DNA of 64,000 nt, taken from NCBI GenBank assembly GCA_022711755.1, contig JAKLEA010000002.1, positions 62,001 to 126,000 of the forward strand, given 5' to 3'. The DNA comes from Planctomycetota bacterium (GTDB lineage: Bacteria > Planctomycetota > Brocadiia > SM23-32 > JAKLEA01). The notes under the pieces were generated by a model. The model searched no databases. It was given only the letters and a program-made list of their open reading frames with translations, and was not told the origin of the DNA. Numbering within the stretch: the stretch's first letter is position 1; each line of letters begins with the position of its first letter. The position numbers and the translations under genes were made by a program. Of the stretch, positions 1-64,000 are shown in pieces.

Positions 1-661
1 CCGTCATACCCATGACGTTCTTCATCGAAAGGGACAGGCGCGTGCGCCCGTGATCCTTCGCGATGGGGACATTTATCAGCACGTCCGTCTCGCCCTGGAA
101 GTAGACTTCCTTGAGGAAGGGCCAGGACTTGAGCGCAAGGCCGTCCGGAATCTCGACGTTGAGGAAACTAGTTGGATCAACGAAGACGACCTCGGCGCCG
201 GCCTTCTGCGCGGCCTGCATGATTCCGCTGCTGCGATAGGGCGGGAGGTGGTCGCGGGCGAACGGGTTGTCCAGGACTCGCACCCGGGACGCGCCGGCGG
301 CCAGGCACATCTCCGCCAGAGCGGCGACAAGCCAGGGGTTCGTGTTCGCCGCGAAAGGCGGGCGGCGGTCGAAGGACATGTTGGGCTTTATGAGCACCTT
401 GTCGCCCCTGCCGACAAGCGCGCCCATCCCGCCAAGTTCCTCGATTGCGGCGTAGGCCATCTGTGTGACCACGCGCTCCTCATCCTCCGGCGCAGCCGCG
501 TCGCCCCTGGCGATAACCAGATGTTCTTTCAGGCTGTGGGCCTTGAACTGCTTCGGGGCGCGCCCGCCGGCGCCGCTGCCGAGTTTGTCCAGACCGTAGA
601 GACCGACGCCGGCAATCATTCCGGCCTTCAGGAGTCCGCGCCTTGTGATTTCTGCGCTCAT
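1..661 (-). CDS. DUF362 domain protein with Tat-type signal (partial, C-terminus outside window)
   Basis: Reading the minus strand from an ATG at 661 gives an open frame that leaves the window at base 1, so about 220 residues are visible and the C-terminus is missing. The N-terminus has a twin-arginine pattern (TRRGLLKAG) followed by a hydrophobic stretch, so the protein is probably exported folded. Later come VLIKPNMS and, near the truncated end, DVLINVPIAKDHGRTRLS and KNVMGM. This is the DUF362 pattern also seen in the protein at 14156-15193 (DVLINCSDMKDHG, then LKNIAF). DUF362 proteins are often found with iron-sulfur domains, but none is visible here and the biochemical role is unknown. 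It follows ftsY by 36 bases on the same strand and may be co-transcribed with it. The family call is firm and the function open. Confidence 0.8.
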   Translation of the reverse strand, partial: MSAEITRRGLLKAGMIAGVGLYGLDKLGSGAGGRAPKQFKAHSLKEHLVIARGDAAAPEDEERVVTQMAYAAIEELGGMGALVGRGDKVLIKPNMSFDRRPPFAANTNPWLVAALAEMCLAAGASRVRVLDNPFARDHLPPYRSSGIMQAAQKAGAEVVFVDPTSFLNVEIPDGLALKSWPFLKEVYFQGETDVLINVPIAKDHGRTRLSLSMKNVMGMT

Positions 662-697
662 GCCGTTCGCCCTCGAATGTGTCAGTCCAGCGAGCGG

Positions 698-1759
698 TCA
701 GTCGAAAATCGCGTCAACAAACTTCCCCGCGTCGAACGGCTCCAGATCGTCGGCCTTCTCGCCCAAACCGACGAACTTGACCGGTATGTCAATCTGGTCC
801 CTCATGCCCAGGACGATGCCGCCCTTTGCCGTGCCGTCCAGTTTTGCAAGAACAAGCCCGGTGACGTTGATCGCCTTTGTAAATTTCTCCGCCTGAGAGA
901 TCGCGTTTTGCCCGGTCGTCGCGTCCAGCACAAGCAGGACCTCGTGCGGCGCGCCGGGAATCTTGCGCTCCAGTACGCGCCGGATTTTCGTCAACTCCTC
1001 CATCAACGTCTCCCGCGTGTGCAGCCGCCCTGCGGTGTCAACTATCAGGACATCGAAACCTCTGGCAAGCGCCTTGTCCGCCGCGTCGAAGGCAACCGCT
1101 GCGGGGTCGGCGGATTCATTGCGCACGATCTCAGCCCCCACGCGCCCGGCCCAGACGGTCAACTGCTCAACCGCAGCCGCGCGGAAGGTGTCGCTTGCCG
1201 CAAGCACAACCTTCTTTCCCTCGTCGCAGTATAGCTTTGCCAGCTTGGCTATCGAGGTCGTCTTGCCTGAGCCGTTCACGCCGGCGACAAGGATGACGGT
1301 CGGGCCGGATTGGGCAAACCTTATGCTCGTGTCCCATTCGCCAAGCTCTTTCTTGAGTTCTGTCTTGAGGTAGTCGAGAACCTGGTCGGTTGTGCGGATT
1401 TCCCGCATTTTGTACGCCCGGCGGATATGGCCTATGAGCCGGTCAACGGCGCGGGGGCCGATGTCCGCCTGGAAGAGCTGTTCCTCAAGCTCTGCGATGG
1501 TCGCCTCATCCAGTTCGCGCCCGGCGGCCAGAACGGTCCTGACGCCGATGGAGAGCTTGTCCCGCGTCTTGCGCAGTCCGCCCTTCAGTTTCTCCAGTGA
1601 ACCCGTCAGCCAGCTCTTCTTCTGCGCTTTCGGCTCTTCGGAGGAAGCGGTGGCGGGAGCAACCTCAGCCGATTCCCGGTCGGCTGGCTTCGTCTCGCCT
1701 TCCTGTTCCGTTTTTTGCGCGTCGTCCTTCTTGAAGAATTTCAGAGGTTTCCAGGCCAT
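698..1759 (-). CDS. ftsY: Signal recognition particle receptor FtsY
   Basis: A 353-residue SRP-receptor GTPase that docks SRP-ribosome complexes at the inner membrane for co-translational membrane protein insertion. Residues about 1-55 are a charged, Glu- and Lys-rich leader (short A domain). The N domain follows, and the G domain shows the P-loop GVNGSGKTT, the insertion-box region DTFRAAAVEQL, the G3 motif DTAGR and the G4 motif AKLDGTAKGG, with a closing FVGLGEKADDLEPF helix typical of FtsY. Length and motif order fit a normal bacterial FtsY. It starts 23 bases after the NusB-PHP gene, so ribH, nusB-PHP and ftsY look like one operon. Nothing appears truncated. Confidence 0.97.
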   Translation of the reverse strand: MAWKPLKFFKKDDAQKTEQEGETKPADRESAEVAPATASSEEPKAQKKSWLTGSLEKLKGGLRKTRDKLSIGVRTVLAAGRELDEATIAELEEQLFQADIGPRAVDRLIGHIRRAYKMREIRTTDQVLDYLKTELKKELGEWDTSIRFAQSGPTVILVAGVNGSGKTTSIAKLAKLYCDEGKKVVLAASDTFRAAAVEQLTVWAGRVGAEIVRNESADPAAVAFDAADKALARGFDVLIVDTAGRLHTRETLMEELTKIRRVLERKIPGAPHEVLLVLDATTGQNAISQAEKFTKAINVTGLVLAKLDGTAKGGIVLGMRDQIDIPVKFVGLGEKADDLEPFDAGKFVDAIFD

Positions 1760-1782
1760 GTCTGTCTCTTTGCGTTCTTATT

Positions 1783-3141
1783 CTATGCCCCGCGCAGGAT
1801 GCTCTGCGCCCGGGCTTTCTCGTAAAGCTTCAACATGAGTTCAACCGGCAGGCGCGATCTGCCGATGCCGATGTCGGGTTTGCGGCTTCCGTGAAAATCC
1901 GATCCGCCGGACGGCAGCAGGCCGAGGTTTTCGCACATGGCATTATAACGGTTTTCGTCGGACTTCGAATGAGTCGGGTAGAAGACCTCCAACCCGTCCA
2001 TTCCCGCGGCGGCCATGTCCGGGATGAGAGGGTCCGCCCTGCTGAGGCACGGATGCGCCAGAACCGCCGCGCCGCCCAGCCCGTGTATCATCTCAATCGC
2101 CTCGCTGTAGGTAAAGTATGGCTTCGGGACGTACGCCGCGCCGCCGTCGCCTATATACCTGTCGAACGCCTCCTGCAGCGTCTTGATCGCGCCGACCCTG
2201 AGTAGTTCTTCCGCGATGTGCATCCGGCCCGGCGCGGCGCTACCGGCATCGCGGATGATCCGTTCCGGAAACACCTTGACGCCGGCCTCGCGCAGCTTCT
2301 CGGCGATCGCGTGTATGCGCTTGCGCCTCGCTTCGACCAGTTCGGCCAGGTAGCCGCGAAACTGAGCGTTGCGCCAGTCTATGAACAGGCCGACCATGTG
2401 GATTTCCGGGCGGGGAGCGCCGCCTCGCTCGGGATTGACGCAACTAAGCTCGACTCCGGGTATGACGAACACGCCGCGTTCGCTGCCGGCCTGCTCCGCC
2501 TCCTCAATCCCGGAAATGCTGTCATGATCGCAGATTGCGATTGCCGCAAGGCCCGCCGCCGCTGCCAGCGCAACGACTTCAGATGGTCCGACCGTTCCGT
2601 CGGACGCGGTTGTGTGGATATGCAGATCCGCCGATCCGGACAATCGCCGCATATCCGGCCCGGTTCCGGGCTTTTCAGTCTCAGCCGTCGCTGCCGCCGC
2701 CCGTTGAATAACCGGTTCGGGCGCGCCTTCCGCGGTTTCCTGATGCTGAATCCTCACCTTGTCAAGGATGCCGTTGACGAATGCCCCCGCCGCGTCGGTC
2801 CCGAAGCGTTTGGCCAGTTCAATCGCTTCGTCAATGGCGACCTTCCAGGGCACTTCCTTTTCGTGGATAAGCTCGTACGCGCCCAGGCGCAGGACGTTGC
2901 GCTCGACGACGCCCATCCGGTGCATTTCCCAGTTGGTGGCGGCCGCCGCGATCAGCCCGTCAAGCTCATCCCGGCGCTTCATGCAGGATTCGATCAGACG
3001 GGTTGCGTATTCCCGCGCTTCAGGCTCCCGGCAATACTCGGCCAGATGTCTGCTGATCTGTTCGCGCTGAATTCCGCCAAGCAGATCGTGCTGGTAGAGC
3101 AATGTCAGGGCTAGTTCCCTGGCCTCCGTGCGCTTTTTCAC
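1783..3141 (-). CDS. nusB: Fusion of transcription antitermination factor NusB with a PHP-family phosphoesterase
   Basis: One 452-codon frame encodes two domains. Residues 1-135 are a complete NusB ([15 protein letters not shown] at the start, then [29 protein letters not shown] and [10 protein letters not shown]), the RNA-binding antitermination factor that acts with NusE on rRNA operons. An Ala- and Glu-rich linker (about 136-168) leads to a PHP metallophosphoesterase domain with the metal-binding HIH at 174-176, DHDS near 205-208, GVELSC and a late GGSDFHGS motif, resembling the YciV/RnmA-type 3',5'-nucleotide phosphatase or 5'-3' RNase group. The start is GTG and overlaps the ribH stop (GTGA). 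No stop or good ribosome binding site separates the domains, so I read a real fusion. Nearly all NusB proteins stop at the end of the first domain. Confidence 0.88.
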
Positions 3142-3617
3142 TGTTTGCTGATATTGGCGATAAGATTCGCCATTTCGATTGCGGAGAGGGCGGCTTCCGC
3201 GCCCCTGTTGCCGGTTCGCGCGCCCGCCCTGTCAATGGCCTGTTCCAGGGTTTCCGTCGTTATCACGCCGAAGATCACGGGAACGCCCGTCTCCATCCCG
3301 GCCTGGGCTATGCCCTTTGCCGCCTGCCCCGCGACGAAGTCGAAGTGGCTTGTCGCCCCCCGAATCACCGCCCCGAGGCATATGACGGCATCATATGACT
3401 TGGTTTCGGCCAGCTTTTTGGCGATGACGGGTATCTCGAACGATCCCGGCACGCGGCAGACCGTGATGTCTTTTGGGGAGGCGCCGTGCCTCTGAAGACA
3501 GTCGAGCGCGCCTTCCATAAGTTTCGCTGAGATAAACTCGTTATAACGACTGACGACCAGGGCGAACTTCCTGCCCTTTGCATTCAGATCGCCTTGAATG
3601 ACGGCGTAATCAGCCAT
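3138..3617 (-). CDS. ribH: 6,7-dimethyl-8-ribityllumazine synthase
   Basis: This 159-residue protein is lumazine synthase, the penultimate enzyme of riboflavin synthesis. It condenses ribityl-aminouracil with 3,4-dihydroxybutanone phosphate. Diagnostic segments are [38 protein letters not shown] and [15 protein letters not shown], with [13 protein letters not shown] near the C-terminus. I chose the ATG at 3617 rather than an in-frame ATG 24 bases upstream because AGGAGGT sits just before it. The stop codon overlaps the GTG start of the NusB-PHP gene, a ribH-nusB order common in bacteria. No FMN riboswitch is visible upstream. Confidence 0.96.
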
Positions 3618-4549
3618 TTTCAGACCTCCTGCTTCATGCAACCGGCCCCGGATTCCGTTCGGGGGTCGTCGTTGCAGGAATCATATTCTGCCTGCCGGAA
3701 AGCCAAACCGCAAGCATAAATGCCCCGGAATAGCTAAGACGGGCTTGAAGCCAGTCCCTGCAGCGCAGGATAATAACTGAGCCGGAGCATCGTCTGAACG
3801 TATCCGCAACATTATTCTGAAAAATATAATATGTATGCAGTTTCAGTCTTGACTTTCATTCATTTGAGTTGGATAATTCCACGCATGATCGTTGAAGCCC
3901 GGCAGTGGCTGATTTGAGCCACAACAGAATTTACCGGCGCTACCCTGACGGGATTCGCCGGGCCTGATTCCGATCCAAGACGTATTGCGCCCGTTGGGGA
4001 GGAGGCGCGCCGTTTCAATTTATGTCCGCATCGGACGTCGCAGGTCCGGGCGGGCCGTTGCCTGGTGGAGATAGACCTTTCCGCTGCCATTGAAGGCATA
4101 CAGACTTCAAGGCACAAGCAGCGGGGGGAGCCTGATATTCACCGGGAGGGTTTTTCCGGCATGGTGAACCGTCGGCAAGATTTTCGACGGATTGGTTCAA
4201 GTTGCTCATAAGTCCTGCATTTACAATGATTAACATCATCGCATATGAAGAGATTTGCAGGATAATTGATGCGGCGGAAAGGATATTGATGCCCGCGTTC
4301 AAAGGTCGGGATTCGGCCTGTTGCGCGCATCAGCCATGTTTCCGTCGGAGCATCGGGCGACAATCTTAGACCGGCTTCCCTCCCAGCGGCCCGGGTTCAG
4401 ACCGCGCGGCAGTTCGATTCGCGACGAGGTAATGCTGCGCATGGTTCCGGCACTCAACATCCGGCGTCGCGTCCCGCCTCCATCGCCCCGCCAGCCGTTT
4501 TGCGCAGCCCATACCCCGCTCTGCCCCGCAAAGGGGAAGGAGGTGCGAG
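3618..4549. other. Intergenic region of about 930 bases between divergent ribH and rny
   Basis: No convincing coding frame lies here. Short frames on both strands lack ribosome binding sites and resemble no family I know. The stretch around 3780-3870 is visibly AT-rich against the high-GC background and holds a good sigma-70-like promoter on the plus strand (3849-3877). I looked for an FMN riboswitch before ribH and for SRP RNA, 6S RNA and tRNA signatures and saw none. The last bases (4537-4544) hold the AAGGAGGT ribosome binding site of rny. Confidence 0.6.
3849..3877 (+). promoter_or_regulatory. Candidate sigma-70 promoter with no adjacent gene
   Basis: TTGACT at 3849-3854 and GATAAT at 3872-3877 are separated by exactly 17 bases. 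The nearest plus-strand gene, rny, begins about 670 bases downstream, so transcription from here would give a very long leader or a separate noncoding RNA. It is a sequence match only. Confidence 0.45.
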
Positions 4550-6127
4550 GTGAACCTGATAATCGCAGCAGTAATCGCAGCAGTCGTGGCCCTTGCCGTC
4601 GGTATCGCGGCAGGGATTGCGTTAGGCAAGAAAAAGGCCGCTGAAACATCAAGAAAGGACAAAGAAAGCGCCGAGAACGAGAGCAGAAGGATTCTGGCTG
4701 AAGCAGAGGAAAAGGGAAAGCAGATAACCCAGAAAGCAGAAGTCGAGGCCAAGGAAGAGAGTTTCAAGAAGAAAGAACAGTTCGACAAGGAGATACAGGA
4801 GGGGCGCAACGAGCTGAAACAGTGGGAGCAGCGCATCACCCGCCGGGAGGAAAACCTTGACCGGAAGATGGACACGATCGGCAAGAAGGAGCGCTGGCTG
4901 GAGAACACCGAGAAGGATATCGAAAGGAAACGCAAGGACTTGGACGCGCGGGAAGCGGACCTCGGCAACGCGCTGGAAAAACAGAACCAGGAACTCCAGA
5001 AGGTCAGCGGACTGTCAAAAGAGGACGCCAAACAGCTGCTTCTTGAACGGTTGAGCAAGGAACTGGACGTCGAGTGCGCGAATCTGATATCTAAAAGGAC
5101 CGAGCGCGCCCGCGAGGAAGCCGAGCATAATGCCCGGGACATCGTCACCAAGGCCATCCAGAGATACGCCGCCGAACATACGGCAGAATCCGTCGTAAGC
5201 TCCGTCGAGCTTCCGGGCGACGAGATGAAGGGGCGCATAATCGGGCGCGAGGGGCGCAACATACGCGCCTTCGAGAAGGCCACCGGCGTTGACGTTATCG
5301 TTGACGACACGCCGGGCGTAATAGTCCTGAGCGCCTATGACAGCGTCCGGCGCGAGATCGCCCGCCTTTCAATGGAACGCCTCGTCACCGACGGGCGCGT
5401 CCATCCCGCGCGCATCGAAGAAGTTGTCGAGTCCGCGCGCCAGGAGGTCATGGACATTATCCATGAAACCGGCAAGCGGACATGTTACGAGGCCAACGTC
5501 CGCAACGTTCCGGGCGCGCTGGTCGAACTCCTGGGCCGCCTGCGTTACCGCACCAGCTACGGACAGAACGTGCTTGAACACAGCCTGGACGTCTGCCACC
5601 TTTCCGGCCTGATGGCCGCGGAGCTGAAGCTCGACGTCGCGATGGCCAAGCGCTGCGGGCTGTTGCACGACATCGGCAAAGCCATGGACCACGAGATAGA
5701 GGGCAGCCACGCGGCCGTCGGCGCGGACATGGCCCGGCGCTGCGACGAGCCGCGAGAAGTGGTCAACGCCATCGCTGCCCACCACGAGGAGGAGCCTGCC
5801 GAGAGCGTCTACGCGGCGCTAGTGTCCGGCGCGGACGCGATATCCGCCGGACGCCCCGGCGCGAGGCGCGAGACGCTGGAGCGCTACATCAAGCGCCTGG
5901 AAAAACTTGAGTCAATCGCCAAGGAGTTCCCAGGGGTCGAAACCGCCTTTGCCATCCAGGCAGGTCGGGAACTGCGTGTCATAGTCAACAGCTCAAGGGT
6001 GGACGACTCGCTGGCCGCAAAGATGTGCAGGGACATAGCGGCCAAGATTCAGGAGGAACTGAAGTACCCCGGCGAGATCGTCATAACGGTTATCCGCGAG
6101 ACGCGGGTGGTCGAGAAGGCGCGATAA
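4550..6127 (+). CDS. rny: Ribonuclease Y
   Basis: This 525-residue membrane-anchored endoribonuclease starts bulk mRNA turnover in bacteria that lack RNase E. A single hydrophobic N-terminal segment (residues 2-26) is followed by a long Lys/Glu-rich coiled coil (about 30-190). Next is a KH RNA-binding domain (VELPGDEMKGRIIGREGRNI) and an HD metallophosphohydrolase domain with CGLLHDIGKAMDHE and AAHHEEEP. The end, PGEIVITVIRETR, matches the family. The start is GTG with a strong AAGGAGGT site at 4537-4544, five bases before it. Length and domain order are standard. A glycosyltransferase gene follows after 19 bases. Confidence 0.97.
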   Translation: MNLIIAAVIAAVVALAVGIAAGIALGKKKAAETSRKDKESAENESRRILAEAEEKGKQITQKAEVEAKEESFKKKEQFDKEIQEGRNELKQWEQRITRREENLDRKMDTIGKKERWLENTEKDIERKRKDLDAREADLGNALEKQNQELQKVSGLSKEDAKQLLLERLSKELDVECANLISKRTERAREEAEHNARDIVTKAIQRYAAEHTAESVVSSVELPGDEMKGRIIGREGRNIRAFEKATGVDVIVDDTPGVIVLSAYDSVRREIARLSMERLVTDGRVHPARIEEVVESARQEVMDIIHETGKRTCYEANVRNVPGALVELLGRLRYRTSYGQNVLEHSLDVCHLSGLMAAELKLDVAMAKRCGLLHDIGKAMDHEIEGSHAAVGADMARRCDEPREVVNAIAAHHEEEPAESVYAALVSGADAISAGRPGARRETLERYIKRLEKLESIAKEFPGVETAFAIQAGRELRVIVNSSRVDDSLAAKMCRDIAAKIQEELKYPGEIVITVIRETRVVEKAR

Positions 6128-6146
6128 CGGGCGAACGGGCGCTGCA

Positions 6147-6872
6147 ATGTCTCAGAGCAATGACGTCGAAATCTCCGTCGTCATCCCCGCTCACAACGAG
6201 GAAGAGCCTCTTCCGCTGTTGATCCCGGAGGTCGCAGCGGTTCTTTCCGGAACCGGGCGCAGCTTCGAGATCATTGTCATCAACGACGGCAGCACTGACG
6301 CCACCGCGGAGCGGCTGAAGGAGTTACGCGCGCGCTTCCCGGCGCTCAAGATCATTTCCTTCGCACGCCGGGCCGGCCAGAGCGCCGGGCTGGACGCGGG
6401 ATTCAAAGCGGCTCGGGGAAAAGCAGTCGTAACGATGGACGCCGACGGTCAGAACGATCCCCGCGACATACCCATGATGCTGGAGAAACTGGCCGAATAC
6501 CCGGTCGTCTTCGGCGTCAGGCAGAAGCGCAAGGATACGATAGTCAAGCGCGCCGCATCGCGCATCGGGAACTGGTACCGCAACGCGCTCACCGGGGAGA
6601 GCGTGAAAGACTGCGGATGCTCGCTCAAGGCGTTCCGCTCCGAATGCGTCAAGGGACTGATGCTCTACAACAGCATGCATCGTTTCCTGCCCTCCCTGAT
6701 GAAGTTCCGGGAATACAAGTTCATCGAGGTCCCAGTTAATCACCGCCCGCGCAGCGGCGGCAAGACCAAGTATGGAGTTCTTGACCGCGCTGCGAAAGGG
6801 CTGATTGACTGCCTGGCCGTGCGTTGGATGGGCATGCGCTGGCTGGACTACGAAGTCCGGGAGGAGGACTGA
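6147..6872 (+). CDS. Family 2 glycosyltransferase, polyprenyl-phosphate sugar transferase type
   Basis: This 241-residue GT-A fold enzyme begins SVVIPAHNEEEPLPLL and carries INDGSTDAT (nucleotide-sugar binding) and MDADGQNDPRDI (the DxD-like metal site). Late in the protein come MHRFLPSLMKF and VPVNHRPRSGGKTKYG, typical of dolichol/undecaprenyl-phosphate mannosyl- or glucosyltransferases that charge a lipid carrier with one sugar. No C-terminal membrane helices are present, unlike GtrB/ArnC. The gene after it encodes a small LpxB-N-like membrane protein, a recurring pairing suggesting that the lipid-linked sugar is handled at the inner membrane. The donor sugar cannot be read from sequence. 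Confidence 0.88.
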   Translation: MSQSNDVEISVVIPAHNEEEPLPLLIPEVAAVLSGTGRSFEIIVINDGSTDATAERLKELRARFPALKIISFARRAGQSAGLDAGFKAARGKAVVTMDADGQNDPRDIPMMLEKLAEYPVVFGVRQKRKDTIVKRAASRIGNWYRNALTGESVKDCGCSLKAFRSECVKGLMLYNSMHRFLPSLMKFREYKFIEVPVNHRPRSGGKTKYGVLDRAAKGLIDCLAVRWMGMRWLDYEVREED

Positions 6873-6873
6873 G

Positions 6874-7260
6874 ATGGTTCTTCCCCTGCTGCTCAACGCG
6901 GCCCAGAACCCAGGGATTCTCGGGGGTATCATCGAGGAGTTCAGGTCGGAAACCGTTGAGACTGGCCTGCTCTGGATCATAATCGGCTGCTCCGGGCAGG
7001 CGATTTTCGGGTGCCGTTTTCTTGTCCAGTGGATTGCCAGTGAAAAGGCCGGGCGCAGTTACATCCCGGTCGTTTTCTGGCACCTCAGCCTTGCCGGTTC
7101 GTTGCTCCTGCTCGCGTACGCGATCAAGCGGCGCGATCCGGTCTTCTTCATTGGATTCAGCCTCAACAGCGTCGTCTACGTCCGCAACCTGATGCTGATC
7201 GAGAAGGAGAGGCGCAAGTCCGGTTCGCCGGCAGGGGCCGGGGAGGAGGACGCGAGATGA
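6874..7260 (+). CDS. Small membrane protein with lipid-A-disaccharide synthase N-terminal-like domain
   Basis: This protein of 128 residues starts at an ATG one base after the preceding stop codon, behind GGAGG. About three hydrophobic segments are visible (WIIIGCSGQAIFGCRFLVQW, an IPVVFWHLSLAGSLLLLAY stretch, and a third near VFFIGFSLNSVVYVRNLML). The FLVQWIASE and SLNSVVYVRNLMLI signatures match the LAB_N family (PF07578), which occurs at the N-terminus of some LpxB proteins and as stand-alone four-helix membrane proteins next to GT2 enzymes. An EmrE-like flippase or accessory role for a lipid-linked sugar is inference. Its stop overlaps the ATG of the next gene (ATGA). Confidence 0.85.
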   Translation: MVLPLLLNAAQNPGILGGIIEEFRSETVETGLLWIIIGCSGQAIFGCRFLVQWIASEKAGRSYIPVVFWHLSLAGSLLLLAYAIKRRDPVFFIGFSLNSVVYVRNLMLIEKERRKSGSPAGAGEEDAR

Positions 7261-8300
7261 AGGCGGGACGCCTGTCATTCGGGATTGCCGGCTGCGGGAG
7301 CGCCGGGCGTGGACACATCGGGAAGTTGCTTCAGATTCCGGAAGTATGGATAAAGGCCATCTGCGAGCCGAACCGGGAGCAGGCGCGCTCCGCAAGAAGC
7401 ATCATCACCGCCGACACCGGCCAGCAGGTCCAGCAGTACGCGCACTTCAAGGAGATGCTGTCTCAGTGCGACGTTGACGCGATCGGCATTTTCACCCCGC
7501 ATCACCTGCACGCGGAGCAGGTGACGGAGGCGCTGGAGAAGGGCTGCCACGTCATCGTTGAGAAGCCGTTGTGCATCACTGCGGAAGAGGCGCGGGCGAT
7601 ACTCGCGCTGGCGCGGAGGAAGGAGCGCCTTGTCGCATGCTGCCACAACATGCGCATGATCGCCACGGCGATGCGGGCGCGGAAGATCATCCGCGAGGGC
7701 GGCATCGGTGAGGTCAGGCACGTCTCGTCCCTGTTTTCCCAGCAGTGGGTGCGGGAAGCGCAGGCATCCCGGCGAAGCTGGCGCTTCGAGCCTTCCATAT
7801 CCGGCGGCGGGCATCTCCTGGATTCGGGAAGCCACGTCCTGGACATCGTTTTATGGTGCCTCGGCCTTTCGCCGGTTTCCGCATTCGCAAGGGCGGATGA
7901 ATCGCGGATCGGGGTTGACGTGAACTGCTCGGCGGTCATCCGCCTTGAGGACGGCGTATCGTGGACGTTGGACGTCCTGGGCGAATGCCCGCACGAGTTC
8001 ATCGTAAGATTTTACGGGTCAAAGGCCGTCCTGCGCCTGGAACCATCCGTTCTCCGCAGATTCCCTGTGACGGAGGACCGCGTCAAGATAGAAGAGGTGA
8101 CGGTTGAGCCTGGCGGCACGGACCCGATGACTAATTTCGCGCGAGCGCTGCTGGGGGACGAAAAGCCGCTGTGCGACGCCGAATCATGCGTGGACACGGT
8201 CCGACTTACGCAGGCGCTCTACGAAAGCATGGCGACCGGCAAAGCGATTGACCTGAAGCCGTTTGAGCTTGAGGCTGAGTCCGAGGAATCCGAAGAATAA
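7257..8300 (+). CDS. Gfo/Idh/MocA family NAD(P)-dependent oxidoreductase
   Basis: This protein of 347 residues has an N-terminal Rossmann fold (GIAGCGSAGRGHIGKL) and the family's EKPLCITAEEARAIL motif, where EKP supplies the catalytic or substrate-contact lysine. A C-terminal alpha/beta domain includes GGGHLLDSGSHVLDIVLW with the conserved D-x2-x-H type residues. These enzymes oxidise or reduce sugar hydroxyls and cyclitols. The substrate is not recognisable. It overlaps the LAB_N gene by 4 bases, so it is translationally coupled to a glycosyltransferase operon, which favours a sugar-nucleotide or glycan substrate (inference). It converges on the aldehyde dehydrogenase gene with only 13 bases between stops. 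Confidence 0.88.
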   Translation: MKAGRLSFGIAGCGSAGRGHIGKLLQIPEVWIKAICEPNREQARSARSIITADTGQQVQQYAHFKEMLSQCDVDAIGIFTPHHLHAEQVTEALEKGCHVIVEKPLCITAEEARAILALARRKERLVACCHNMRMIATAMRARKIIREGGIGEVRHVSSLFSQQWVREAQASRRSWRFEPSISGGGHLLDSGSHVLDIVLWCLGLSPVSAFARADESRIGVDVNCSAVIRLEDGVSWTLDVLGECPHEFIVRFYGSKAVLRLEPSVLRRFPVTEDRVKIEEVTVEPGGTDPMTNFARALLGDEKPLCDAESCVDTVRLTQALYESMATGKAIDLKPFELEAESEESEE

Positions 8301-8313
8301 TTTCCGTCGCCCG

Positions 8314-9963
8314 TCAGAACAGGAAGTCTGTCGAGATGAACCGCGACTTCCGTTCCCGCGTTATCCGGCTCAGGAGTTCCTTGTTCGCGCCGTCCGCCTT
8401 CGCCGCCACCAGCGTCCTGATCGCGAAAACACGCAGCGCGTCGCTGACCGACAGCGTGGCCTCAGCAGAATCCTTTCTGCCCGTGAAAGGGAAGACGTCG
8501 GGGCCTCGCTGACACTGGCTGTTGATGTTGACGCGACACACCTGATTGACCAGCGGATCCACGAGCGCGGCAATTCTTTCCGGATCGCGTCCGAAAATGC
8601 TTACCTGCTGGCCGTAGCGGGATTCCTCGACGTAGCGTATCGGCTCCGCGACATCCCTGAACGGACGGACGGCGACGACGGGGCCGAACTGCTCCTCGCA
8701 GTAAAGCCGGGACGCAGGCTCAACAGGGCAGACCACCGCCGGATAATAAAAAGTCCCGGCGTGAAGCCCTCCGCCCTCGTTGACCACCCTCCCCCCCAGC
8801 CTGACCGCGTCCTCCACAAGCTCGGCGAGTTTCCCCGGCTTGCCCGGCTCGGGCAGAGGCGTCAGATTCACGTCCGCCTCCCACGGCATGCCGCATTTGA
8901 GCCGCCCGACGGCCGTGACGAGGCGCGACATTAAGTCATCAATGACGTCTTCATGAATGAAGAGCATCTTTAGGGCCGTGCAGCGCTGCCCGTTGTAGGA
9001 AAGCGCGCCAGTGACGCACTCCTTCACGGCCAGATCAAGGTCGCTGTCTTCCAGGACTATGCCCGCGTTCTTCGCCTCAAGACCCAGAATGCATTTCAGC
9101 CTGTTCGGGCGCGGATGCTGCTTCTTGAGCGCGTTGGCCACGCGGCATGAGCCGATGAAGGCCAGAACGTCCACGCCCCCCGATGCCATCACCGGCGATA
9201 TCACCTTTTGCCCCTCGCCGTAGATGGTGTTGACGACGCCCGGGGGGAAGGAATCCCTGAACGCTTCGAGAAGCGGCTCATGCAGAAGCACTCCGAGTTT
9301 CGGCGGCTTGAAGATCACCGTGTTGCCCATCATCAGCGCGGGGATCAGCGTGGTGAATGTTTCATTGAGCGGATAATTGAACGGCCCCATGCAGAGGACG
9401 ACGCCCAGCGGCGCGCGGCGGATCTGCGCGATGATCCCCTGCTCGATGACGAAGCGGGAGGACGCGCGGTCAATGTCTTTCAGCGCCTCGACGCTGTCGC
9501 GGATATACTCGACCGTCCGGTCGAATTCCTTCTCCGCGTCTTTCAGCGTTTTGCCGATCTCCCACATCAGCAGGCGGACGACAGCATCGCGCTTCTCCAG
9601 CATCCTGAAGGCGAACTTCTCGACGCAGGCGATCCTGTCCGCGACGGTCATGGTAGGCCAGTCGCCGCGCCCCTTGTCGAACGCCTTCGCCGCGGCGGCA
9701 AGCGCATCCATGGCCTCCGCTTCTCCCATCAACGGGTATGATCCGATTGAGGCCTGCTTGAGTTCGTTGCCCTGCCTGAAGCAGATCGGCGAAAGGACAT
9801 CCTGAGCCGGTCCGCTCCATGACCTGATCTCCCCTTTGACCAGGTACGATTGCTGATGCAGCGGGGCGGTCAGCGCATGCCTCTCCGGAACGGAGCCTTC
9901 CGTTGGGAACAACGCGGAAACATCCGAGATGGTCTTCATCAGTTTGCCTTTCATTTCAAACAT
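8314..9963 (-). CDS. Aldehyde dehydrogenase, non-phosphorylating GAPDH (GapN)-like
   Basis: This protein of 549 residues belongs to the NAD(P)-dependent aldehyde dehydrogenase superfamily. Visible marks are PLGVVLCMGPFNYPLNETF (cofactor-domain loop), FKPPKLGVLLHEP, LEAKNAGIV (catalytic-base region, Glu present), YNGQRCTALK with the nucleophilic Cys, and CEEQFGPVVAVRPF. The overall pattern and the roughly 60-residue N-terminal extension resemble plant/archaeal-type GapN, which oxidises glyceraldehyde-3-phosphate to 3-phosphoglycerate while making NADPH. The start at 9963 has AAGGA eight bases upstream; an internal ATG nine codons later is an alternative. The substrate is inferred from resemblance and not proven. 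Confidence 0.82.
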   Translation of the reverse strand: MFEMKGKLMKTISDVSALFPTEGSVPERHALTAPLHQQSYLVKGEIRSWSGPAQDVLSPICFRQGNELKQASIGSYPLMGEAEAMDALAAAAKAFDKGRGDWPTMTVADRIACVEKFAFRMLEKRDAVVRLLMWEIGKTLKDAEKEFDRTVEYIRDSVEALKDIDRASSRFVIEQGIIAQIRRAPLGVVLCMGPFNYPLNETFTTLIPALMMGNTVIFKPPKLGVLLHEPLLEAFRDSFPPGVVNTIYGEGQKVISPVMASGGVDVLAFIGSCRVANALKKQHPRPNRLKCILGLEAKNAGIVLEDSDLDLAVKECVTGALSYNGQRCTALKMLFIHEDVIDDLMSRLVTAVGRLKCGMPWEADVNLTPLPEPGKPGKLAELVEDAVRLGGRVVNEGGGLHAGTFYYPAVVCPVEPASRLYCEEQFGPVVAVRPFRDVAEPIRYVEESRYGQQVSIFGRDPERIAALVDPLVNQVCRVNINSQCQRGPDVFPFTGRKDSAEATLSVSDALRVFAIRTLVAAKADGANKELLSRITRERKSRFISTDFLF

Positions 9964-10114
9964 CCATCGAGTCCTTCTTTTGCGGCAGAGACTCAGGCTG
10001 TAGAATACAGTGTTGACGAGGCGAAATCACGGCCTTCATTGTTGCGCGGGCGCCAGCGCGAGAGGGCGCAGGCCAGGCTGATGAAGCGGAACGCAGCATC
10101 AGAGAGAGAAAACT

Positions 10115-10402
10115 ATGGGCCATGTGGAAGACGGAGAGACTTTGGAGCAGATGCCCAACATCGGCGCGAAATGCGCAGGCTTGCTGCGCGATGCCGGAAT
10201 CAAGACGCCCGAACAGCTCAGGCGGATCGGGAGCGTTGCGGCGGCGCTCAGGCTGAAGGCGGTAATGCGCGGCGATTCGCCGTGTCGCAGCAAGCTCTCG
10301 GCCCTCGAGGGGGCAATCCGGGGGATACGGTGGCGCTCCTTGCCGAAAGCGGAAAGAGACCGGCTGTGGGAAGAATACCAGCGAATGCAGGCACGCCAGT
10401 AA
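10115..10402 (+). CDS. Stand-alone TfoX/Sxy C-terminal domain protein
   Basis: This small protein of 95 residues contains LEQMPNIGAKCAGLLRDAGIKTPEQLRRIGSV in its first half, the helix-hairpin-helix-like TfoX_C domain. It ends with RWRSLPKAERDRLWEEY, also typical. Full TfoX/Sxy proteins have an additional N-terminal domain and act in competence regulation in gammaproteobacteria. The C-terminal domain alone is widespread and not tied to competence. No partner gene is adjacent. The quoted 33-residue run above spans positions 10-42 of the protein. Confidence 0.75.
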   Translation: MGHVEDGETLEQMPNIGAKCAGLLRDAGIKTPEQLRRIGSVAAALRLKAVMRGDSPCRSKLSALEGAIRGIRWRSLPKAERDRLWEEYQRMQARQ

Positions 10403-10473
10403 CAGCGACATTCCGGCTATGAACCGGTTCGGCACAAGACCTGGCGAAATGTCACCAGCCTGCCACCGCGATT

Positions 10474-12222
10474 TCACTCAACGTAGAATGCGTAAAGTCG
10501 CGAATCGGCTTCGCCCCAGGTCTCCTCAAGGACGTATCGCAACCCGGAAACCTCGCGGGAGATGGGCAGTCTGACAAGGCGCTGCCGATTGGCGTCGAAG
10601 GCGCGGATGGTCTGCCATTTGCCGCCTATCAGTCCCTCGATTCGGAACCGTTTCGGCATCGAGTCCGGCAGGCGCGTCAACTGGTTGTCCTTCTGGTGGC
10701 TGCTCATTGCGATGATCCGGTCCATGGCGCTGTCAAGGACAAGCGTCGCCCTGTTCACGAATTGCGATGAATCGAATTCATAAGCGATCCAATCCCCCGG
10801 GCGGGATATCCAGCAGTGGGGATTGTCGCCGACCTGCCTGCCGATACCGTCCCTGACGGGTTCGGGATCGCCGCGCGATGCGGTTAACCTGGCGCAATGT
10901 GTCAGCTCCGGCATGCGCTGCAAAGTCCATGGCAGGTAACAGTCGTCCGCCAGCAGTTTCTGCTGCAGTTCGTCCATATGTCCGCCAATGTCTCGCGGGT
11001 TGCAGCCGCGAGCGACGGACATCGCGGCGGCGGTTCCGACGGCCTGCCCCATGCTGCAGCAGGTTCCCATGACGCGCGTCGCGCTCATTGCGGCGTGGGT
11101 GCAGCTTGCGTTGCGCCCGGCGAACATGAGATTGCCGATGTTGCGGGAGTAGAGGCAACGGTATGGAATCCCGTAGATCGGCGGAGTGGGGTGAAAAATA
11201 GTCGCGGGCTTGCCGAGTTGCACGGCCCGGAAACCGGCGGGATGGTGATCGTCCATTGACCATCCGCCGTAGGCAGCGATGTCCGCGAAACGCCCCTCTG
11301 ATTCAATATCGCCCTGGGTGAGCACGTGATCGCCCATGAAGCGGCGGCTCTCGCGCTTTGCCGGGAGGAACTGGAGCCACTCGAGCGCCCAGTTGGCCGT
11401 CTTCTCCCTTGCCTGCGGGCAGCGGTTCTTGATGTGGTCCCATACGCCCAGCGCGATGGCCAGCAATTCGTCGCGCAGCCGCTCCGTGTCATGGATGCTG
11501 TGGTCTTCCCCGCCCAGTTCGACGTACCAGTATCCCATCTCCCACCATCGGCTGTGCGCCGCGCCGTAGGGGATTTCGTCGCATGAGTCGAAACGCCGCG
11601 CCCATCGCGGCGGCTCGTATGGCTGCGGCGTCGGATATTCCCGGGACTGGAACAGGCACGTCATGCCCATCGTCCTGTTGTCCGCGACCTCTGGCGCGAT
11701 GGATTCGCCGTATTCACTCCTAGCCTCGCGCCCCATGCGAAAGTCCGCGCCGGTCAGCGGGGCCAGAATGCCGTCCCCGGAGCAGTCGGCGAATATCTTC
11801 GCCGCGACCGTGTGGCGTGTCTGTGTCGTAAGCTGCCAGCCCGTGACGGAGCGGATGTCCGCCCCGCCCATCTCCGCCTCAAGGCATGAGCAGTTGAGCA
11901 GGAGCGTCAGGTTCGGCTGGAATCGCGCCGCCTCGTAGAGGACGGTGTCCCACACGGAGAAGTTCTTGTTGGGATTGCGGGCGAGGTTTTCAAGGCGCAG
12001 TTCCTCGAGGATGCCGGTCTCGCGGAAATGCGGCTTGGAGCCGTGGCGATCCGCGCCGCAGATATGCACGCGGCACTCGCTGGAGGCGTTTCCGCCCAGC
12101 ACCGGGCGGTCATGCATCAGTACCGTTTTTACGCCGTGACGCGCCGCGCTGAGAGCCGCGCAAAGTCCGCCCATGCCGCCGCCGACCACGCAGAAATCGG
12201 CCTCGTGCTGAATTGCGTTCAT
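10474..12222 (-). CDS. FAD-dependent oxidoreductase (FAD_oxidored family)
   Basis: This protein of 582 residues has an N-terminal dinucleotide-binding motif (FCVVGGGMGGLCAALSAARHG), then GGNASSECRVHICGA, the FADCSGDG motif and a late MFAGRNASCTHAAMSATRVM motif that closes the FAD site. It belongs to the FAD_oxidored group (PF12831), frequent in planctomycetes and other polysaccharide degraders. The last 130 residues (from about CWISRPGDWIAYEFD) look like a beta-sandwich, possibly carbohydrate-binding, module. No signal peptide is present, so it is probably cytoplasmic. The substrate is unknown, though neighbours of this family are usually sugar catabolic genes. It is divergent from the radical SAM gene. 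Confidence 0.82.
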   Translation of the reverse strand: MNAIQHEADFCVVGGGMGGLCAALSAARHGVKTVLMHDRPVLGGNASSECRVHICGADRHGSKPHFRETGILEELRLENLARNPNKNFSVWDTVLYEAARFQPNLTLLLNCSCLEAEMGGADIRSVTGWQLTTQTRHTVAAKIFADCSGDGILAPLTGADFRMGREARSEYGESIAPEVADNRTMGMTCLFQSREYPTPQPYEPPRWARRFDSCDEIPYGAAHSRWWEMGYWYVELGGEDHSIHDTERLRDELLAIALGVWDHIKNRCPQAREKTANWALEWLQFLPAKRESRRFMGDHVLTQGDIESEGRFADIAAYGGWSMDDHHPAGFRAVQLGKPATIFHPTPPIYGIPYRCLYSRNIGNLMFAGRNASCTHAAMSATRVMGTCCSMGQAVGTAAAMSVARGCNPRDIGGHMDELQQKLLADDCYLPWTLQRMPELTHCARLTASRGDPEPVRDGIGRQVGDNPHCWISRPGDWIAYEFDSSQFVNRATLVLDSAMDRIIAMSSHQKDNQLTRLPDSMPKRFRIEGLIGGKWQTIRAFDANRQRLVRLPISREVSGLRYVLEETWGEADSRLYAFYVE

Positions 12223-12443
12223 ATGCCGTTTCCGATCATGACTGCAGGATTCGGACGGACATCCCGCCTTTGATGAAGATTGTCTGTTCCCTGAGTTTTC
12301 CGGAACGAGAGTATATTCTGCGGGGCGCGACCAGACAATATCCGCTCACGGCGGGCGCACAGCGCGAACTGGTTGCGTTCCGCCGCTCGGAGAGGGTATC
12401 CTGCTCCCGGCGCAATCTCCCGCGTTGGCCCGTCAGGGGCAAA

Positions 12444-14090
12444 ATGGCAATGGCCGAAGACTGCAAGAGACTGGTTCTGGCATTCCCGCCGTTCTCGGCG
12501 GCCACGTCCCCACCGCTTGGAATCTGCACGCTAAAGGGGTTCGTGAATCGTTGCGTCAAGGGCTGGCATGCAACGGCGATTGACCTGAACCTGCTGACGC
12601 ATCAGAAGATTTTCCAGTTCATTGCGCGCGGGCCGTACCTTGACCGCAACGCCTTCCGGGAGGGCGCGCTGGGGGAAATCGCGCTTTCGCAGGCGTCGGA
12701 AGTCTTCCGGGGAGCGGACGACGATGAGTTCTATTTTCGCCCCGACCGTTATAGCGTTTATGCGGACCTTGCGCTGAGACTCATTACGCACGAGACACAG
12801 GGCTTCCGCGCCCTTGAGCAGGTGTACAGAAGCGGCGCGCAAATGCCGCCGCTCATAAACGACTTCGCCGACAGGATCATGGCTGCAAAGCCGGACGCAA
12901 TCGGCATTTCGCTCTGCTACTCGCAGCAGCTCTGGATGGCCCTCTGTCTGGGCAAGGCGCTCAAGCGGCGAACCTCAGCGCCGGTGATCTTCGGCGGGAC
13001 GTTCTTCGGCGACGGGGTCGAGGAGTTTCTCGTCAGGTTCGGCGACGCGGCGGACTTCATCGTGACCGGCGAGGGCGAGCTTGCGCTCCAGGCGTTGCTC
13101 GAGAACATGAGCAATCCAAGCGTCGTTCCGGGACTCGTCTGGAAGGACGGTCCCGGCGCGCGCTCCAACCCGCCGGCGTTCGAGCACGACCTTGACCGCA
13201 TCGGCAATCCGGACTTTTCCGACCTTGACCTGCGGAGCTATTACTCCCCGTCCCCGGTCGTGCCGATACTGACTTCGCGCGGCTGTTACTGGCGCAAGTG
13301 CGCGTTCTGCGTCCACTATCAGTCCGCCGGCCAGACATACCGGACCTACGGCATCGAGTCAGTGATTTCAGAACTGAAGAAACACGTCGCGGACGGGATC
13401 ACGAACTTCTCATTCGTTGACGAAATGATCGCCCCGAAACGCTTCGAGCAGCTTGCGGCGGCGATACGCGAGGCCGGCCTTGATATAAAGTATTATGCCC
13501 TTGCCAAGCCGGTCAGACAGTTCACAAGGGAATTATTGAAGCAGATGTTCGATTCCGGATGCAGGTATCTGCTCTGGGGGCTGGAGAGCGGCAATCAGCG
13601 GGTGCTTGACCTGATAAACAAGGGAACCGACATCGCCGACATCAGGACCGTTCTGCGCGATTCCGCCGAGGCCGGCCTGTTCAACCACGTCTACATCATG
13701 GCCGGGTTCCCGACGGAAACGCGGAGCGAGTTCATGGAAACAATCCGCTTCCTTGACGAGAACCGCGACGTCATCCATGCCGTCCATCGCGGCGTGTTCC
13801 ACCTGATGAAAGGATCGCCGGTTTTCAACGAGCCGGAGAAATTCTCCATCACGCGGACCTGGCCGGTTGAGGAATACCTGATTCGGGGATGGCATGAGTT
13901 CGACTGCGCGCAGGGAATGGGCCGGGAGGAATGCCGCGCCGTCTTCTCGCAGGTGATGCCTTTCCTGCGGGCATTCAACCCCTACTCGATAAGACTCGGC
14001 AATTACAGGGATCACGCGCTTTTGATATACTCGAGGCGCGGGCGCGATCTTGACATGAAATCGCGCGAGTTCCCGCCCTACGGATCGTGA
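12444..14090 (+). CDS. B12-binding domain radical SAM protein
   Basis: I start this 548-residue protein at the ATG at 12444, preceded by AGGGG. The same frame stays open upstream but that extension does not look like protein. Residues 1-190 resemble a cobalamin-binding domain (LVLAFPPFSAATSPPLGICTL, later IGISLCYSQQLWMAL and VIFGGTFFGDG). The radical SAM core begins at PILTSRGCYWRKCAFCVHY, whose cysteines are spaced C-x4-C-x2-C, one residue longer in the first gap than the common C-x3-C-x2-C. GLESGNQRVLDLINKGT and NHVYIMAGFPTETRSEF are typical radical SAM strands. Such proteins do methylation, thioether or ring chemistry; the substrate is unknown. A Tat-exported DUF362 gene follows. Confidence 0.85.
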   Translation: MAMAEDCKRLVLAFPPFSAATSPPLGICTLKGFVNRCVKGWHATAIDLNLLTHQKIFQFIARGPYLDRNAFREGALGEIALSQASEVFRGADDDEFYFRPDRYSVYADLALRLITHETQGFRALEQVYRSGAQMPPLINDFADRIMAAKPDAIGISLCYSQQLWMALCLGKALKRRTSAPVIFGGTFFGDGVEEFLVRFGDAADFIVTGEGELALQALLENMSNPSVVPGLVWKDGPGARSNPPAFEHDLDRIGNPDFSDLDLRSYYSPSPVVPILTSRGCYWRKCAFCVHYQSAGQTYRTYGIESVISELKKHVADGITNFSFVDEMIAPKRFEQLAAAIREAGLDIKYYALAKPVRQFTRELLKQMFDSGCRYLLWGLESGNQRVLDLINKGTDIADIRTVLRDSAEAGLFNHVYIMAGFPTETRSEFMETIRFLDENRDVIHAVHRGVFHLMKGSPVFNEPEKFSITRTWPVEEYLIRGWHEFDCAQGMGREECRAVFSQVMPFLRAFNPYSIRLGNYRDHALLIYSRRGRDLDMKSREFPPYGS

Positions 14091-14155
14091 CGGGCAGCAT
14101 AAAATGCTCATCGGAAGGAGCATGAAACCGCGCTTTTTCATTGGGAGAACCTGAT

Positions 14156-15193
14156 ATGGCGGAAGAAAAGAAAGAAAAGTGCATTTCGCGCAGGGGCTTT
14201 CTGAAGAAGGCTGCGATAGGGGGCGGCGTCGTGGTTGCCGGCGGCGCGGCAGTTGTAGCATACAAAGGCAGGCAGTTCATCGAGGGCGGCGAGAAGGGGC
14301 TTTATATAATTCCGGATAAAACGCCGGACGGCGCGGGGCGGGTCGTGGACGTCAGGAACGCCGCATGGCTGGGCGCGGACAACAAGCCCGATGCGGAGAC
14401 CATCAGAAAAATGCTCGATTCCGGCCTCATGCGTCTCACGGGGAAGGATACCCCGGAGGCGGCGTGGCGCGAGATCGTCTCCCCGGACTGCCGGATCGGC
14501 GTGAAGTTCAACAAGCTCAGCCACGACTTCGCCCGCGTGAACCAGCCCATCCTTGACGCCGTCGTTGCGGGCCTGCTTTCAGCCGGAGTGAAAAAGAGCA
14601 ATATCGCCGCGGTTGAGACGGAAGGCGCGAGACTCGAAGGCGGATTCGAGCCGGATTTCGAGCAGACGGGCGCAGCTGATTTCGGTGACGGCGTCATCCG
14701 CCCGTCCCGCTTCATCCGCGATCAGGTTGACGTCCTCATCAACTGCAGCGACATGAAGGACCACGGAATCGCGGGCGTGACGGCCGCGCTGAAGAACATC
14801 GCGTTCGCGGACAAGACGCTTATGAACTGGCCGTTCCGCTTCCACGGCAACCATTGCGATCCGTTCATCCCCGGCATATTCAACCTGAAAATGTTCCGCG
14901 AGAAGGTCAGGCTGAACATATGCAACGGGCTGAAGGGCATCTTCCAGGGCGGCCCCGGCGTGAAGCCCGCCAACGCATGGCGAAATGACGGAATGCTTCT
15001 CTCGACCGATCCGGTGGCGATGGATCGGGTGGCCCTGGACATTATCGAGCAGGAACGCGCGCGGCGGAAACTGCCTGCAATTTTCACCGGGCAGCCCAAC
15101 TCAAAGGGGCATTATCTGATAACCGCGCAGGATGTCTATCGGCTTGGCGTTGCCGATCTGGCGAAGATCAATCACGAAGTCATCGCAATGTAG
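14156..15193 (+). CDS. DUF362 domain protein with twin-arginine signal
   Basis: This 345-residue protein starts at the ATG at 14156, behind GGGAG; a TTG 15 bases upstream is less likely. SRRGFLKKAAIGGG plus a hydrophobic run (VVVAGGAAVVAY) is a classical Tat signal, so it is probably exported folded or anchored. The mature part has the DUF362 core: IGVKFNKLSHDFARVN, DVLINCSDMKDHGIAGVT, LKNIAF and LSTDPVAMDRVALDII. No cysteine cluster for an iron-sulfur site is present. It shares the domain with the partial protein at the left edge. Function is unknown. It ends just before a strong hairpin terminator. Confidence 0.85.
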   Translation: MAEEKKEKCISRRGFLKKAAIGGGVVVAGGAAVVAYKGRQFIEGGEKGLYIIPDKTPDGAGRVVDVRNAAWLGADNKPDAETIRKMLDSGLMRLTGKDTPEAAWREIVSPDCRIGVKFNKLSHDFARVNQPILDAVVAGLLSAGVKKSNIAAVETEGARLEGGFEPDFEQTGAADFGDGVIRPSRFIRDQVDVLINCSDMKDHGIAGVTAALKNIAFADKTLMNWPFRFHGNHCDPFIPGIFNLKMFREKVRLNICNGLKGIFQGGPGVKPANAWRNDGMLLSTDPVAMDRVALDIIEQERARRKLPAIFTGQPNSKGHYLITAQDVYRLGVADLAKINHEVIAM

Positions 15194-15211
15194 CCGCGTC
15201 CCGGAAAAACA

Positions 15212-15247
15212 ACAAAGCCTGCCGGATTTACGACCGGCAGGCTTTGT
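15212..15247 (-). terminator. Hairpin terminator between convergent DUF362 and PEP-CTERM genes
   Basis: ACAAAGCCTGCCGG at 15212-15225 pairs perfectly with CCGGCAGGCTTTGT at 15234-15247 around an 8-base loop, a 14-bp stem. On the minus strand it is followed by TTGTTTTT, a good U-tract for the PEP-CTERM gene. On the plus strand the tail is poorer, so it may act in both directions with unequal strength. Confidence 0.85.
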
Positions 15248-15290
15248 AAGACTTGACGAAGTATCAAACAAGAGTATGCAGTGGCGCTTC

Positions 15291-15923
15291 TTATTTCTGC
15301 GACTGCCGACAGCGTATCGCCAAGGCGATTATGCCGAAGCCAACGAGGGCTATGCTGCCCGGTTCCGGCACAGGCGTTCCGCTCACTTCATATGTGTTGT
15401 AAATAGCCGAAGGCCCGGTCGGCGGGAAGATACCAGTGCCGTCAAACCTGTAACCCGCGCTGGTTGCCGGACCGGTCGGAAGCACACTGGGGTCGCTTCC
15501 GATCCAGTTGACCGTACTATAAGTAGCCGTTCCAATCGCAGCGATCCAATACGTAGTTGAGGGCATTAGCGTGAACGACGATGTGGGTACTAGAACCTGA
15601 TCGCTTACGCCAAGCGATAGCGCCGGGACGAGGAAATCGGCCAGCGGCGCTCCGCCTGGATTCCCACCTATGTCACCGAATAACTGCACCGTAATGAGGG
15701 CCGTGGTATCCTGAACGTCCCACCGCATAGTCACGGAATCCAATGAGTAAGGGCTGCCGGCGGGCATCGTGAAACCAGCGGCTTTCGCTAAACCGCCCCC
15801 GATGAGTGCTATCGAGGTACCTGTTTCCAGATCATTTCCAGGATGGTTGCTGATGATCACCGCTGCGCGCAGGCTCGACGACACAATCAAAAGCAATGCT
15901 AAAAATGCAAGTATCTTCTTCAC
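15291..15923 (-). CDS. PEP-CTERM sorting domain protein
   Basis: This secreted protein of about 210 residues has an N-terminal Sec signal (KKILAFLALLLIVSSSLRA) and, at the C-terminus, the tripartite sorting signal VPEPGSIALVGFG, a short transmembrane stretch and a basic tail (RCRQSQK). Exosortase (EpsH/XrtA) cleaves such tails; its gene is not in this window. The middle region contains IISNHPGNDLETGTSIAL and repeated Thr/Gly-rich beta segments with no recognised domain, resembling choice-of-anchor modules. I prefer the GTG at 15923 over the ATG six bases upstream, because AAAGGAG lies eight bases before GTG but only two before ATG. The gene has its own promoter (16005-16033) and terminator. 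Confidence 0.85.
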   Translation of the reverse strand: MKKILAFLALLLIVSSSLRAAVIISNHPGNDLETGTSIALIGGGLAKAAGFTMPAGSPYSLDSVTMRWDVQDTTALITVQLFGDIGGNPGGAPLADFLVPALSLGVSDQVLVPTSSFTLMPSTTYWIAAIGTATYSTVNWIGSDPSVLPTGPATSAGYRFDGTGIFPPTGPSAIYNTYEVSGTPVPEPGSIALVGFGIIALAIRCRQSQK

Positions 15924-15961
15924 AAACATTTCTCCTTTGACTCTGAATCACCTTTCAGCCA

Positions 15962-15980
15962 TCTCCGGAAAAGCCGGAGA
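15962..15980 (-). promoter_or_regulatory. Hairpin in the 5' leader of the PEP-CTERM gene
   Basis: TCTCCGG (15962-15968) and CCGGAGA (15974-15980) form a 7-bp stem with a 5-base loop. It lies between the predicted promoter and the ribosome binding site of the PEP-CTERM gene and could stabilise or regulate the mRNA. No riboswitch family is recognised. Confidence 0.4.
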
Positions 15981-16004
15981 CTTTCTTTTTCCACTCAATG
16001 CAGA

Positions 16005-16033
16005 ATATTACCTCGCCGACTACAGCATATCAA
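16005..16033 (-). promoter_or_regulatory. Sigma-70-like promoter of the PEP-CTERM gene
   Basis: On the minus strand TTGATA (16028-16033) is followed after 17 bases by TAATAT (16005-16010). Spacing is ideal and the gene start lies about 80 bases downstream. This is a sequence match without experimental support. Confidence 0.6.
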
Positions 16034-16057
16034 TTCAATTTCCGATCACCCCGTAGT

Positions 16058-16245
16058 GGGTCACTGACGGGCGGGCGGCCGTAATTTGCATTGCGGCAGT
16101 CTTGCTGCCGCCTTGCCGTTAGCCGCACCTTGCTGCGGCCTAATGCGGGATTCCCGGCGGGCAAGCCCGCCTTGGTGAAGGCGCAAGCAAGCGCGTCCGC
16201 AAAGCGGACGAGCGCAATCCAAGGAACTCAGCCCGTCAGTGACCC
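16058..16245. repeat. 188-bp hairpin-rich element bounded by perfect 15-bp inverted repeats
   Basis: GGGTCACTGACGGGC (16058-16072) and its exact reverse complement (16231-16245) bound a segment with at least four further hairpins: 16093-16111 (7-bp stem), 16119-16143 (TTAGCCGCA with TGCGGCCTAA, one bulge), 16156-16171 (GGCGGGC/GCCCGCC, 2-base loop) and 16194-16210 (CGTCCGC/GCGGACG, 3-base loop). No protein-coding sense is visible and no clear target-site duplication flanks it. It looks like a miniature non-autonomous mobile element or a REP/BIME-type palindrome cluster. The roughly 227 bases after it, up to 16472, hold nothing I can recognise. Confidence 0.65.
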
Positions 16246-16472
16246 CATACATCACTCTAATCATCTCCTCCGTGTCGGTAATCGGCAGTCTGAAATTTAA
16301 CCCGACACCGATAATGCCATACACTCGAAGTTTCCAGGCTTCGACAGACCGGTTTTCCCCCGGCTGCTTACAGCCCGCTTTCCCGAATCCCTGAAAGCAG
16401 AATATTCATGACGTTTTCGGCATGTTTTTTACATCGGGTTCCCGGTTGCTGCTTCGGATACGCCCGAAAGGC

Positions 16473-17213
16473 TCATGGCCAGATCGTAGCCCAATAGATT
16501 ACTTCCCCTGCGGTTTCGCTTGTGGCAAATCCGCCGGCGTAACCGTCGCCCGCCTGGAACACCCTGTTTACAAGGATAATAACCTCAAAATCTCCGGGGA
16601 GGTCAGCATATCCGGTATTCGTCGCGTTTCGGAATTTCACGAATGACAATCCCCCTCCCCCCGGCTTTTGCCCTACGGCGTTTGGGCGAAGTCTTGCAAG
16701 CTCTGCAAGAATAAATGCGCGCGGCGCCGCATACCGCGCCTGGATATGCGATTGCTGCGGAATTCCGCCGCCCTCCGGAAGATGGCAAAAACGCAGCCTA
16801 TCCGCATTAGCTGGCAGAGCGTTCGGGAAATGGCGGACAAGTTCCGCCGCCCTGACGCGGTAAGTCTCCACCGCGCGGGAATAGTATTTCGGATTCAGAT
16901 TTTCTCGATATGGAAATAGAAAGAACGAAACATAAGCGACAAAGCCGAACGCCGCGAAACCTCCACCGAATATTCCGATGATCCTGAGGGCTGACGCCGT
17001 TTCCGGGAAACGACGCCTCATCAGGTAGGAGATCGTCAGGAATCCGCCGAGCGCCATGCTGAATGCGATTGCCACCGGATGCGGCGCCACCCAAGTGTCC
17101 AGATATATCCATACATCAAAGGCAATAGCGACAGTCAGACAGATCAGTCCGACGATAAGCGTCCCCCGCATGGGCGCGTTGGGGATAGCTCGTGAATACG
17201 TAGTGGAAATCAC
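16473..17213 (-). CDS. Membrane protein of unknown function
   Basis: This protein of about 246 residues has three predicted membrane segments in its first 120 residues (LIVGLICLTVAIAFDVWIYL, then AIAFSMALGGFLTISYLM, then IIGIFGGGFAAFGFVAYVSFFLF). A soluble C-terminal domain of about 125 residues follows, with SFVKFRNATNTGYADLPGDFEVIILVNRVF. I recognise no family. The start is uncertain: GTG at 17213 just after the upstream stop has a weak GGGGA site, and an ATG at 17171 also works. It follows the ChbG/YdjC-like gene by five bases and is probably co-transcribed. The C-terminal TSETAGEVIYWATIWP has no sorting motif. Confidence 0.65.
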   Translation of the reverse strand: MISTTYSRAIPNAPMRGTLIVGLICLTVAIAFDVWIYLDTWVAPHPVAIAFSMALGGFLTISYLMRRRFPETASALRIIGIFGGGFAAFGFVAYVSFFLFPYRENLNPKYYSRAVETYRVRAAELVRHFPNALPANADRLRFCHLPEGGGIPQQSHIQARYAAPRAFILAELARLRPNAVGQKPGGGGLSFVKFRNATNTGYADLPGDFEVIILVNRVFQAGDGYAGGFATSETAGEVIYWATIWP

Positions 17214-17218
17214 AAATC

Positions 17219-18202
17219 TTATTTCCCCGTCGTTTCCCCGAGCGGCGGAAGTCCCGCCCGCTTTCTGGCAAGCTCGTGCTGCTCCTTCCACGTGGTCAGC
17301 GTGATGCCGTTGGCCTCTATCGCGGCCTTGATGTCCGGATCGAGGCAGAGACGCACATCGTTAGCCCTGCCTTCCCAGGAACCCATGATGTTCTTCATCT
17401 CGTCGCTGTCCGTCCCGGCGTGAAGGATGATCTGGGTGAGGCCGGGCTGGACGGTTGACAGGAATTTCAGGAAGTTCTCCTTGCGCTTCTCGTAGGGGCT
17501 TCCCTCGGTGGACTCAAGCCTGTCAAGGACCGGGAAGCCGGTTTCGATCAGCTTGTCGCGCCAGATGGGGCCGACGGTCCTGAGCAGCGGGGCCTGCTTG
17601 GTCAGCATGTCGCTCGTGGCGTTTATCATCATCGGCGGAAGGTTCTCGGCGGTCGCCACCTTCATGTATGCCTCGAAAACGCTCGGTTTGGCGAACAGGC
17701 TTCCCATGTGATTGTCCGCGTGGGTGGCTTTGAGTCCCAGCTTGCGGGCCAGGTCAATCTGCGCTTTCAACTCCGTTTCCACGTCCGGGCCGCTGGCGGC
17801 CAGGAGCACGCCCTCCACGCCCTCCCACATGAATCCCTTCGGATCGCACAGCGTGCGGCAGGCCTGACGACCGGCGACCGGCCCCCAGCGGTACTTCTTC
17901 CATTCGGCCGTCATGGTCGTATGGATGCCCACGTCCTTGTCCGGATGCTGCTTGGACCATTCGATCATCTCGATGATCCAGGGGCAGGGGATCATGATGC
18001 TGGTCGAGGTCATGACGCCCTTTTCCATAGCCTCGATGGTTCCGACGTTTGCGCCGTGGCACATCCCGGAATCGTCGCCGTGGATGATGAGGAATTTCTT
18101 GTCGGTCCAGCCTTTGGGCTGTTTCATTGCGGCCTCCTGCGCGTTGAGTATACCCGCAGCGCACGCGGCAATAGCCAGAGTCAGAATTGCGGTGTTCTTC
18201 AT
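17219..18202 (-). CDS. Secreted ChbG/YdjC-like carbohydrate deacetylase
   Basis: This protein of 327 residues has a signal peptide (KNTAILTLAIAACAAGILNA, cut near AQE) and a metal-dependent deacetylase fold. IHGDDSGMCHGANVGTIEAM gives the two Asp residues of the metal site. GIHTTMTAEW, THADNHMGSLF (the later His pair) and QIILHAGTDSDEM complete the YdjC pattern. ChbG removes an N-acetyl group from chitooligosaccharides in the cytoplasm; this one is exported, so a periplasmic or extracellular N-acetylated oligosaccharide is the likely substrate (inference). The start ATG at 18202 has GGAG eight bases upstream. A membrane protein gene follows. Confidence 0.82.
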   Translation of the reverse strand: MKNTAILTLAIAACAAGILNAQEAAMKQPKGWTDKKFLIIHGDDSGMCHGANVGTIEAMEKGVMTSTSIMIPCPWIIEMIEWSKQHPDKDVGIHTTMTAEWKKYRWGPVAGRQACRTLCDPKGFMWEGVEGVLLAASGPDVETELKAQIDLARKLGLKATHADNHMGSLFAKPSVFEAYMKVATAENLPPMMINATSDMLTKQAPLLRTVGPIWRDKLIETGFPVLDRLESTEGSPYEKRKENFLKFLSTVQPGLTQIILHAGTDSDEMKNIMGSWEGRANDVRLCLDPDIKAAIEANGITLTTWKEQHELARKRAGLPPLGETTGK

Positions 18203-18555
18203 CTCGTGTCTCCATTGCATGATCGTTTTGCTTTGCGAATGAGCCGGCTGCGCCGGCGCCATCCTCGGCAAGTCTGCTGATCGGATAATTATATCAGCGC
18301 CTGCGTGAAAAACACCATGCATTGCCTGTCAAACTTGCCGGATTCGATAGTGGCCGTCTTTCGCCTTGCATTGAGAGCCGCTCAGAGATATAAACATCGC
18401 TTATCGCAGTCAGGCGTCACCGACGCGATCGGGTTTTTCAGGCAACAGGGGCGGGTCGGTTTTCCCGGCGTCAATCGGGAAACCCGGCGGGGTGATACTG
18501 TAAGTGTTTCGTCGCCTCCTGCGGCGACTGGCGGGTGATCCATCGAGAGCATACC
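18203..18555. other. Intergenic region between divergent deacetylase and pseudokinase genes
   Basis: About 350 bases without a gene. The plus strand carries a promoter candidate at 18366-18394 and a hairpin at 18511-18528 (GTCGCC/GGCGAC) in what would be the leader of the pseudokinase gene. The minus strand has a perfect TATAAT (18288-18293) and a perfect TTGACA (18327-18332), but they are 33 bases apart, so they do not make a normal promoter together. Confidence 0.5.
18366..18394 (+). promoter_or_regulatory. Candidate promoter of the pseudokinase operon
   Basis: TTGCAT (18366-18371) and TATAAA (18389-18394) are 17 bases apart. It would give a leader of about 155 bases ending in the hairpin at 18511-18528. 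The -35 match is only moderate. Confidence 0.45.
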
Positions 18556-19758
18556 ATGCCCGAACTGCAACGACAGGCAGGCGGCGACTCCGAAGAAGCG
18601 CGGCTACTGCGCATCCTGATTGACAAGGACGCGTTTGACTGCTGCACGACGGACGCGCAGATACTCCAGCTTGTCGGGTGCAAGGTGCGTCCCGTGGAGC
18701 TTGCCATCCTGAGGGGATACTGCACTCAGGAGGAGCTTAACCGGGAGCGGATGAACCAGGCGATGGGCAAGGCCAAGCCCGCCGTGAAAGCGGCGCCCAG
18801 CTTTCAGACGGTCGAACCCAAGCGGCGTCCGGACGTAAAGCCCGAGCCGGAGACGGTGTATATCGAGGAGGAGATCGAGGAGGAGGCCCCCGTCCAGGCG
18901 CCGGAGGAAGCCGCGCTTGAAATGTTCGGCGGGAAGGTGGGAGGATATACGTTCAAGGGGTTCTTCGGTCGCGGCCCCCTCAGTTGGGTTTATCAAGCTG
19001 AAAAGGGAAACGGAGAGCTTTTCCGCGTGAAGATTTTCCCGCAACTGGTCTTCAAAACCGCCACCGGCATGGACCGCTTCATGAGGCGCAGCCGCATGAT
19101 GCAGGACCGGCTTACGCATCCGAACATAGCGCGCCCGGTCGAATGCGGCGCGCTCGGGGAGCAATACTGCTACCTGGTCGAGGAATGGATAAATGGCGTG
19201 ACCCTCAACAAGCTGCTCGAGAAGAGCAAGGGATTCTCTGAGAGGGTTGCGCTGGCTACGTTGCGCCTGCTGGCCAAGGGGCTTTATTACGCCCATCAGC
19301 GCGGGATAATGCACGGCAACATCAAGCCTTCGAACGTGATCATCAGCAAGCAGGGAGCGGTGTTCTCGATTGACTGGAGTTCCCCGCGCACGGCCGTCTT
19401 TGCGTCCGGCCAGTCCCTGAACGTGGCAACCGCCATATCCGAGGACCAGATAGGTTACTCCTACCTGACCCCGGAACTGCTTGAGGGCGATCTTGAGATC
19501 ACCCCCCCCACGGACATCTACGCGATGGGCATACTGCTGTATGAGATGATCACCGGAAAGGTTCCTTACAACGGCAATCGCGCCCAGGTGCTGGCGCAGA
19601 TAAGCAAAAAGGGCGAGATCGTGCTGCAGGATGCCGGACCGAAGACCAGGAAGCTGCTCTCAAAGATGACGTCGCTTGACGCCGACAAACGATACGACGG
19701 CATGGACCAGTGCATGACTGATCTGGAGGAAGCTCTTGCGGCTCAGGGAACCGGTTGA
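18556..19758 (+). CDS. Protein kinase-like protein, probable pseudokinase
   Basis: This soluble protein of 400 residues starts at the ATG at 18556. Residues 10-70 form a small helical domain, 71-125 a Pro/Glu-rich linker, and about 131-395 a Hanks-type Ser/Thr kinase fold. The ATP-site lysine is present (FRVKIF, Lys159). However, the glycine loop ends in Ser (GRGPLS, 138-143), the helix-C Glu position in RFMRRSR is Arg178, the catalytic HRD Asp is Asn (HGNIKPSN, Asn255) and DFG has become DWS (273-275). The activation segment and the C-lobe (YLTPELLEG, TDIYAMGILLYEMITGKVPY) are well kept. It therefore probably binds partners or nucleotide but does not phosphorylate. No membrane segment or sensor is present. 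It heads a long co-directional gene run. Confidence 0.85.
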   Translation: MPELQRQAGGDSEEARLLRILIDKDAFDCCTTDAQILQLVGCKVRPVELAILRGYCTQEELNRERMNQAMGKAKPAVKAAPSFQTVEPKRRPDVKPEPETVYIEEEIEEEAPVQAPEEAALEMFGGKVGGYTFKGFFGRGPLSWVYQAEKGNGELFRVKIFPQLVFKTATGMDRFMRRSRMMQDRLTHPNIARPVECGALGEQYCYLVEEWINGVTLNKLLEKSKGFSERVALATLRLLAKGLYYAHQRGIMHGNIKPSNVIISKQGAVFSIDWSSPRTAVFASGQSLNVATAISEDQIGYSYLTPELLEGDLEITPPTDIYAMGILLYEMITGKVPYNGNRAQVLAQISKKGEIVLQDAGPKTRKLLSKMTSLDADKRYDGMDQCMTDLEEALAAQGTG

Positions 19759-19788
19759 GCGCAAGGCCATCTCAAGGAAGCTGCGGGA

Positions 19789-20772
19789 ATGCGCGCCTAT
19801 GTTGCGGTGATAATCGGACCGGACGAGGAGAGGGGAAGCGTCCTGAGCGGCTGCCTCAGGATCGCCGGTTACAAGGTCATGAGGGCAGAGGGCATCGAGA
19901 GCGCCATTCCGCTTCTGGAGTCCTGCGACGCGGACGTCGTGATAGCCGGGATGGGCAATATTCAGCACGGGAATGAAGCCCTGTATGAGAGGGTTCAGGT
20001 AATCAGGCGCAACGCCGGGGTTCCGTTCGTTTTTCTCTGCGCCGACGAAGCCGCAGAGAAGGAGTTGAGGGCGACGGACAGACCCTGCTGCGAATACACC
20101 CGCGAACCCGTCAGGCCGCCGGAACTTCTCAGGCGCGTCGCCATGGCTCTGAAGCGCGCACAGAACGAATGGACACGGCAGGAGACTATTGAGGGCGATA
20201 CGGACAGTCTGCCGCTTGCCGACGTCCTGCAGGCGCTGGGATTGAACGGCAGGACATGCATCGTGGAAATGACCGGGGCTGACAGTATCGGAACGATTTT
20301 CCTGAAGCAGGGCCAGATCGTTCAGGCCGACGTCGGCGAGGCGGACGGAATGGAAGCCCTGAAGACCATGTTGTCATGGCGGAAGGCGCAATACAGCGTC
20401 AGCTTCCAGCCGGTGCAGGAGAAGAACGTATTCAACCTTTCGACGGACGCGATTCTTGTCGAGGCCAAGGCCGGATTGCTCGGTTCTGAAGTCAAGGATG
20501 CATGGACGCCGCCGTGGCAGAAGTCCGGGAAGGCCGAGCCGGCGATTCCGGCCGCCGCGCCTGCGCCGGTCACAACGCCGGCTGACCCGTCCGCAAGCTC
20601 GTCCAGGGCGCAGCCCAGCCCGCTTCGGGAGCTTATCAAGGAATCAATCATCCAAAGGAATTATCGCCAGGCCATGACGGACCTTGAGAGCCTTATCCAG
20701 CTCGAAGGCGCGGATAAGAACCTGAAGGACGCCCGGCAGTTGCTTCAGCTCCAGATACAGAAATATTTGTAG
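19789..20772 (+). CDS. REC-like plus PATAN (DUF4388) domain protein
   Basis: This protein of 327 residues begins with a response-regulator-like fold (1-125). The residue aligned with the phosphoacceptor Asp is Gly54 (DVVIAGMGN), so classical phosphotransfer is unlikely. Residues about 135-225 form a PATAN/DUF4388 domain (LPLADVLQALGLNGRTCIVEM, FLKQGQIVQADVGEADGMEAL), found in two-component and gliding-motility proteins and probably protein-binding. A Pro/Ala-rich linker (245-280) leads to a C-terminal helical segment with a TPR-like repeat. It lies 30 bases downstream of the pseudokinase and is surely co-expressed. The two look like paired non-catalytic adaptors. Confidence 0.82.
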   Translation: MRAYVAVIIGPDEERGSVLSGCLRIAGYKVMRAEGIESAIPLLESCDADVVIAGMGNIQHGNEALYERVQVIRRNAGVPFVFLCADEAAEKELRATDRPCCEYTREPVRPPELLRRVAMALKRAQNEWTRQETIEGDTDSLPLADVLQALGLNGRTCIVEMTGADSIGTIFLKQGQIVQADVGEADGMEALKTMLSWRKAQYSVSFQPVQEKNVFNLSTDAILVEAKAGLLGSEVKDAWTPPWQKSGKAEPAIPAAAPAPVTTPADPSASSSRAQPSPLRELIKESIIQRNYRQAMTDLESLIQLEGADKNLKDARQLLQLQIQKYL

Positions 20773-20847
20773 AGAGCCGCGTCAAACCGGTATCCTATAA
20801 GGACGATTGTGAAACCCTTCGTTCGAATGTTTTCCGGGAGATTCCGA

Positions 20848-22674
20848 ATGTCGGCTCGATTGGCAACGGCGATACTCTGTCTTCTTGCCGCGTTCGCCTG
20901 CGGGGAAGCCGCGGCGGACAAGGCCGCAGGCCCAGCCCCCGGCGCGGAACTGGACCGCGCCGCCGGTTCCCTTGCGGCCGCAGTGACGGGAAAGGTGACG
21001 GCGGGAAGGGAAAAGACGAAAACAGCCGTGGCTCCATTCGCCATCGGGGGCAAGCGGGACACGCCGCTGGGAACTGAGCTTGCAGGCCGAACCGCTCTGG
21101 CCCTCGAAACGCGCGGCAAGGGGAAGATTCAGATATTCGGCCATGAGGCTCTGACCGCAAAGCTTGAACCGGATGAGGAACCGACGGACGACCGGATCAA
21201 GGACGCCGCAAGGCAGTTGGGAGCCGATGTCCTCATTGAAGCTCAGATCATCAGGCAGGATGACTGTTATGAAGTTCTCCTGAAGGCCTACCGCGTGGAT
21301 GACCTGTACCTGCTGGCCGCCGCCAAGGAGAAAATAAAGCGTTCAGAAGCCATTGACGCGCTGCTGGAGAAGCCGGTCCGGAGCGCGGAGGATGAAGTTG
21401 ATGTTTCAGTCGAAGGAGCCGATTCCGAGATACGGATGGGCGACGCGGCCTATCGCAACGCGGACTACGAGAAGGCGCTCTCGCACTATCTGAAGACGGC
21501 CGAAAACACGGACAAGGCGGGCGTCATCTACAGAACAGCTTTCATCCTTCAGAACGTGGAGAAGGACTACCCCCGCGCGCAAAAGTTCTACGAACGCCTC
21601 ATCGAGCAAAGGCCCGGCCTTGCCGAGGCGCGCAACAACCTTGGCAACGTTCTGCGCGCGCGCGGCGACGCTGAAGGCGCGCGGAAGCGCTTCGAGGAGG
21701 CGATCCAACTAGCCCCCCGCGACGCCGCCCCGCATTACAACCTGGCGCTGCTCCTCCATGACGCCGGGAAAATGCCCGAAGCGCTGGCGGAGTTCCGCAA
21801 GGCCGCGGAGATGGACCCGCAGAACGCCTCCGCGTTCAACAATCAGGGCGAAATCCTCCTGGAAACCGGAGACATGGCCGGGGCGTATGCCGCATTCGAG
21901 CGGACCGTCAAGCTGAGGCCTGCCCATGTGAACGCATGGACGCGGATGGCGGAGATCGCGCTTGAACGCGGAGAGAGCGGCGAGGCTGAGAAAGTCCTGA
22001 AACAGGCGCTCGGCAAGGACCCTCTCAACTCCAGGTTGATCATGCTTTCGGCGCGGCAGAAGTTGTGCGCCGGGAAGGCAGACGACGCCGCCCGCGAATG
22101 TCAGAAGCTGTCTGACGCCTTCAAGTCCACCGCCGAGGGTAATTGCCTTCAGGCTCTGGCGCTTGCGCGCAAGGGGGAGTTCCAGAAGGCCCATGAGCTT
22201 CTGGACGGGGCGGCGCAGGAGCGCGGCGGGCTGAGGCTCGTCTGCGGGGCAAGGCCGGCGATTTTCCTGGCCGAGGGGAAGACAAAGGAGGCTCTGGCCG
22301 CCGCCGCCGAGGCGCGGGCCGTCCAGCCTCCGATCGCGTTTGCGGCCTGGAGGGAGAGCGCGCTGGTCTACCTGCTGGAAGGTCGGGTTAGGGGCGAGGA
22401 AACTGCGCGCAAGGCGCTGGCAGACTCCACTGACGAGACCGAGAAACGCCTGCTGAAATGTCTCCTGGACGGAAGGGAACCGGACGGCGTCAAGCTGCGG
22501 AGTCAGGCAGAGGTCTGCCGGACGGAACTCTCCCTGGCTATCTCCGCCGGGGGGGGCAATGACACGGCAAGCAGGGATTTGCGCCTGAAGAACTGCCTCA
22601 AGACGACTGCCGCAGACCTGCCGGAACACCTGATCGCGACAGCGATGATCGCCCCGTCACAGACGCCGCAGTAG
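20848..22674 (+). CDS. Secreted TPR protein with TolB-N/CsgG-like domain
   Basis: This protein of 608 residues starts at the ATG at 20848, six bases after GGGAGA; longer in-frame starts at 20809 and 20827 lack such a site. An N-terminal signal (SARLATAILCLLAAFACGEAAA) directs export. Residues about 45-165 (TAVAPFAIGGKRDTPLG, FGHEALTAKLE, DAARQLGADVLIEAQIIR) resemble the alpha/beta domain shared by the TolB N-terminus and CsgG/FlgO-type proteins. From about 200 on, eight or more TPR units follow (for example RPGLAEARNNLGNVLRARGD and DPQNASAFNNQGEILLETGD). The protein is probably a periplasmic scaffold. It sits 75 bases after the PATAN gene. Confidence 0.78.
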   Translation: MSARLATAILCLLAAFACGEAAADKAAGPAPGAELDRAAGSLAAAVTGKVTAGREKTKTAVAPFAIGGKRDTPLGTELAGRTALALETRGKGKIQIFGHEALTAKLEPDEEPTDDRIKDAARQLGADVLIEAQIIRQDDCYEVLLKAYRVDDLYLLAAAKEKIKRSEAIDALLEKPVRSAEDEVDVSVEGADSEIRMGDAAYRNADYEKALSHYLKTAENTDKAGVIYRTAFILQNVEKDYPRAQKFYERLIEQRPGLAEARNNLGNVLRARGDAEGARKRFEEAIQLAPRDAAPHYNLALLLHDAGKMPEALAEFRKAAEMDPQNASAFNNQGEILLETGDMAGAYAAFERTVKLRPAHVNAWTRMAEIALERGESGEAEKVLKQALGKDPLNSRLIMLSARQKLCAGKADDAARECQKLSDAFKSTAEGNCLQALALARKGEFQKAHELLDGAAQERGGLRLVCGARPAIFLAEGKTKEALAAAAEARAVQPPIAFAAWRESALVYLLEGRVRGEETARKALADSTDETEKRLLKCLLDGREPDGVKLRSQAEVCRTELSLAISAGGGNDTASRDLRLKNCLKTTAADLPEHLIATAMIAPSQTPQ

Positions 22675-22680
22675 CCTGTG

Positions 22681-22710
22681 TTGATTCACCATAACGCAAT
22701 AGGGTACAAT
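22681..22710 (+). promoter_or_regulatory. Candidate internal promoter before the DUF1318-like lipoprotein gene
   Basis: TTGATT (22681-22686) and TACAAT (22705-22710) are separated by 18 bases and followed 57 bases later by the lipoprotein start. It would allow the lipoprotein, propeller and MCE genes to be expressed separately from the signalling genes upstream. Confidence 0.55.
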
Positions 22711-22766
22711 ATGTATGGTTCATTTTCCGGCATGGTGACGGACAACTGACAGGCGGAACGGAAAAT

Positions 22767-23369
22767 ATGCCAGACCCCAAGAGAAAAATGCTTCGATTCC
22801 TGCGGGCCGGAGCCTTGTGCGCGGCCTGCATTGCGCAGACAGGCTGCCTGAAGGGGCTTTCACCCAACATCCGGACTGTGACAAAGCAGGAGGCCCTGCG
22901 CAATCAGGTGCTGGGCAGCTTCGAGCAATTGTCATCCGAGGAATACGAGGTCGCCTCCGTCCGGGCGGTTGACGCAGCCAGCGGGGCGGTCACTCCGCCG
23001 CCTGCGGTGACGCCCTCCAAGAAGGAAGCGCTGGCGGCCCAGCAGAGCCGCATGTTCAACAGGGATGACATTGAAAGCTTCAAGGAAATCGGATGCGTGA
23101 GGGAGAAGGCGGACGGGGAGCTGGAATTCAAGAAGACAACCGAGACAGACTCGTCTCCGGACCTTGAACGCCGCGCCAGAGCCATCGTGGACGAGGAGAA
23201 TGCCGACCGGGCGGTCATCATGCGCAGGCTGGTGGACACAACTCCCGGCCTTGATGGGGAGGATGGCATGAAGGTGGTCAGGGAGATATTTGCCTCCCGA
23301 CAGCGGGAGCTTGCGAAAGCCGGGGAATGGATTCAGGAACCTGACGGGCAGTGGGTCCAGAAGAAGTAA
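22767..23369 (+). CDS. DUF1318 (YdbL)-like lipoprotein
   Basis: This lipoprotein of 200 residues has a signal ending in the lipobox AQTGC (Cys27 acylated). The C-terminal third (ARAIVDEENADRAVIMRRL, then VREIFASRQRELAKAGEWI and PDGQWVQKK) matches DUF1318/YdbL, a small envelope protein often encoded beside AsmA-like YdbH in enterobacteria. Here no AsmA-like gene is adjacent, but an MCE-domain gene lies two genes downstream. The middle part is low-complexity. Location is the inner or outer membrane, facing the periplasm. Function is unknown; a role in envelope lipid transport is inferred from context. Confidence 0.7.
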   Translation: MPDPKRKMLRFLRAGALCAACIAQTGCLKGLSPNIRTVTKQEALRNQVLGSFEQLSSEEYEVASVRAVDAASGAVTPPPAVTPSKKEALAAQQSRMFNRDDIESFKEIGCVREKADGELEFKKTTETDSSPDLERRARAIVDEENADRAVIMRRLVDTTPGLDGEDGMKVVREIFASRQRELAKAGEWIQEPDGQWVQKK

Positions 23370-23421
23370 ATTTCCCGCGCGGGCGACAGGCTGGAGAGTC
23401 GTCCGCGGGAGGTGAAAATAT

Positions 23422-26400
23422 ATGAGCCTGAACGGCACAAAAGATGGTTTCCGGATTGGCATGACCCGCGCCGGATGTGTTGGAGCGATTCTCTGTCTTC
23501 TGATCGCTACGGCAGGTTGCGCAGGCATTCGCGGCAGCGCGCGGCTTGACAGGGAGGTTATCCGCGGCGACGACCTTGTGCTGCCCATGCCCGTGACGAC
23601 GCACGTGGCGGAAGACACGAATTGCTCCGTCTCTCCGGACGGGCGCAGGATCGTCTTCGTTTCCAATCGCTCCGGCAACCGCGACATATGGCTCCAGGAT
23701 CTTGACATCGCCAGCATGGAGCCTGCGCGGCAATTGACTGATCATCCCGGTCCGGACACGTTTCCCAGGTTCTCCCCGGACGGACGGCGAATCGCCTTCC
23801 TTTCCGGCAGGGAAGACGCGCACAACGACATATGGCTGATTGAGCCTGAATCCGGCAACCTGACCCGCGTCACCAACAGGAGCAGTTGGGACAGTGATCC
23901 GTGCTGGACACCGGACGGCAAGGCGATCATTTACGCGGCGGCTCCGGACGAGTTTTATCCGGCAAATCTGTGGATGATCGGCATTAAGACGGACTCCAGA
24001 CCGGAGCAATTGACTTCAAAGGGCGGATTCAGCCCTGCCGTCTCCCCGGATGGTCTGTGCGTCGCCTTTATCTCCCAGCGGGAGGCTCAGGCAGGAGGCC
24101 AGGTATGGCTCCTGAACCTGAGGGAACGACGGGAGGTTGCGCTGACCTCGCCGGAGACGGCCTGCGCGCAACCGGCATGGTCCGCTGACGGCAAATTCAT
24201 ATATTTCGCGCGGTATGCGGACGATACAGATCGTGACGGCGCGGTGACCGTGCGAGACAACGCGTGCATCAGCCGCATTTTGTTCTCGCAGGACCTATTC
24301 TCCGGAGCCAGCCCGGGAAGCTCCGAGCAGATCACCAGCAGCCGCTTTTACTCCCTTTTTCCGGCGTTGACCGGGCAAGGGTTGTTCTATACCTCAAAGC
24401 GCGGTGAAAGCTTTGATATATGGTGGCTGCCTGAGACGGGCGAACTGCCGGACTGCGCGAATCTGACGGAACGCATCGGAGCCGCGGCGGGCGCATATGC
24501 GCGCGTCCCGCGCGATCCATTCGCGACAGTCATGGCCTGCCGCGCCGTGGTCCACGAGGCGCAGAATTCAAAAGGGCTGACCCCTAAAGCCAGGGCAGGC
24601 GTCGCATCCGCCCTTTATGCGCAGGGGCTTGTCTTCCAGGAGTCCGGTAACCGCGTTCAGGCCCGGGCAGCCTTCGAGGACATCGGCTCCAGTCCGCTGA
24701 CTGCCGAGGCGAAGGTGTTCGGAGATCTGGCGGAACTTCAGTTGGCCCGAATGGCCGGCGAAGACGCCATGAAGACGCCGGAGACGGTCAAGCGGACCAG
24801 CGGAATCAAGGCCGTGCGGGAGCGATATGAAGCGTTGATTTCAAAGAATGTCTCTGCGGCAGGAACCGACATCGAAGGCGGCCTGAGCGTCATTGAACCG
24901 GCCCCGACCGTAGAGATGGTTTCCGCGTCCGCCGCGCTGGAGCTTGGCAGGCTGCTTGAGGACATCGGAGAGATGCAGGAGGCGCTGGCCGTCCTTGACG
25001 GGGTGGCCCGAGATTATCCCGGCCAGCGCGGAGCATGCGCCCATGCGCTACTGTCCAAGGCGGACATTTACAAGATCCTCAACGACAGCGAGGGGCTTAC
25101 GGCCGTCTACGTCAAGGTCCTGAAGGAATTCCCTGAGCAGGGCGCGGCGGCGGAAAGGGCGGCGTCCGGCATCCTGAATATGAAGGTTGGGGACAGCGCA
25201 GATTCCAAAGCCTCCATGGATGAGAAGCTGGTTCGACTTCAGGGCGTTCTGGACAACGACGAATATCGCAGCATCCCCGTCCTGAACGCGGCGGTTCTGA
25301 ACCGGCGCGGGGACCTTTACTACTCCGTCGGCGAGATTCCGAAGGCCCGGCGGGAATACCAGATGGTCGTCGAGAGCGCGGATCGCGACCCCGAGCAGGT
25401 GGCGCGGGCGCAACTGGCGCTGGCGCAGATAGCCTACGATCAGCAGGACTACGAGCGAACACTGGTCATTTACAATGAGATCACCGACGAACACAAGGCC
25501 AGAGGAGACGCCCTGTATAAAAAGGCTCGCAGAGCCTATATTCAAAGGGCATTGGAAAAGGCCAATCGCGACCGCGACCTGGGCGACGCGAAGCTGGCGC
25601 GCAAGACCTTCGAGCGGCTTCTGGAGCTTGACCCGGAGATCGTCGAAGCCCATCGCGGGATAATTGACTGCGACGCGACGCTTGACAAGACGGGCGCGGA
25701 CAGCGGAACGGGACGCGGATGGCTTGAGCAACTCAAGGAAGGCTACGAGAAGCTGCGCGTCGAGAAGCCCGGCAACTCAATCCCCTACTTCTGCCTGGCC
25801 AGAATCATCAGTTATGAAGGTCCCGATTCCTGGATCGGCAAACCCGGAGAGACCGCCCGCCGCGCGGAACTTGATATTGAGGCGGCGCGCTTTGCCTCCG
25901 CTGCGATAGTCCGGGACGCACAGATCCCCTATTATCACCAGCTTCTCGGCTTCCTGCATGAGCGGATGGGCATGGCGCTGGACGATCGCTCCCATTACGA
26001 AATGGCGCTGGAAAGCTATATCACGGCGCTGACGCTTAGCGACCGCGAGGCCGATCCGCGCAACTACGCCGACCTGATGTTCAACGTGGGCGAGATCTTC
26101 AAGCGGATGAGCGATCTGCCGAAGGCCTACCAGAATTACATGAAGGCCATGGCAGCCGGGCTGAGGCTTGAGAAGGCTTCCCGCGCAGCCGTGGTCTATG
26201 ACCATTCTGCGGATGCCGCCATAGAAGTCGAGGATTACGCTGTGGCGCGGGACATGCTGGAGCGTCTGCTTGTGACGCTGGACAAGGTTCACGGCGCGGA
26301 CGCTCCCGCAGCGCGCCGCGAGGGCCAGGTCCGCAGGGCGGCCGTTCTGGACCGGCTCGGTCTGGTCTGCCAGCAGAAGGGGGAGCATAAGGACGCGATA

Positions 26401-27360
26401 ACCTACCTGCAGCAATATTGCGAAGTCCTGAACGAGCTTATCGCCTCATCCGAAGAGCGGGACGCGAAGCTGCAATATCAACGCAACTGGGCGCGGGCAA
26501 GGCGCAACCTGGCCATAAGCTTCTTCCACCTGGGCAGCGGGGCGAAGGGAACGAATCCGGAGATGCTGGCGCAGGCGCTTGCGCTTTTCGATGAATGCGC
26601 CAAAAACGCGGAGAACCTGGGCGTCGGAGATGTATCGGGCGGCAAATCCGGTTCAATGATGAGCTATAAAGTCACGCAGGGACTGAGCACGGATGCCAGC
26701 ATGGCTGCGCAGGGATTCGATGAAAAAGGCGAACTGCGACTCCTGCACACCTACATGGCCCGCATATATGAATTGAGCGGCGACGTCGAGCCTGCCCTGC
26801 TGCATCTGAGGCGCAAGCTGGAGCTTTACGAGATACCGAAGAAGCCGGGAATGCCGCGCAATGCGGCCCTTGTCGAGACGGCCGTGGTCTGGAGCCAAGT
26901 TGGAGAATACCACCGCCGGCTCGGGCAGCACAAGGAGGCCGCGCAGTCGTTCGAGAACGCGCTGAATGCCGACGCTGAAGGTCTGAACCTTCACGGACGC
27001 GTCGTCAACGCCGGGAACCTGGGAAGCCTTGCGGTTGACCTGCTTCAGAGCGGCGAAGGCCCCGCCGCGTTCGGCGGGGAGGCGGAATTCAACGCCTGGC
27101 TGGGCGCGGCCTTCGACTCGATTGAGAAGGCTCTGTCAGACGCTGTGAACGACCCCCTTTACGCACATCCCGAATACAAGGTGATACTCAACGACGCCCT
27201 TACCCTGCTGGCAGGAAGGACGGGCAAGGTCCTACCTCCGATGGAGGCGCTGAAGACGAAGCCGGAGGCTGCGCAAGGAGCGGCGCCCGGAGCGGCGCAG
27301 GGAGCGGCGCAGGAAACCGCGCCGGCAACCGCCCCGGAACAGGGAAAGCAGAAGGGGTGA
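23422..27360 (+). CDS. Large lipoprotein with TolB-like beta-propeller and TPR repeats
   Basis: This protein of 1312 residues starts at an ATG behind GGGAGGTG. The signal ends in the lipobox TAGC (Cys33), so it is a lipoprotein. Residues about 60-345 contain six PD40/TolB-type propeller blades (VSPDGRRIVFVSNRSGNRDI, FSPDGRRIAFLSGREDAHND, WTPDGKAIIYAA, VSPDGLCVAFIS, WSADGKFIYFAR and a last degenerate blade). From about 360 to 1260 it is TPR-like helical repeats (DLYYSVGEIPKARREYQMVV is one). The tail is Ala/Gln/Pro-rich with a GAAQ/GAAP repeat. Size and layout suggest a periplasmic hub that binds several partners. It is followed by the MCE gene. Confidence 0.85.
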   Translation: MSLNGTKDGFRIGMTRAGCVGAILCLLIATAGCAGIRGSARLDREVIRGDDLVLPMPVTTHVAEDTNCSVSPDGRRIVFVSNRSGNRDIWLQDLDIASMEPARQLTDHPGPDTFPRFSPDGRRIAFLSGREDAHNDIWLIEPESGNLTRVTNRSSWDSDPCWTPDGKAIIYAAAPDEFYPANLWMIGIKTDSRPEQLTSKGGFSPAVSPDGLCVAFISQREAQAGGQVWLLNLRERREVALTSPETACAQPAWSADGKFIYFARYADDTDRDGAVTVRDNACISRILFSQDLFSGASPGSSEQITSSRFYSLFPALTGQGLFYTSKRGESFDIWWLPETGELPDCANLTERIGAAAGAYARVPRDPFATVMACRAVVHEAQNSKGLTPKARAGVASALYAQGLVFQESGNRVQARAAFEDIGSSPLTAEAKVFGDLAELQLARMAGEDAMKTPETVKRTSGIKAVRERYEALISKNVSAAGTDIEGGLSVIEPAPTVEMVSASAALELGRLLEDIGEMQEALAVLDGVARDYPGQRGACAHALLSKADIYKILNDSEGLTAVYVKVLKEFPEQGAAAERAASGILNMKVGDSADSKASMDEKLVRLQGVLDNDEYRSIPVLNAAVLNRRGDLYYSVGEIPKARREYQMVVESADRDPEQVARAQLALAQIAYDQQDYERTLVIYNEITDEHKARGDALYKKARRAYIQRALEKANRDRDLGDAKLARKTFERLLELDPEIVEAHRGIIDCDATLDKTGADSGTGRGWLEQLKEGYEKLRVEKPGNSIPYFCLARIISYEGPDSWIGKPGETARRAELDIEAARFASAAIVRDAQIPYYHQLLGFLHERMGMALDDRSHYEMALESYITALTLSDREADPRNYADLMFNVGEIFKRMSDLPKAYQNYMKAMAAGLRLEKASRAAVVYDHSADAAIEVEDYAVARDMLERLLVTLDKVHGADAPAARREGQVRRAAVLDRLGLVCQQKGEHKDAITYLQQYCEVLNELIASSEERDAKLQYQRNWARARRNLAISFFHLGSGAKGTNPEMLAQALALFDECAKNAENLGVGDVSGGKSGSMMSYKVTQGLSTDASMAAQGFDEKGELRLLHTYMARIYELSGDVEPALLHLRRKLELYEIPKKPGMPRNAALVETAVVWSQVGEYHRRLGQHKEAAQSFENALNADAEGLNLHGRVVNAGNLGSLAVDLLQSGEGPAAFGGEAEFNAWLGAAFDSIEKALSDAVNDPLYAHPEYKVILNDALTLLAGRTGKVLPPMEALKTKPEAAQGAAPGAAQGAAQETAPATAPEQGKQKG

Positions 27361-27535
27361 GAGGGGCGGACTCGGAGATTGTTCGGCATCAAGATTCGTT
27401 GATTTGAAACGCCGCCTATGTTATCAAGACCGTTGTTCATCTGGCGGAGCGCATCCGCTGGAACTCGTTTCGTGTCCATCCGATTGAAAAATCCCCGGCC
27501 ATCCGCAGGATCGCCGGCTTCAGAGAGCAGACAGC

Positions 27536-28795
27536 TTGGAACGCTACACCACAGCAGAAGTCAAGGCAGGCATTGCAGTCGCGGTCTCGGTCATCCTTCT
27601 GGTCGCTTCCGTGGCGACGCTTGGGGACTTCAAACGCACCTTCGCAGGCAAGCGCGTTGTGCACATGTGCTTCGAGGACTGCGAGGGGCTTGGGCCGAAT
27701 GAGACGGTCAGATACGCCGGAGTCCTTGCTGGCAAGGTGACGGACGTCGGAATCATCACCGTCGAGGAGCTGAAGCGGAAATACCCAAGCCGCAACTGGG
27801 ACATTGAGGGCCAGGATGGAAAACCCCCGCGCGAACTGTCGCTACTGACCGTCGAGCTTGAAAAGGCCTTCGCTCCGCGCGTGGATGACAAGGTCAAGGT
27901 TGACAGAACACTGACCGGCATGCTCAGCGTTGAAGTAATGCCGAACGGCACAGGGGAGGCATGGACCGCGGAATATGGCCCGTTGCTTGGCATATCCTAC
28001 GTTGGTTGGGAGCATTACGCCAATCAGGCAGAAAAGTTCCTGGCGGAGTCGCAGGAGAACATCAACCAGCTTGTCAAGGACGCCCGCACGGCCGTCGGCA
28101 ACGTCAACGACATACTGGATAAGACCGAGCAGCGCATTGACGAGATCCCGCCGGGCAGGCTGAACGAAATTCTTGACAAGGTGAACCAGACCGCCGAGGA
28201 AACGCGCAAGGCGGCGGCCGAGGTCGGCGACATCATCTCCGAAAACAGGCAGACCGTGAAGGATTCCGTCACCGCCGGCAAGGAAACGATCGAGAAGACG
28301 AAGGAACTGGTCGGCACGGCCGGGGAGACGTTGCAGAAGGCGCAGGATGAGCTTGTTCCGGGGTTGGAGAATTTCAAGGCGCTGAGCGCAAGAATGGTCG
28401 AGTTGACAGGCAGGCTTGACGGCCTCCTGGGCAAGGTCGGCGGGGTGGTGGACTACAATCAGGAAGACATTCGCAAGACGGTTGCCGACTTGGCGGCGAC
28501 GGCCGATAACCTGAAGCAGGTCAGCGAGGAGGCCCGGCGGCAGCCCTGGATACTCCTCAACAAGCCGACGGATGAGGAGTCCCGCGCCCGCGAGATGGCA
28601 TACGCGGCGCGCCAGATGGACCAGAGCGCGAAGATGCTTGAAGAGGCTGTCGAGCGCCTGCGCCGCGCGTCTCCTCAGGGTGGGACGGAACCTGACGAAC
28701 TCAGGAAGCTCTCCGCCGCAATAAAGGCGCAGATCGAGCAGCTCCGGGCGCGGCAGTCCGAACTGGAGAAGAAGCTCCGGGACATGAAGGACTGA
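27536..28795 (+). CDS. MCE (MlaD-like) domain protein
   Basis: This protein of 419 residues begins at TTG (27536), supported by the MCE-typical N-terminus YTTAEVKAGIAVAVSVILLVAS, a single membrane anchor. Residues about 40-155 form the MCE domain (FEDCEGLGPNETVRYAGVLAG, VKVDRTLTGMLSVEVM). Residues 170-415 are a long helical coiled region (NVNDILDKTEQRIDEIPPGR and similar) ending in ARQSELEKKLRDMKD. MCE proteins form hexameric tunnels carrying lipids between membranes. The usual partners, permease MlaE and ATPase MlaF, are not in this window. The roughly 175 bases before it contain only weak signals. Confidence 0.85.
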   Translation: MERYTTAEVKAGIAVAVSVILLVASVATLGDFKRTFAGKRVVHMCFEDCEGLGPNETVRYAGVLAGKVTDVGIITVEELKRKYPSRNWDIEGQDGKPPRELSLLTVELEKAFAPRVDDKVKVDRTLTGMLSVEVMPNGTGEAWTAEYGPLLGISYVGWEHYANQAEKFLAESQENINQLVKDARTAVGNVNDILDKTEQRIDEIPPGRLNEILDKVNQTAEETRKAAAEVGDIISENRQTVKDSVTAGKETIEKTKELVGTAGETLQKAQDELVPGLENFKALSARMVELTGRLDGLLGKVGGVVDYNQEDIRKTVADLAATADNLKQVSEEARRQPWILLNKPTDEESRAREMAYAARQMDQSAKMLEEAVERLRRASPQGGTEPDELRKLSAAIKAQIEQLRARQSELEKKLRDMKD

Positions 28796-28848
28796 TCCCC
28801 CGGCGCAGTTCATGCGCCTGGGCGATCCCGTCCCGGCGAAGGCATCCC

Positions 28849-30522
28849 ATGAGTCCTCCCGTCAGGGACACAGACTCCCTGCAGAATGAAGCGATCCCTT
28901 CAAGCGGAAAAGGCCGGACCGCCCGCGTCTGGCCGGCGGTCATTCTGATCGTGGCTTTCCTGCTTCGCGCCGTGTTCGTCCTCCAGTACAGCGCAAGCCC
29001 CTTCCACGCTTATCTTACCGACGATGAGGAATTCGAGGAGTTGTGGGGATGGTCCATCGCGTCCGGCGCGCCCGGACCATATGACGGAATGCCATATTAT
29101 CGTTCGCCGGGTTACGCTTATTTCGTGGCCGCAGTCTACGCCGTCGCCGGGCGGCAGATGTGGCTTTTGAGAATCGTTCAGGTCGTTCTCGGCGCTCTGA
29201 CCGTCGCCGCGTTTTATTGGGCCGGAAGGAAATGGCTGAATGAGAAGGCGGGCATCGCCGCCGCGGCGATCGTGGCGGTCTACGCGCCCTTCATCGTATA
29301 CACGGATTGTCTTGTCAAGGAAACGCTTGTTCTGCTCATTACCATCCTTCTGATCGGTTCGATGTTCGACGCGTTGAGGTCGTTCGGCCTTCGCGCTTGG
29401 GCGATCTGCGGACTGCTGTGCGGGCTGACGATGATCCTGAGGGGCAACGGAATCCTGTTCGCGCCGATATTCGGAGTTGCGCTGTTTCGCGGGTTCATTG
29501 CTCCGGAGCGCAGGAGCGACGCCATAAAGGCATTAATCGCAGTCTGCCTGTGCGGAGCGGTTCCAGTTCTGCCGGTCGCCGTCAGAAATTACAGGGCCGG
29601 CGGGGGCGACTTCGTCCTCGTGCGGTGGGATACCGGGCCAAACCTTTATTTCGGCAACAGCCATGCTTCAAGCGGAGCAGGGGCCGCCGGCGCGGGCGTC
29701 AGCACCAGCCCCTGGACGGAACACGTCGAGGCGCGAAAAGAGGCCGAGGCGACAGCGGGGCGTCCGCTGAAGGCGTCCGAGGTTTCGGCTTATTTCTCCT
29801 CAAAGGCGTTCAGGTTCATCCGGAACGAGCCTTTCCGATGGGCCAGACGGCTGCCGCGCAAGTTGCTCTGCTTCCTCAACGCCGTCGAACTGCCGGATCC
29901 GATAGACATCAGCGGAGCGGAAAGATACGCCTCGGTCCTCAATCTTCCGCTGGCGGGTTACACAGTGATGCTTAGCCTGGGGCTGGCCGGGATTTTCGCC
30001 GCTCCCGGACGGCGCGGGGAAAGACACGTGATCCCGGGCTTGTTTGCATTGCATGTCGCCGCCGTTCTGATGTTCTACGTGACGGCGCGTTATCGCTTCC
30101 CCTCGATTCCGTTCCTGGCGCTTGCGGCGGGAGGTCTCCTGTGTGAAATGCCCGGAATGATTCGCGAGCGACGATTTGGAAAAATCGCCATGATTGTCGC
30201 GGGAGCGATTGCGACAGCGGTAATCGCGCATCTGCCCTATGTCAAGCTCCCGCCGGGGCTTCATGACGAGCTTGCGGCGCGCATTTACGTCCGGCACGAG
30301 CAATGGGCGTCCGCCGCCGATCATTACCGCGCCCTTTGCGCAGCCAGACCCGACGAGGACGAGCCGTATCTTTCGCTGGCGCAGTGCCTCTACGAACTCG
30401 GCAGGATCGGGGACGCGCTGAGAACGCTCAAGGACGGGGCGACGCGCTGCCCGGACGCGACGCGATTGAATACGATGATCGAAAGGTTGGAATCCTCGAT
30501 CGGAAGGGATAAGGCGCCATGA
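28849..30522 (+). CDS. GT39-type membrane glycosyltransferase with C-terminal TPR
   Basis: This protein of 557 residues has about ten hydrophobic segments and the GT-C acidic first loop (YLTDDEEFEELWGW), followed by YYRSPGYAYFVAAVYAVAGR, a pattern of PMT/ArnT-like enzymes that take sugar from a polyprenyl phosphate. The last 75 residues are soluble with two TPR-like units (WASAADHYRALCAARPDED, LSLAQCLYELGRIGDALRTL). Its stop overlaps the ATG of the SGNH-like gene by 4 bases. The acceptor is unknown. It lies 53 bases after the MCE gene and may be part of the same transcript. Confidence 0.83.
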   Translation: MSPPVRDTDSLQNEAIPSSGKGRTARVWPAVILIVAFLLRAVFVLQYSASPFHAYLTDDEEFEELWGWSIASGAPGPYDGMPYYRSPGYAYFVAAVYAVAGRQMWLLRIVQVVLGALTVAAFYWAGRKWLNEKAGIAAAAIVAVYAPFIVYTDCLVKETLVLLITILLIGSMFDALRSFGLRAWAICGLLCGLTMILRGNGILFAPIFGVALFRGFIAPERRSDAIKALIAVCLCGAVPVLPVAVRNYRAGGGDFVLVRWDTGPNLYFGNSHASSGAGAAGAGVSTSPWTEHVEARKEAEATAGRPLKASEVSAYFSSKAFRFIRNEPFRWARRLPRKLLCFLNAVELPDPIDISGAERYASVLNLPLAGYTVMLSLGLAGIFAAPGRRGERHVIPGLFALHVAAVLMFYVTARYRFPSIPFLALAAGGLLCEMPGMIRERRFGKIAMIVAGAIATAVIAHLPYVKLPPGLHDELAARIYVRHEQWASAADHYRALCAARPDEDEPYLSLAQCLYELGRIGDALRTLKDGATRCPDATRLNTMIERLESSIGRDKAP

Positions 30523-32021
30523 CGACTCCCGAAACTGATGCGCGCCATGGAAATGCGGAAGCTGTACCGAACGGGACGCCGTCATTGCCGGGCGGAGGAT
30601 ACGCCGCGCCTGTCGTTCGGATGTTGGCGGGCCTTTGCCTGGTCGTTGCCGGGATGTCGGCGTGGCCTTCGCTTGCTGAAACCATCCTGGGCGTCACGCT
30701 TCCCGGCCTGGCCTCCCGACTGTATGTTCCGGCGATCCTCATCATGCTTTGTGGCGGCGCAGTCCTGCGCCGTGAGATTATCCGGCAACCACCGGGAATC
30801 GCAAGAACCCGGCTGCTTGTGCGTTTCACGCTTATAGTGGCAGCTATTGCGGCCGGCATCCTCCTCCTCGAGCTTGCGCTTCGGCTAGCCGCCCCGGTCA
30901 GGAGAACGGCCACAGTCTGGACGCCGGCAGCGGAGGCCTGCGGATGGGCGCTTCCGCCTTCTGAAGCGGGGGTTGAATATGACCTGGAAACCGGCGCGAG
31001 AATCCCCTTTGAGACGAACTCCTTCGGCTGGCGGGATGCTGAAGGCCAGCGCGAAAAACCGGACGGCGTCTTTCGGGTGGCGATCCTCGGCGACAGCCAG
31101 ATTCAGGGCTACGGCCTTCCCATTGAGGAAACAGTGGCGTACCGACTCCGAGAGGCGCTTCTCGGCCTGGGATACGGTCCCGATGTTGAGATATTGCAGA
31201 TGGGCTGCGAGGGTTGGGGTTCGGATCAGGAATTGATCGCGCTGGATAATCGCGTTCTCCCGCACAAGCCCGATCTGGTCGTGCTGAGCTTCACGCTTGA
31301 GAACGATCCGGTGGACAACCTTTATCCGCAGAACATATACGGGCTGGAGTCAAAACCGGTTTTCAGGAAGGGGCAGGACGGCGGGTTCGTCCTCACGCCT
31401 GCCGGGCGGCGGCCCGGACTACCGGGCATTGCGCCCATGGTCGGCGAGGCGCAGATCATCAAGCGCCTGCGCATATTTTTCCGAGGGCTTCTGTATAAAA
31501 TTCACCCGGTATCGGAGGCCGGGCTGCCGCCGTCGCAGCTTGAGGCTCGTTTCCCCGATCCCGCCGCGCGGCCTGCGGTTCCGGATTACGGGGGCAGGCG
31601 CGTTGACATGCTCCGCGATCGGGCCGGATACAGCCCGTTCTGTGTTCCGGAATCCCCCCGCATAACTTACGCATGGGATGTTACGCGCATGATTCTCGGG
31701 CGCATGAGGCAGGTCTGCGGGGAGAAAGGCGTCAGGTTTGTCGTCATGGAACCGAGGGGCATGGCCTACGCCGGCTCGCCGCAGATGAACATCGCCCAGG
31801 ACGGCGTGCCCATATGCCTCGACTTCCAGAGGGGGATGCTCAGATTCAAGAAGGTCTGCGACGAGGAGGGGTTGATTCTGCTTCTGCCGCCGTTGACGGA
31901 GAAAGGCTGTTTTCATCCGGACGGGCATCTGCTGCCGAAAGGCAACAGGGCGCTGGCCGTATTCCTTGCGGACTGGCTGGCAGCCTGTGAGTGGTTTCCC
32001 CGGTCAAAGGTTCGCAAATAG
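30519..32021 (+). CDS. Membrane-anchored SGNH/GDSL hydrolase-like protein
   Basis: This protein of 500 residues has three or four hydrophobic segments in residues about 25-115. An SGNH-type domain follows: the nucleophile block is AILGDSQIQGYGLP (Ser in GDSQ), then GCEGWGSDQELI, VVLSFTLENDPVD (Asn block) and the C-terminal FHPDGHLLPKGN with the Asp-x-His pair. These enzymes add or remove acyl groups on glycans. Translational coupling with a GT39-type enzyme suggests that both modify the same glycan. Catalytic residues all appear present. A hairpin lies just after the stop, but without a T-tract. Confidence 0.8.
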   Translation: MTTPETDARHGNAEAVPNGTPSLPGGGYAAPVVRMLAGLCLVVAGMSAWPSLAETILGVTLPGLASRLYVPAILIMLCGGAVLRREIIRQPPGIARTRLLVRFTLIVAAIAAGILLLELALRLAAPVRRTATVWTPAAEACGWALPPSEAGVEYDLETGARIPFETNSFGWRDAEGQREKPDGVFRVAILGDSQIQGYGLPIEETVAYRLREALLGLGYGPDVEILQMGCEGWGSDQELIALDNRVLPHKPDLVVLSFTLENDPVDNLYPQNIYGLESKPVFRKGQDGGFVLTPAGRRPGLPGIAPMVGEAQIIKRLRIFFRGLLYKIHPVSEAGLPPSQLEARFPDPAARPAVPDYGGRRVDMLRDRAGYSPFCVPESPRITYAWDVTRMILGRMRQVCGEKGVRFVVMEPRGMAYAGSPQMNIAQDGVPICLDFQRGMLRFKKVCDEEGLILLLPPLTEKGCFHPDGHLLPKGNRALAVFLADWLAACEWFPRSKVRK

Positions 32022-32098
32022 ATTTTGCGGGTCAACCAGGCGAAGCAAGACTCCTGTCCCCCCGGCCGGATCAATCTACGCAGGGCGTCTGGAACCGG

Positions 32099-35000
32099 TT
32101 ATGGAAGGACTTCGTCGCGGATGATGTAGTCCGGGGCGTGAGGCTCGGCGTCGGAGTTATTCCACATGCCGCGATTCTTCGTCGCAATTGCCCACTGGTT
32201 CTCCGGCTCGCCGGGAGTTCCGATTGCGCCGCTTATGTAGCCATCTACCAGGCGCGCGGTTCCCGTGAATCCGGCGGGGATATAGGGCGTCGCGGTCTCC
32301 CCGCCGTCGCTGAACGGGTCCGTTCCGTCGGGATCGTTCCATACCCCCGCAAGCCAGTTGCTGTGCGTCACTGCCCCGCCGACATAGATGTAGCGCAGTT
32401 CCGCCACTTTCGCGGCGGGCAGGCTGCGCACGCCGATGCCCAGGTTCAGTCCATCCATCGCGCCCAGACAGTACAGGTTGGTCATCCCATCGTCGGCCAC
32501 AATCTGCGCCCGCGCTGTCCCGTTCATGCCTATCGCCCTGGCGACGAACGTTCCGATCCGCTTCGCCTCGATCTGTCCCCGGAATGTTCCCGATGCGACG
32601 CTGACATTGGACAGCATCCCGCCGGAGTTGACAACTGCCTTCATATCTCCGTTCAAAACGACGACGTTCATCGCGTCGCCGCCGAGGTTGATCGTTCCCT
32701 CCATGTCCCCGCTCAGGACGCCGATTGTGCCGATCGAGGACGCGCCGACCGTCGCGTTCATGCCGTTTCCCGCAATCAGCGTCTGCATGCGCCCCCCGGC
32801 GATGACGGAAGCCCCGCCGCCGAGGGTCCCGTTCGTGAAGACCGTGCTCATGTTTCCATCGCTCTCGATGCGCCCGGTGATGCCGCCCTTGGCGTAGAGG
32901 ACGCCGATTTCCAGCGCGGAAATCCGTCCGCCGGCGTTACCGGCGATCGAGACCGTGGGAATGCGCCCGCCGGCGTCAACCGCGCCGGTCTGATTCCCGT
33001 CAAGGTAGTAGACGAGAATATAGTCGTTGGACTGTATGGTCCCGGACATGGCAGTCCTGACCAGAACCGTGCCGAATGAGAGCGCGGACGCGTTTCCGCT
33101 GAACTCTCCGGGGCCGTTCTGACCCGTGACGAAAACGCCGAGGTTGCCGGCCAGCGCAATGTCTCCGGACATGCCTCCGCTGAGGATGAATGTTCTGAGA
33201 CTCTTTGCGACAACGTCTCCGGCAACGCTGTTGCCGGTTCCGTAGACTATCGCGGCATTAATGTCCGCCCCCGGCGAGTAGAGCGCGGCCCCCTCCGGGA
33301 CCGCCATGACCCCGTCAACCGCCATGCCGCCTCCCTGAAGGCCGGTCAGATGGGAATTCACGACGGCGACGCCGATGCCGCCCTTAGCGGCAAGGAAACT
33401 TACGTCGCCGGTTCCCGTCCGCTGGTCGTAGAAGACGCCGAGCTTGCCGTCAACAACGATGCCAAGACCGCTGAAATCGGCCTTCTGATAGCCGCTGCCG
33501 GTATTGATCATTGGTCGGGCAAGAATGACGACGCCCGTGGGCGTCCCGACTATTAGCAGGTCGTTTGCAAGCGACCAGGGATTGTAGTTGGAGCCGTCGC
33601 TTTCGTCGTAATCGCCGTTGATGGGGATGCCGATTCCCGCCCCGTCCGTGTCATAGACGTAGACGTCCCCGGCGATTGTGTTGACCACGCCGAGAAGCTC
33701 AATCGGGCTTTGCACGGAGACCGTGACGGAGCCGGTGTCGCTCAGCGCGCCGGGATCGCTGACCCTGAACGTGAACGAATCATCCCCGAAGAATGCGGGA
33801 TTTGGGGTATAGGTAGCCGAGTTGCCGGTGATTGTGACTGTTCCGTGCGCGGGAGGCGTGGCCAGCGCATACGTCAGATCGCCCGGAGCATTATCAATGT
33901 CCGCAGCGGGGAGAATGACGCCAACCGCAATGTCGGCTCGGGTTGACGCAGTGGTGTCCGAGGCCGTCGGGGCGTCGTTCACCGGCGCAACCGTAATCGT
34001 AACCGTGGCGATGTTGCTGTCGGCCGTTCCGTCGTTCGCCATGAACGTGAATGTGTCCGTCCCGAAGAAGTCGGCTGCCGGAATGTAAGTCACCGCATTG
34101 TCATTGTCCGGGGAGCCGAGATTGAGCGTCCCATGCGCCGGGTTCGCCACAATCGCGTAGACAAGCGCGTCGCCGTCCTCGTCCGTCGCGCCGAGATTGA
34201 TCGCTACGGAGGCATCCTCGTTGACATTTTCCGCGCTGTCGGATGCAACCGGGGGATTGTTGACCGGCGCGGCGATGCGATTGAGCAGCATTGAGATATT
34301 GTCGTCGCCCATGTTCGCAACTGCGATGTCGGCCATCCCGTCGCCGTTGAAGTCGGCGCTGATCAGGCTTCTGACGAAGGTTCCCGCTGAATATTCCGTC
34401 TGAGCGCCGAAGGAGCAATCACCCAAACCGCTGAAGACTGAAATGGTGTTATCGCCGTAATTCGTCGTTGCTATGTCCGGCAATCCGTCGCCGTTGAAGT
34501 CGGCGCAGATGATGCCGTATGGCTGAGTTCCCGCCGCATACGACACCAGCGCGGCGAAAGTTCCGTCGCCAATGCCCCGCAGAACTGATACGTCGTTGCT
34601 GCTCCAGTTCGCAGTGGCAAGGTCCGCGATACCGTCGCCGTTGAAGTCCGCGCTGATAATTGAGGAAGGTTGATTCCCCGAATCATATGTAACTTGCGCA
34701 GCGAAAGTTCCATCCCCCGCGCCCAGCAGCACGGATATGTTGTTGTTTGCCGAGTTGGAGACTGCAAGGTCGGCAAGACCGTCGCCGTTGAAGTCAGCAC
34801 ATATCACGCTGGAAGGCCCGTCTCCTGTGGCCCAGGTCGTCTGCGCGCCGAAGGTTCCATCTCCGGAGTTCAGTAATACGGAAACATTATCGCTGTCGAA
34901 ATTCGACGTGACGATATCGGCGGAACCGTCGCCGTTGAAGTCCGCCGCCGCCAGATTGGAAAGGTTGTCTCCTGCGGTGTATGTCGCCGGCGCGGCGAAC

Positions 35001-36490
35001 GTTCCGTCGCCGACGCCGGACAGCACCGACATGCTGTCGCCGGCGGCGTTTGACGTGGCCAGGTCCGGGATGCCGTCACCGTTGAAGTCCGCGCTGATGA
35101 TGCCTGAGGGAGCGTCTCCGGCGGCGTAAGTCACATGCGAGCCGAACGCGCCGGCGCCGGCGTTCAAGAGCACGGAAACATTGTCATCACCCGAGATGGA
35201 GGCGGCAAGGTCCGGCAGGGAGTCGCCGTTGAAGTCCGCAGCGACGATGTTGGAAGGGCCGTTGCCTGTGCCATAAGCCGGGGCGCCGAATATCCCGTCC
35301 CCCGAGCCGAGAAAGACCGCAACGCAGGCGCTCATCAGGTTTGAGGTGACAAGATCGGCGTTCCCGTCTCCGTTGATGTCGGCGCTAACCAGGCTTCTCG
35401 GCGAACCGCCGACGGGTATTGCCTTCTGCGCTCCGAAAGAACCATCTCCGGCTCCCAACAGGACCGACATGTCGCCGCTCCATGCGTTTGCCGTAGCAAG
35501 GTCGGCTTTGCCGTCGTTGTTGAGATCGGCGCTGATGATGAAAGACGGGTAAGCGCCGGTATCGCGCGTGGTCTGCGTTCCGAAGGTTCCATCGCCGACG
35601 CCGGCTAATACAGATAAATTGTTACTTGATCTGTTTGCGGCGGCAAGGTCGGTCTTTCCGTCTCCGTTGAAGTCTGCCGCAACCACGCTGGTCGGGACTG
35701 TGCCCGCCGCGTATGCGTTCTGCGTTCCGAAGGTTCCGTTTCCCGCCCCCAGCAGCACGGACAAATTGGCGCTTCCTGAGTTGGCAGTGGCGATATCGGC
35801 ATTGCCGTCAGCGTTGAAATCCGCGCTGATGACGCTGTAGGGGCTGGTTCCCACGGGGTATGTCGCATGGCCGGCGAAGGTTCCATCCCCCGCGCCCAGC
35901 AGCACGGACACGTTGTTGTCCTTCCAGTTTGCGACGGCAAGGTCGCTCTTTCCGTCGCCGTTGAAATCAGCGCTGACGATTGCCGCAGGCGAGGCTCCCG
36001 TCGCGAAGAATGCTGGAGCGCCGAAGGTTCCGTCCCCTGCGCCCAGCAGCACGGAGGCGTTGTTCCCGCTCACGTTCGCGGTCGCGATGTCGGCAAACCC
36101 ATCCCCGTTGAAGTCGGCGCCGGCCACCCCGTATGGCCTGGTTCCCGTCGCGTATGAGACCTGTAGGCCGTATGAGCCATCGCCGGACCCCAGCAATACA
36201 GAGACGTTGTCGCTTTTATTGTTGACCGTAACCAGGTCGGCAAGCCCGTCGCCGTTATAGTCCCCGCTGATCACCCCCGTCGGTTCAGAGCCGACGGCGA
36301 ACTGTTCACCTGGGAATAAGCCGCCCTGAAGCAGCATGCGGCGCTCAAGCCCCTCCGCTCTGAAGACGTTGCGCGAAACACTGACAGGACTACGCTTATG
36401 GGATTCATTTCTACGGACCACTATCTTTGCTCCCTTGCATGGCGCTGCCGGATGCGGCGCGTTTCGATCATTGAGTTGGCGGTTCGTCAA
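32099..36490 (-). CDS. Giant FG-GAP repeat surface protein with Ig-like and beta-helix domains
   Basis: This protein of 1463 residues starts at TTG (36490), with no convincing ribosome binding site. The N-terminus has no standard signal but carries FRAEGLERRMLLQGG at about 43-57, similar to the LEPRxLLS tag of planctomycetal giant secreted proteins. Residues about 60-745 hold fourteen FG-GAP/VCBS units of about 49 residues with calcium-binding DFNGDGxxDLA loops. Two cadherin-like/Big_9 Ig modules follow (NNPPVASDSAENVNEDAS and APTASDTTASTRADIAVG). Residues about 960-1370 are Gly-rich repeats resembling a right-handed beta-helix (GRIESDGNMSTVFTNGTL). It is probably a surface adhesin or matrix protein. 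Confidence 0.82.
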   Translation of the reverse strand: MTNRQLNDRNAPHPAAPCKGAKIVVRRNESHKRSPVSVSRNVFRAEGLERRMLLQGGLFPGEQFAVGSEPTGVISGDYNGDGLADLVTVNNKSDNVSVLLGSGDGSYGLQVSYATGTRPYGVAGADFNGDGFADIATANVSGNNASVLLGAGDGTFGAPAFFATGASPAAIVSADFNGDGKSDLAVANWKDNNVSVLLGAGDGTFAGHATYPVGTSPYSVISADFNADGNADIATANSGSANLSVLLGAGNGTFGTQNAYAAGTVPTSVVAADFNGDGKTDLAAANRSSNNLSVLAGVGDGTFGTQTTRDTGAYPSFIISADLNNDGKADLATANAWSGDMSVLLGAGDGSFGAQKAIPVGGSPRSLVSADINGDGNADLVTSNLMSACVAVFLGSGDGIFGAPAYGTGNGPSNIVAADFNGDSLPDLAASISGDDNVSVLLNAGAGAFGSHVTYAAGDAPSGIISADFNGDGIPDLATSNAAGDSMSVLSGVGDGTFAAPATYTAGDNLSNLAAADFNGDGSADIVTSNFDSDNVSVLLNSGDGTFGAQTTWATGDGPSSVICADFNGDGLADLAVSNSANNNISVLLGAGDGTFAAQVTYDSGNQPSSIISADFNGDGIADLATANWSSNDVSVLRGIGDGTFAALVSYAAGTQPYGIICADFNGDGLPDIATTNYGDNTISVFSGLGDCSFGAQTEYSAGTFVRSLISADFNGDGMADIAVANMGDDNISMLLNRIAAPVNNPPVASDSAENVNEDASVAINLGATDEDGDALVYAIVANPAHGTLNLGSPDNDNAVTYIPAADFFGTDTFTFMANDGTADSNIATVTITVAPVNDAPTASDTTASTRADIAVGVILPAADIDNAPGDLTYALATPPAHGTVTITGNSATYTPNPAFFGDDSFTFRVSDPGALSDTGSVTVSVQSPIELLGVVNTIAGDVYVYDTDGAGIGIPINGDYDESDGSNYNPWSLANDLLIVGTPTGVVILARPMINTGSGYQKADFSGLGIVVDGKLGVFYDQRTGTGDVSFLAAKGGIGVAVVNSHLTGLQGGGMAVDGVMAVPEGAALYSPGADINAAIVYGTGNSVAGDVVAKSLRTFILSGGMSGDIALAGNLGVFVTGQNGPGEFSGNASALSFGTVLVRTAMSGTIQSNDYILVYYLDGNQTGAVDAGGRIPTVSIAGNAGGRISALEIGVLYAKGGITGRIESDGNMSTVFTNGTLGGGASVIAGGRMQTLIAGNGMNATVGASSIGTIGVLSGDMEGTINLGGDAMNVVVLNGDMKAVVNSGGMLSNVSVASGTFRGQIEAKRIGTFVARAIGMNGTARAQIVADDGMTNLYCLGAMDGLNLGIGVRSLPAAKVAELRYIYVGGAVTHSNWLAGVWNDPDGTDPFSDGGETATPYIPAGFTGTARLVDGYISGAIGTPGEPENQWAIATKNRGMWNNSDAEPHAPDYIIRDEVLP
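34290..36290 (-). repeat. Tandem coding repeats of about 147 bases (14 FG-GAP units)
   Basis: Within the giant protein gene, fourteen copies of a roughly 147-base unit each encode one FG-GAP blade with a DFNGDG-type loop. Copies differ at many codons, so the array is old or has been smoothed only partly. It is a protein repeat, not a CRISPR or satellite. Confidence 0.85.
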
Positions 36491-36589
36491 TCATGATATC
36501 AGGATCGCGCCCCCTGCTCAATCCGCCGTTCAGTATGACATTCCGTTCGACGCATCGCATCATTCGGTCTTTTCGAGGGGCAGGGCGTG

Positions 36590-36598
36590 TGCTATACT
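36590..36598 (+). promoter_or_regulatory. Extended -10 promoter candidate for the transketolase genes
   Basis: TGC TATACT at 36590-36598 is an extended -10 element. The -35 position (TTTTCG, 17 bases upstream) is poor, as is common with extended -10 promoters. The transketolase start lies about 85 bases downstream. Confidence 0.5.
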
Positions 36599-36681
36599 GC
36601 GCCACCTTCACAGCGGATGATCGCGTCCGCCTGAAGGAGCCTTCGCGCCGGACCGGCGGGGGCGGACGGCACGCGTCTTTC

Positions 36682-37545
36682 ATGGCACTGGACAACCGAA
36701 CAATGGACATGACAAAACAACAGATGGAACGTCTTGCGGCGGAATGGCGCTATGTCATTACCGACATGATCTGCCGGGCGGAATCCGGTCATCTCGGCGG
36801 CGCCTTGTCGCTCGTCGAAATCGTTGAGACCCTCTATTACAAGGTCATGAGGACCGATCCGGCCAATCCGAAATGGCCGGACAGGGATCGCCTTGTCCTC
36901 TCCAAGGGCCACGCCGCGCCGGTCATCTATGTCGCTCTGGCCTACAAGGGATTCTTTCCGAAGGATTGGCTCAAGACGCTCAACCAGAATGGGACAAAGC
37001 TGCCCAGCCACGCAGACGCGCGATTCGTCCCCGGCGTGGATATGACCACCGGCTCGCTTGGACAGGGGCTTTCAGCCGCCTCCGGCATGGCGCTGGCCGC
37101 GCGGATGGACAAGCGCAGCCACAAGGTCTTCTGCATCATCGGCGACGGCGAGAGCAACGAGGGGCAGAACTGGGAGGCGGGCATGTTCGCCGCCCACCAC
37201 AAGCTGGACAACCTGATCGGCATCACCGATTACAACAAGCTGCAGATTGACGGCTTCACCCACGAAATCCTTGAGCTGGAGCCGCTGGCAGACAAGTGGC
37301 GCGCCTTCGGCTGGCACGTCCTGGAGATGGACGGCCACAACTTCGACGACATTGAGACGACCCTCGCCAAGGCGAAGATACTGCGCGGAAAGCCCGTCAT
37401 GGCCATAGCGCATACAATCAAGGGAAAGGGCAATAAGGCCATCGAGAACAAGCCGGAAAGCCACAACATCAAGGTTTCCGACAAGGCCGCCTACGACAAG
37501 TACATGGGCGCCCTCGAACAGCGCGACTTCACGCTCCCATACTGA
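36682..37545 (+). CDS. Transketolase, N-terminal subunit
   Basis: This protein of 287 residues carries the thiamine-diphosphate-binding half of transketolase. CRAESGHLGGALSLVEI, LSKGHAAPVIYVAL, TGSLGQGLSAASGMALA and the metal/TPP motif GDGESNEGQNWEA (GDG to N) are all present. Transketolase moves two-carbon units in the pentose phosphate pathway; here the enzyme is encoded as two chains, as in many archaea and some bacteria. I use the ATG at 36682; ATGs at 36703 and 36709 are also possible, none with a strong ribosome binding site. The C-terminal subunit gene follows after 14 bases. Confidence 0.93.
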   Translation: MALDNRTMDMTKQQMERLAAEWRYVITDMICRAESGHLGGALSLVEIVETLYYKVMRTDPANPKWPDRDRLVLSKGHAAPVIYVALAYKGFFPKDWLKTLNQNGTKLPSHADARFVPGVDMTTGSLGQGLSAASGMALAARMDKRSHKVFCIIGDGESNEGQNWEAGMFAAHHKLDNLIGITDYNKLQIDGFTHEILELEPLADKWRAFGWHVLEMDGHNFDDIETTLAKAKILRGKPVMAIAHTIKGKGNKAIENKPESHNIKVSDKAAYDKYMGALEQRDFTLPY

Positions 37546-37559
37546 AAGGACTGCCTGCA

Positions 37560-38504
37560 ATGGCGCTTCACGATAACGAAATGAGAGCCGTCTACGCGGC
37601 GACGCTGAATGAACTGATAGCGGCCGACCCCAACGTGGTCTGCCTTGAGGCCGACTTGAGCAAGGCGTCTGGAACAAATCCCAAGGTGTCCCACGCCCAT
37701 CCCGGAAACTTCGTGGACGTCGGCGTGTCCGAGGCCAACATGATAGGCGTCGCAGCCGGGCTGGCGTCGGAGGGCAAGATACCGTTCTGCGCCAGCTTCA
37801 CGTGCTTCGCCTCCCGGCGCGTCTACGACCAGATAACAATCAGCGTCGCCTACGCGAACAACAACGTGAAGATAATCGGAACCGCGCCGGGCGTCACCGC
37901 CGGCCCGAACGGCGGCACGCACATGTGCTTCCAGGACCTGGCGATCATGCGCGCAATGCCGAACATGCACGTCTACAGCCCGTGCGACGTCTACGAACTG
38001 CTTGCGATGATGAAGGACATGGTCGCGCGACGTCAGCCGACCTACATGCAGCTCATCCGGCCCAAGACCGGCAAGGTCTTCGACGAGTCATGCAAATTCG
38101 AGCCGGGCAAAGCCGTCCGGCTCAACGCCGGGGACGACGTGACCATCGTCTCGACCGGCTATACGACGAAGCTCGCGCTTTCGGCGGCCGCCGCGCTGAA
38201 GGAAAAGGGGCGCAGCGCCGACGTGCTGCATTGCCCATCCGTCAAACCGTTCGACGAAGCCGCCCTTGTCGAATCCGCGAAACGAACCCGTTGCGTCGTG
38301 GCGGTGGAGAACCAGAACATAATCGGCGGGCTTGGCAGCGCGTGCGCTGAAACGCTCGGGGAGAAATGCCCGGTCCGGATGAAGCGGCTGGGCGTGCCCG
38401 ACCAGTTCGGCGAGGTGGCGACGGACGACTACCTGTTCGAAAAACACGGCTTCGGCGTCAAGCACATCGTCGAGGCGTGCATGACGCTGATTCTGGGCGA
38501 ATAA
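37560..38504 (+). CDS. Transketolase, C-terminal subunit
   Basis: This protein of 314 residues contains the pyrimidine-binding domain (FVDVGVSEANMIGVAAGLASEG, with the catalytic Glu, and FASRRVYDQI) and the C-terminal regulatory domain (DVTIVSTGYTTKLALSAAAAL, VVAVENQNIIGGLGSA). It pairs with the preceding gene product to form the active alpha2beta2 transketolase. Related DXP synthase and pyruvate dehydrogenase beta chains share the fold, but the paired layout and the N-terminal subunit's sequence favour transketolase. AGGA lies before the ATG at 37560. Confidence 0.93.
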   Translation: MALHDNEMRAVYAATLNELIAADPNVVCLEADLSKASGTNPKVSHAHPGNFVDVGVSEANMIGVAAGLASEGKIPFCASFTCFASRRVYDQITISVAYANNNVKIIGTAPGVTAGPNGGTHMCFQDLAIMRAMPNMHVYSPCDVYELLAMMKDMVARRQPTYMQLIRPKTGKVFDESCKFEPGKAVRLNAGDDVTIVSTGYTTKLALSAAAALKEKGRSADVLHCPSVKPFDEAALVESAKRTRCVVAVENQNIIGGLGSACAETLGEKCPVRMKRLGVPDQFGEVATDDYLFEKHGFGVKHIVEACMTLILGE

Positions 38505-38627
38505 GCGCAAGCCGCTCAGCGGCGCAATATCACTGTCCGATTCGCCACCCGCCGCGGCACGCGGGACGGAGCGTAGACCGCCTGCGCGGATGGAAGCGCC
38601 CCCGTTGCCCCTGTCCGGACGGCGAAA

Positions 38628-39329
38628 ATGCCCGAAGACATCCTGCTTTCGGTAATCATGCCCGTCTACAATGAGCGCGACACGATCGCGGAGATCGTCC
38701 GCCGCGTCGAGGCGTCGCCCGTCCGCAAGGAGCTTGTCATCGTTGACGACGGCAGCACGGACGGCTCGCGCGAGATCATCCGGGGCATCGAAAGCGCGGC
38801 GATGCCGATTACGAAAATCTTCCACCCCGTCAACCGCGGCAAAGGGGCGGCAATCCGCACGGGGCTTGAGAGCGTCAAGGGGGACGTTGTCATCATTCAG
38901 GACGCTGACCTCGAATATGACCCGAACGATTTCGTGAAAATACTGGAGCCGATCAGATGCGGGGAGGCGAAGGTCGTCTACGGCACGCGCTACTGGGACC
39001 CGAAGAACCTGCCCCGGCTCTACCTTGCCAATTACATCGCCACGCGGCTGCTGACCTTCATGGCCAACGCCCTCTACGGCGTCCGGATCACCGACGAATC
39101 CACATGCTACAAGGCGTTCCATGTTGACGTCCTTCAAGATATCAGGCTCAGGTGCGAGAGATTCGAGTTCTGCCCGGAAATTACGGCAAAGGTGGCAAAG
39201 CGCGGGCACAAAATAGTAGAGACGCCGATTCATTACACGGGACGCACCAAGGAGGCGGGCAAGAAAATCGGGTGGCGGGACGGGGTGGAGGCGATATGGA
39301 CGCTGTTGAAGTACAGAGTGGTTGATTAA
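38628..39329 (+). CDS. Family 2 glycosyltransferase, polyprenyl-phosphate type
   Basis: This GT-A enzyme of 233 residues has SVIMPVYNERDTIAEIVRRV, IVDDGSTDGSREII, GKGAAIRTGLESVKGDVVI, the DxD-type IQDADLEYDPNDF and the ending FCPEITAKVAKRGHKIVETP, which match dolichol-phosphate mannosyltransferase-like enzymes. No membrane helix is present. It lies 123 bases after the transketolase gene and before the fusion flavoprotein. Sugar and acceptor are unknown. It is a second copy of the same enzyme class as the 6147-6872 gene. Confidence 0.85.
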   Translation: MPEDILLSVIMPVYNERDTIAEIVRRVEASPVRKELVIVDDGSTDGSREIIRGIESAAMPITKIFHPVNRGKGAAIRTGLESVKGDVVIIQDADLEYDPNDFVKILEPIRCGEAKVVYGTRYWDPKNLPRLYLANYIATRLLTFMANALYGVRITDESTCYKAFHVDVLQDIRLRCERFEFCPEITAKVAKRGHKIVETPIHYTGRTKEAGKKIGWRDGVEAIWTLLKYRVVD

Positions 39330-39447
39330 GCGTTCGGGGCGGAATCTCCCAGCCATTGCGCGGCAAAACTTGCATGTCCGCAGTCGTTGCCGGGCGGAAT
39401 CACAATCGCTATGATGTCCCGGACGGCTGATTCGGAGTAGTTGAACA

Positions 39448-42054
39448 ATGAAGCCATCCATCGAAATCGAACTTTTCGGTCTGCGGCTGCGCTCGCCCCT
39501 GATTGTCGCCAGCAGCGGGCTGACAGCCAACCTCGACCGCATGCGCCGCGCAGAGGACAACGGCGCCGGGGCCGTCGTTATGAAGGGGATAAGCGACATC
39601 GCCGTCATGCGCCGCTCGCCGTCCCCGCGATTCCGCCTTATTGACAGGTCGGCATCGGGGCATGACGCCGGAACAGGAAAGGGCGCGCGCACCTTCTATT
39701 CATACGAGCAAGGCTCCGAATGGGGGCCGGAGGAATACGCCGCCGAGGTCGCGAGGGCCAAACGCTCGCTCGGCATCCCGGTGTTCGTCAACATTGACTG
39801 TAACAGCCCCGAGACATGGGAAAGCTACACGAAGACCATCGCCGCCGCCGGGCCGGACGGCATCGAGGCGAACATCTCCTGCCCGCACGGCTCCGTGACC
39901 TTCTTCGGGGGGGAGGTGGAGAAGACCGTCTGCGAAGTCGCGCGTCAACTGGTCTCGCTCACGAAAATCCCGATCGTTGTGAAACTCAGTCCTCAGCTGA
40001 CCTCCCCGCCCACGCTGGCGTCCGCGTTTGAAAAAACCGGCGTCGCTGGATTGACAGTCTTCAACCGTCTGACCGGTCTTGACGTGGATATCGAGACCGG
40101 CGAACCAGTAATGCACGGAAGCTACGCCGGACACGGCGGGGCGTGGGCGTTGAACAACACGTTGCGCTGGGTGGCCGGGTTGAGTCCGGGGCTTAAGATT
40201 CCCATCCTGGCAAGCGGCGGGGTTGTCTGCGCCGAAGACGCCGTGAAATGCCTGATGTGCGGCGCGGCGGCCGTCGAAATCTGCACGATCATCTACACGG
40301 ACGGCTTCGAGACTATCCAGCTTATCAATAGCGGGATCGAACAATACCTCGAAAGGACCGGAAGGGCCGGGATCGGCGATATTCGCGGAATCACATGTTC
40401 GCGGATCAAGACAATCGCTCAGGTGGAGCGCCGGAGCAAGTTGCGCGCGAAGATCGAATGCGCAGGCGCGCCCCCATGCCGCGCCGCCTGTCCCATCGAG
40501 CAGGAGGCGATGGGTTATATCATGCTCATCAGGCAGCGAAAGTACTGGCAGGCGCTGAGACTCATAAAGCGCGATAACCCCTTCCCGTCCGTCTGCGGAC
40601 GCGTCTGCCACCACCCCTGCGAAAAGGAATGCGCGGCCGGGGAGATCGGCGAGCCGCTGGCCATCGCGGCGCTGAAGCGATTCGTGGCCGATATGGAACC
40701 AGACATCCCGCGATTCCCTGAAGACCGCCCGGAAAGGCGCTTCCCGGAGAGCGTGGCCGTCATCGGCGCCGGCCCGGCGGGACTTACCGCCGCCCGCGAC
40801 CTGGCGCGTCTGGGTTACGGGGTCGAAGTTTTCGAGTCCGCGCCGAAACCCGGCGGCATGCTTAATACTATCGCGCCCTTCAGGCTCCCGCGCAACGTCG
40901 TCGAACGCGAGATTCAATCCATCCTGGACATTGGGGTGAAAGTCAGGACCGGATTCCGTATCGGCCGTGATGCGACATTTGAAGAGATCAGAGCGGGACA
41001 CGACGCTGTTCTGGTCGCCATCGGCGCGCAGGAGAGTCGGCAACTTGGCATACCGGGCGAAGGCGCTGAGGGCGTGATTCCCGGGCTGAGTCTGCTGCGT
41101 CGAATCGGCCAGGGGGAAAGGCCGGCGCTTGCGGGTCGGGCGATTGTTCTGGGGGGGGGAGACGTCGCGATGGACTGCGCCCGGAGCGCGATCAGGCTCG
41201 GCGCCGACGTTACGATCTTCTACCGCCGCGACAGGGATGCCATGCCTGCGCACGGGGAACAGGTCGCTGACGCCGAAGCCGAGGGTGTTAAACTGGAGTT
41301 TCTGGCCTCCCCGGTTGAAATAGTGGCGACGGGGGGGAGGGTGAGCGGCGTCCGCTTCATCCGCAACAGGCTTGAAATCTCCGGAGACGGTTCGCGACCG
41401 AGGCCGGTCCCGGTTGAGGGAAGCGAGTTTGTCGCGCCGTGCGAGGCAGTGATTGTGGCGATCGGACAGGACATTGACGCCGATTTCGCAGGGTCAGCAT
41501 CAAGTGACAACGATACGGAAGCGCAACAATCTGCAATGGTTCAGAGCGTAGGGGCGGGTCTAAAACCTTCCCCTGCTGATACGCCGGGAGTTTTCATCTG
41601 CGGCGACGCGGAGACCGGGCCGGCCAGCCTCGTCGAGGCTATTGCGGGCGGACGCCGAAGCGCACAGGCGATCCATCGCTGGCTGCGCAACCTGCCGATT
41701 CCTCAAACCGATATCTTGCCGGTTGCGGACAAGACCGCCATTCTCAAGAACGCTTCAAAACCCGCCCCGTGCCGTCATGCGGAGGAGGTCCCCGTCGCGG
41801 AACGTATCAAGGATTTCCGGGAAATCACGAAAACGCTGAGCGAGGAAGATGCGATCAGGGAAGCGGAAAGATGTCTCGGTTGCTCCGTTTGCGCCTTCTG
41901 CGGCGAGTGCGCCAGGATATGCATCTATGACGGGATAGAACGCGGCGGGGGGCTCATGATCGTGAACGAGCGTTGCGACGGATGCGGATTATGCGCGGAA
42001 CTCTGCCCCAATCGCGCCATCAGTATGGAACCATCCCCCGGATCAGATAAATAA
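39448..42054 (+). CDS. Single-chain fusion: DHOD-like barrel, GltD-like flavoprotein and 2x[4Fe-4S] ferredoxin
   Basis: This protein of 868 residues combines three parts. Residues 1-325 form a dihydroorotate/dihydropyrimidine dehydrogenase FMN barrel (VVMKGISDIAVMRRSP, FVNIDCNSPETW, IEANISCPHG, ILASGGVVCAEDAVKCLMCG). Residues about 335-425 are the GltD-type helical iron-sulfur domain (CAGAPPCRAACP, CGRVCHHPCEKEC). Residues about 428-760 bind FAD (VAVIGAGPAGLTAARDLARL) and NAD(P)H (IVLGGGDVAMDCARSAIRLG). Residues about 805-855 form a two-cluster ferredoxin (CLGCSVCAFCGECARIC, CDGCGLCAELCP). Mammalian DPYD has the order GltD-DHOD-ferredoxin; here DHOD comes first. The active-site loop after SCPHG differs from DPYD/PreA and lacks its catalytic Cys segment, so the substrate may not be a pyrimidine. 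Confidence 0.88.
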   Translation: MKPSIEIELFGLRLRSPLIVASSGLTANLDRMRRAEDNGAGAVVMKGISDIAVMRRSPSPRFRLIDRSASGHDAGTGKGARTFYSYEQGSEWGPEEYAAEVARAKRSLGIPVFVNIDCNSPETWESYTKTIAAAGPDGIEANISCPHGSVTFFGGEVEKTVCEVARQLVSLTKIPIVVKLSPQLTSPPTLASAFEKTGVAGLTVFNRLTGLDVDIETGEPVMHGSYAGHGGAWALNNTLRWVAGLSPGLKIPILASGGVVCAEDAVKCLMCGAAAVEICTIIYTDGFETIQLINSGIEQYLERTGRAGIGDIRGITCSRIKTIAQVERRSKLRAKIECAGAPPCRAACPIEQEAMGYIMLIRQRKYWQALRLIKRDNPFPSVCGRVCHHPCEKECAAGEIGEPLAIAALKRFVADMEPDIPRFPEDRPERRFPESVAVIGAGPAGLTAARDLARLGYGVEVFESAPKPGGMLNTIAPFRLPRNVVEREIQSILDIGVKVRTGFRIGRDATFEEIRAGHDAVLVAIGAQESRQLGIPGEGAEGVIPGLSLLRRIGQGERPALAGRAIVLGGGDVAMDCARSAIRLGADVTIFYRRDRDAMPAHGEQVADAEAEGVKLEFLASPVEIVATGGRVSGVRFIRNRLEISGDGSRPRPVPVEGSEFVAPCEAVIVAIGQDIDADFAGSASSDNDTEAQQSAMVQSVGAGLKPSPADTPGVFICGDAETGPASLVEAIAGGRRSAQAIHRWLRNLPIPQTDILPVADKTAILKNASKPAPCRHAEEVPVAERIKDFREITKTLSEEDAIREAERCLGCSVCAFCGECARICIYDGIERGGGLMIVNERCDGCGLCAELCPNRAISMEPSPGSDK

Positions 42055-42078
42055 CGAACGCGGCAGACATTCGCAACG

Positions 42079-43986
42079 TCAGCGATCCTTCCAATCCGGC
42101 GTCAGTATGATGCTTGCCGAAGACAGCACGACAAGCACGGAACCTATGTTGTGCACCACCGCGCCCATTATCGGGCTGAGGTAACCCGCGCCTCCAGCAA
42201 TTACCGCAAAGGCATTGAAGACCATGCCGAAGGCAATGTTGACCTTTATGATCCGGAGCATCCTGCGGCTCAGTCCGACCAGGAAGGGAATCTTCAACAC
42301 GTCGTCATGCATGAGGACTATGTCCGCGGTCTCCAGCGCCACGTCGGTTCCGCCTGCGCCCATGGCTATACCCGCGTTTGCCGCCGCCAGCGCCGGGGCG
42401 TCATTTATGCCGTCGCCCACGAAAAGCACCGTACGTCCTTCATCCTGGAATTTGCGAATGATGTTCAGCTTATCCTGCGGTTTCAGCTCCGACCATGCGT
42501 CTGTCAGGCCGACCTGATCGGCCACCCGCTTCGCGGAAAGCTCGTGGTCGCCGGAAAGCACGCTAATCTCCCTGAATCCCAGTTTCTTGAGCCTTTCCAC
42601 AGTTGTCTTCGAATCAGGACGCACGTGGTCCTGGACGCTCATGACGCCGAGGGGTTTGCCTTCTTCATAGACGACAAGCGGCGTCGCCCCCTTCTCCCTG
42701 AAACGCTGCAGGTGATCGCGCAACGGGACCGGGACGTTCATCGTTCCGCCGCCCAGGTATGCGCTGCCGACCTCGACAAGCCTTCCGCGAACGCGCGCGC
42801 GCAATCCCAGCCCAATCTCCGCAACCATGTCCTCCGCGCCGTCAATTGTAACGCGGGCGTAATGCGCCGCCTTCAGCACCGCATGGGCAAGCGGATGCGT
42901 GCTGTTCTGCTCGACGCTTGCCGCCCGGGCAAGCACCACGTCCTTCTCCACCCCCTCGGCGGACACGATTTCGTCAACCTTCGGCTTTCCCTCCGTCAGG
43001 GTTCCAGTCTTGTCGAAGAGCGCCACGTCCGCCCGCGCCACAGCCTCAAGGAAAACGCCTCCTTTGACGAGGATGCCGGCCTTCGCGGCGCGTCCCATCG
43101 CGGCCACGACCGCCGTCGGAGCGGCAAGTATCAGCGCGCACGGGCAGCCGACGATCAGCACCGTCACAGCCCGGCTGACCTCCCCGGTAACCAGCCATGC
43201 GACACCCGCGCAGGTCAGCATCGCAGGGGTGAACCATCGCGCATAGCGGTCAATCGTCCGTATCGTCTCCGGCTTGTTCTCCTCAGCCTCGCTGACGAGT
43301 TTGATTACCTTCCCCAGCGTCGTATCCTCTCCAACCTTGGTTGCCGTTACGCGAATGACGCCGTTCTGGTTCAACGTGCCCGCGAAGACGGAATCACCCG
43401 CCGATTTCTCCCGCGGGATCGGCTCGCCCGTCATTGAGGATTCGTCAACCGCGCTGATGCCTTCCCTGACGAGCGCATCAACGGGAACCTGCTCGCCGGG
43501 TTTTACAATCAGCAGGTCGCCGACCTTGACGTTCTTGATGTCCACGGTCTTCGGTTCCCCGTCAATGACGACGGTGGCGGTCTTCGGGGACATTTTCACA
43601 AGTTCTTGAATGGCCCGGCGGGCTGAATTGCTGGTTGCTTCTTCAAGCAGCGAACCGAACACCATGACGAAGCTGACGACTGCGGCCGTCAGAAATTCGC
43701 CGCTCACCAGACTGGCGACGATGGCGATACTCACAAGTTCGTCAACGTTGACCTCACGATTGAGCAGTCCCTTAATCGCGCCCCAGACAATCGGAGCGCC
43801 GTTCAGCGCTACCGACGCCAGCGCGAGGCCGGTCCCGGCGACTGAAGCTGATCCGGAAGCCGATTCGCCGCTTCCATCCCAGAGATAACTTGCCAGGGCC
43901 AGCGCCCCGGCGAAGGCGACGCGCTTGAAGTCCTCGGATTGCTTCAGTTCGCCATAGATGCCGAGTTTTATTATGCGACCTATCAT
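42079..43986 (-). CDS. P1B-type heavy-metal-transporting ATPase
   Basis: This protein of 635 residues pumps a transition metal out of the cytosol. It shows the actuator motif DESSMTGEP, the membrane CPC at 281-283 (IVGCPCALILAAPT), the phosphorylated Asp325 in DKTGT, the His-Pro dipeptide THPLAHAVL and GDGINDAPALAAA. There is no N-terminal HMA domain. The last membrane segment reads HNIGSVLVVL where zinc pumps have DxG and Cu(I) pumps MxxSS, so the metal cannot be assigned. The start at 43986 (ATG with GGAAG just upstream) follows the csoR-like gene by 16 bases, so the two form an operon under metal control. Confidence 0.88.
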   Translation of the reverse strand: MIGRIIKLGIYGELKQSEDFKRVAFAGALALASYLWDGSGESASGSASVAGTGLALASVALNGAPIVWGAIKGLLNREVNVDELVSIAIVASLVSGEFLTAAVVSFVMVFGSLLEEATSNSARRAIQELVKMSPKTATVVIDGEPKTVDIKNVKVGDLLIVKPGEQVPVDALVREGISAVDESSMTGEPIPREKSAGDSVFAGTLNQNGVIRVTATKVGEDTTLGKVIKLVSEAEENKPETIRTIDRYARWFTPAMLTCAGVAWLVTGEVSRAVTVLIVGCPCALILAAPTAVVAAMGRAAKAGILVKGGVFLEAVARADVALFDKTGTLTEGKPKVDEIVSAEGVEKDVVLARAASVEQNSTHPLAHAVLKAAHYARVTIDGAEDMVAEIGLGLRARVRGRLVEVGSAYLGGGTMNVPVPLRDHLQRFREKGATPLVVYEEGKPLGVMSVQDHVRPDSKTTVERLKKLGFREISVLSGDHELSAKRVADQVGLTDAWSELKPQDKLNIIRKFQDEGRTVLFVGDGINDAPALAAANAGIAMGAGGTDVALETADIVLMHDDVLKIPFLVGLSRRMLRIIKVNIAFGMVFNAFAVIAGGAGYLSPIMGAVVHNIGSVLVVLSSASIILTPDWKDR

Positions 43987-44002
43987 CGCTTCCAGCTTTC
44001 CG

Positions 44003-44278
44003 CTACCTGCTGAACTTCTTGAATGCGTCAACGATCTGAGCGAGCAGTTCCTCATTGCTTTCTTTGCCGCCCAGAGCCTCGTTGACGCAACCGTCCAGGT
44101 GATCTTCCAGTATGAGAAGCCCCAGCGAGCGCAGCGCGCCGCTGGTGGCCGCCACCTGCTTTAGCACTTCGAAGCAGTCGCGGTCCTCCTCGACCATCTT
44201 CCGGATGCCGCGGAGTTGTCCCTCGATCCTGTTGAGCCTGTCGTTGACAATCTTCCGGTTCGCGTGTTCATGAGACAT
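44003..44278 (-). CDS. csoR: CsoR/RcnR-family metal-sensing transcriptional repressor
   Basis: This all-helical repressor of 91 residues starts at the ATG at 44278, six or seven bases after GGAGGA. RLNRIEGQLRGIRKMVEEDRDC and LEDHLDGCVNEAL are family hallmarks. The metal-site residues are Cys35, His60 and Cys64, the ligand set of Cu(I)-sensing CsoR; RcnR would have His64 instead. Two histidines (3 and 5) near the N-terminus could add ligands. It precedes a P1B ATPase and has a palindrome in its own promoter (44291-44309), so autorepression relieved by metal is likely. Nickel/cobalt or aldehyde sensing remain possible within the family. Confidence 0.88.
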   Translation of the reverse strand: MSHEHANRKIVNDRLNRIEGQLRGIRKMVEEDRDCFEVLKQVAATSGALRSLGLLILEDHLDGCVNEALGGKESNEELLAQIVDAFKKFSR

Positions 44279-44290
44279 GACAAATCCTCC

Positions 44291-44309
44291 TATACCCATA
44301 CCAGGTATA
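44291..44309. promoter_or_regulatory. Predicted CsoR-family operator
   Basis: TATACC (44291-44296) and GGTATA (44304-44309) form an inverted repeat with a 7-base spacer, TACCC to GGTA in form like known CsoR operators. It lies between the -10 region and the ribosome binding site (44286-44290) of the csoR-like gene, the right place to block transcription. Confidence 0.65.
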
Positions 44310-44337
44310 TGTATCATGCCCGGGGCGGACATGTCAA
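44310..44337 (-). promoter_or_regulatory. Promoter of the csoR-ATPase operon
   Basis: On the minus strand a perfect TTGACA (44332-44337) is followed after 16 bases by GATACA (44310-44315). The -10 match is weak; TACATA two bases on is an alternative. The operator at 44291-44309 lies immediately downstream. Confidence 0.5.
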
Positions 44338-44502
44338 ATGCGATTATCGGAGATTCCGCCAGCCCCGCGCCGCAACGGTCGGATGCAATAGGTCTCTCCC
44401 CGAATTGACTTGAGCGTTCAACCGGCCCTTTGATATCCTGTCTGCAAGAGGGACTTTGATTTCCCGGACATTCGCCGGGAATGGTTTGAAGGGCGCAATT
44501 TT

Positions 44503-46803
44503 GTGACAAGAATTTCCGGATTTCTCGCCGTTCTGATTCTCTGCCTGACGCCGCGCGGCTCCGCGCAGGAGTGGCAGGCATGGTGGGACGCAAAGTGGCC
44601 GATGCGTCTTGCCGTTGATGTTGTGCCCGCCGAAGCCCGCGCCGGGATAAATACCGCGCTGGTCAACCCCGCCGAGGAATGCGGCAAATGCAAAGAGGGC
44701 GGGACGGATGTTCGCGTGGTCTCCCAGGCCGGAGTGGTTGTGCCCCATGCGCTAATAGCAAAGGAGAACGGACGCTTCGATATCGAGTTCCTGCTGGCAA
44801 ATCCGGCGGAGACTCGCTACTACGTCTACTATGGCAACCCGCAGGCTGAGGCCGTCCGCCACGACTGGGATAGGGCGCTGGGCGGACTCCGGCTGGCCAC
44901 CTACTCCAGCATCAACAATTACAGGGTCTGGGAATGGCAGAGTTTCTGTGAGGCGTTCGCGAAGAAGGGCAACCCCTTCGGTTCGGAGGAATGGGGTTAC
45001 ATTGATGACGTGAGCAACCCCTTCGGGCAGGACGAGTTCTACCTCAGCGTCTACGTCGGGAAATTCTTCTGCCCAGTCTCCGGCAAATACCAGATCGCCA
45101 CAAACTCCGACGATTCATCGTTCGTTTTTCTGGACTACCAGCCGACTTTCACCCCCGCCGACGCGGGCAAGATCGTCGTCTGGAGGCATGACGGCGTGCC
45201 GTCCGACGACTGGATTGATCCGGAATACCGCCAGGCGATCCGCACCGTCGAGATGGCGCGCGGCGTCCACAGCGTCGTTTATCTCCAGGCTGAGAACGGC
45301 GGAAAACAACTTGCTCGGTTTGGCTGGAAAACGCCGCAGGATGATGAAATCCATACGGTTCCCCCGGAGGCGTTCGTGAAACGGATTCCGGCGGAGATCA
45401 TCGCGCGGCAGGAGGCCGGGCGCGTCGTGAATCCCTACTTCACTTACAATCATCGCTACAACCTGACCGTCAACAACAACCCCGCCTCCATCATCCCAAC
45501 GGTCTTTTTCCAGGACAGGACGTCGGTCGTGCCCGTCGAGGGCAAAACCGCCCCTGATTTGCAGAAACTGACGCGGAAATGGAAGTTTTCCGACGGCATG
45601 GAGAGCGAAGAACCGGGCATTCTGAGAGAGTTCGCCGGGGCCGGCGATTACGAGGTCAAGCTTGACGTGGTAGAGGCAGAGGGGGAGCAGGCTTTTCTTC
45701 GGAAACTGGAACTTGGGACCGCCGTTTCGCGCCCCTTGAGCGTCTTCTTCCAGCTTGAGATCGGCAGCAATCTGATCCCGTCCGGCATCGGCGCGCCCGT
45801 GAATCTGCAATTCAAGAGCATGGCTCAGCGCCCCAGAACTTTCCTGCTTGAAACCATCGTTTCCAGTCCTGCCGACGGCAAAGAGATTAAGCGTGAAAAA
45901 CAGGACGTTGTCCTGACGCCCGGGGGAAGCGGGAAGGCGGCGTGGACTACGGTCGAAAAGTCCGTGGAGCAATCCGTTCAGTCAATGCTCGTCAGCTTCG
46001 ACCTGAGTTACGCCGGTGTTTCAGCAGGACGCCGGGAATTCGTAATTCAATCTTCGCAGGCTCCGATAAAGGGGCTAGCGGTTGAGGGATTCCAGCTTGT
46101 GGACGCCTGCGGCAGGTCGGTCGTTCTGAGCGTGGCGGACCTCAGACCCGGGCAGCCCAGGCGCATCCGCAAGATCAACGGCAGGCCCGTCAGAATCGCC
46201 ATCCTGGACGACTCGCTCGCCCCGCCGGCGGACTCAAACCCGAAGTCACCCCGCTCGGAGGAATCGGGATACCTGCCCGAACTCGAGGCATTGCTCAGCG
46301 CTGAGATCGGCGGCAGACCGGTCGAGGCGACCAGAATCTCCCCTTCCCGGGCGGATCACGAACTGCGCCCGCCCGTCCGGTTCTGCTCGCTGACGGATGT
46401 AATTCTGCCCATGGACCCGGACGTGGTGATCTTGTGTACAAGCTCGATTGATGTAATGGACTGCGTTCCGCCGGTTATTTTCGAGAGCTACCTGACGGCG
46501 ATGACGGATCAGGTTCTGGCGCGCAGCGAGGCTGTCCCGGTGATGGTCACGCCGCTGCCGATCGTTGGCAATCCGCACCAGTCGCGCCCCTACGCCGTCC
46601 TTGTCAAAAGGGCGGGCCTTCGCAAGAGCGTGGCTGTGGCCGATCTTTACAGCCGATACCTGCTTGCCGGAAGGGAGTGGCCGGACTTCTTCAGGATCAG
46701 CGGCAGCGAGAACGGTTACTGGATGTGGCCGGGCAGGCAGGGGCAGAGCCTGCTGGCCCAGGAACTTGCGGCGGTCATTGGTCCGATACTGAAGGGGCGA
46801 TGA
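44503..46803 (+). CDS. Secreted multidomain protein: DUF2341-like, PA14-like, PKD-like and degenerate SGNH-like parts
   Basis: This protein of 766 residues begins at GTG with a signal peptide (RISGFLAVLILCLTPRGSAQ). Residues about 22-120 (WWDAKWPMRLAVDVVPAEAR) resemble the DUF2341 type that often precedes carbohydrate-binding modules. Residues about 160-290 resemble a PA14 beta-barrel (GKFFCPVSGKYQIATNSDDS). A PKD-like segment follows (KWKFSDGMESEEPGIL). Residues about 560-766 have an SGNH-like fold (AILDDSLAPP in the nucleophile position), but the Asn block and the final Asp-x-x-His are not recognisable, so catalysis is doubtful. Binding of extracellular glycan is inferred. A GT39-type gene follows 27 bases later. 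Confidence 0.72.
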   Translation: MTRISGFLAVLILCLTPRGSAQEWQAWWDAKWPMRLAVDVVPAEARAGINTALVNPAEECGKCKEGGTDVRVVSQAGVVVPHALIAKENGRFDIEFLLANPAETRYYVYYGNPQAEAVRHDWDRALGGLRLATYSSINNYRVWEWQSFCEAFAKKGNPFGSEEWGYIDDVSNPFGQDEFYLSVYVGKFFCPVSGKYQIATNSDDSSFVFLDYQPTFTPADAGKIVVWRHDGVPSDDWIDPEYRQAIRTVEMARGVHSVVYLQAENGGKQLARFGWKTPQDDEIHTVPPEAFVKRIPAEIIARQEAGRVVNPYFTYNHRYNLTVNNNPASIIPTVFFQDRTSVVPVEGKTAPDLQKLTRKWKFSDGMESEEPGILREFAGAGDYEVKLDVVEAEGEQAFLRKLELGTAVSRPLSVFFQLEIGSNLIPSGIGAPVNLQFKSMAQRPRTFLLETIVSSPADGKEIKREKQDVVLTPGGSGKAAWTTVEKSVEQSVQSMLVSFDLSYAGVSAGRREFVIQSSQAPIKGLAVEGFQLVDACGRSVVLSVADLRPGQPRRIRKINGRPVRIAILDDSLAPPADSNPKSPRSEESGYLPELEALLSAEIGGRPVEATRISPSRADHELRPPVRFCSLTDVILPMDPDVVILCTSSIDVMDCVPPVIFESYLTAMTDQVLARSEAVPVMVTPLPIVGNPHQSRPYAVLVKRAGLRKSVAVADLYSRYLLAGREWPDFFRISGSENGYWMWPGRQGQSLLAQELAAVIGPILKGR

Positions 46804-46830
46804 GCGCGTCCCGGATGTCAGGCCTTCATT

Positions 46831-48525
46831 GTGAACTCAAATCCGACAGAACAGGCCGGAACGGGACGCCGGAGGCCGTCGGCGTTGAAGTCGGTTATAG
46901 TCGCCGCGTGTGTTTTCATGGTCTGCGCCGCCGCCTCAATCGCCGGTCTGCGCGCGAAGCATCATCTCCCACTTGACGAATGGATTCGCATCGTTCCGGA
47001 TGACGCTTTCTACTACTTCCGAATCGCAGAGAACCACGCCGGCGGCAAGGGATGGACGTTCGACGGCAGGAACCCGACGACCGGGTTTCATCCCGTCTAC
47101 GCCCTCCTATTGTCGTCCGGCATATCGTTATTCGGAGTAGCGCATGAAGGCATCCCGTCCCTGGGCGCGGTAATCTGCGGCGTCTGTCTCGCGGCGTCTT
47201 CTCTCGCGGCCTTTTGCCTCGCAAGACGGCATTTCAGCGCCTTCGCGTCATTTCTCGTCGCAGGACTGTGGATAATACTTCCATACAATTTCGAGACCAC
47301 GATCTCCTGCATGGAATCCGCCTCCGTACTCCTCGGCGGGATGGCGCTGTTACTTTTATGGAGTTGGAATCTGGAGCTTGAAGCGGGGGGGAAGGATACG
47401 CGATGGCCTTATATTACGCTTGGGGCTGCATGCGCCGCATCCATCCTTCTGCGCTCGGACATGGCGCTCATGCTCGGCGGGATGGGGCTGGCAAGCCTGC
47501 CATTGCGCAAGACTTCTTGCGGAACACAGTGGCGCGCTCCACGGACATTCATCTGTATTGTCTGCGGCGCGCTCGCCGGAGTCCTCGCGCTCTCCCTGTT
47601 CTGCCGCTCCGTGACCGGAAAATGGTCTCAGGACAGTGGTCGGATGAAGGCGCTCTGGGCGCAGCGCAACGATCTGCGGACGCGCGAAGGCATCGAGCGC
47701 CGCGCCCGGAACTGGCAGTGGGTGACATGCCATATGGCCGCCAGTCCAATCGGAGTTCCCGACTGGGACTACGATAAAAACCAGAGCGCAAGATCGCTGG
47801 CAACCGTCGTGTTGACGATCGCCGGCGTGTGGCTGATCATCCAGTTTCTGCGAAATGCCGGGGTGACTACAATCTTCGGGCGCATGGCGGCTGCGGCAGT
47901 CGTTCACTTGCTGACATTGAGCATGATCTTTGGATGGGCGCTGGCGCACCCCCAGCCGCGATGGTACTTCGCCTCGGCGCAGTTGAGCTATCTCATGCTT
48001 GGTCTTGCGGCGCTGCGATGGGCTTCCGACAGAATGTCGAAGAAGCGCTACCAGCCGACCCGCGCGGCGCTCGCGCTCGCGGTCCTCCTGATCGCCTTCC
48101 TGATGGATGCCCGGAACTCGGGCAGGAAGGACCTTTTCCCGCACCAGATTGATTTCATGCGCGCCGCGAGGCACATTGCGAAAGTCCTGCCGCCGGACGC
48201 CAGAATCGGCGCCTGGAATGCAGGCATACTCTCGTATTACTCAGGGCGCGAGGTTGTGAACCTTGACGGCGTGGTGAACTCGGCAATCGAGCCTTTTGCC
48301 CGGCGAGGCGCGGTCTCGCAATACGTTCTTGATGAGAAGATCGGCTGGCTGGCCGACCACGAAAGCCAGTTCATGGACCGCTACCAGACGCCGCTTTTTG
48401 TAAAAACCCCCGAGGAATTATCGTCGTGGACGAGTAAACACCTCCTGGTCATGGCTTCCATCCCGGTTGACAATCCGGCAGATTACTACTATAGCTCATA
48501 TCTGATCTGGCAGGTGAAGCCATGA
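46831..48525 (+). CDS. GT-C family membrane glycosyltransferase
   Basis: This protein of 564 residues starts at GTG (46831). It has about ten membrane segments and the GT39/PMT-like acidic loop PDDAFYYFRIAENHAGGKGW (Asp-Asp) followed by PTTGFHPVYALLLSSG. The C-terminal part is soluble (PHQIDFMRAARHIAKVLPPD, IGAWNAGILSYYSGREVVNL), typical of the DUF-type extension in this family. It probably moves a sugar from a polyprenyl phosphate to a glycan or protein outside the cytoplasmic membrane. It sits between a secreted glycan-binding protein and a heparinase gene. The roughly 190 bases after it show no gene. Confidence 0.8.
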   Translation: MNSNPTEQAGTGRRRPSALKSVIVAACVFMVCAAASIAGLRAKHHLPLDEWIRIVPDDAFYYFRIAENHAGGKGWTFDGRNPTTGFHPVYALLLSSGISLFGVAHEGIPSLGAVICGVCLAASSLAAFCLARRHFSAFASFLVAGLWIILPYNFETTISCMESASVLLGGMALLLLWSWNLELEAGGKDTRWPYITLGAACAASILLRSDMALMLGGMGLASLPLRKTSCGTQWRAPRTFICIVCGALAGVLALSLFCRSVTGKWSQDSGRMKALWAQRNDLRTREGIERRARNWQWVTCHMAASPIGVPDWDYDKNQSARSLATVVLTIAGVWLIIQFLRNAGVTTIFGRMAAAAVVHLLTLSMIFGWALAHPQPRWYFASAQLSYLMLGLAALRWASDRMSKKRYQPTRAALALAVLLIAFLMDARNSGRKDLFPHQIDFMRAARHIAKVLPPDARIGAWNAGILSYYSGREVVNLDGVVNSAIEPFARRGAVSQYVLDEKIGWLADHESQFMDRYQTPLFVKTPEELSSWTSKHLLVMASIPVDNPADYYYSSYLIWQVKP

Positions 48526-48715
48526 CGTTGGTATCAGACAGCCATTTAATGAACAAGCGCCTTTTGTGCCGCCCTCCAATGCCTCATGTTTCGGGTCGGC
48601 AGGATGGCGAACCATGCCGCGGGCGGACGCATAATCCCCCACGGAACGAATGGAAAACCCATCTCATCCGACATTGCGGCATGGAAGATCAATCCCTGAT
48701 TCCCGGAACATTGCA

Positions 48716-50620
48716 ATGAGATTACAACAAGACTCAGACTGCGTAGCGCCCGGCGGAGCGTCCCTTCCATCGGCGTCGGGCATAATCCCTCTCTTGGTTG
48801 CAGCGGCCGTCCTGCTGCCTTGTCGCCTGTGCGCCGCTGATGGCGGCGAGTCAACCTTGTTGCGAAATCTCAGGAAGGGCCATCCCCGCCTGCTGCTGCT
48901 TGAGGAAGACGCTCCGCGCATCAGGAAAGCAATCAAGGAAGACCCCGTCATCGGCCAGTGGTATGAGCAGGTGAAGGGCCAGGCCGGGGAATTGCTCGGT
49001 CAGAAACCGATGGAATACGCGATGGATCCGCGCGGCCATGCGCTAGGAGCATGCCGGCAGGCGCTTGATCGAATCCTCACATTGGGACTCGTCTACCGTG
49101 TCGAGGGGGGGGAACAATACGCCGCCAGGGCCGTCGAGGAAATGCTTGCCGCCGCGGCTCGAGACTCATGGAACCCCAAGCACTTCCTTGACGTGGCCGA
49201 ACTCACAAACGCGCTGGCTATCGGTTACGACTGGTTCCATGACAAGCTCTCCCCGGAGCAACAAAAGACAATCCGCGAGGCGATTGTAAAAAAAGGGCTG
49301 AGCGAATCTCTTCCATTCTACAACACGGCCTTCTACTGGGCGTCGTGTAATCACAACTGGAATCAGGTGTGCAACGGCGGGATGATGGTCGGAGCGCTTG
49401 CCGTGGCCGACGAGGAGCCGGAACTCGCCGAAAAAATCGTCTCCGCCGCGCTGAAATCAATCCGGGCCTCGATGAAGGAATTCGGCGACGATGGCGGATG
49501 GGCCGAGGGGCCGGGTTACTGGCGCTACGCGACGGAATACGCCGTCTTCTTCACAGCCGCGCTCGAATCTGCCCTGGGGGAGGATGCCGCGCGCCCGATG
49601 CTGGACAACAAGGGCTTCGCCAACGCGGGGGAGTTCTGCATTCACGTCACCGGCCCGTTCGGCAAGACGTTCAACTTCGCTGACGCGGGAGACCACGCCG
49701 GAGGCGCGCCGCAGATGTTCTGGATGGGACAAAAGTTCGGCAAGCCCGCCTACTCATGGTTCGCGCAGAAATACGGATGGGCCGCCCCGTGCAACATCCT
49801 ATGGCGCTCGGAGCCGGGAAAATCGCCGAAGGAACTCGGCATGAAGCTCGACGCGTTCTTCCCCCATTCCAACGTCGTCTGCATGAGGAGCGCGTGGGAG
49901 GACGAAAACGCCGTCTTCATAGGCTTCAAAGGCGGCGACAACAAGACCAATCACGGACACCTTGACCTCGGCGGCTTCGTCCTTGACGCGGACGGACGGC
50001 GCTGGGCGCTGGACCTCGGGGGTGACGATTACGGACTGCCCGGATACTTCGCGTATGGAAAGCCGAAGTATTACCGGCTTAATACTCACGGCCACAACAC
50101 GTTTGTCATCAACGGAAAGGTTCAGAGTCAGGATGGCGTCGCGCCGATCGTCGCTTTCCAGTCCAAACCCGAGCTTGCCTTCGCCGTCGCGGACCTGACG
50201 CACGGATACCGGCAGCAGGCGAAATCGCTCATGCGCGGCATATTCCTCATCGGAAGGCGCAACGTCCTCATCCAGGATGAGCTTGAGTTGCCGAAGGAGT
50301 CATCCATTGTCTGGCAGATGCACACCCGGGCCAAGATCATGCTCGGCGGCAGCCAGGCCATGCTCACGCTGGACGGCAAACGCCTGTGCGCCGAGATCGT
50401 CGAGCCTGCGGGAGCGAAATTCGAGCGCGTGCCGGCCTCCGCCCCAAAGCCGGAGGCTCAACAGCCGGACGTTTCCAAACTGACCCTCAGCCTGAAACTG
50501 CCGCCGGGAAAACACCGCATCATCGTGCAGTTATGCCCCGACAAGCGGGAATCTCCGGGGAAGCCGAAATCGCTCTCCGAATGGATCGGAAAAGCGGAGG
50601 TGAAATCCGGCAGCCGATAA
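48716..50620 (+). CDS. Heparinase II/III-family polysaccharide lyase, secreted
   Basis: This protein of 634 residues has a signal peptide (LLVAAAVLLPCRLCA). Residues about 50-350 form the alpha/alpha-toroid (HPRLLLLEEDAPRIRKAIKE, then ASCNHNWNQVCNGGMMVGAL with the catalytic-site Asn). Residues about 380-600 form the beta-sandwich (GDNKTNHGHLDLGGFVLDAD, with the metal-binding His, then THGHNTFVINGK). These enzymes cleave uronate-containing polysaccharides by beta-elimination. Which one, such as heparan, alginate or another acidic glycan, cannot be told. The ATG at 48716 is preferred to one 66 bases upstream because the signal then begins properly. It converges on a second member of the family. 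Confidence 0.85.
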   Translation: MRLQQDSDCVAPGGASLPSASGIIPLLVAAAVLLPCRLCAADGGESTLLRNLRKGHPRLLLLEEDAPRIRKAIKEDPVIGQWYEQVKGQAGELLGQKPMEYAMDPRGHALGACRQALDRILTLGLVYRVEGGEQYAARAVEEMLAAAARDSWNPKHFLDVAELTNALAIGYDWFHDKLSPEQQKTIREAIVKKGLSESLPFYNTAFYWASCNHNWNQVCNGGMMVGALAVADEEPELAEKIVSAALKSIRASMKEFGDDGGWAEGPGYWRYATEYAVFFTAALESALGEDAARPMLDNKGFANAGEFCIHVTGPFGKTFNFADAGDHAGGAPQMFWMGQKFGKPAYSWFAQKYGWAAPCNILWRSEPGKSPKELGMKLDAFFPHSNVVCMRSAWEDENAVFIGFKGGDNKTNHGHLDLGGFVLDADGRRWALDLGGDDYGLPGYFAYGKPKYYRLNTHGHNTFVINGKVQSQDGVAPIVAFQSKPELAFAVADLTHGYRQQAKSLMRGIFLIGRRNVLIQDELELPKESSIVWQMHTRAKIMLGGSQAMLTLDGKRLCAEIVEPAGAKFERVPASAPKPEAQQPDVSKLTLSLKLPPGKHRIIVQLCPDKRESPGKPKSLSEWIGKAEVKSGSR

Positions 50621-50677
50621 GCCGGCGCGCGCTTATTAGCGGAGCCGGACCGATGGCATCCCGGAATCTCGCAGGTC

Positions 50678-52513
50678 TCAAACCAGCCTGAAAGCGATCT
50701 GTATGCTTCCTTCGCCCGTTGCCGAAGCGATCTGAAGCCTGATGCGCGACAGCGCCTCGCCCCAGGTCGAGCGCAGACGGTCGTCCTCCAGCGGAACCGG
50801 CACAATCTCACACAAAAGCGATTTCCGGTTGAATTCAACCGTCAGCGATTTCTTCTTGCCGCGTATGACGCAGCCGTTTTCCACCTGGTCAACCATGTGG
50901 GGCGTGTACAGATGTATTACAATGTCTTCCGTTGCCTTCTCCATGATGAACTCGTCCGACAGGACGACCATGCCGCCCTGAACGCTTCGATCCATGGTCA
51001 CGGTCCTGATCCATGAGACGATTCCCGCCTCTGGCGGATAAAAGCCCTTGATGTCCTGCCGGAGGCTCGACTTCGCGCCGTCCGACGCGAACGACACGTC
51101 CGACGCTTGAAACTTCCTGCCGGGCGACTGTTCGCGACCGTTTATCAGCGGCACGTTGTGCCCGATGCTCCGGGTCGCCAGCAGCTCGTAACGTTTTGAA
51201 CTGAACGTCTGCCGCGTGTAGACGCCGACGCCCATGTCAATGATGAGCGGCTCTCCGGCGCAGATCGCGAAATTCCCGCCGTCGTTGTGATTATGCTTCT
51301 CGGCATTGTGGCCAGCCTTAGCGGTCACGGTCAAAGAAGCCTGGTCCTTCTCATCGAAGCGGCAGACCATCCACTGCATGTCCGGGAACCACTCGTCGCG
51401 ATTGCGGATCAGTGGCGACGGTTTCAAATTCCCCGCCCAGAACAGATCGCGAACTGCGGTCGTGAATCCGGGGGGGGATGATGTCCAGAAGGGCTGATTG
51501 GACGCCAGCGCGGCCAGCCCCGCGCTACCCGTCATCTTCGCGTAATATGCCAGCACGCCCTGCGACATGCTCGCCCTGAGCGAACAGTCCGCGAAGTTCA
51601 CGTAACAATCGTCGAAAAGATGGACGCGATGCGGAAATTCCGCCATCGCCTTCGCCCGTCTGTCCTCGAAAATGTTGATGCGCCCGTTCGTGCGAGAATA
51701 CATGAAATGGGCGTATAGAACCAGATGTCCGACGCCATAATGCCAGTAGCCCACACCCTCGTCGCACCCGCCGTCAGGCCCGTAGCAATTCAGAAAATAC
51801 TCAATGCTCCGGAGGGACTTTTCGAGTATCGCGGCGAGGCGGTCTTCGTCATCTTCAAGATACATCGCCGCGCCGAGAACGCCTGCGTTGCAGACGGCGT
51901 TCCAGTTGTTGACTTCGCCGCCCTTGAAGCCCTGCCACCAATGCTCGTCCGACTCAAGGAACGGGCGGATGACCCGCGCGTCAACCTCCCGGCGTATCCG
52001 CGCGCGGACCATGGCGGCTTCCTTCGGAAACGCCTCGCCCAGGAAGTAATCAACCTCGGCCAGGGTAAGGGCGGTTCCGGCGGCGCCCAGATCAGGGATA
52101 GGTTTTGCCGTATCCGGGAGCGGCATGCCGGCATTGTGGGCGGAGTAATTCCAGCCGGACTCTTCGCAGATGCTCCAGACAACGTCAATGAGCGGATCAA
52201 GATACTTGCCCTCGCGCTTCATCGCCTCAGCCAGCGCGAAGGTCGCAAGCATCTCGCGTTTCTTGCCGTACGGGGATTCCATCGGCCTGCGCGCGCCCGT
52301 CCGCGTGAACTCCATCCACTGCGTCGCCAGCACGACGGGAATACCCTCCTGCCGGAGCTTCTCCGCGGATTCGATGAGCGCGTCGCGCCTGGGCCGGTTG
52401 GCCGGTTCGTCGGCAAGCTTAAGCCATGCCCCGGCGTCCCGGAGGAATGGAGTCCATTCCGATTTCGGAATAACGATTTGCTTCAAAGCGTCCTTAGTGT
52501 AATCTGCGCTCAT
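50678..52513 (-). CDS. Heparinase II/III-family protein, no signal peptide
   Basis: This protein of 611 residues starts at the ATG at 52513, seven bases after GGGGAGG. It has the same two-part layout as its neighbour: a helical toroid (GWNYSAHNAGMPLPD, GGEVNNWNAVCNAGVLGAAM) and a beta-sandwich (GHNAEKHNHNDGGNFAICAG, then IIDMGVGVYTRQTF). The sequence is clearly diverged from the 48716 protein, so it is not a recent duplication. No signal peptide is visible, which suggests cytoplasmic breakdown of imported oligosaccharide. It is divergent from the URO-D-like gene. A perfect TTGACA on the minus strand at 52611-52616 may be its -35 element, though the -10 is poor. Confidence 0.83.
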   Translation of the reverse strand: MSADYTKDALKQIVIPKSEWTPFLRDAGAWLKLADEPANRPRRDALIESAEKLRQEGIPVVLATQWMEFTRTGARRPMESPYGKKREMLATFALAEAMKREGKYLDPLIDVVWSICEESGWNYSAHNAGMPLPDTAKPIPDLGAAGTALTLAEVDYFLGEAFPKEAAMVRARIRREVDARVIRPFLESDEHWWQGFKGGEVNNWNAVCNAGVLGAAMYLEDDEDRLAAILEKSLRSIEYFLNCYGPDGGCDEGVGYWHYGVGHLVLYAHFMYSRTNGRINIFEDRRAKAMAEFPHRVHLFDDCYVNFADCSLRASMSQGVLAYYAKMTGSAGLAALASNQPFWTSSPPGFTTAVRDLFWAGNLKPSPLIRNRDEWFPDMQWMVCRFDEKDQASLTVTAKAGHNAEKHNHNDGGNFAICAGEPLIIDMGVGVYTRQTFSSKRYELLATRSIGHNVPLINGREQSPGRKFQASDVSFASDGAKSSLRQDIKGFYPPEAGIVSWIRTVTMDRSVQGGMVVLSDEFIMEKATEDIVIHLYTPHMVDQVENGCVIRGKKKSLTVEFNRKSLLCEIVPVPLEDDRLRSTWGEALSRIRLQIASATGEGSIQIAFRLV

Positions 52514-52690
52514 GGTTCGCCTCCCCGGGCATGTCGGCGGATGAAAAAAGACGATCGTGTAACGTCCGATCGAACGGCTGTTCATTCGTGTACCGCGACG
52601 GCTTGTCCCGTGTCAAGTGGAAGCGGGATTCTGCGTTTCCGCGCCGAATGTCCCATTGCGCGCGTCCCTGCCGGGACAGGAGGATTCGCA

Positions 52691-53842
52691 ATGTCATCAG
52701 AATCGGTAATGATCACTTCCCGCGAGCGATTTCTCGCAGCTATGGACTATCGTCCTTTGGACAGGGTTCCAAATCACGAACTCGGCGTCTGGGGGCAGAC
52801 GATCGAACGCTGGAACGCCGAGGGCGCGTCACAATTCGCCCTCAAGTGGGACTGGTTTGTAAAGGAGGATTTCTTCGATCTCGATTACCGCGAATTCATT
52901 TCCGTTGACTGGGGCATGATGCCGTCCTTCGATGCGAAGGTCATTGAGCGCACGGACCGCTACGAGGTGATTCAACACGGCAACGGCATCGTCACAAAAG
53001 CGCTGATAGACGGCATGAAACTCGGCACGCGGGCCTCGATGGATCAGTATCTGCGCTTTCCGGTCGAGAACATCGCGGACTTCCGCAATCTGGTCAAACG
53101 ATACGACGCTCATGCGCCGAAACGGTTGCCGCCGGACTGGCGGGAGAAGCTGAACGGCTGGAGGAATCGGGACCACGTCCTCGTCATGGGCCGCAACTGC
53201 AGCTGCGGCGGATTCTACTGGCGCGCACGGGAGTGGATGGGCACGGAAAACCTTTCCCTGGCATGGTACGACCAGCCGGCGCTCATGCATGAGATGATGG
53301 AGTTTTACGCCGACTTCACAATGGAAACGTGCAGACCGATACTTGACGAGACAGACGTGGAATACTTCAACCTGAACGAAGACCTTGCCATGAAGAATGG
53401 CCCTTTGCTAGGTCCGTCAACATTCAAGGAGTTCATATATCCTCATCTGAAACGCATGGTCGAGTTCTTCAAGTCGAGGGGAACCCGCTACTTCTGTCTT
53501 GACTCCGACGGCAACCCCGAACCACTGATACCGCTGATGATGGACGCTGGGGTGGACTGCCTCTGGCCGCTTGAGCGCGCCTCAGACGTGAACCCCATCG
53601 CGATCCGAAAGAAATTCGGGAAAACGCTCAGGCTCTGGGGCGGTGTGGATAAAAGAGAACTGGCCAAAGGGCCGGACGCTATTGACCGACATCTCCGGGA
53701 ACTCGCGCCGCTGGTCGAGGATGGCGGCTTCATCCCGGCGATTGACCATACCGTCCCGCCGGACGTTTCATGGGATAACTTCTGCCACTATATGAAGCGC
53801 AAGCGCGCGCTGCTTGAGGGAAGACTGCGCACGGGATTGTGA
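52691..53842 (+). CDS. Uroporphyrinogen decarboxylase (URO-D)-family protein, probable methyltransferase type
   Basis: This protein of 383 residues starts at the ATG at 52691, after AGGAGG. SRERFLAAMDYRPLDRVPNHE is the typical N-terminus of the large URO-D-like group in catabolic loci. LIPLMMDAGVDCLWPLERAS and LRLWGGVDKRELAKG, then GGFIPAIDHTVPPDVSWDNF, match MtaA/CmuA-like barrel proteins rather than heme-pathway HemE. Such proteins move methyl groups to or from corrinoids, or do unknown catabolic chemistry. No corrinoid protein is adjacent. In this locus a role in removing methyl groups from glycans or small aromatics is speculation. The frame stays open far upstream, but that part is antisense to the heparinase gene. 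Confidence 0.83.
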   Translation: MSSESVMITSRERFLAAMDYRPLDRVPNHELGVWGQTIERWNAEGASQFALKWDWFVKEDFFDLDYREFISVDWGMMPSFDAKVIERTDRYEVIQHGNGIVTKALIDGMKLGTRASMDQYLRFPVENIADFRNLVKRYDAHAPKRLPPDWREKLNGWRNRDHVLVMGRNCSCGGFYWRAREWMGTENLSLAWYDQPALMHEMMEFYADFTMETCRPILDETDVEYFNLNEDLAMKNGPLLGPSTFKEFIYPHLKRMVEFFKSRGTRYFCLDSDGNPEPLIPLMMDAGVDCLWPLERASDVNPIAIRKKFGKTLRLWGGVDKRELAKGPDAIDRHLRELAPLVEDGGFIPAIDHTVPPDVSWDNFCHYMKRKRALLEGRLRTGL

Positions 53843-53847
53843 CGCGC

Positions 53848-54822
53848 TCATTCGTCCTCGTCTCCCGCCTCATCTCCTGCATCCGGTTCAGGTTTCTCCG
53901 CCGTCGCCGCCGCTCGAAGCGAGGTAACGGCCGCACGATTCCCGCCGACCGCCTTGCACTTCTTGACGGTCTCATTTGCCCGGCGGAGTATCGTGTGGAC
54001 CTCGTCCCCGATCCTTGCGCATGCCCCCCCGACGGATACCGTCACGCGGATGGATTCGGATTCCGACCTCAGGCCCGACTGCGCGACCAGCATGCGCAGC
54101 TTGTGCGCAAGTTCCAGCAGCTCCTTCTCGTTCACGTTCTTCGCGATGACCAGGAAACGCCTTCCCCATGTGCCCACCATGTCGTATGAGCGGACGTTCT
54201 GGGAGAGCGTCCTGGCCACCATCTGAAGAATCTCATCCATGCGCCCGTGCCTGTCCCTGACCTCCTTCATGTTGTCAATACAGAAGAACAGGACGCCGAA
54301 CGGCCACCCGAAACGCTTAAACTCGTCAATCCTTGATGTAAGGTTCATGACCATGAAACGTTTGTTGGCCAGCTTCGTCAACGGGTCCAGCAGGGACAGC
54401 CCCTGAAGCTCCTCGATCTTTTCCCGAAGGGCTACCGCGGCCAGGTTGTCGCGGAAAATCTCGACCGCGCCGACAATCTCCCCGCTATCGTCCTTCAGAG
54501 GGCTTGTTTTAACGACCACCGGGACGCGATGTCCGTGCTTGTGGTGCAGATAAATCTCCGCCTCGCGCGGCCTGCCGTCCTCAATGGTCATCGCCAGCGG
54601 GCACTGCGACTGGCAGATGTTCTCCCCGGCGTGGTCAACGTGCATGAGAATGTCGTTCCAGCAGAAAAAACCGACGACGTCGCCGCTTGTGAACCCCGTT
54701 ATCTTCTCCGCCGCCTTGTTCCAGAAGCGTATCCGCCTCTCCCAGTCCACTATGTAGACGCCTTCGCTCAGGTTATCGAGGACTTCCTTGTAAAAGACAT
54801 TTTCATTCAGATTCCTTGCCAT
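53848..54822 (-). CDS. PAS-GGDEF domain protein with destroyed GGDEF motif
   Basis: This cytoplasmic protein of 324 residues has a PAS domain (10-125; NLSEGVYIVDWERRIRFWNK, with a cysteine pair ICQSQCPLAM at 69-78) followed by a GGDEF-type fold (143-300; DPLTKLANKRF at the start, SVGGACAR late). The signature is WGRRF at 219-223 instead of GG(D/E)EF: one Gly is gone and the two acidic residues are Arg. RSYD at 211-214 resembles the c-di-GMP inhibitory-site RxxD. Diguanylate cyclase activity is therefore unlikely; it may bind c-di-GMP or a partner. It has a good promoter at 54903-54931 and converges on the URO-D-like gene. Confidence 0.85.
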   Translation of the reverse strand: MARNLNENVFYKEVLDNLSEGVYIVDWERRIRFWNKAAEKITGFTSGDVVGFFCWNDILMHVDHAGENICQSQCPLAMTIEDGRPREAEIYLHHKHGHRVPVVVKTSPLKDDSGEIVGAVEIFRDNLAAVALREKIEELQGLSLLDPLTKLANKRFMVMNLTSRIDEFKRFGWPFGVLFFCIDNMKEVRDRHGRMDEILQMVARTLSQNVRSYDMVGTWGRRFLVIAKNVNEKELLELAHKLRMLVAQSGLRSESESIRVTVSVGGACARIGDEVHTILRRANETVKKCKAVGGNRAAVTSLRAAATAEKPEPDAGDEAGDEDE

Positions 54823-54902
54823 TTTTACGGATTACTCCTCTTTCGCCTGTATCGAATGCCGTGTCGTCTCGCAAACATTTACGACGTAAACTACGAGTTT
54901 AT

Positions 54903-54931
54903 ATTATATCCGCCTTCAGTTATGGCGACAA
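54903..54931 (-). promoter_or_regulatory. Sigma-70-like promoter of the PAS-GGDEF gene
   Basis: On the minus strand TTGTCG (54926-54931) and a perfect TATAAT (54903-54908) are 17 bases apart. The gene start is 81 bases downstream. Sequence match only. Confidence 0.6.
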
Positions 54932-55101
54932 CTTGCCCTGGCTGGGGATTGACATGCCGGTCTTAAGACGGCTAATCTGTAACGTGTCGGGTTCGAGATA
55001 CCGGGCCGTTGAGAAACGGGACAACAGCCGGTTAAACTTGGCGTCAGGCGCTTGCGGTAAAAGAGAAAAGACCTGTCGCGGGATTTTCGGAGGCAAACGG
55101 G

Positions 55102-55857
55102 GTGACCCATTTGCGAATGGCGGCAAGGATCGGAGCATTGCTCCTGTTTGCCATTGTATCCGCTCTCCGGGCGGATACGGAGGGAACCTTTGAGTCCCTG
55201 CTTGAGCGCATTGAGCGGGGAAACCGCGCCGTCGCTGGAACTTCTGGAGAATTATCGCTATTGGTCGTCAACCAGGCCCATGCCGTCAATGGGAAACAGA
55301 ACCGACAATCAGCCTCAACCCGGTCCGCCGGCGTCATGAGCGAGTGGCGCAGTCTTCTTCCGGTTGGCATGATCGAGCGGGATAAGGAGCAAATTGCCCT
55401 TGCCGCAGCGGCGGTTGGCATTTGCCTGCAGGATGACATGGCTTTTGACAATCCCTCAATACTGCCGGGAGCTGGACATTTTGATGTTTCAGCCCGCCCG
55501 ATCCGCGGAACGGACTATTACGCTAGCATTGCTGCCCTTGCCGTCGCGGACATCAAGCCGGGCGCCGCATTAAATGCCCACGCCGAACCTATAGTGGCTT
55601 CCGGACAGAAGCGCTACGCAGACTTTGACTGGCGTCGGCAGGGACGCCGCTCCCCCGAGGCGATGAGCGCATGGGGCGATGCGGGCGGAAGCGCAACTGC
55701 CGAAGCAAGATTGAATTTATATACCTTCAATAAGAGAGAACTTATGGCCAGAATTGATTCGTCTGCTGTATCCGCCGAAGCCCTGTTCAGCACGAGCTTC
55801 CAGTTCGGTTCCGGCCTGAAAGTAAAACATGGCGGCAGGTATTACGAGAGCGATTGA
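55102..55857 (+). CDS. Secreted protein of unknown function
   Basis: This protein of 251 residues starts at GTG (55102), about eight bases after GGAGG at 55089-55093. It begins with a signal peptide (MAARIGALLLFAIVSALRA). The rest has short blocks such as SLLERIERGNRAVAG, LPVGMIERDKEQIALAAAAV and RGTDYYASIAALAVADIKPG, but no family I recognise. A repeat of ASIAALAVADIKPGAAL-type hydrophobic segments hints at a beta-rich fold. It lies 55 bases before the glycoside-hydrolase-like gene, with which it may be co-transcribed. Because the family is unknown, even coding status rests mainly on the signal peptide, ribosome binding site and uninterrupted length. Confidence 0.6.
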   Translation: MTHLRMAARIGALLLFAIVSALRADTEGTFESLLERIERGNRAVAGTSGELSLLVVNQAHAVNGKQNRQSASTRSAGVMSEWRSLLPVGMIERDKEQIALAAAAVGICLQDDMAFDNPSILPGAGHFDVSARPIRGTDYYASIAALAVADIKPGAALNAHAEPIVASGQKRYADFDWRRQGRRSPEAMSAWGDAGGSATAEARLNLYTFNKRELMARIDSSAVSAEALFSTSFQFGSGLKVKHGGRYYESD

Positions 55858-55912
55858 AATCCGTCCTTGTAAAGTTCGTACGGCAGGTCAGCAGGATTCA
55901 GGAGTCAAGACC

Positions 55913-57442
55913 ATGAAGCGTTTCCCGGGCTTTTGGCTCATCGGCTCTCCCGTATTTGCCGCATTCGTAATCCATCTCGGGGCGTCCCCGAGCGCGGGGG
56001 CAGGACAGACGCAGCTTCAGGATGAAACGATAAAGGCCTTCTGCGTTGACTTCAACTGGGGAGACGGCGGGCCGAACGGCTTCGCGCGTCCTGGTCTCTG
56101 GGCCGACGCCAGTCCGGCGGAACACGCGGCATGGTACGCCGGGGTCGGCTGCAACGTCATCCAGACCTTCGCTGTCTCATGCAATGGATACGCATGGTAC
56201 AAGAACGGTTTCGTTCCTGAACAACCGGGGATGAAAAGCGATTTTCTGACGGAGATGGTCCGTCTGGGCAGGGAGCGGAAGATGCGCGTCATGGGCTACT
56301 TCTGCGTCGGCGCTAACACTCGATGGGGACTGGAGCATCCCGAATTGAGCTACGGCGCGCCGAGCGCTCCGCACATCCCTTTCACAAACGCCTACCTTGA
56401 TTATCTTTGCGCCTCGATCGAGGACGCGCTGAAGAAGACCGACATGGACGGGTTCATGATTGACTGGGTATGGAATCCCGGTGACCTTGATTCAGGCAAG
56501 CTGCGCTGGCTGGAATGCGAGAAGGCGATGTATGCGGAGTTGTTCGGAGAGGCGTTTCCCGGAGACGGCGCGGTTTCCCCCGAGCGCGAGCTTGAATTCC
56601 GCAGAAGAGCGGCGGCCCGGTGCTGGGAGCGCATCCGCGCATCAGCCAAACGCGCCAAGCCGGACTGCGTCATCTGGCTCAGTTGCTGCAACGTGAACTC
56701 ACCGGTAGTGGTTAATTCAAAAATGTTTGCCGAGGTGGACTGGCTCATGAACGAGGCGCCGGACGCAGGCGCGCTGGCCCGGACCGAGGCGATGAAAGGC
56801 CCGCATACGAGGTTGATTCAATGCGTCGTCGGCTGGGGAGACAATCATGATGCGCGAAGCATCGTTTCCGGAGACGCGCCGGGCAAATACGGGATATACG
56901 GTTTTGCGAAACCCGGTCCGGATTCCCTCCCCCTTCGGGCTGCGGAGTACAGGACGCGCCCGATAATATCCTTTCGCGGCAATGACAGAAACATCGCCGT
57001 CCTTTCGCGGTTCTTCAACGGGCAACCGCTTGATATGATTGTGAAACCGGCAGCCGACAACGCGATCATGCTCACGCCGGAAACGGCCAACGCCGCCGGC
57101 AACAGCCCGGTCATGGCCGACGGGCAGATAGGGGACTGGGGCAACCCGAAGGACTCCGTCTTCTGGCTGGTGGATGCCGGCGGGAGAGGCAGGTTTGAGG
57201 CTCATATTGAATATGCCGTCGCAGCTGGCATGGGAGGGAGCTTATTTACGGTAAGGATCGGGGATAAGAGTTTCGACCTCGAATCGGCGGACACCGGGTC
57301 ATGGCGCAACTACCGGACGTTTAAGATTGGCGTGGCGGAATTGAACGAACCGGGGATTTTCCGCGTGAGTGTCGAGCCGCGCGACGCGAACCGTTGGAAG
57401 GCCATCAGCCTGAAATCGCTTTCGCTGATGCCGGCAAGATAA
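55913..57442 (+). CDS. Secreted glycoside-hydrolase-like TIM-barrel protein
   Basis: This protein of 509 residues starts at the ATG at 55913, eight bases after AGGAG. A signal peptide (residues 1 to about 30, ending SAGAG) directs export. The catalytic part (about 35-350) looks like a GH barrel: AFCVDFNWGDGGPNGFARPG, GCNVIQTFAVSCNGYAWYKN, then MDGFMIDWVWNPGDLDSG with an Asp in the strand-4 position usual for the nucleophile, and VIWLSCCNVNSPVVVN. The last 130 residues (FEAHIEYAVAAGMGGSLFTV) resemble a carbohydrate-binding beta-sandwich. It resembles alpha-L-fucosidase-type or the hypothetical GHL group, but I cannot assign a family with confidence. Confidence 0.7.
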   Translation: MKRFPGFWLIGSPVFAAFVIHLGASPSAGAGQTQLQDETIKAFCVDFNWGDGGPNGFARPGLWADASPAEHAAWYAGVGCNVIQTFAVSCNGYAWYKNGFVPEQPGMKSDFLTEMVRLGRERKMRVMGYFCVGANTRWGLEHPELSYGAPSAPHIPFTNAYLDYLCASIEDALKKTDMDGFMIDWVWNPGDLDSGKLRWLECEKAMYAELFGEAFPGDGAVSPERELEFRRRAAARCWERIRASAKRAKPDCVIWLSCCNVNSPVVVNSKMFAEVDWLMNEAPDAGALARTEAMKGPHTRLIQCVVGWGDNHDARSIVSGDAPGKYGIYGFAKPGPDSLPLRAAEYRTRPIISFRGNDRNIAVLSRFFNGQPLDMIVKPAADNAIMLTPETANAAGNSPVMADGQIGDWGNPKDSVFWLVDAGGRGRFEAHIEYAVAAGMGGSLFTVRIGDKSFDLESADTGSWRNYRTFKIGVAELNEPGIFRVSVEPRDANRWKAISLKSLSLMPAR

Positions 57443-57715
57443 AAAGATGCGCGCTTTTCATTCCAGCGAAGTTGTTTACAGTATTGATATGATCCAAATT
57501 GGGAAAATAGCGCAGAACTGAAGACCGGCATCCGCCGGATAAAGTATTGGGAATAATCTATGTCTCAGGGATATTTCCCATAACATGGCGACAATTCGAC
57601 CGTTTCGTGGTGATTTTGCACAAATGGGGTAATGCCATGTGAGTCCGCCACATGAAAAGTTGACGCGCTCCTGCCCGCCCGGCGATGAAGAAGATGCTTC
57701 TTCCCGGAATAACTT

Positions 57716-58750
57716 TCATTCTTGGGCTTTCGAGCCTTCGTCCTCTATTTTCCTGCGCCATTCTTCCGGGCTGTGACTTTCACCCCATCTTTTCCATCCT
57801 GTTGCTATTCCCAAGTCAAAGCCATATATGACGCCCACTGAAATAATATTTATGTTATTGATCTCATGATGGTTATATAACATAATTGAGGCAATCTTGC
57901 GCGCTTCCAATTCAAATTCAACTGGTTTGTGTTTCAGCCAAGCGTTAACGACAATATAGTTTGTTTGCGAGCGAGTCTTGTCGTTGATTTGCCATGCCTT
58001 ACCCACTTGAAGGTCTATTTTATGATATCTTTCCGAAGACTCGACTGCTGTATACAAAGGGATGACATCGGCTAAAACTCCCTTATCCAAAAAGGCAAAA
58101 CTCGCCAGCATCGTAACGGCAACGCCGACGCACCATACGCCGATAATTGCCAGATGCGGACGCCATACCGAACCTGTTACATGCCCTGTGGGAAACGTCC
58201 GGGTGACGTACGTTCCGGCAATCAGGTCATGCAGACCCTGTCGAGTGCGGCGATTGAAAATGCATAGATAAGTATTCCCGACCCCGACGCCAAAGACGGC
58301 GATTCCGAATATAATCAGGGCAATAAAGGCGAAGAGCGACATATCCGGGTTGGAAAAAGGAAACGCGTTATTCATGAAATATGGAGCCGCCAGGACAACA
58401 TTCCTGAGCAATGACCGGGGCAGCGATATGTGATTGCCGTTCCTGTCAACGACCTCAATTTTCATGATTGCCTTGCCAGTGGTCTGGCCATGATGTATCG
58501 AGCTGTTCATAATCCCGAAATACGCAAGCTGCATAAGGAATCCAACGACGCGTCCGTATTTGCCAAGACTGGCAAACGAGTCGAAAAATATGAAACCGAT
58601 CATGAAAGCCGGCAGACTTATCATCAGCGCGTCAATGACCCACGCCAGGAATCGCCGCCATAAGCCGGATAGTACCCTTGCCGATAGGCCGTCTCCGGCA
58701 AGCGATTCATTTGCAACGTCCGGCGGATCCCCTTTATCGGTTTCCGACAT
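57716..58750 (-). CDS. RDD family membrane protein
   Basis: This protein of 344 residues starts at an ATG seven bases after GGGAGG. The RDD domain is clear in WRRFLAWVIDALMISLPAFM (the Arg and Asp residues that name the family), TTGKAIMKIEVVDRNGNHIS and TRQGLHDLIAGTYVTRT. Four hydrophobic segments fall in the first 220 residues, followed by a soluble domain of about 110 residues (YHKIDLQVGKAWQINDKTRS). The gene is visibly more AT-rich than its neighbours. RDD proteins may act as Na+/H+ or other transporters in a few cases; function here is unknown. The roughly 270 bases after it up to 57442 show no gene. Confidence 0.8.
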   Translation of the reverse strand: MSETDKGDPPDVANESLAGDGLSARVLSGLWRRFLAWVIDALMISLPAFMIGFIFFDSFASLGKYGRVVGFLMQLAYFGIMNSSIHHGQTTGKAIMKIEVVDRNGNHISLPRSLLRNVVLAAPYFMNNAFPFSNPDMSLFAFIALIIFGIAVFGVGVGNTYLCIFNRRTRQGLHDLIAGTYVTRTFPTGHVTGSVWRPHLAIIGVWCVGVAVTMLASFAFLDKGVLADVIPLYTAVESSERYHKIDLQVGKAWQINDKTRSQTNYIVVNAWLKHKPVEFELEARKIASIMLYNHHEINNINIISVGVIYGFDLGIATGWKRWGESHSPEEWRRKIEDEGSKAQE

Positions 58751-58817
58751 CCTGCGCCTCCCTTCCGCTGAATGAACAAATTGCGGAAATGCCTGACCGG
58801 CTCTTCGCTTTTATGTT

Positions 58818-60491
58818 TTAATCCACGCGCCGCGTTTCTCTGCTTTCAAGCGTCTCCCGCAATCTCCGGGACATCGCATCGGACCTTTCCTTATTCTGCC
58901 CTGCAACGTTCCTGATCTGGCCGACGTCCGCCGAAAGGTCATATAGCTGCGGCCTCAGCGAATTCCCAAGCTCGATATTCACGTGCGTAGCCACCGCCGG
59001 GCCTGCATATGGCGGGATGAAGACCCAGTTATCCTGCCGGATGATCATCTTCCCCTGCGTTCCCTCGATGACCAGTTCGTTGCGCCCATCCGCGCTGTTG
59101 CCCAGCAGCGCAGGCAGGACGTTCAGGCTGTCCGGTCCGGCCTGCGGCTCCGGCTCGACTCCAGTCAATGCGGCGAATGACGCGAGGAAATCCATGTGGC
59201 AGACCATTGCATCGGTCTCGCCGGGGCTGACCGCCGCCGGCCAGCGCAGAATGAGCGGGACGCGCGTCCCGCCGTCGAACATGCTGTACTTGCCGCCGCG
59301 CAGCGCCCCCGCGGGGCGATGATCTCCGCAAAGCTCGACTGCGCGGTCCTGGTATCCGTCGTCCAGCACGGGGCCGTTGTCGCTTGAGAATATGACGATT
59401 GTGTTCTCCGCCAGCCCGAGCCGGTCGAGCGCGTCCAGCATCCTGCCGACGCACCAGTCCATCTCGGCTATGACGTCCCCGCGCGGCCCCAGTCCGGTCT
59501 TGCCGGCGAAGGCGGGGCCGGGCAGTCGCGGCACGTGCGGCTGATGAAGGGCGTAGTAAAGGAAGAAGTGCTTCTCCCGGTTCCGGGAGACGAACTCGAT
59601 CGCCTTGTCTGAGAAGACCTCGGCCATCGTCTCGTCCGTCCAGAGGGCCGATTTCCCGCCGCGCATGTATCCGATCCGGCCGACGCCGTTGACGATGGTC
59701 ATGTCATGTCCGTGGCTGTGCTTCATGCGCAGAAGCTCCGGGTTCTTCCTGCCGGTCGGCATGTCCGTGAACGCCTTCTTCTCGTCGTATGTCACCTCGA
59801 TCGGGTCCGCGGGATCAAGGCCGGCCACCCGCCTTCCCTCCACGTAGACGCACGGAACGCGGTCGTTCGTGGCGGCCATGATGAAGCTGTAATCGAAACC
59901 GACGTCCAGCGGGGTATCCGTGAGGTCCGCGTTCCAATCCGGGTTGCCGCGTCCGATGCCGAGGTGCCATTTGCCGACGACGCCGGTGGCATATCCGGCC
60001 CGTCTTAGGATTGCGGGCAGCGTGGGCGAACCCGGCGGGATTATGAGCGGGGCGTCCCCGGGTAGGATACGCGCCCCCTTGCAGCGGAAGGGGTATGAGC
60101 CGGTCAGCAGGCTGTAGCGCGAAGGCGTGCAGGTGGCCGCCGTTGCGTATCCATTCGTGAAGAGCAATCCCTGAGAGGCCAGACGGTCCACGTTCGGAGT
60201 CGGAATCCGTGTCGCGCCGTAGCACCCCACGTCGCCGAAGCCGAGATCGTCGGCGTAGATGATTATGATGTTAGGCCGCTTCACATCCGGCTTTGCGTCC
60301 GGAGCGGATGCGCTGGCAGCCGTCTTGTTCCCGGCGATGTTTGCTTTTGGCATTGACTCGCTACCTCCGCGCGGCGCTGAAGGGCTGTTCACGCCTCCCC
60401 CGCCGTCCGCGCATCCGGTCAGGGAAAACGCCGCGCCCGTCACGACCGACCTCAGCAGGTTGCGGCGCGTGATGTCGTCATATGTCCCCAT
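58818..60491 (-). CDS. Tat-exported sulfatase lipoprotein (formylglycine-dependent)
   Basis: This protein of 557 residues starts at the ATG at 60491, after GGGGAGGG. TRRNLLRS is a twin-arginine motif and LTGC (Cys27) a lipobox, so it is a Tat-exported lipoprotein. The alkaline-phosphatase-fold sulfatase domain begins at RPNIIIIYADDLGFGDVGCY (metal Asp pair) and the active-site motif CTPSR (Cys121 converted to formylglycine) follows. GKWHLGIGRG, FSSDNGPVLDDG and LRGGKYSMFDGGTRVPLI are also present. It removes sulfate esters from glycans. The maturase (anSME or FGE) is not in this window. It matches the nearby lyases in theme. Confidence 0.92.
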   Translation of the reverse strand: MGTYDDITRRNLLRSVVTGAAFSLTGCADGGGGVNSPSAPRGGSESMPKANIAGNKTAASASAPDAKPDVKRPNIIIIYADDLGFGDVGCYGATRIPTPNVDRLASQGLLFTNGYATAATCTPSRYSLLTGSYPFRCKGARILPGDAPLIIPPGSPTLPAILRRAGYATGVVGKWHLGIGRGNPDWNADLTDTPLDVGFDYSFIMAATNDRVPCVYVEGRRVAGLDPADPIEVTYDEKKAFTDMPTGRKNPELLRMKHSHGHDMTIVNGVGRIGYMRGGKSALWTDETMAEVFSDKAIEFVSRNREKHFFLYYALHQPHVPRLPGPAFAGKTGLGPRGDVIAEMDWCVGRMLDALDRLGLAENTIVIFSSDNGPVLDDGYQDRAVELCGDHRPAGALRGGKYSMFDGGTRVPLILRWPAAVSPGETDAMVCHMDFLASFAALTGVEPEPQAGPDSLNVLPALLGNSADGRNELVIEGTQGKMIIRQDNWVFIPPYAGPAVATHVNIELGNSLRPQLYDLSADVGQIRNVAGQNKERSDAMSRRLRETLESRETRRVD

Positions 60492-60877
60492 TGTCCCTCC
60501 CCATTTCTGAATGAACGTTCGATGGCCGCAGCGCGGCTGACGGCGCTCATCGTATTGGCGCGTTTGGGGCAAGTCAAAGCCATTCCCCGGCATCGGCAGC
60601 CGGACATGCGCTTGGGCAGGGCGTAATGGGATCGAGCTTCCATCCTTCCTGCTGCGCCGCAGCAAACGCGCCATTTACCGACTGGTTATGTTCCTTGGTT
60701 TTGCCTGACATCGCCCCGACCGCGTGGAGCGAGCCGAACCCGAATCCCTGGCCCGCGTTTATATCATTCAGCACGGCTGTCAAATTCACTCTCTGGGAGC
60801 TTATCAGCGCTACGCCTCCCCCGCCTGCGCCGTCGCTTCACCCCGCCAACTGCCTCGCGCTCATGCCGCGACTTTCG
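60492..60877. other. Intergenic region with no recognisable gene
   Basis: About 385 bases between two minus-strand genes. Short frames occur on both strands, but none has a ribosome binding site or a recognisable product. No terminator or promoter stands out. Confidence 0.5.
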
Positions 60878-62221
60878 CTACTTCCCGTCATCGCCGTTTC
60901 TCTTTGAGTCCCGCGCATCCTTTTTCTCCTGCTCGGCGACTTCTTTGGCGAACTTGGCCAGGGATTCCTCAAGAGAGGGATACTTCTTCTTCCCCTCCTT
61001 CTCCCACCAGTCAAGCCAGATGGCAATATACTTCTCAGGTTCCACATCCAAAATCTCCGGAACGGGCAGGGGAGCGATTCCTGGTTTGACCATGCGCAAT
61101 GTGGCATATGCGAAGTATCGAGTGAGACTTACGTCAGAATTCAGGAGGCTGATAAGCAGAGGCGGCATTTCAGGCAGGCATTTCTTCTTGTTAACGCGTA
61201 TCTCGCTGTGCAATATATCGGCAATCATAAATTTGAAGGCGTCATTCTGTATTGTTGCTAGTTCCGGCACAACCCCCAACACGAAGGCTAAATCTTCTTG
61301 TGTCTCACATGAAAACTGTAATTCCAGCCATGTCGCTGTCACAGAAATGTCATCTATGTTCTCATATTCTTCCTTGATCGTCCCGCCGCCGTCCAGTTTC
61401 AAACCCCATTCCCACATGGCCCTTGTTGCCCTTATGTCGCGCATCTTAACTAATATGCGTAAATATCTGGATTTATGGAAATCGTTGTTGGAATTCTCCA
61501 CAAGCTCCCAATAGAATATGGGAATGTCCGGCGTGCGCCAATAATCCAAGTATATACACCATGGCGAAGTATATACTCCTTTCCTATATGCATGGATAAA
61601 CTCCTTGCAAAAACGTTTCTTCGGTTCATCATTATCCGATAAGTCCGGTGGCAGACTGTCGGCTAGTCTGAACACGGAATTTTTAAAAGTAACTCCGAGG
61701 TTTCTCCCCGGAACTCGCAGACGCGTGAGCAATAGCATGTAACGCTTGCCCGTTTCCATCCTTGGAAAATATTCCACTTTCTGTGTATATTCCCACAATT
61801 CCCTTGCTTTCTGTTCCGCCGGAGGGGGGACTATTTGGTGAGCCAGAAGCGATTCCTCATCCTCTCTAAATAACCAGACTTCAACTTTTTTCCCCGGATC
61901 GGCGCCGATAATAATATTGTCAACTTCGAATTGCGCCACATACCAGCACCCGTGAAAGACAGCCGGATCGGGGGAATTGGTTATAAGATAATTCTTCTCT
62001 ATGATGTAGTTTGCTCGTTGCCTTTTTTCGATGTTAATGATTTTCCCCGCGCAAAGCACCTCGCATTCTTCCATCATCTCTTTCCATGATCGGACTTTTA
62101 ATTCGAATCGGTACTCCTGATTCTCCGCGAATGACTTGGTGGATGACACTAGTAATAATTGAAAAGCCAACAAAAGAATAGTGATTATCATCTTAATCAT
62201 TATTTTATTTACCTGTGGCAT
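60878..62221 (-). CDS. Secreted protein of unknown function, AT-rich gene
   Basis: This protein of 447 residues has a signal peptide (MIKMIITILLLAFQLLLVSS, cut near SFAENQ); the ATG eight codons in, at 62200, is an equally good start. Residues about 40-180 look beta-rich (CAGKIINIEKRQRANYIIEK, ETGKRYMLLLTRLRVPG), reminiscent of NTR/TIMP-like tissue-inhibitor modules. Residues 230-410 are helical and resemble HEAT-type repeats (LLISLLNSDVSLTRYFAYAT). The C-terminus is highly charged. Codon use is much more AT-rich than in the rest of the window, a sign of separate origin. I do not recognise a family. Confidence 0.72.
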   Translation of the reverse strand: MPQVNKIMIKMIITILLLAFQLLLVSSTKSFAENQEYRFELKVRSWKEMMEECEVLCAGKIINIEKRQRANYIIEKNYLITNSPDPAVFHGCWYVAQFEVDNIIIGADPGKKVEVWLFREDEESLLAHQIVPPPAEQKARELWEYTQKVEYFPRMETGKRYMLLLTRLRVPGRNLGVTFKNSVFRLADSLPPDLSDNDEPKKRFCKEFIHAYRKGVYTSPWCIYLDYWRTPDIPIFYWELVENSNNDFHKSRYLRILVKMRDIRATRAMWEWGLKLDGGGTIKEEYENIDDISVTATWLELQFSCETQEDLAFVLGVVPELATIQNDAFKFMIADILHSEIRVNKKKCLPEMPPLLISLLNSDVSLTRYFAYATLRMVKPGIAPLPVPEILDVEPEKYIAIWLDWWEKEGKKKYPSLEESLAKFAKEVAEQEKKDARDSKRNGDDGK

Positions 62222-62531
62222 CTGATACTAGGGACATTCACCCTTTTCTGCGGTCGCTCGAACATGGGCGGCCCGCCGTAAGGGGATGCAGTTGCCGGGC
62301 AAGCCTCCCTTCCCATTCGGTAATGAAATAGCCTTCCGCTCTGACGATCCCATCGCGTCCATCTCAGCCTCTCCCGGTCAATTTGTCCTTCGCCGCCCGG
62401 CCCCAACCGGAATGACCCGGTCACATGTATATATTATTCCCACGCGCGACGGGGCGACGTCAAGCGAAATATGATTCTGGGGGTAACAGGTAACCGGTCA
62501 CTGAACGGCGCGGACCTGTCGGTTTTGGATT

Positions 62532-62639
62532 GCGCAGGCACGACTGCGCTTTCCATCGCGAATCTTCGATTCGCGCCGCCGGCATGACGGCGCGATCCTT
62601 GACCGTCCCGGAGCCTTCCGGCGAATCATGCTTCGCCGG
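62532..62639. repeat. Cluster of short perfect hairpins
   Basis: GCGCAG/CTGCGC (62532-62549), CGCGAATC/GATTCGCG with a 3-base loop (62557-62575), GCGCCG/CGGCGC (62573-62593, alternative to the previous) and CCGGCGAA/TTCGCCGG with a 6-base loop (62618-62639) follow each other closely. Such chains resemble dispersed intergenic repeat elements seen in PVC and acidobacterial genomes. Other copies are not in this window. Confidence 0.5.
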
Positions 62640-62640
62640 G

Positions 62641-62679
62641 AAAAAGCGGCGTCGCGCTTTTCAAGCGCGCTGACGCCGC
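62641..62679 (-). terminator. Intrinsic terminator of the amidohydrolase gene
   Basis: On the minus strand GCGGCGTC, a 3-base bulge, GCGCTT, a 3-base loop, AAGCGC and GACGCCGC form a long GC-rich stem, followed directly by TTTTT (62641-62645). It lies 100 bases beyond the stop codon of the amidohydrolase gene. Confidence 0.8.
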
Positions 62680-62778
62680 ACTCCAAAATCTCGCGCCCGT
62701 CACAGACCCATTACTTCTGGGGCATCAGGCATCAGTCTGATGAATTGCTCAAGATTGAATACGCTGTTCGATTTCGCA

Positions 62779-64000
62779 TCAATCCTTGTGCCGTATCAGT
62801 TGTCCTGCCCTGGGCGACGGATTATATCTGTTCCCGTCCACTACGTGCCGCCCGTTGATGAAGACGTGCTCGATGCCGACGGGGAACTGCTCCGGTTTTC
62901 GGAACGTCGCCGGGGAGTCAATGCGGTCCCAGTCGAAGACTACGATATCCGCGTGGCAGCCCTCGGCTATTCTGCCCCGGCCTTTCAGCCGGAAATGCTC
63001 CGCCACAAGGCCGGTGGACTTCCTTATCGCGGTCTCAAGCGGCAGCATCCGCTTCCCCCGCGCGTATTTGCCCAGGAACTGCGGATAGCACCCGTAGAAC
63101 AGGCGCGACGGCATGCCCATGCCCATCAGTATCGCGTCGGTCGAGATCATCACGTCCGGATGCCTGAGGCCGGCGTAGAAGGAACGTTCCGTGAATCGGT
63201 CGTCCGGCTCGCCGAGACTCTCGAATACGATGACGTGCCCGTGCTCCTCAAGCAGCAGATCGCAGGCGGCCTCGATGGGGTGAACCCCGCGTTCCCTTGC
63301 GATCTCCATGAGGCTGACGCCCTCGTATCGTTTGTTCTTCTCAGAGCCGACGGCCATGATTCTGGCGCATTCCCAGCCCATGAGCTTGAACAGGTTCAGG
63401 GACCACGTGTCGCCCTCGATGTGCGGCCAGATCATCTTTCCGTTCTCGATGCATCGCCTGATCCGCAACCGCGCCTGCGGGTCGGCTATTCGCTCAATGA
63501 TCTGATCCCGCCCGCCCTCCAGAACCCACGGCGGGAAGAAGGCGAGCAGGTGGGTGAAGCCGCAGGCGGAGGGCATGATGTCCATGCCCACGTTCACGCC
63601 CTGTTCTCTTGCCTTCATCATCTGCTCGATGGGCTTGCGGATCGGCCTCTCTATCGGCACGGGGGCCACCCACCACCGGGACAGCGATATCAATCCGCGT
63701 GCCAGCATTCTCAAAGCCGGACCGAAAGGCCCGGCGTCGGGTATGGCGAAGATGTGCGAGACCTGGCCGCGTATCCCGTTCTCGCGGGACACGGTGATGA
63801 CCTCGTCAACGGCCTGCTTGAGCGTCGTTTCCGAATAACTGCGCAGGTGCGATGTGAAGATCGCGTCGTGTTTTTTCAGGACCTTGCCAAGCTCGACCAG
63901 TTCGCTCGTGTCGCTCTGGCTGCCGGGGATGTACTGAAGGCCGGTGGAGAGGCCGATCGCGCCCTCCTCGATGGCCTGGTCCAGCGCCTTTGACATTCCG
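62779..64000 (-). CDS. N-acyl-D-amino-acid deacylase-type amidohydrolase (partial, N-terminus outside window)
   Basis: About 407 C-terminal residues are visible; the frame continues past the right edge. GAIGLSTGLQYIPGSQSDTSEL, SHLRSYSETTLKQAVDEVI, STDAILMGMGMPSRLFYGCY and, at the end, GRIAEGCHADIVVFDWDRID match D-aminoacylase/N-acyl-D-amino-acid deacylase. These zinc enzymes free D-amino acids or act on related amides, and the Asp in STDA is the catalytic metal ligand. The missing N-terminus should hold the HxH metal pair. The substrate is not defined by sequence. A strong terminator follows. Confidence 0.87.
   Translation of the reverse strand, partial: GMSKALDQAIEEGAIGLSTGLQYIPGSQSDTSELVELGKVLKKHDAIFTSHLRSYSETTLKQAVDEVITVSRENGIRGQVSHIFAIPDAGPFGPALRMLARGLISLSRWWVAPVPIERPIRKPIEQMMKAREQGVNVGMDIMPSACGFTHLLAFFPPWVLEGGRDQIIERIADPQARLRIRRCIENGKMIWPHIEGDTWSLNLFKLMGWECARIMAVGSEKNKRYEGVSLMEIARERGVHPIEAACDLLLEEHGHVIVFESLGEPDDRFTERSFYAGLRHPDVMISTDAILMGMGMPSRLFYGCYPQFLGKYARGKRMLPLETAIRKSTGLVAEHFRLKGRGRIAEGCHADIVVFDWDRIDSPATFRKPEQFPVGIEHVFINGRHVVDGNRYNPSPRAGQLIRHKD

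Follow-up and report, generated by a model that had tools for sequence, protein, structure and literature searches.

Two questions are raised by the gene at positions 39448-42054 of the window, the 64,000-nucleotide stretch of planctomycetotal DNA analysed here: whether a protein that combines the domains of dihydropyrimidine dehydrogenase (DPYD) in another order is a rearranged DPYD, and what it reduces. The reading we favour, with moderate confidence, is that of a self-contained NAD(P)H-dependent flavo-iron-sulphur C=C reductase whose substrate is probably neither uracil/thymine nor orotate.

The gene is a single uninterrupted open reading frame on the + strand (as are all features below), which extends from an ATG at 39448 to a stop codon ending at 42054, has a GGAG sequence about 12 nt 5' of the ATG and encodes 868 aa. 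Four Pfam domains scored above their cut-offs: DHO_dh, the FMN barrel of the dihydroorotate dehydrogenase (DHOD) family (residues 6-301, 39463..40350, E 6.9e-23); Fer4_20, a helical iron-sulphur domain also marked by cysteine conservation (residues 337-417, 40456..40698); Pyr_redox_2, the FAD/NAD(P)H module (residues 435-735, 40750..41652); and Fer4 (residues 838-859). At the C-terminus, domain and structure-profile matches together with conservation delineate a REAERCLGC motif followed by a two-cluster ferredoxin (41851..42024; C809, C812, C818, C821, C825, C843, C846, C849 and C853). As these Pfam positions show, the order DHOD, GltD-like module, ferredoxin given in the preliminary description is real and differs from that of pig DPYD, in which the GltD-like part (79-420) precedes the DHOD part (533-837). 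The neighbours of the gene are uninformative, with a GT2 gene upstream and a convergent P-type ATPase gene.

A search for the same domain order elsewhere found it, again as uninterrupted genes, in a paralogue from the window's own genome and in eight other genomes, three of the same class (G011, G009, G003), two of the same phylum (G213, G271) and three others (the Clostridia DTU084 locus L008, G430, G442), all full-length. An assembly or sequencing artefact merging two genes, for which no supporting point was found, therefore has a vanishingly small probability and was rejected. The paralogue, on contig C57 (L005:6657-9254, - strand), has 865 aa and 42% identity to the window protein, and lies near a KDPG aldolase gene and a UroD-type methyltransferase-like gene (the latter assigned by reading). 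No conserved set of neighbours accompanies the fused form from genome to genome; by reading, an ispF-like gene ends 7 bp before the start of the fusion gene in G009 (L028:6015-9131), and in G271 (L067:6863-10762) an hslU-like gene ends 37 bp before it. The DHOD domains of these fusions belong to a clade for which we use our own name, FNR type, and whose signatures YEQ, SCPH, FNR and GHGG are all present in the window protein. This type is uncommon: matches were obtained in 5 of 392 sampled genomes of the same phylum (E <= 1e-80) and in 17 of 399 sampled genomes of the Clostridial genome's phylum (E <= 1e-75), the latter mostly as stand-alone proteins. A search of E. coli genomes at the nucleotide level returned zero matches. 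A second, clearly separate DHOD subtype carries CCPN in place of SCPH and precedes a GltD-ferredoxin module of the same kind, which gives the same domain order, at L030:1348-4002, L031:2048-4696 and L032:6930-9752.

The preliminary description had proposed a different substrate on the ground that the loop after SCPHG lacks the segment bearing the catalytic cysteine of DPYD. However, alignment and computed residue numbering place Cys671 of pig DPYD within SCPHG itself, and the window protein retains it as Cys145, in N142-I-S144-C145-P-H (N142-I143-S144-C145 at 39871..39882), invariant across the fusions in the alignment. The chain of PDB 1h7x, which we take to be the C671A mutant of pig DPYD, has SAPHG at this position. 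Loss of the catalytic cysteine was thus rejected; the residue that had been in mind is probably C684, another cysteine of the DPYD loop, which E. coli PreA lacks too. What does hold is that the loop is altered, being four residues shorter than in DPYD (39883..39921 in the alignment), and a substrate other than uracil or thymine is indeed the more likely reading, although for other reasons.

These reasons lie in the FMN site. Many DPYD residues are kept (K574 as K46, E611 as E87, N668 as N142, S670 as S144, K709 as K179 and N736 as N206), and K46, E87, N142, S144, C145, K179 and N206 are conserved in the FNR-type fusions, so that the enzyme would appear, by sequence, catalytically intact. Two aligned positions differ from DPYD and PreA: N609 is replaced by Ser85 (39700..39702) and T737 by Arg207, which follows Asn206 in the FNR signature (40063..40068). 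Both replacements occur in essentially all FNR-type members. In the DPYD structure, N609, N668, N736 and T737 are established pyrimidine-contact residues; since two of these positions are replaced, uracil/thymine or orotate is probably not the substrate. An AlphaFold model computed from three sequences reached a pLDDT of 43.8, too low to be of use.

The ancestry of the modules was examined with NCBIfam profiles and a tree. The DHOD domain best matched PRK07565 (213 bits, versus 153 bits for PreA), and residues 331-862 matched PRK12771 at 471 bits, versus 202 bits for the DPYD match of the GltD part; TIGR03315 (YgfK) gave 281 bits over the GltD/ferredoxin part only. The window protein is below each of the curated cut-offs (PRK07565, 303; PreA, 335; PRK12771, 516; TIGR03315, 835.3 bits). 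A tree was built from 32 DHOD domains, leaving out the L040 ORF, which is a GltD-like protein. In this tree FNR-type DHODs, fused and stand-alone, form one clade (support 100/99), with the window domain separate from the PyrDB clade. The sister group (97/90) consists of DHOD-ferredoxin proteins encoded beside xanthine-dehydrogenase-like genes (by reading), which also carry the Ser/Arg signature. Grouping of the fusions with PreA/DPYD was rejected by the AU test (p = 1.2e-5). The fusions fall into more than one group on the best tree, but a single origin could not be rejected (p = 0.16). Clostridial fusions, and not the own-genome paralogue, are the partners of the window protein (100/99); the paralogue sits in a different branch of the FNR clade. 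This placement suggests horizontal transfer.

The REAERCLGC motif is C-terminal in both the window protein and PRK12771, and N-terminal in NfnL-type proteins. Because the FMN domain falls in its own clade, the GltD module is PRK12771-like and this motif has the PRK12771 position, the protein seems to have arisen when a DHOD-like domain was fused independently to a PRK12771-like module, and not by rearrangement of DPYD. For the FMN domain, the AU test rejected descent from DPYD by permutation; the GltD module, for its part, is PRK12771-like. The label "permuted DPYD" is thus misleading, since DPYD/PreTA is the closest match of neither half, an affinity of the FMN domain to DPYD/PreA is rejected by the tree, and YgfK already has the same order. 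Within the dihydroorotate dehydrogenase family, the FMN domain belongs to a branch that is uncharacterised.

It could still be argued that the protein is a functional dihydropyrimidine dehydrogenase, equivalent to PreTA, on one chain with an altered domain order, as the catalytic cysteine, the counterparts of Asn668, Ser670 and Asn736, the FMN lysines and the PreTA cofactor set are all conserved. This we consider unlikely in view of the Asn609-to-Ser and Thr737-to-Arg replacements, the placement of the FMN domain and the genomic setting. Indeed, no dihydropyrimidinase match above the curated cut-off was obtained in ten fusion genomes, which argues against pyrimidine catabolism; with incomplete drafts among the assemblies, however, a missing gene counts as evidence and not as proof. 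Moreover, E. coli PreTA is reported to act on uracil in a genome without PydB (PMC7332683), and the absence of PydB is therefore not decisive; as E. coli has PreTA but no Pyd pathway, a dihydropyrimidinase partner does not strictly define these enzymes. Similarly, orotate is unlikely as a substrate because the same genome encodes PyrDB next to PyrK elsewhere; a role in orotate biosynthesis was rejected on account of this canonical pair.

If pyrimidines are improbable substrates, other heterocycles have to be weighed, since yanthine (2,8-dioxopurine) is converted when YgfK acts together with SsnA and NAD(P)H, and modelling has assigned it an FMN site and an FAD site resembling those of pig DPYD (PMC12507026). 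In E. coli YgfK, Fer4_20, Pyr_redox_2 and a C-terminal 4Fe-4S domain lie within residues 453-955, and the 430 or so residues that precede them have no Pfam match. With its FMN site placed by published modelling, YgfK already has the order FMN, Fer4_20, Pyr_redox_2, 4Fe-4S, which is thus not new. If the window protein reduced a different N-heterocycle, for instance an oxidised purine or a pyridine, this would be in keeping with this shared order, with the reduction of yanthine by YgfK (PMC12507026) and with a sister clade (97/90) that has the Ser/Arg signature and, by reading, adjoins xanthine-dehydrogenase-like subunits. It nevertheless seems improbable to us: 1) no SsnA match above the curated cut-off was found in the ten fusion genomes, which makes the urate pathway unlikely; 2) purine-ring catabolic genes were not seen beside the FNR-type fusions; and 3) residues 1-433 of YgfK showed no detectable similarity to the FNR family (hhalign) or to PDB chains. 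By reading, DHOD-ferredoxin genes at L098-L101 share their loci with genes for xanthine-dehydrogenase-like subunits, a nitrilase-like protein, a cupin and 2-oxoacid:ferredoxin oxidoreductase-like proteins, and these loci may represent an undescribed anaerobic heterocycle pathway.

The built-in electron chain proposed in the preliminary description is supported by the domains and by the conserved catalytic and cluster residues, which together provide the cofactor set from NAD(P)H to FMN. All 13 fusions retain cysteines C344, C348, C387, C391, C395, C809, C812, C818, C821, C825, C843, C846, C849 and C853, and 12 of the 13 retain C383. Within the FAD/NAD(P)H module, assigned to the PRK12771 type from Pfam, NCBIfam and conservation, the motif Y592-R593-R594...M599-P600 is invariant in ten FNR-type fusions; from what is known of GltD and NfnL, it favours NADPH. 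In the proposed mechanism, NAD(P)H, probably NADPH, would donate electrons at the FAD of this module, and the [4Fe-4S] clusters of the module, followed by the C-terminal ferredoxin, would relay them to the FMN of the N-terminal barrel, where an activated C=C bond would be reduced. Cys145 would serve as general acid, like Cys671 in DPYD, and Arg207 would suit a carboxylated, otherwise anionic or carbonyl-bearing substrate. We infer this path, the direction of the reaction and the substrate class from the cofactor and residue pattern.

The opposite direction, in which a substrate would be oxidised at FMN and electrons delivered to NAD(P)+ or to an external ferredoxin or flavoprotein, possibly with bifurcation or confurcation, draws on the best PDB matches of the NAD(P)H module, which include NfnA-type and related complexes, and on stand-alone relatives that have no such module and adjoin a second flavoprotein. 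However, DPYD, PydAc and YgfK, which have this cofactor logic in common, all reduce, and oxidation is confined to DHODs, which use other partners; an oxidising enzyme is accordingly very unlikely, and reduction remains the preferred reading.

A lead to the substrate comes from the genome context of the relatives, which points weakly to sugar-acid breakdown: the stand-alone ones lie in loci for polysaccharide and sugar-acid metabolism. The stand-alone FNR-type DHOD-ferredoxin gene adjoins a fumarate-reductase-like flavoprotein gene in 9 of 12 loci and has a zinc alcohol dehydrogenase gene in its locus in 9 of 12, five of each nine being from near relatives. KDPG aldolase and PfkB kinase genes occur in two stand-alone loci (L071, L090) and GH2 and PcRGLX genes in two (L092, L095). 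Among the fusions, a KDPG aldolase gene lies about 0.9 kb away in divergent orientation (L005), a DapA-family gene immediately downstream (L008, L072), and a PfkB-type kinase gene near two CCPN fusions (L030, L031). In the Clostridial sample of complete and draft genomes, L091, L092, L093, L094, L095 and L096 contain a conserved operon encoding the DHOD-ferredoxin protein, the fumarate-reductase-like flavoprotein, zinc alcohol dehydrogenase and a Gfo/Idh oxidoreductase, accompanied in these loci by GH2 and PcRGLX genes; no account of this four-gene operon was found. At L090:9774-11664 (G770), a frameshift or a sequencing error divides the flavoprotein gene, which adjoins the DHOD-ferredoxin gene, into two overlapping reading frames.

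None of the ten FNR-type fusions lies in a flavoprotein/alcohol dehydrogenase operon, and the best counterpart of the flavoprotein in the window's own genome is a 30%-identity match, so that the window fusion apparently stands outside the system of that operon. A tentative proposal, which we hold to be possible but rather doubtful, is that FNR-type DHODs, stand-alone and fused, are C=C reductases in an as yet undescribed pathway by which sugar acids or unsaturated/modified uronates are processed anaerobically, reducing a sugar-derived enoate or enone, the fusion being an NADPH-powered version that would dispense with an external electron partner. A sugar-acid role is a lead and not proof, as the counts are raw ones and no telling neighbour flanks the window gene; literature searches for DHOD-like enzymes connected with sugars, pectin or KDPG returned nothing relevant. 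If it is true, the DHOD family would gain a role in carbohydrate breakdown, and a conserved, apparently uncharacterised operon of anaerobic polysaccharide degraders would become accessible to genetic tests.

Independently of this lead, an annotation trap is corrected: these proteins resemble DPYD/PreTA yet belong to a different reductase clade, and forecasts of drug or pyrimidine reduction based on that resemblance are therefore unsafe. With DPYD, PreT-PreA and PydA, the window protein shares the cofactor logic, a DHOD-family FMN domain, the catalytic cysteine and two asparagines, while it differs in domain order, in N609S and T737R, in a loop four residues shorter, in its FMN clade and in a GltD module closer to PRK12771. 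Single-polypeptide PydA homologues with a Pyr_redox_2 domain are also known, 29 sequences being mentioned in PMC7332683. YgfK (TIGR03315) has the same domain order and 29% identity across the GltD/ferredoxin part, but its N-terminal 430 aa have no Pfam DHO_dh match, whereas the window protein has DHO_dh. For PRK07565 (NF005741), the dihydroorotate dehydrogenase-like family that best matches the DHOD domain, albeit under its cut-off, no functional study was found in the literature searched. The NAD(P)-binding GltD-like proteins of PRK12771 (NF009410) match the remainder of the chain, including the C-terminal REAxRCLxC motif and the ferredoxin, under the cut-off of 516 bits, but their profile (566 positions) has no DHOD domain. 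The stand-alone FNR-type DHOD-ferredoxin proteins (mostly from Bacillota, about 381-396 aa) share the FMN-domain clade and its signature but, unlike the window protein, have no NAD(P)H module and lie in flavoprotein/zinc alcohol dehydrogenase operons.
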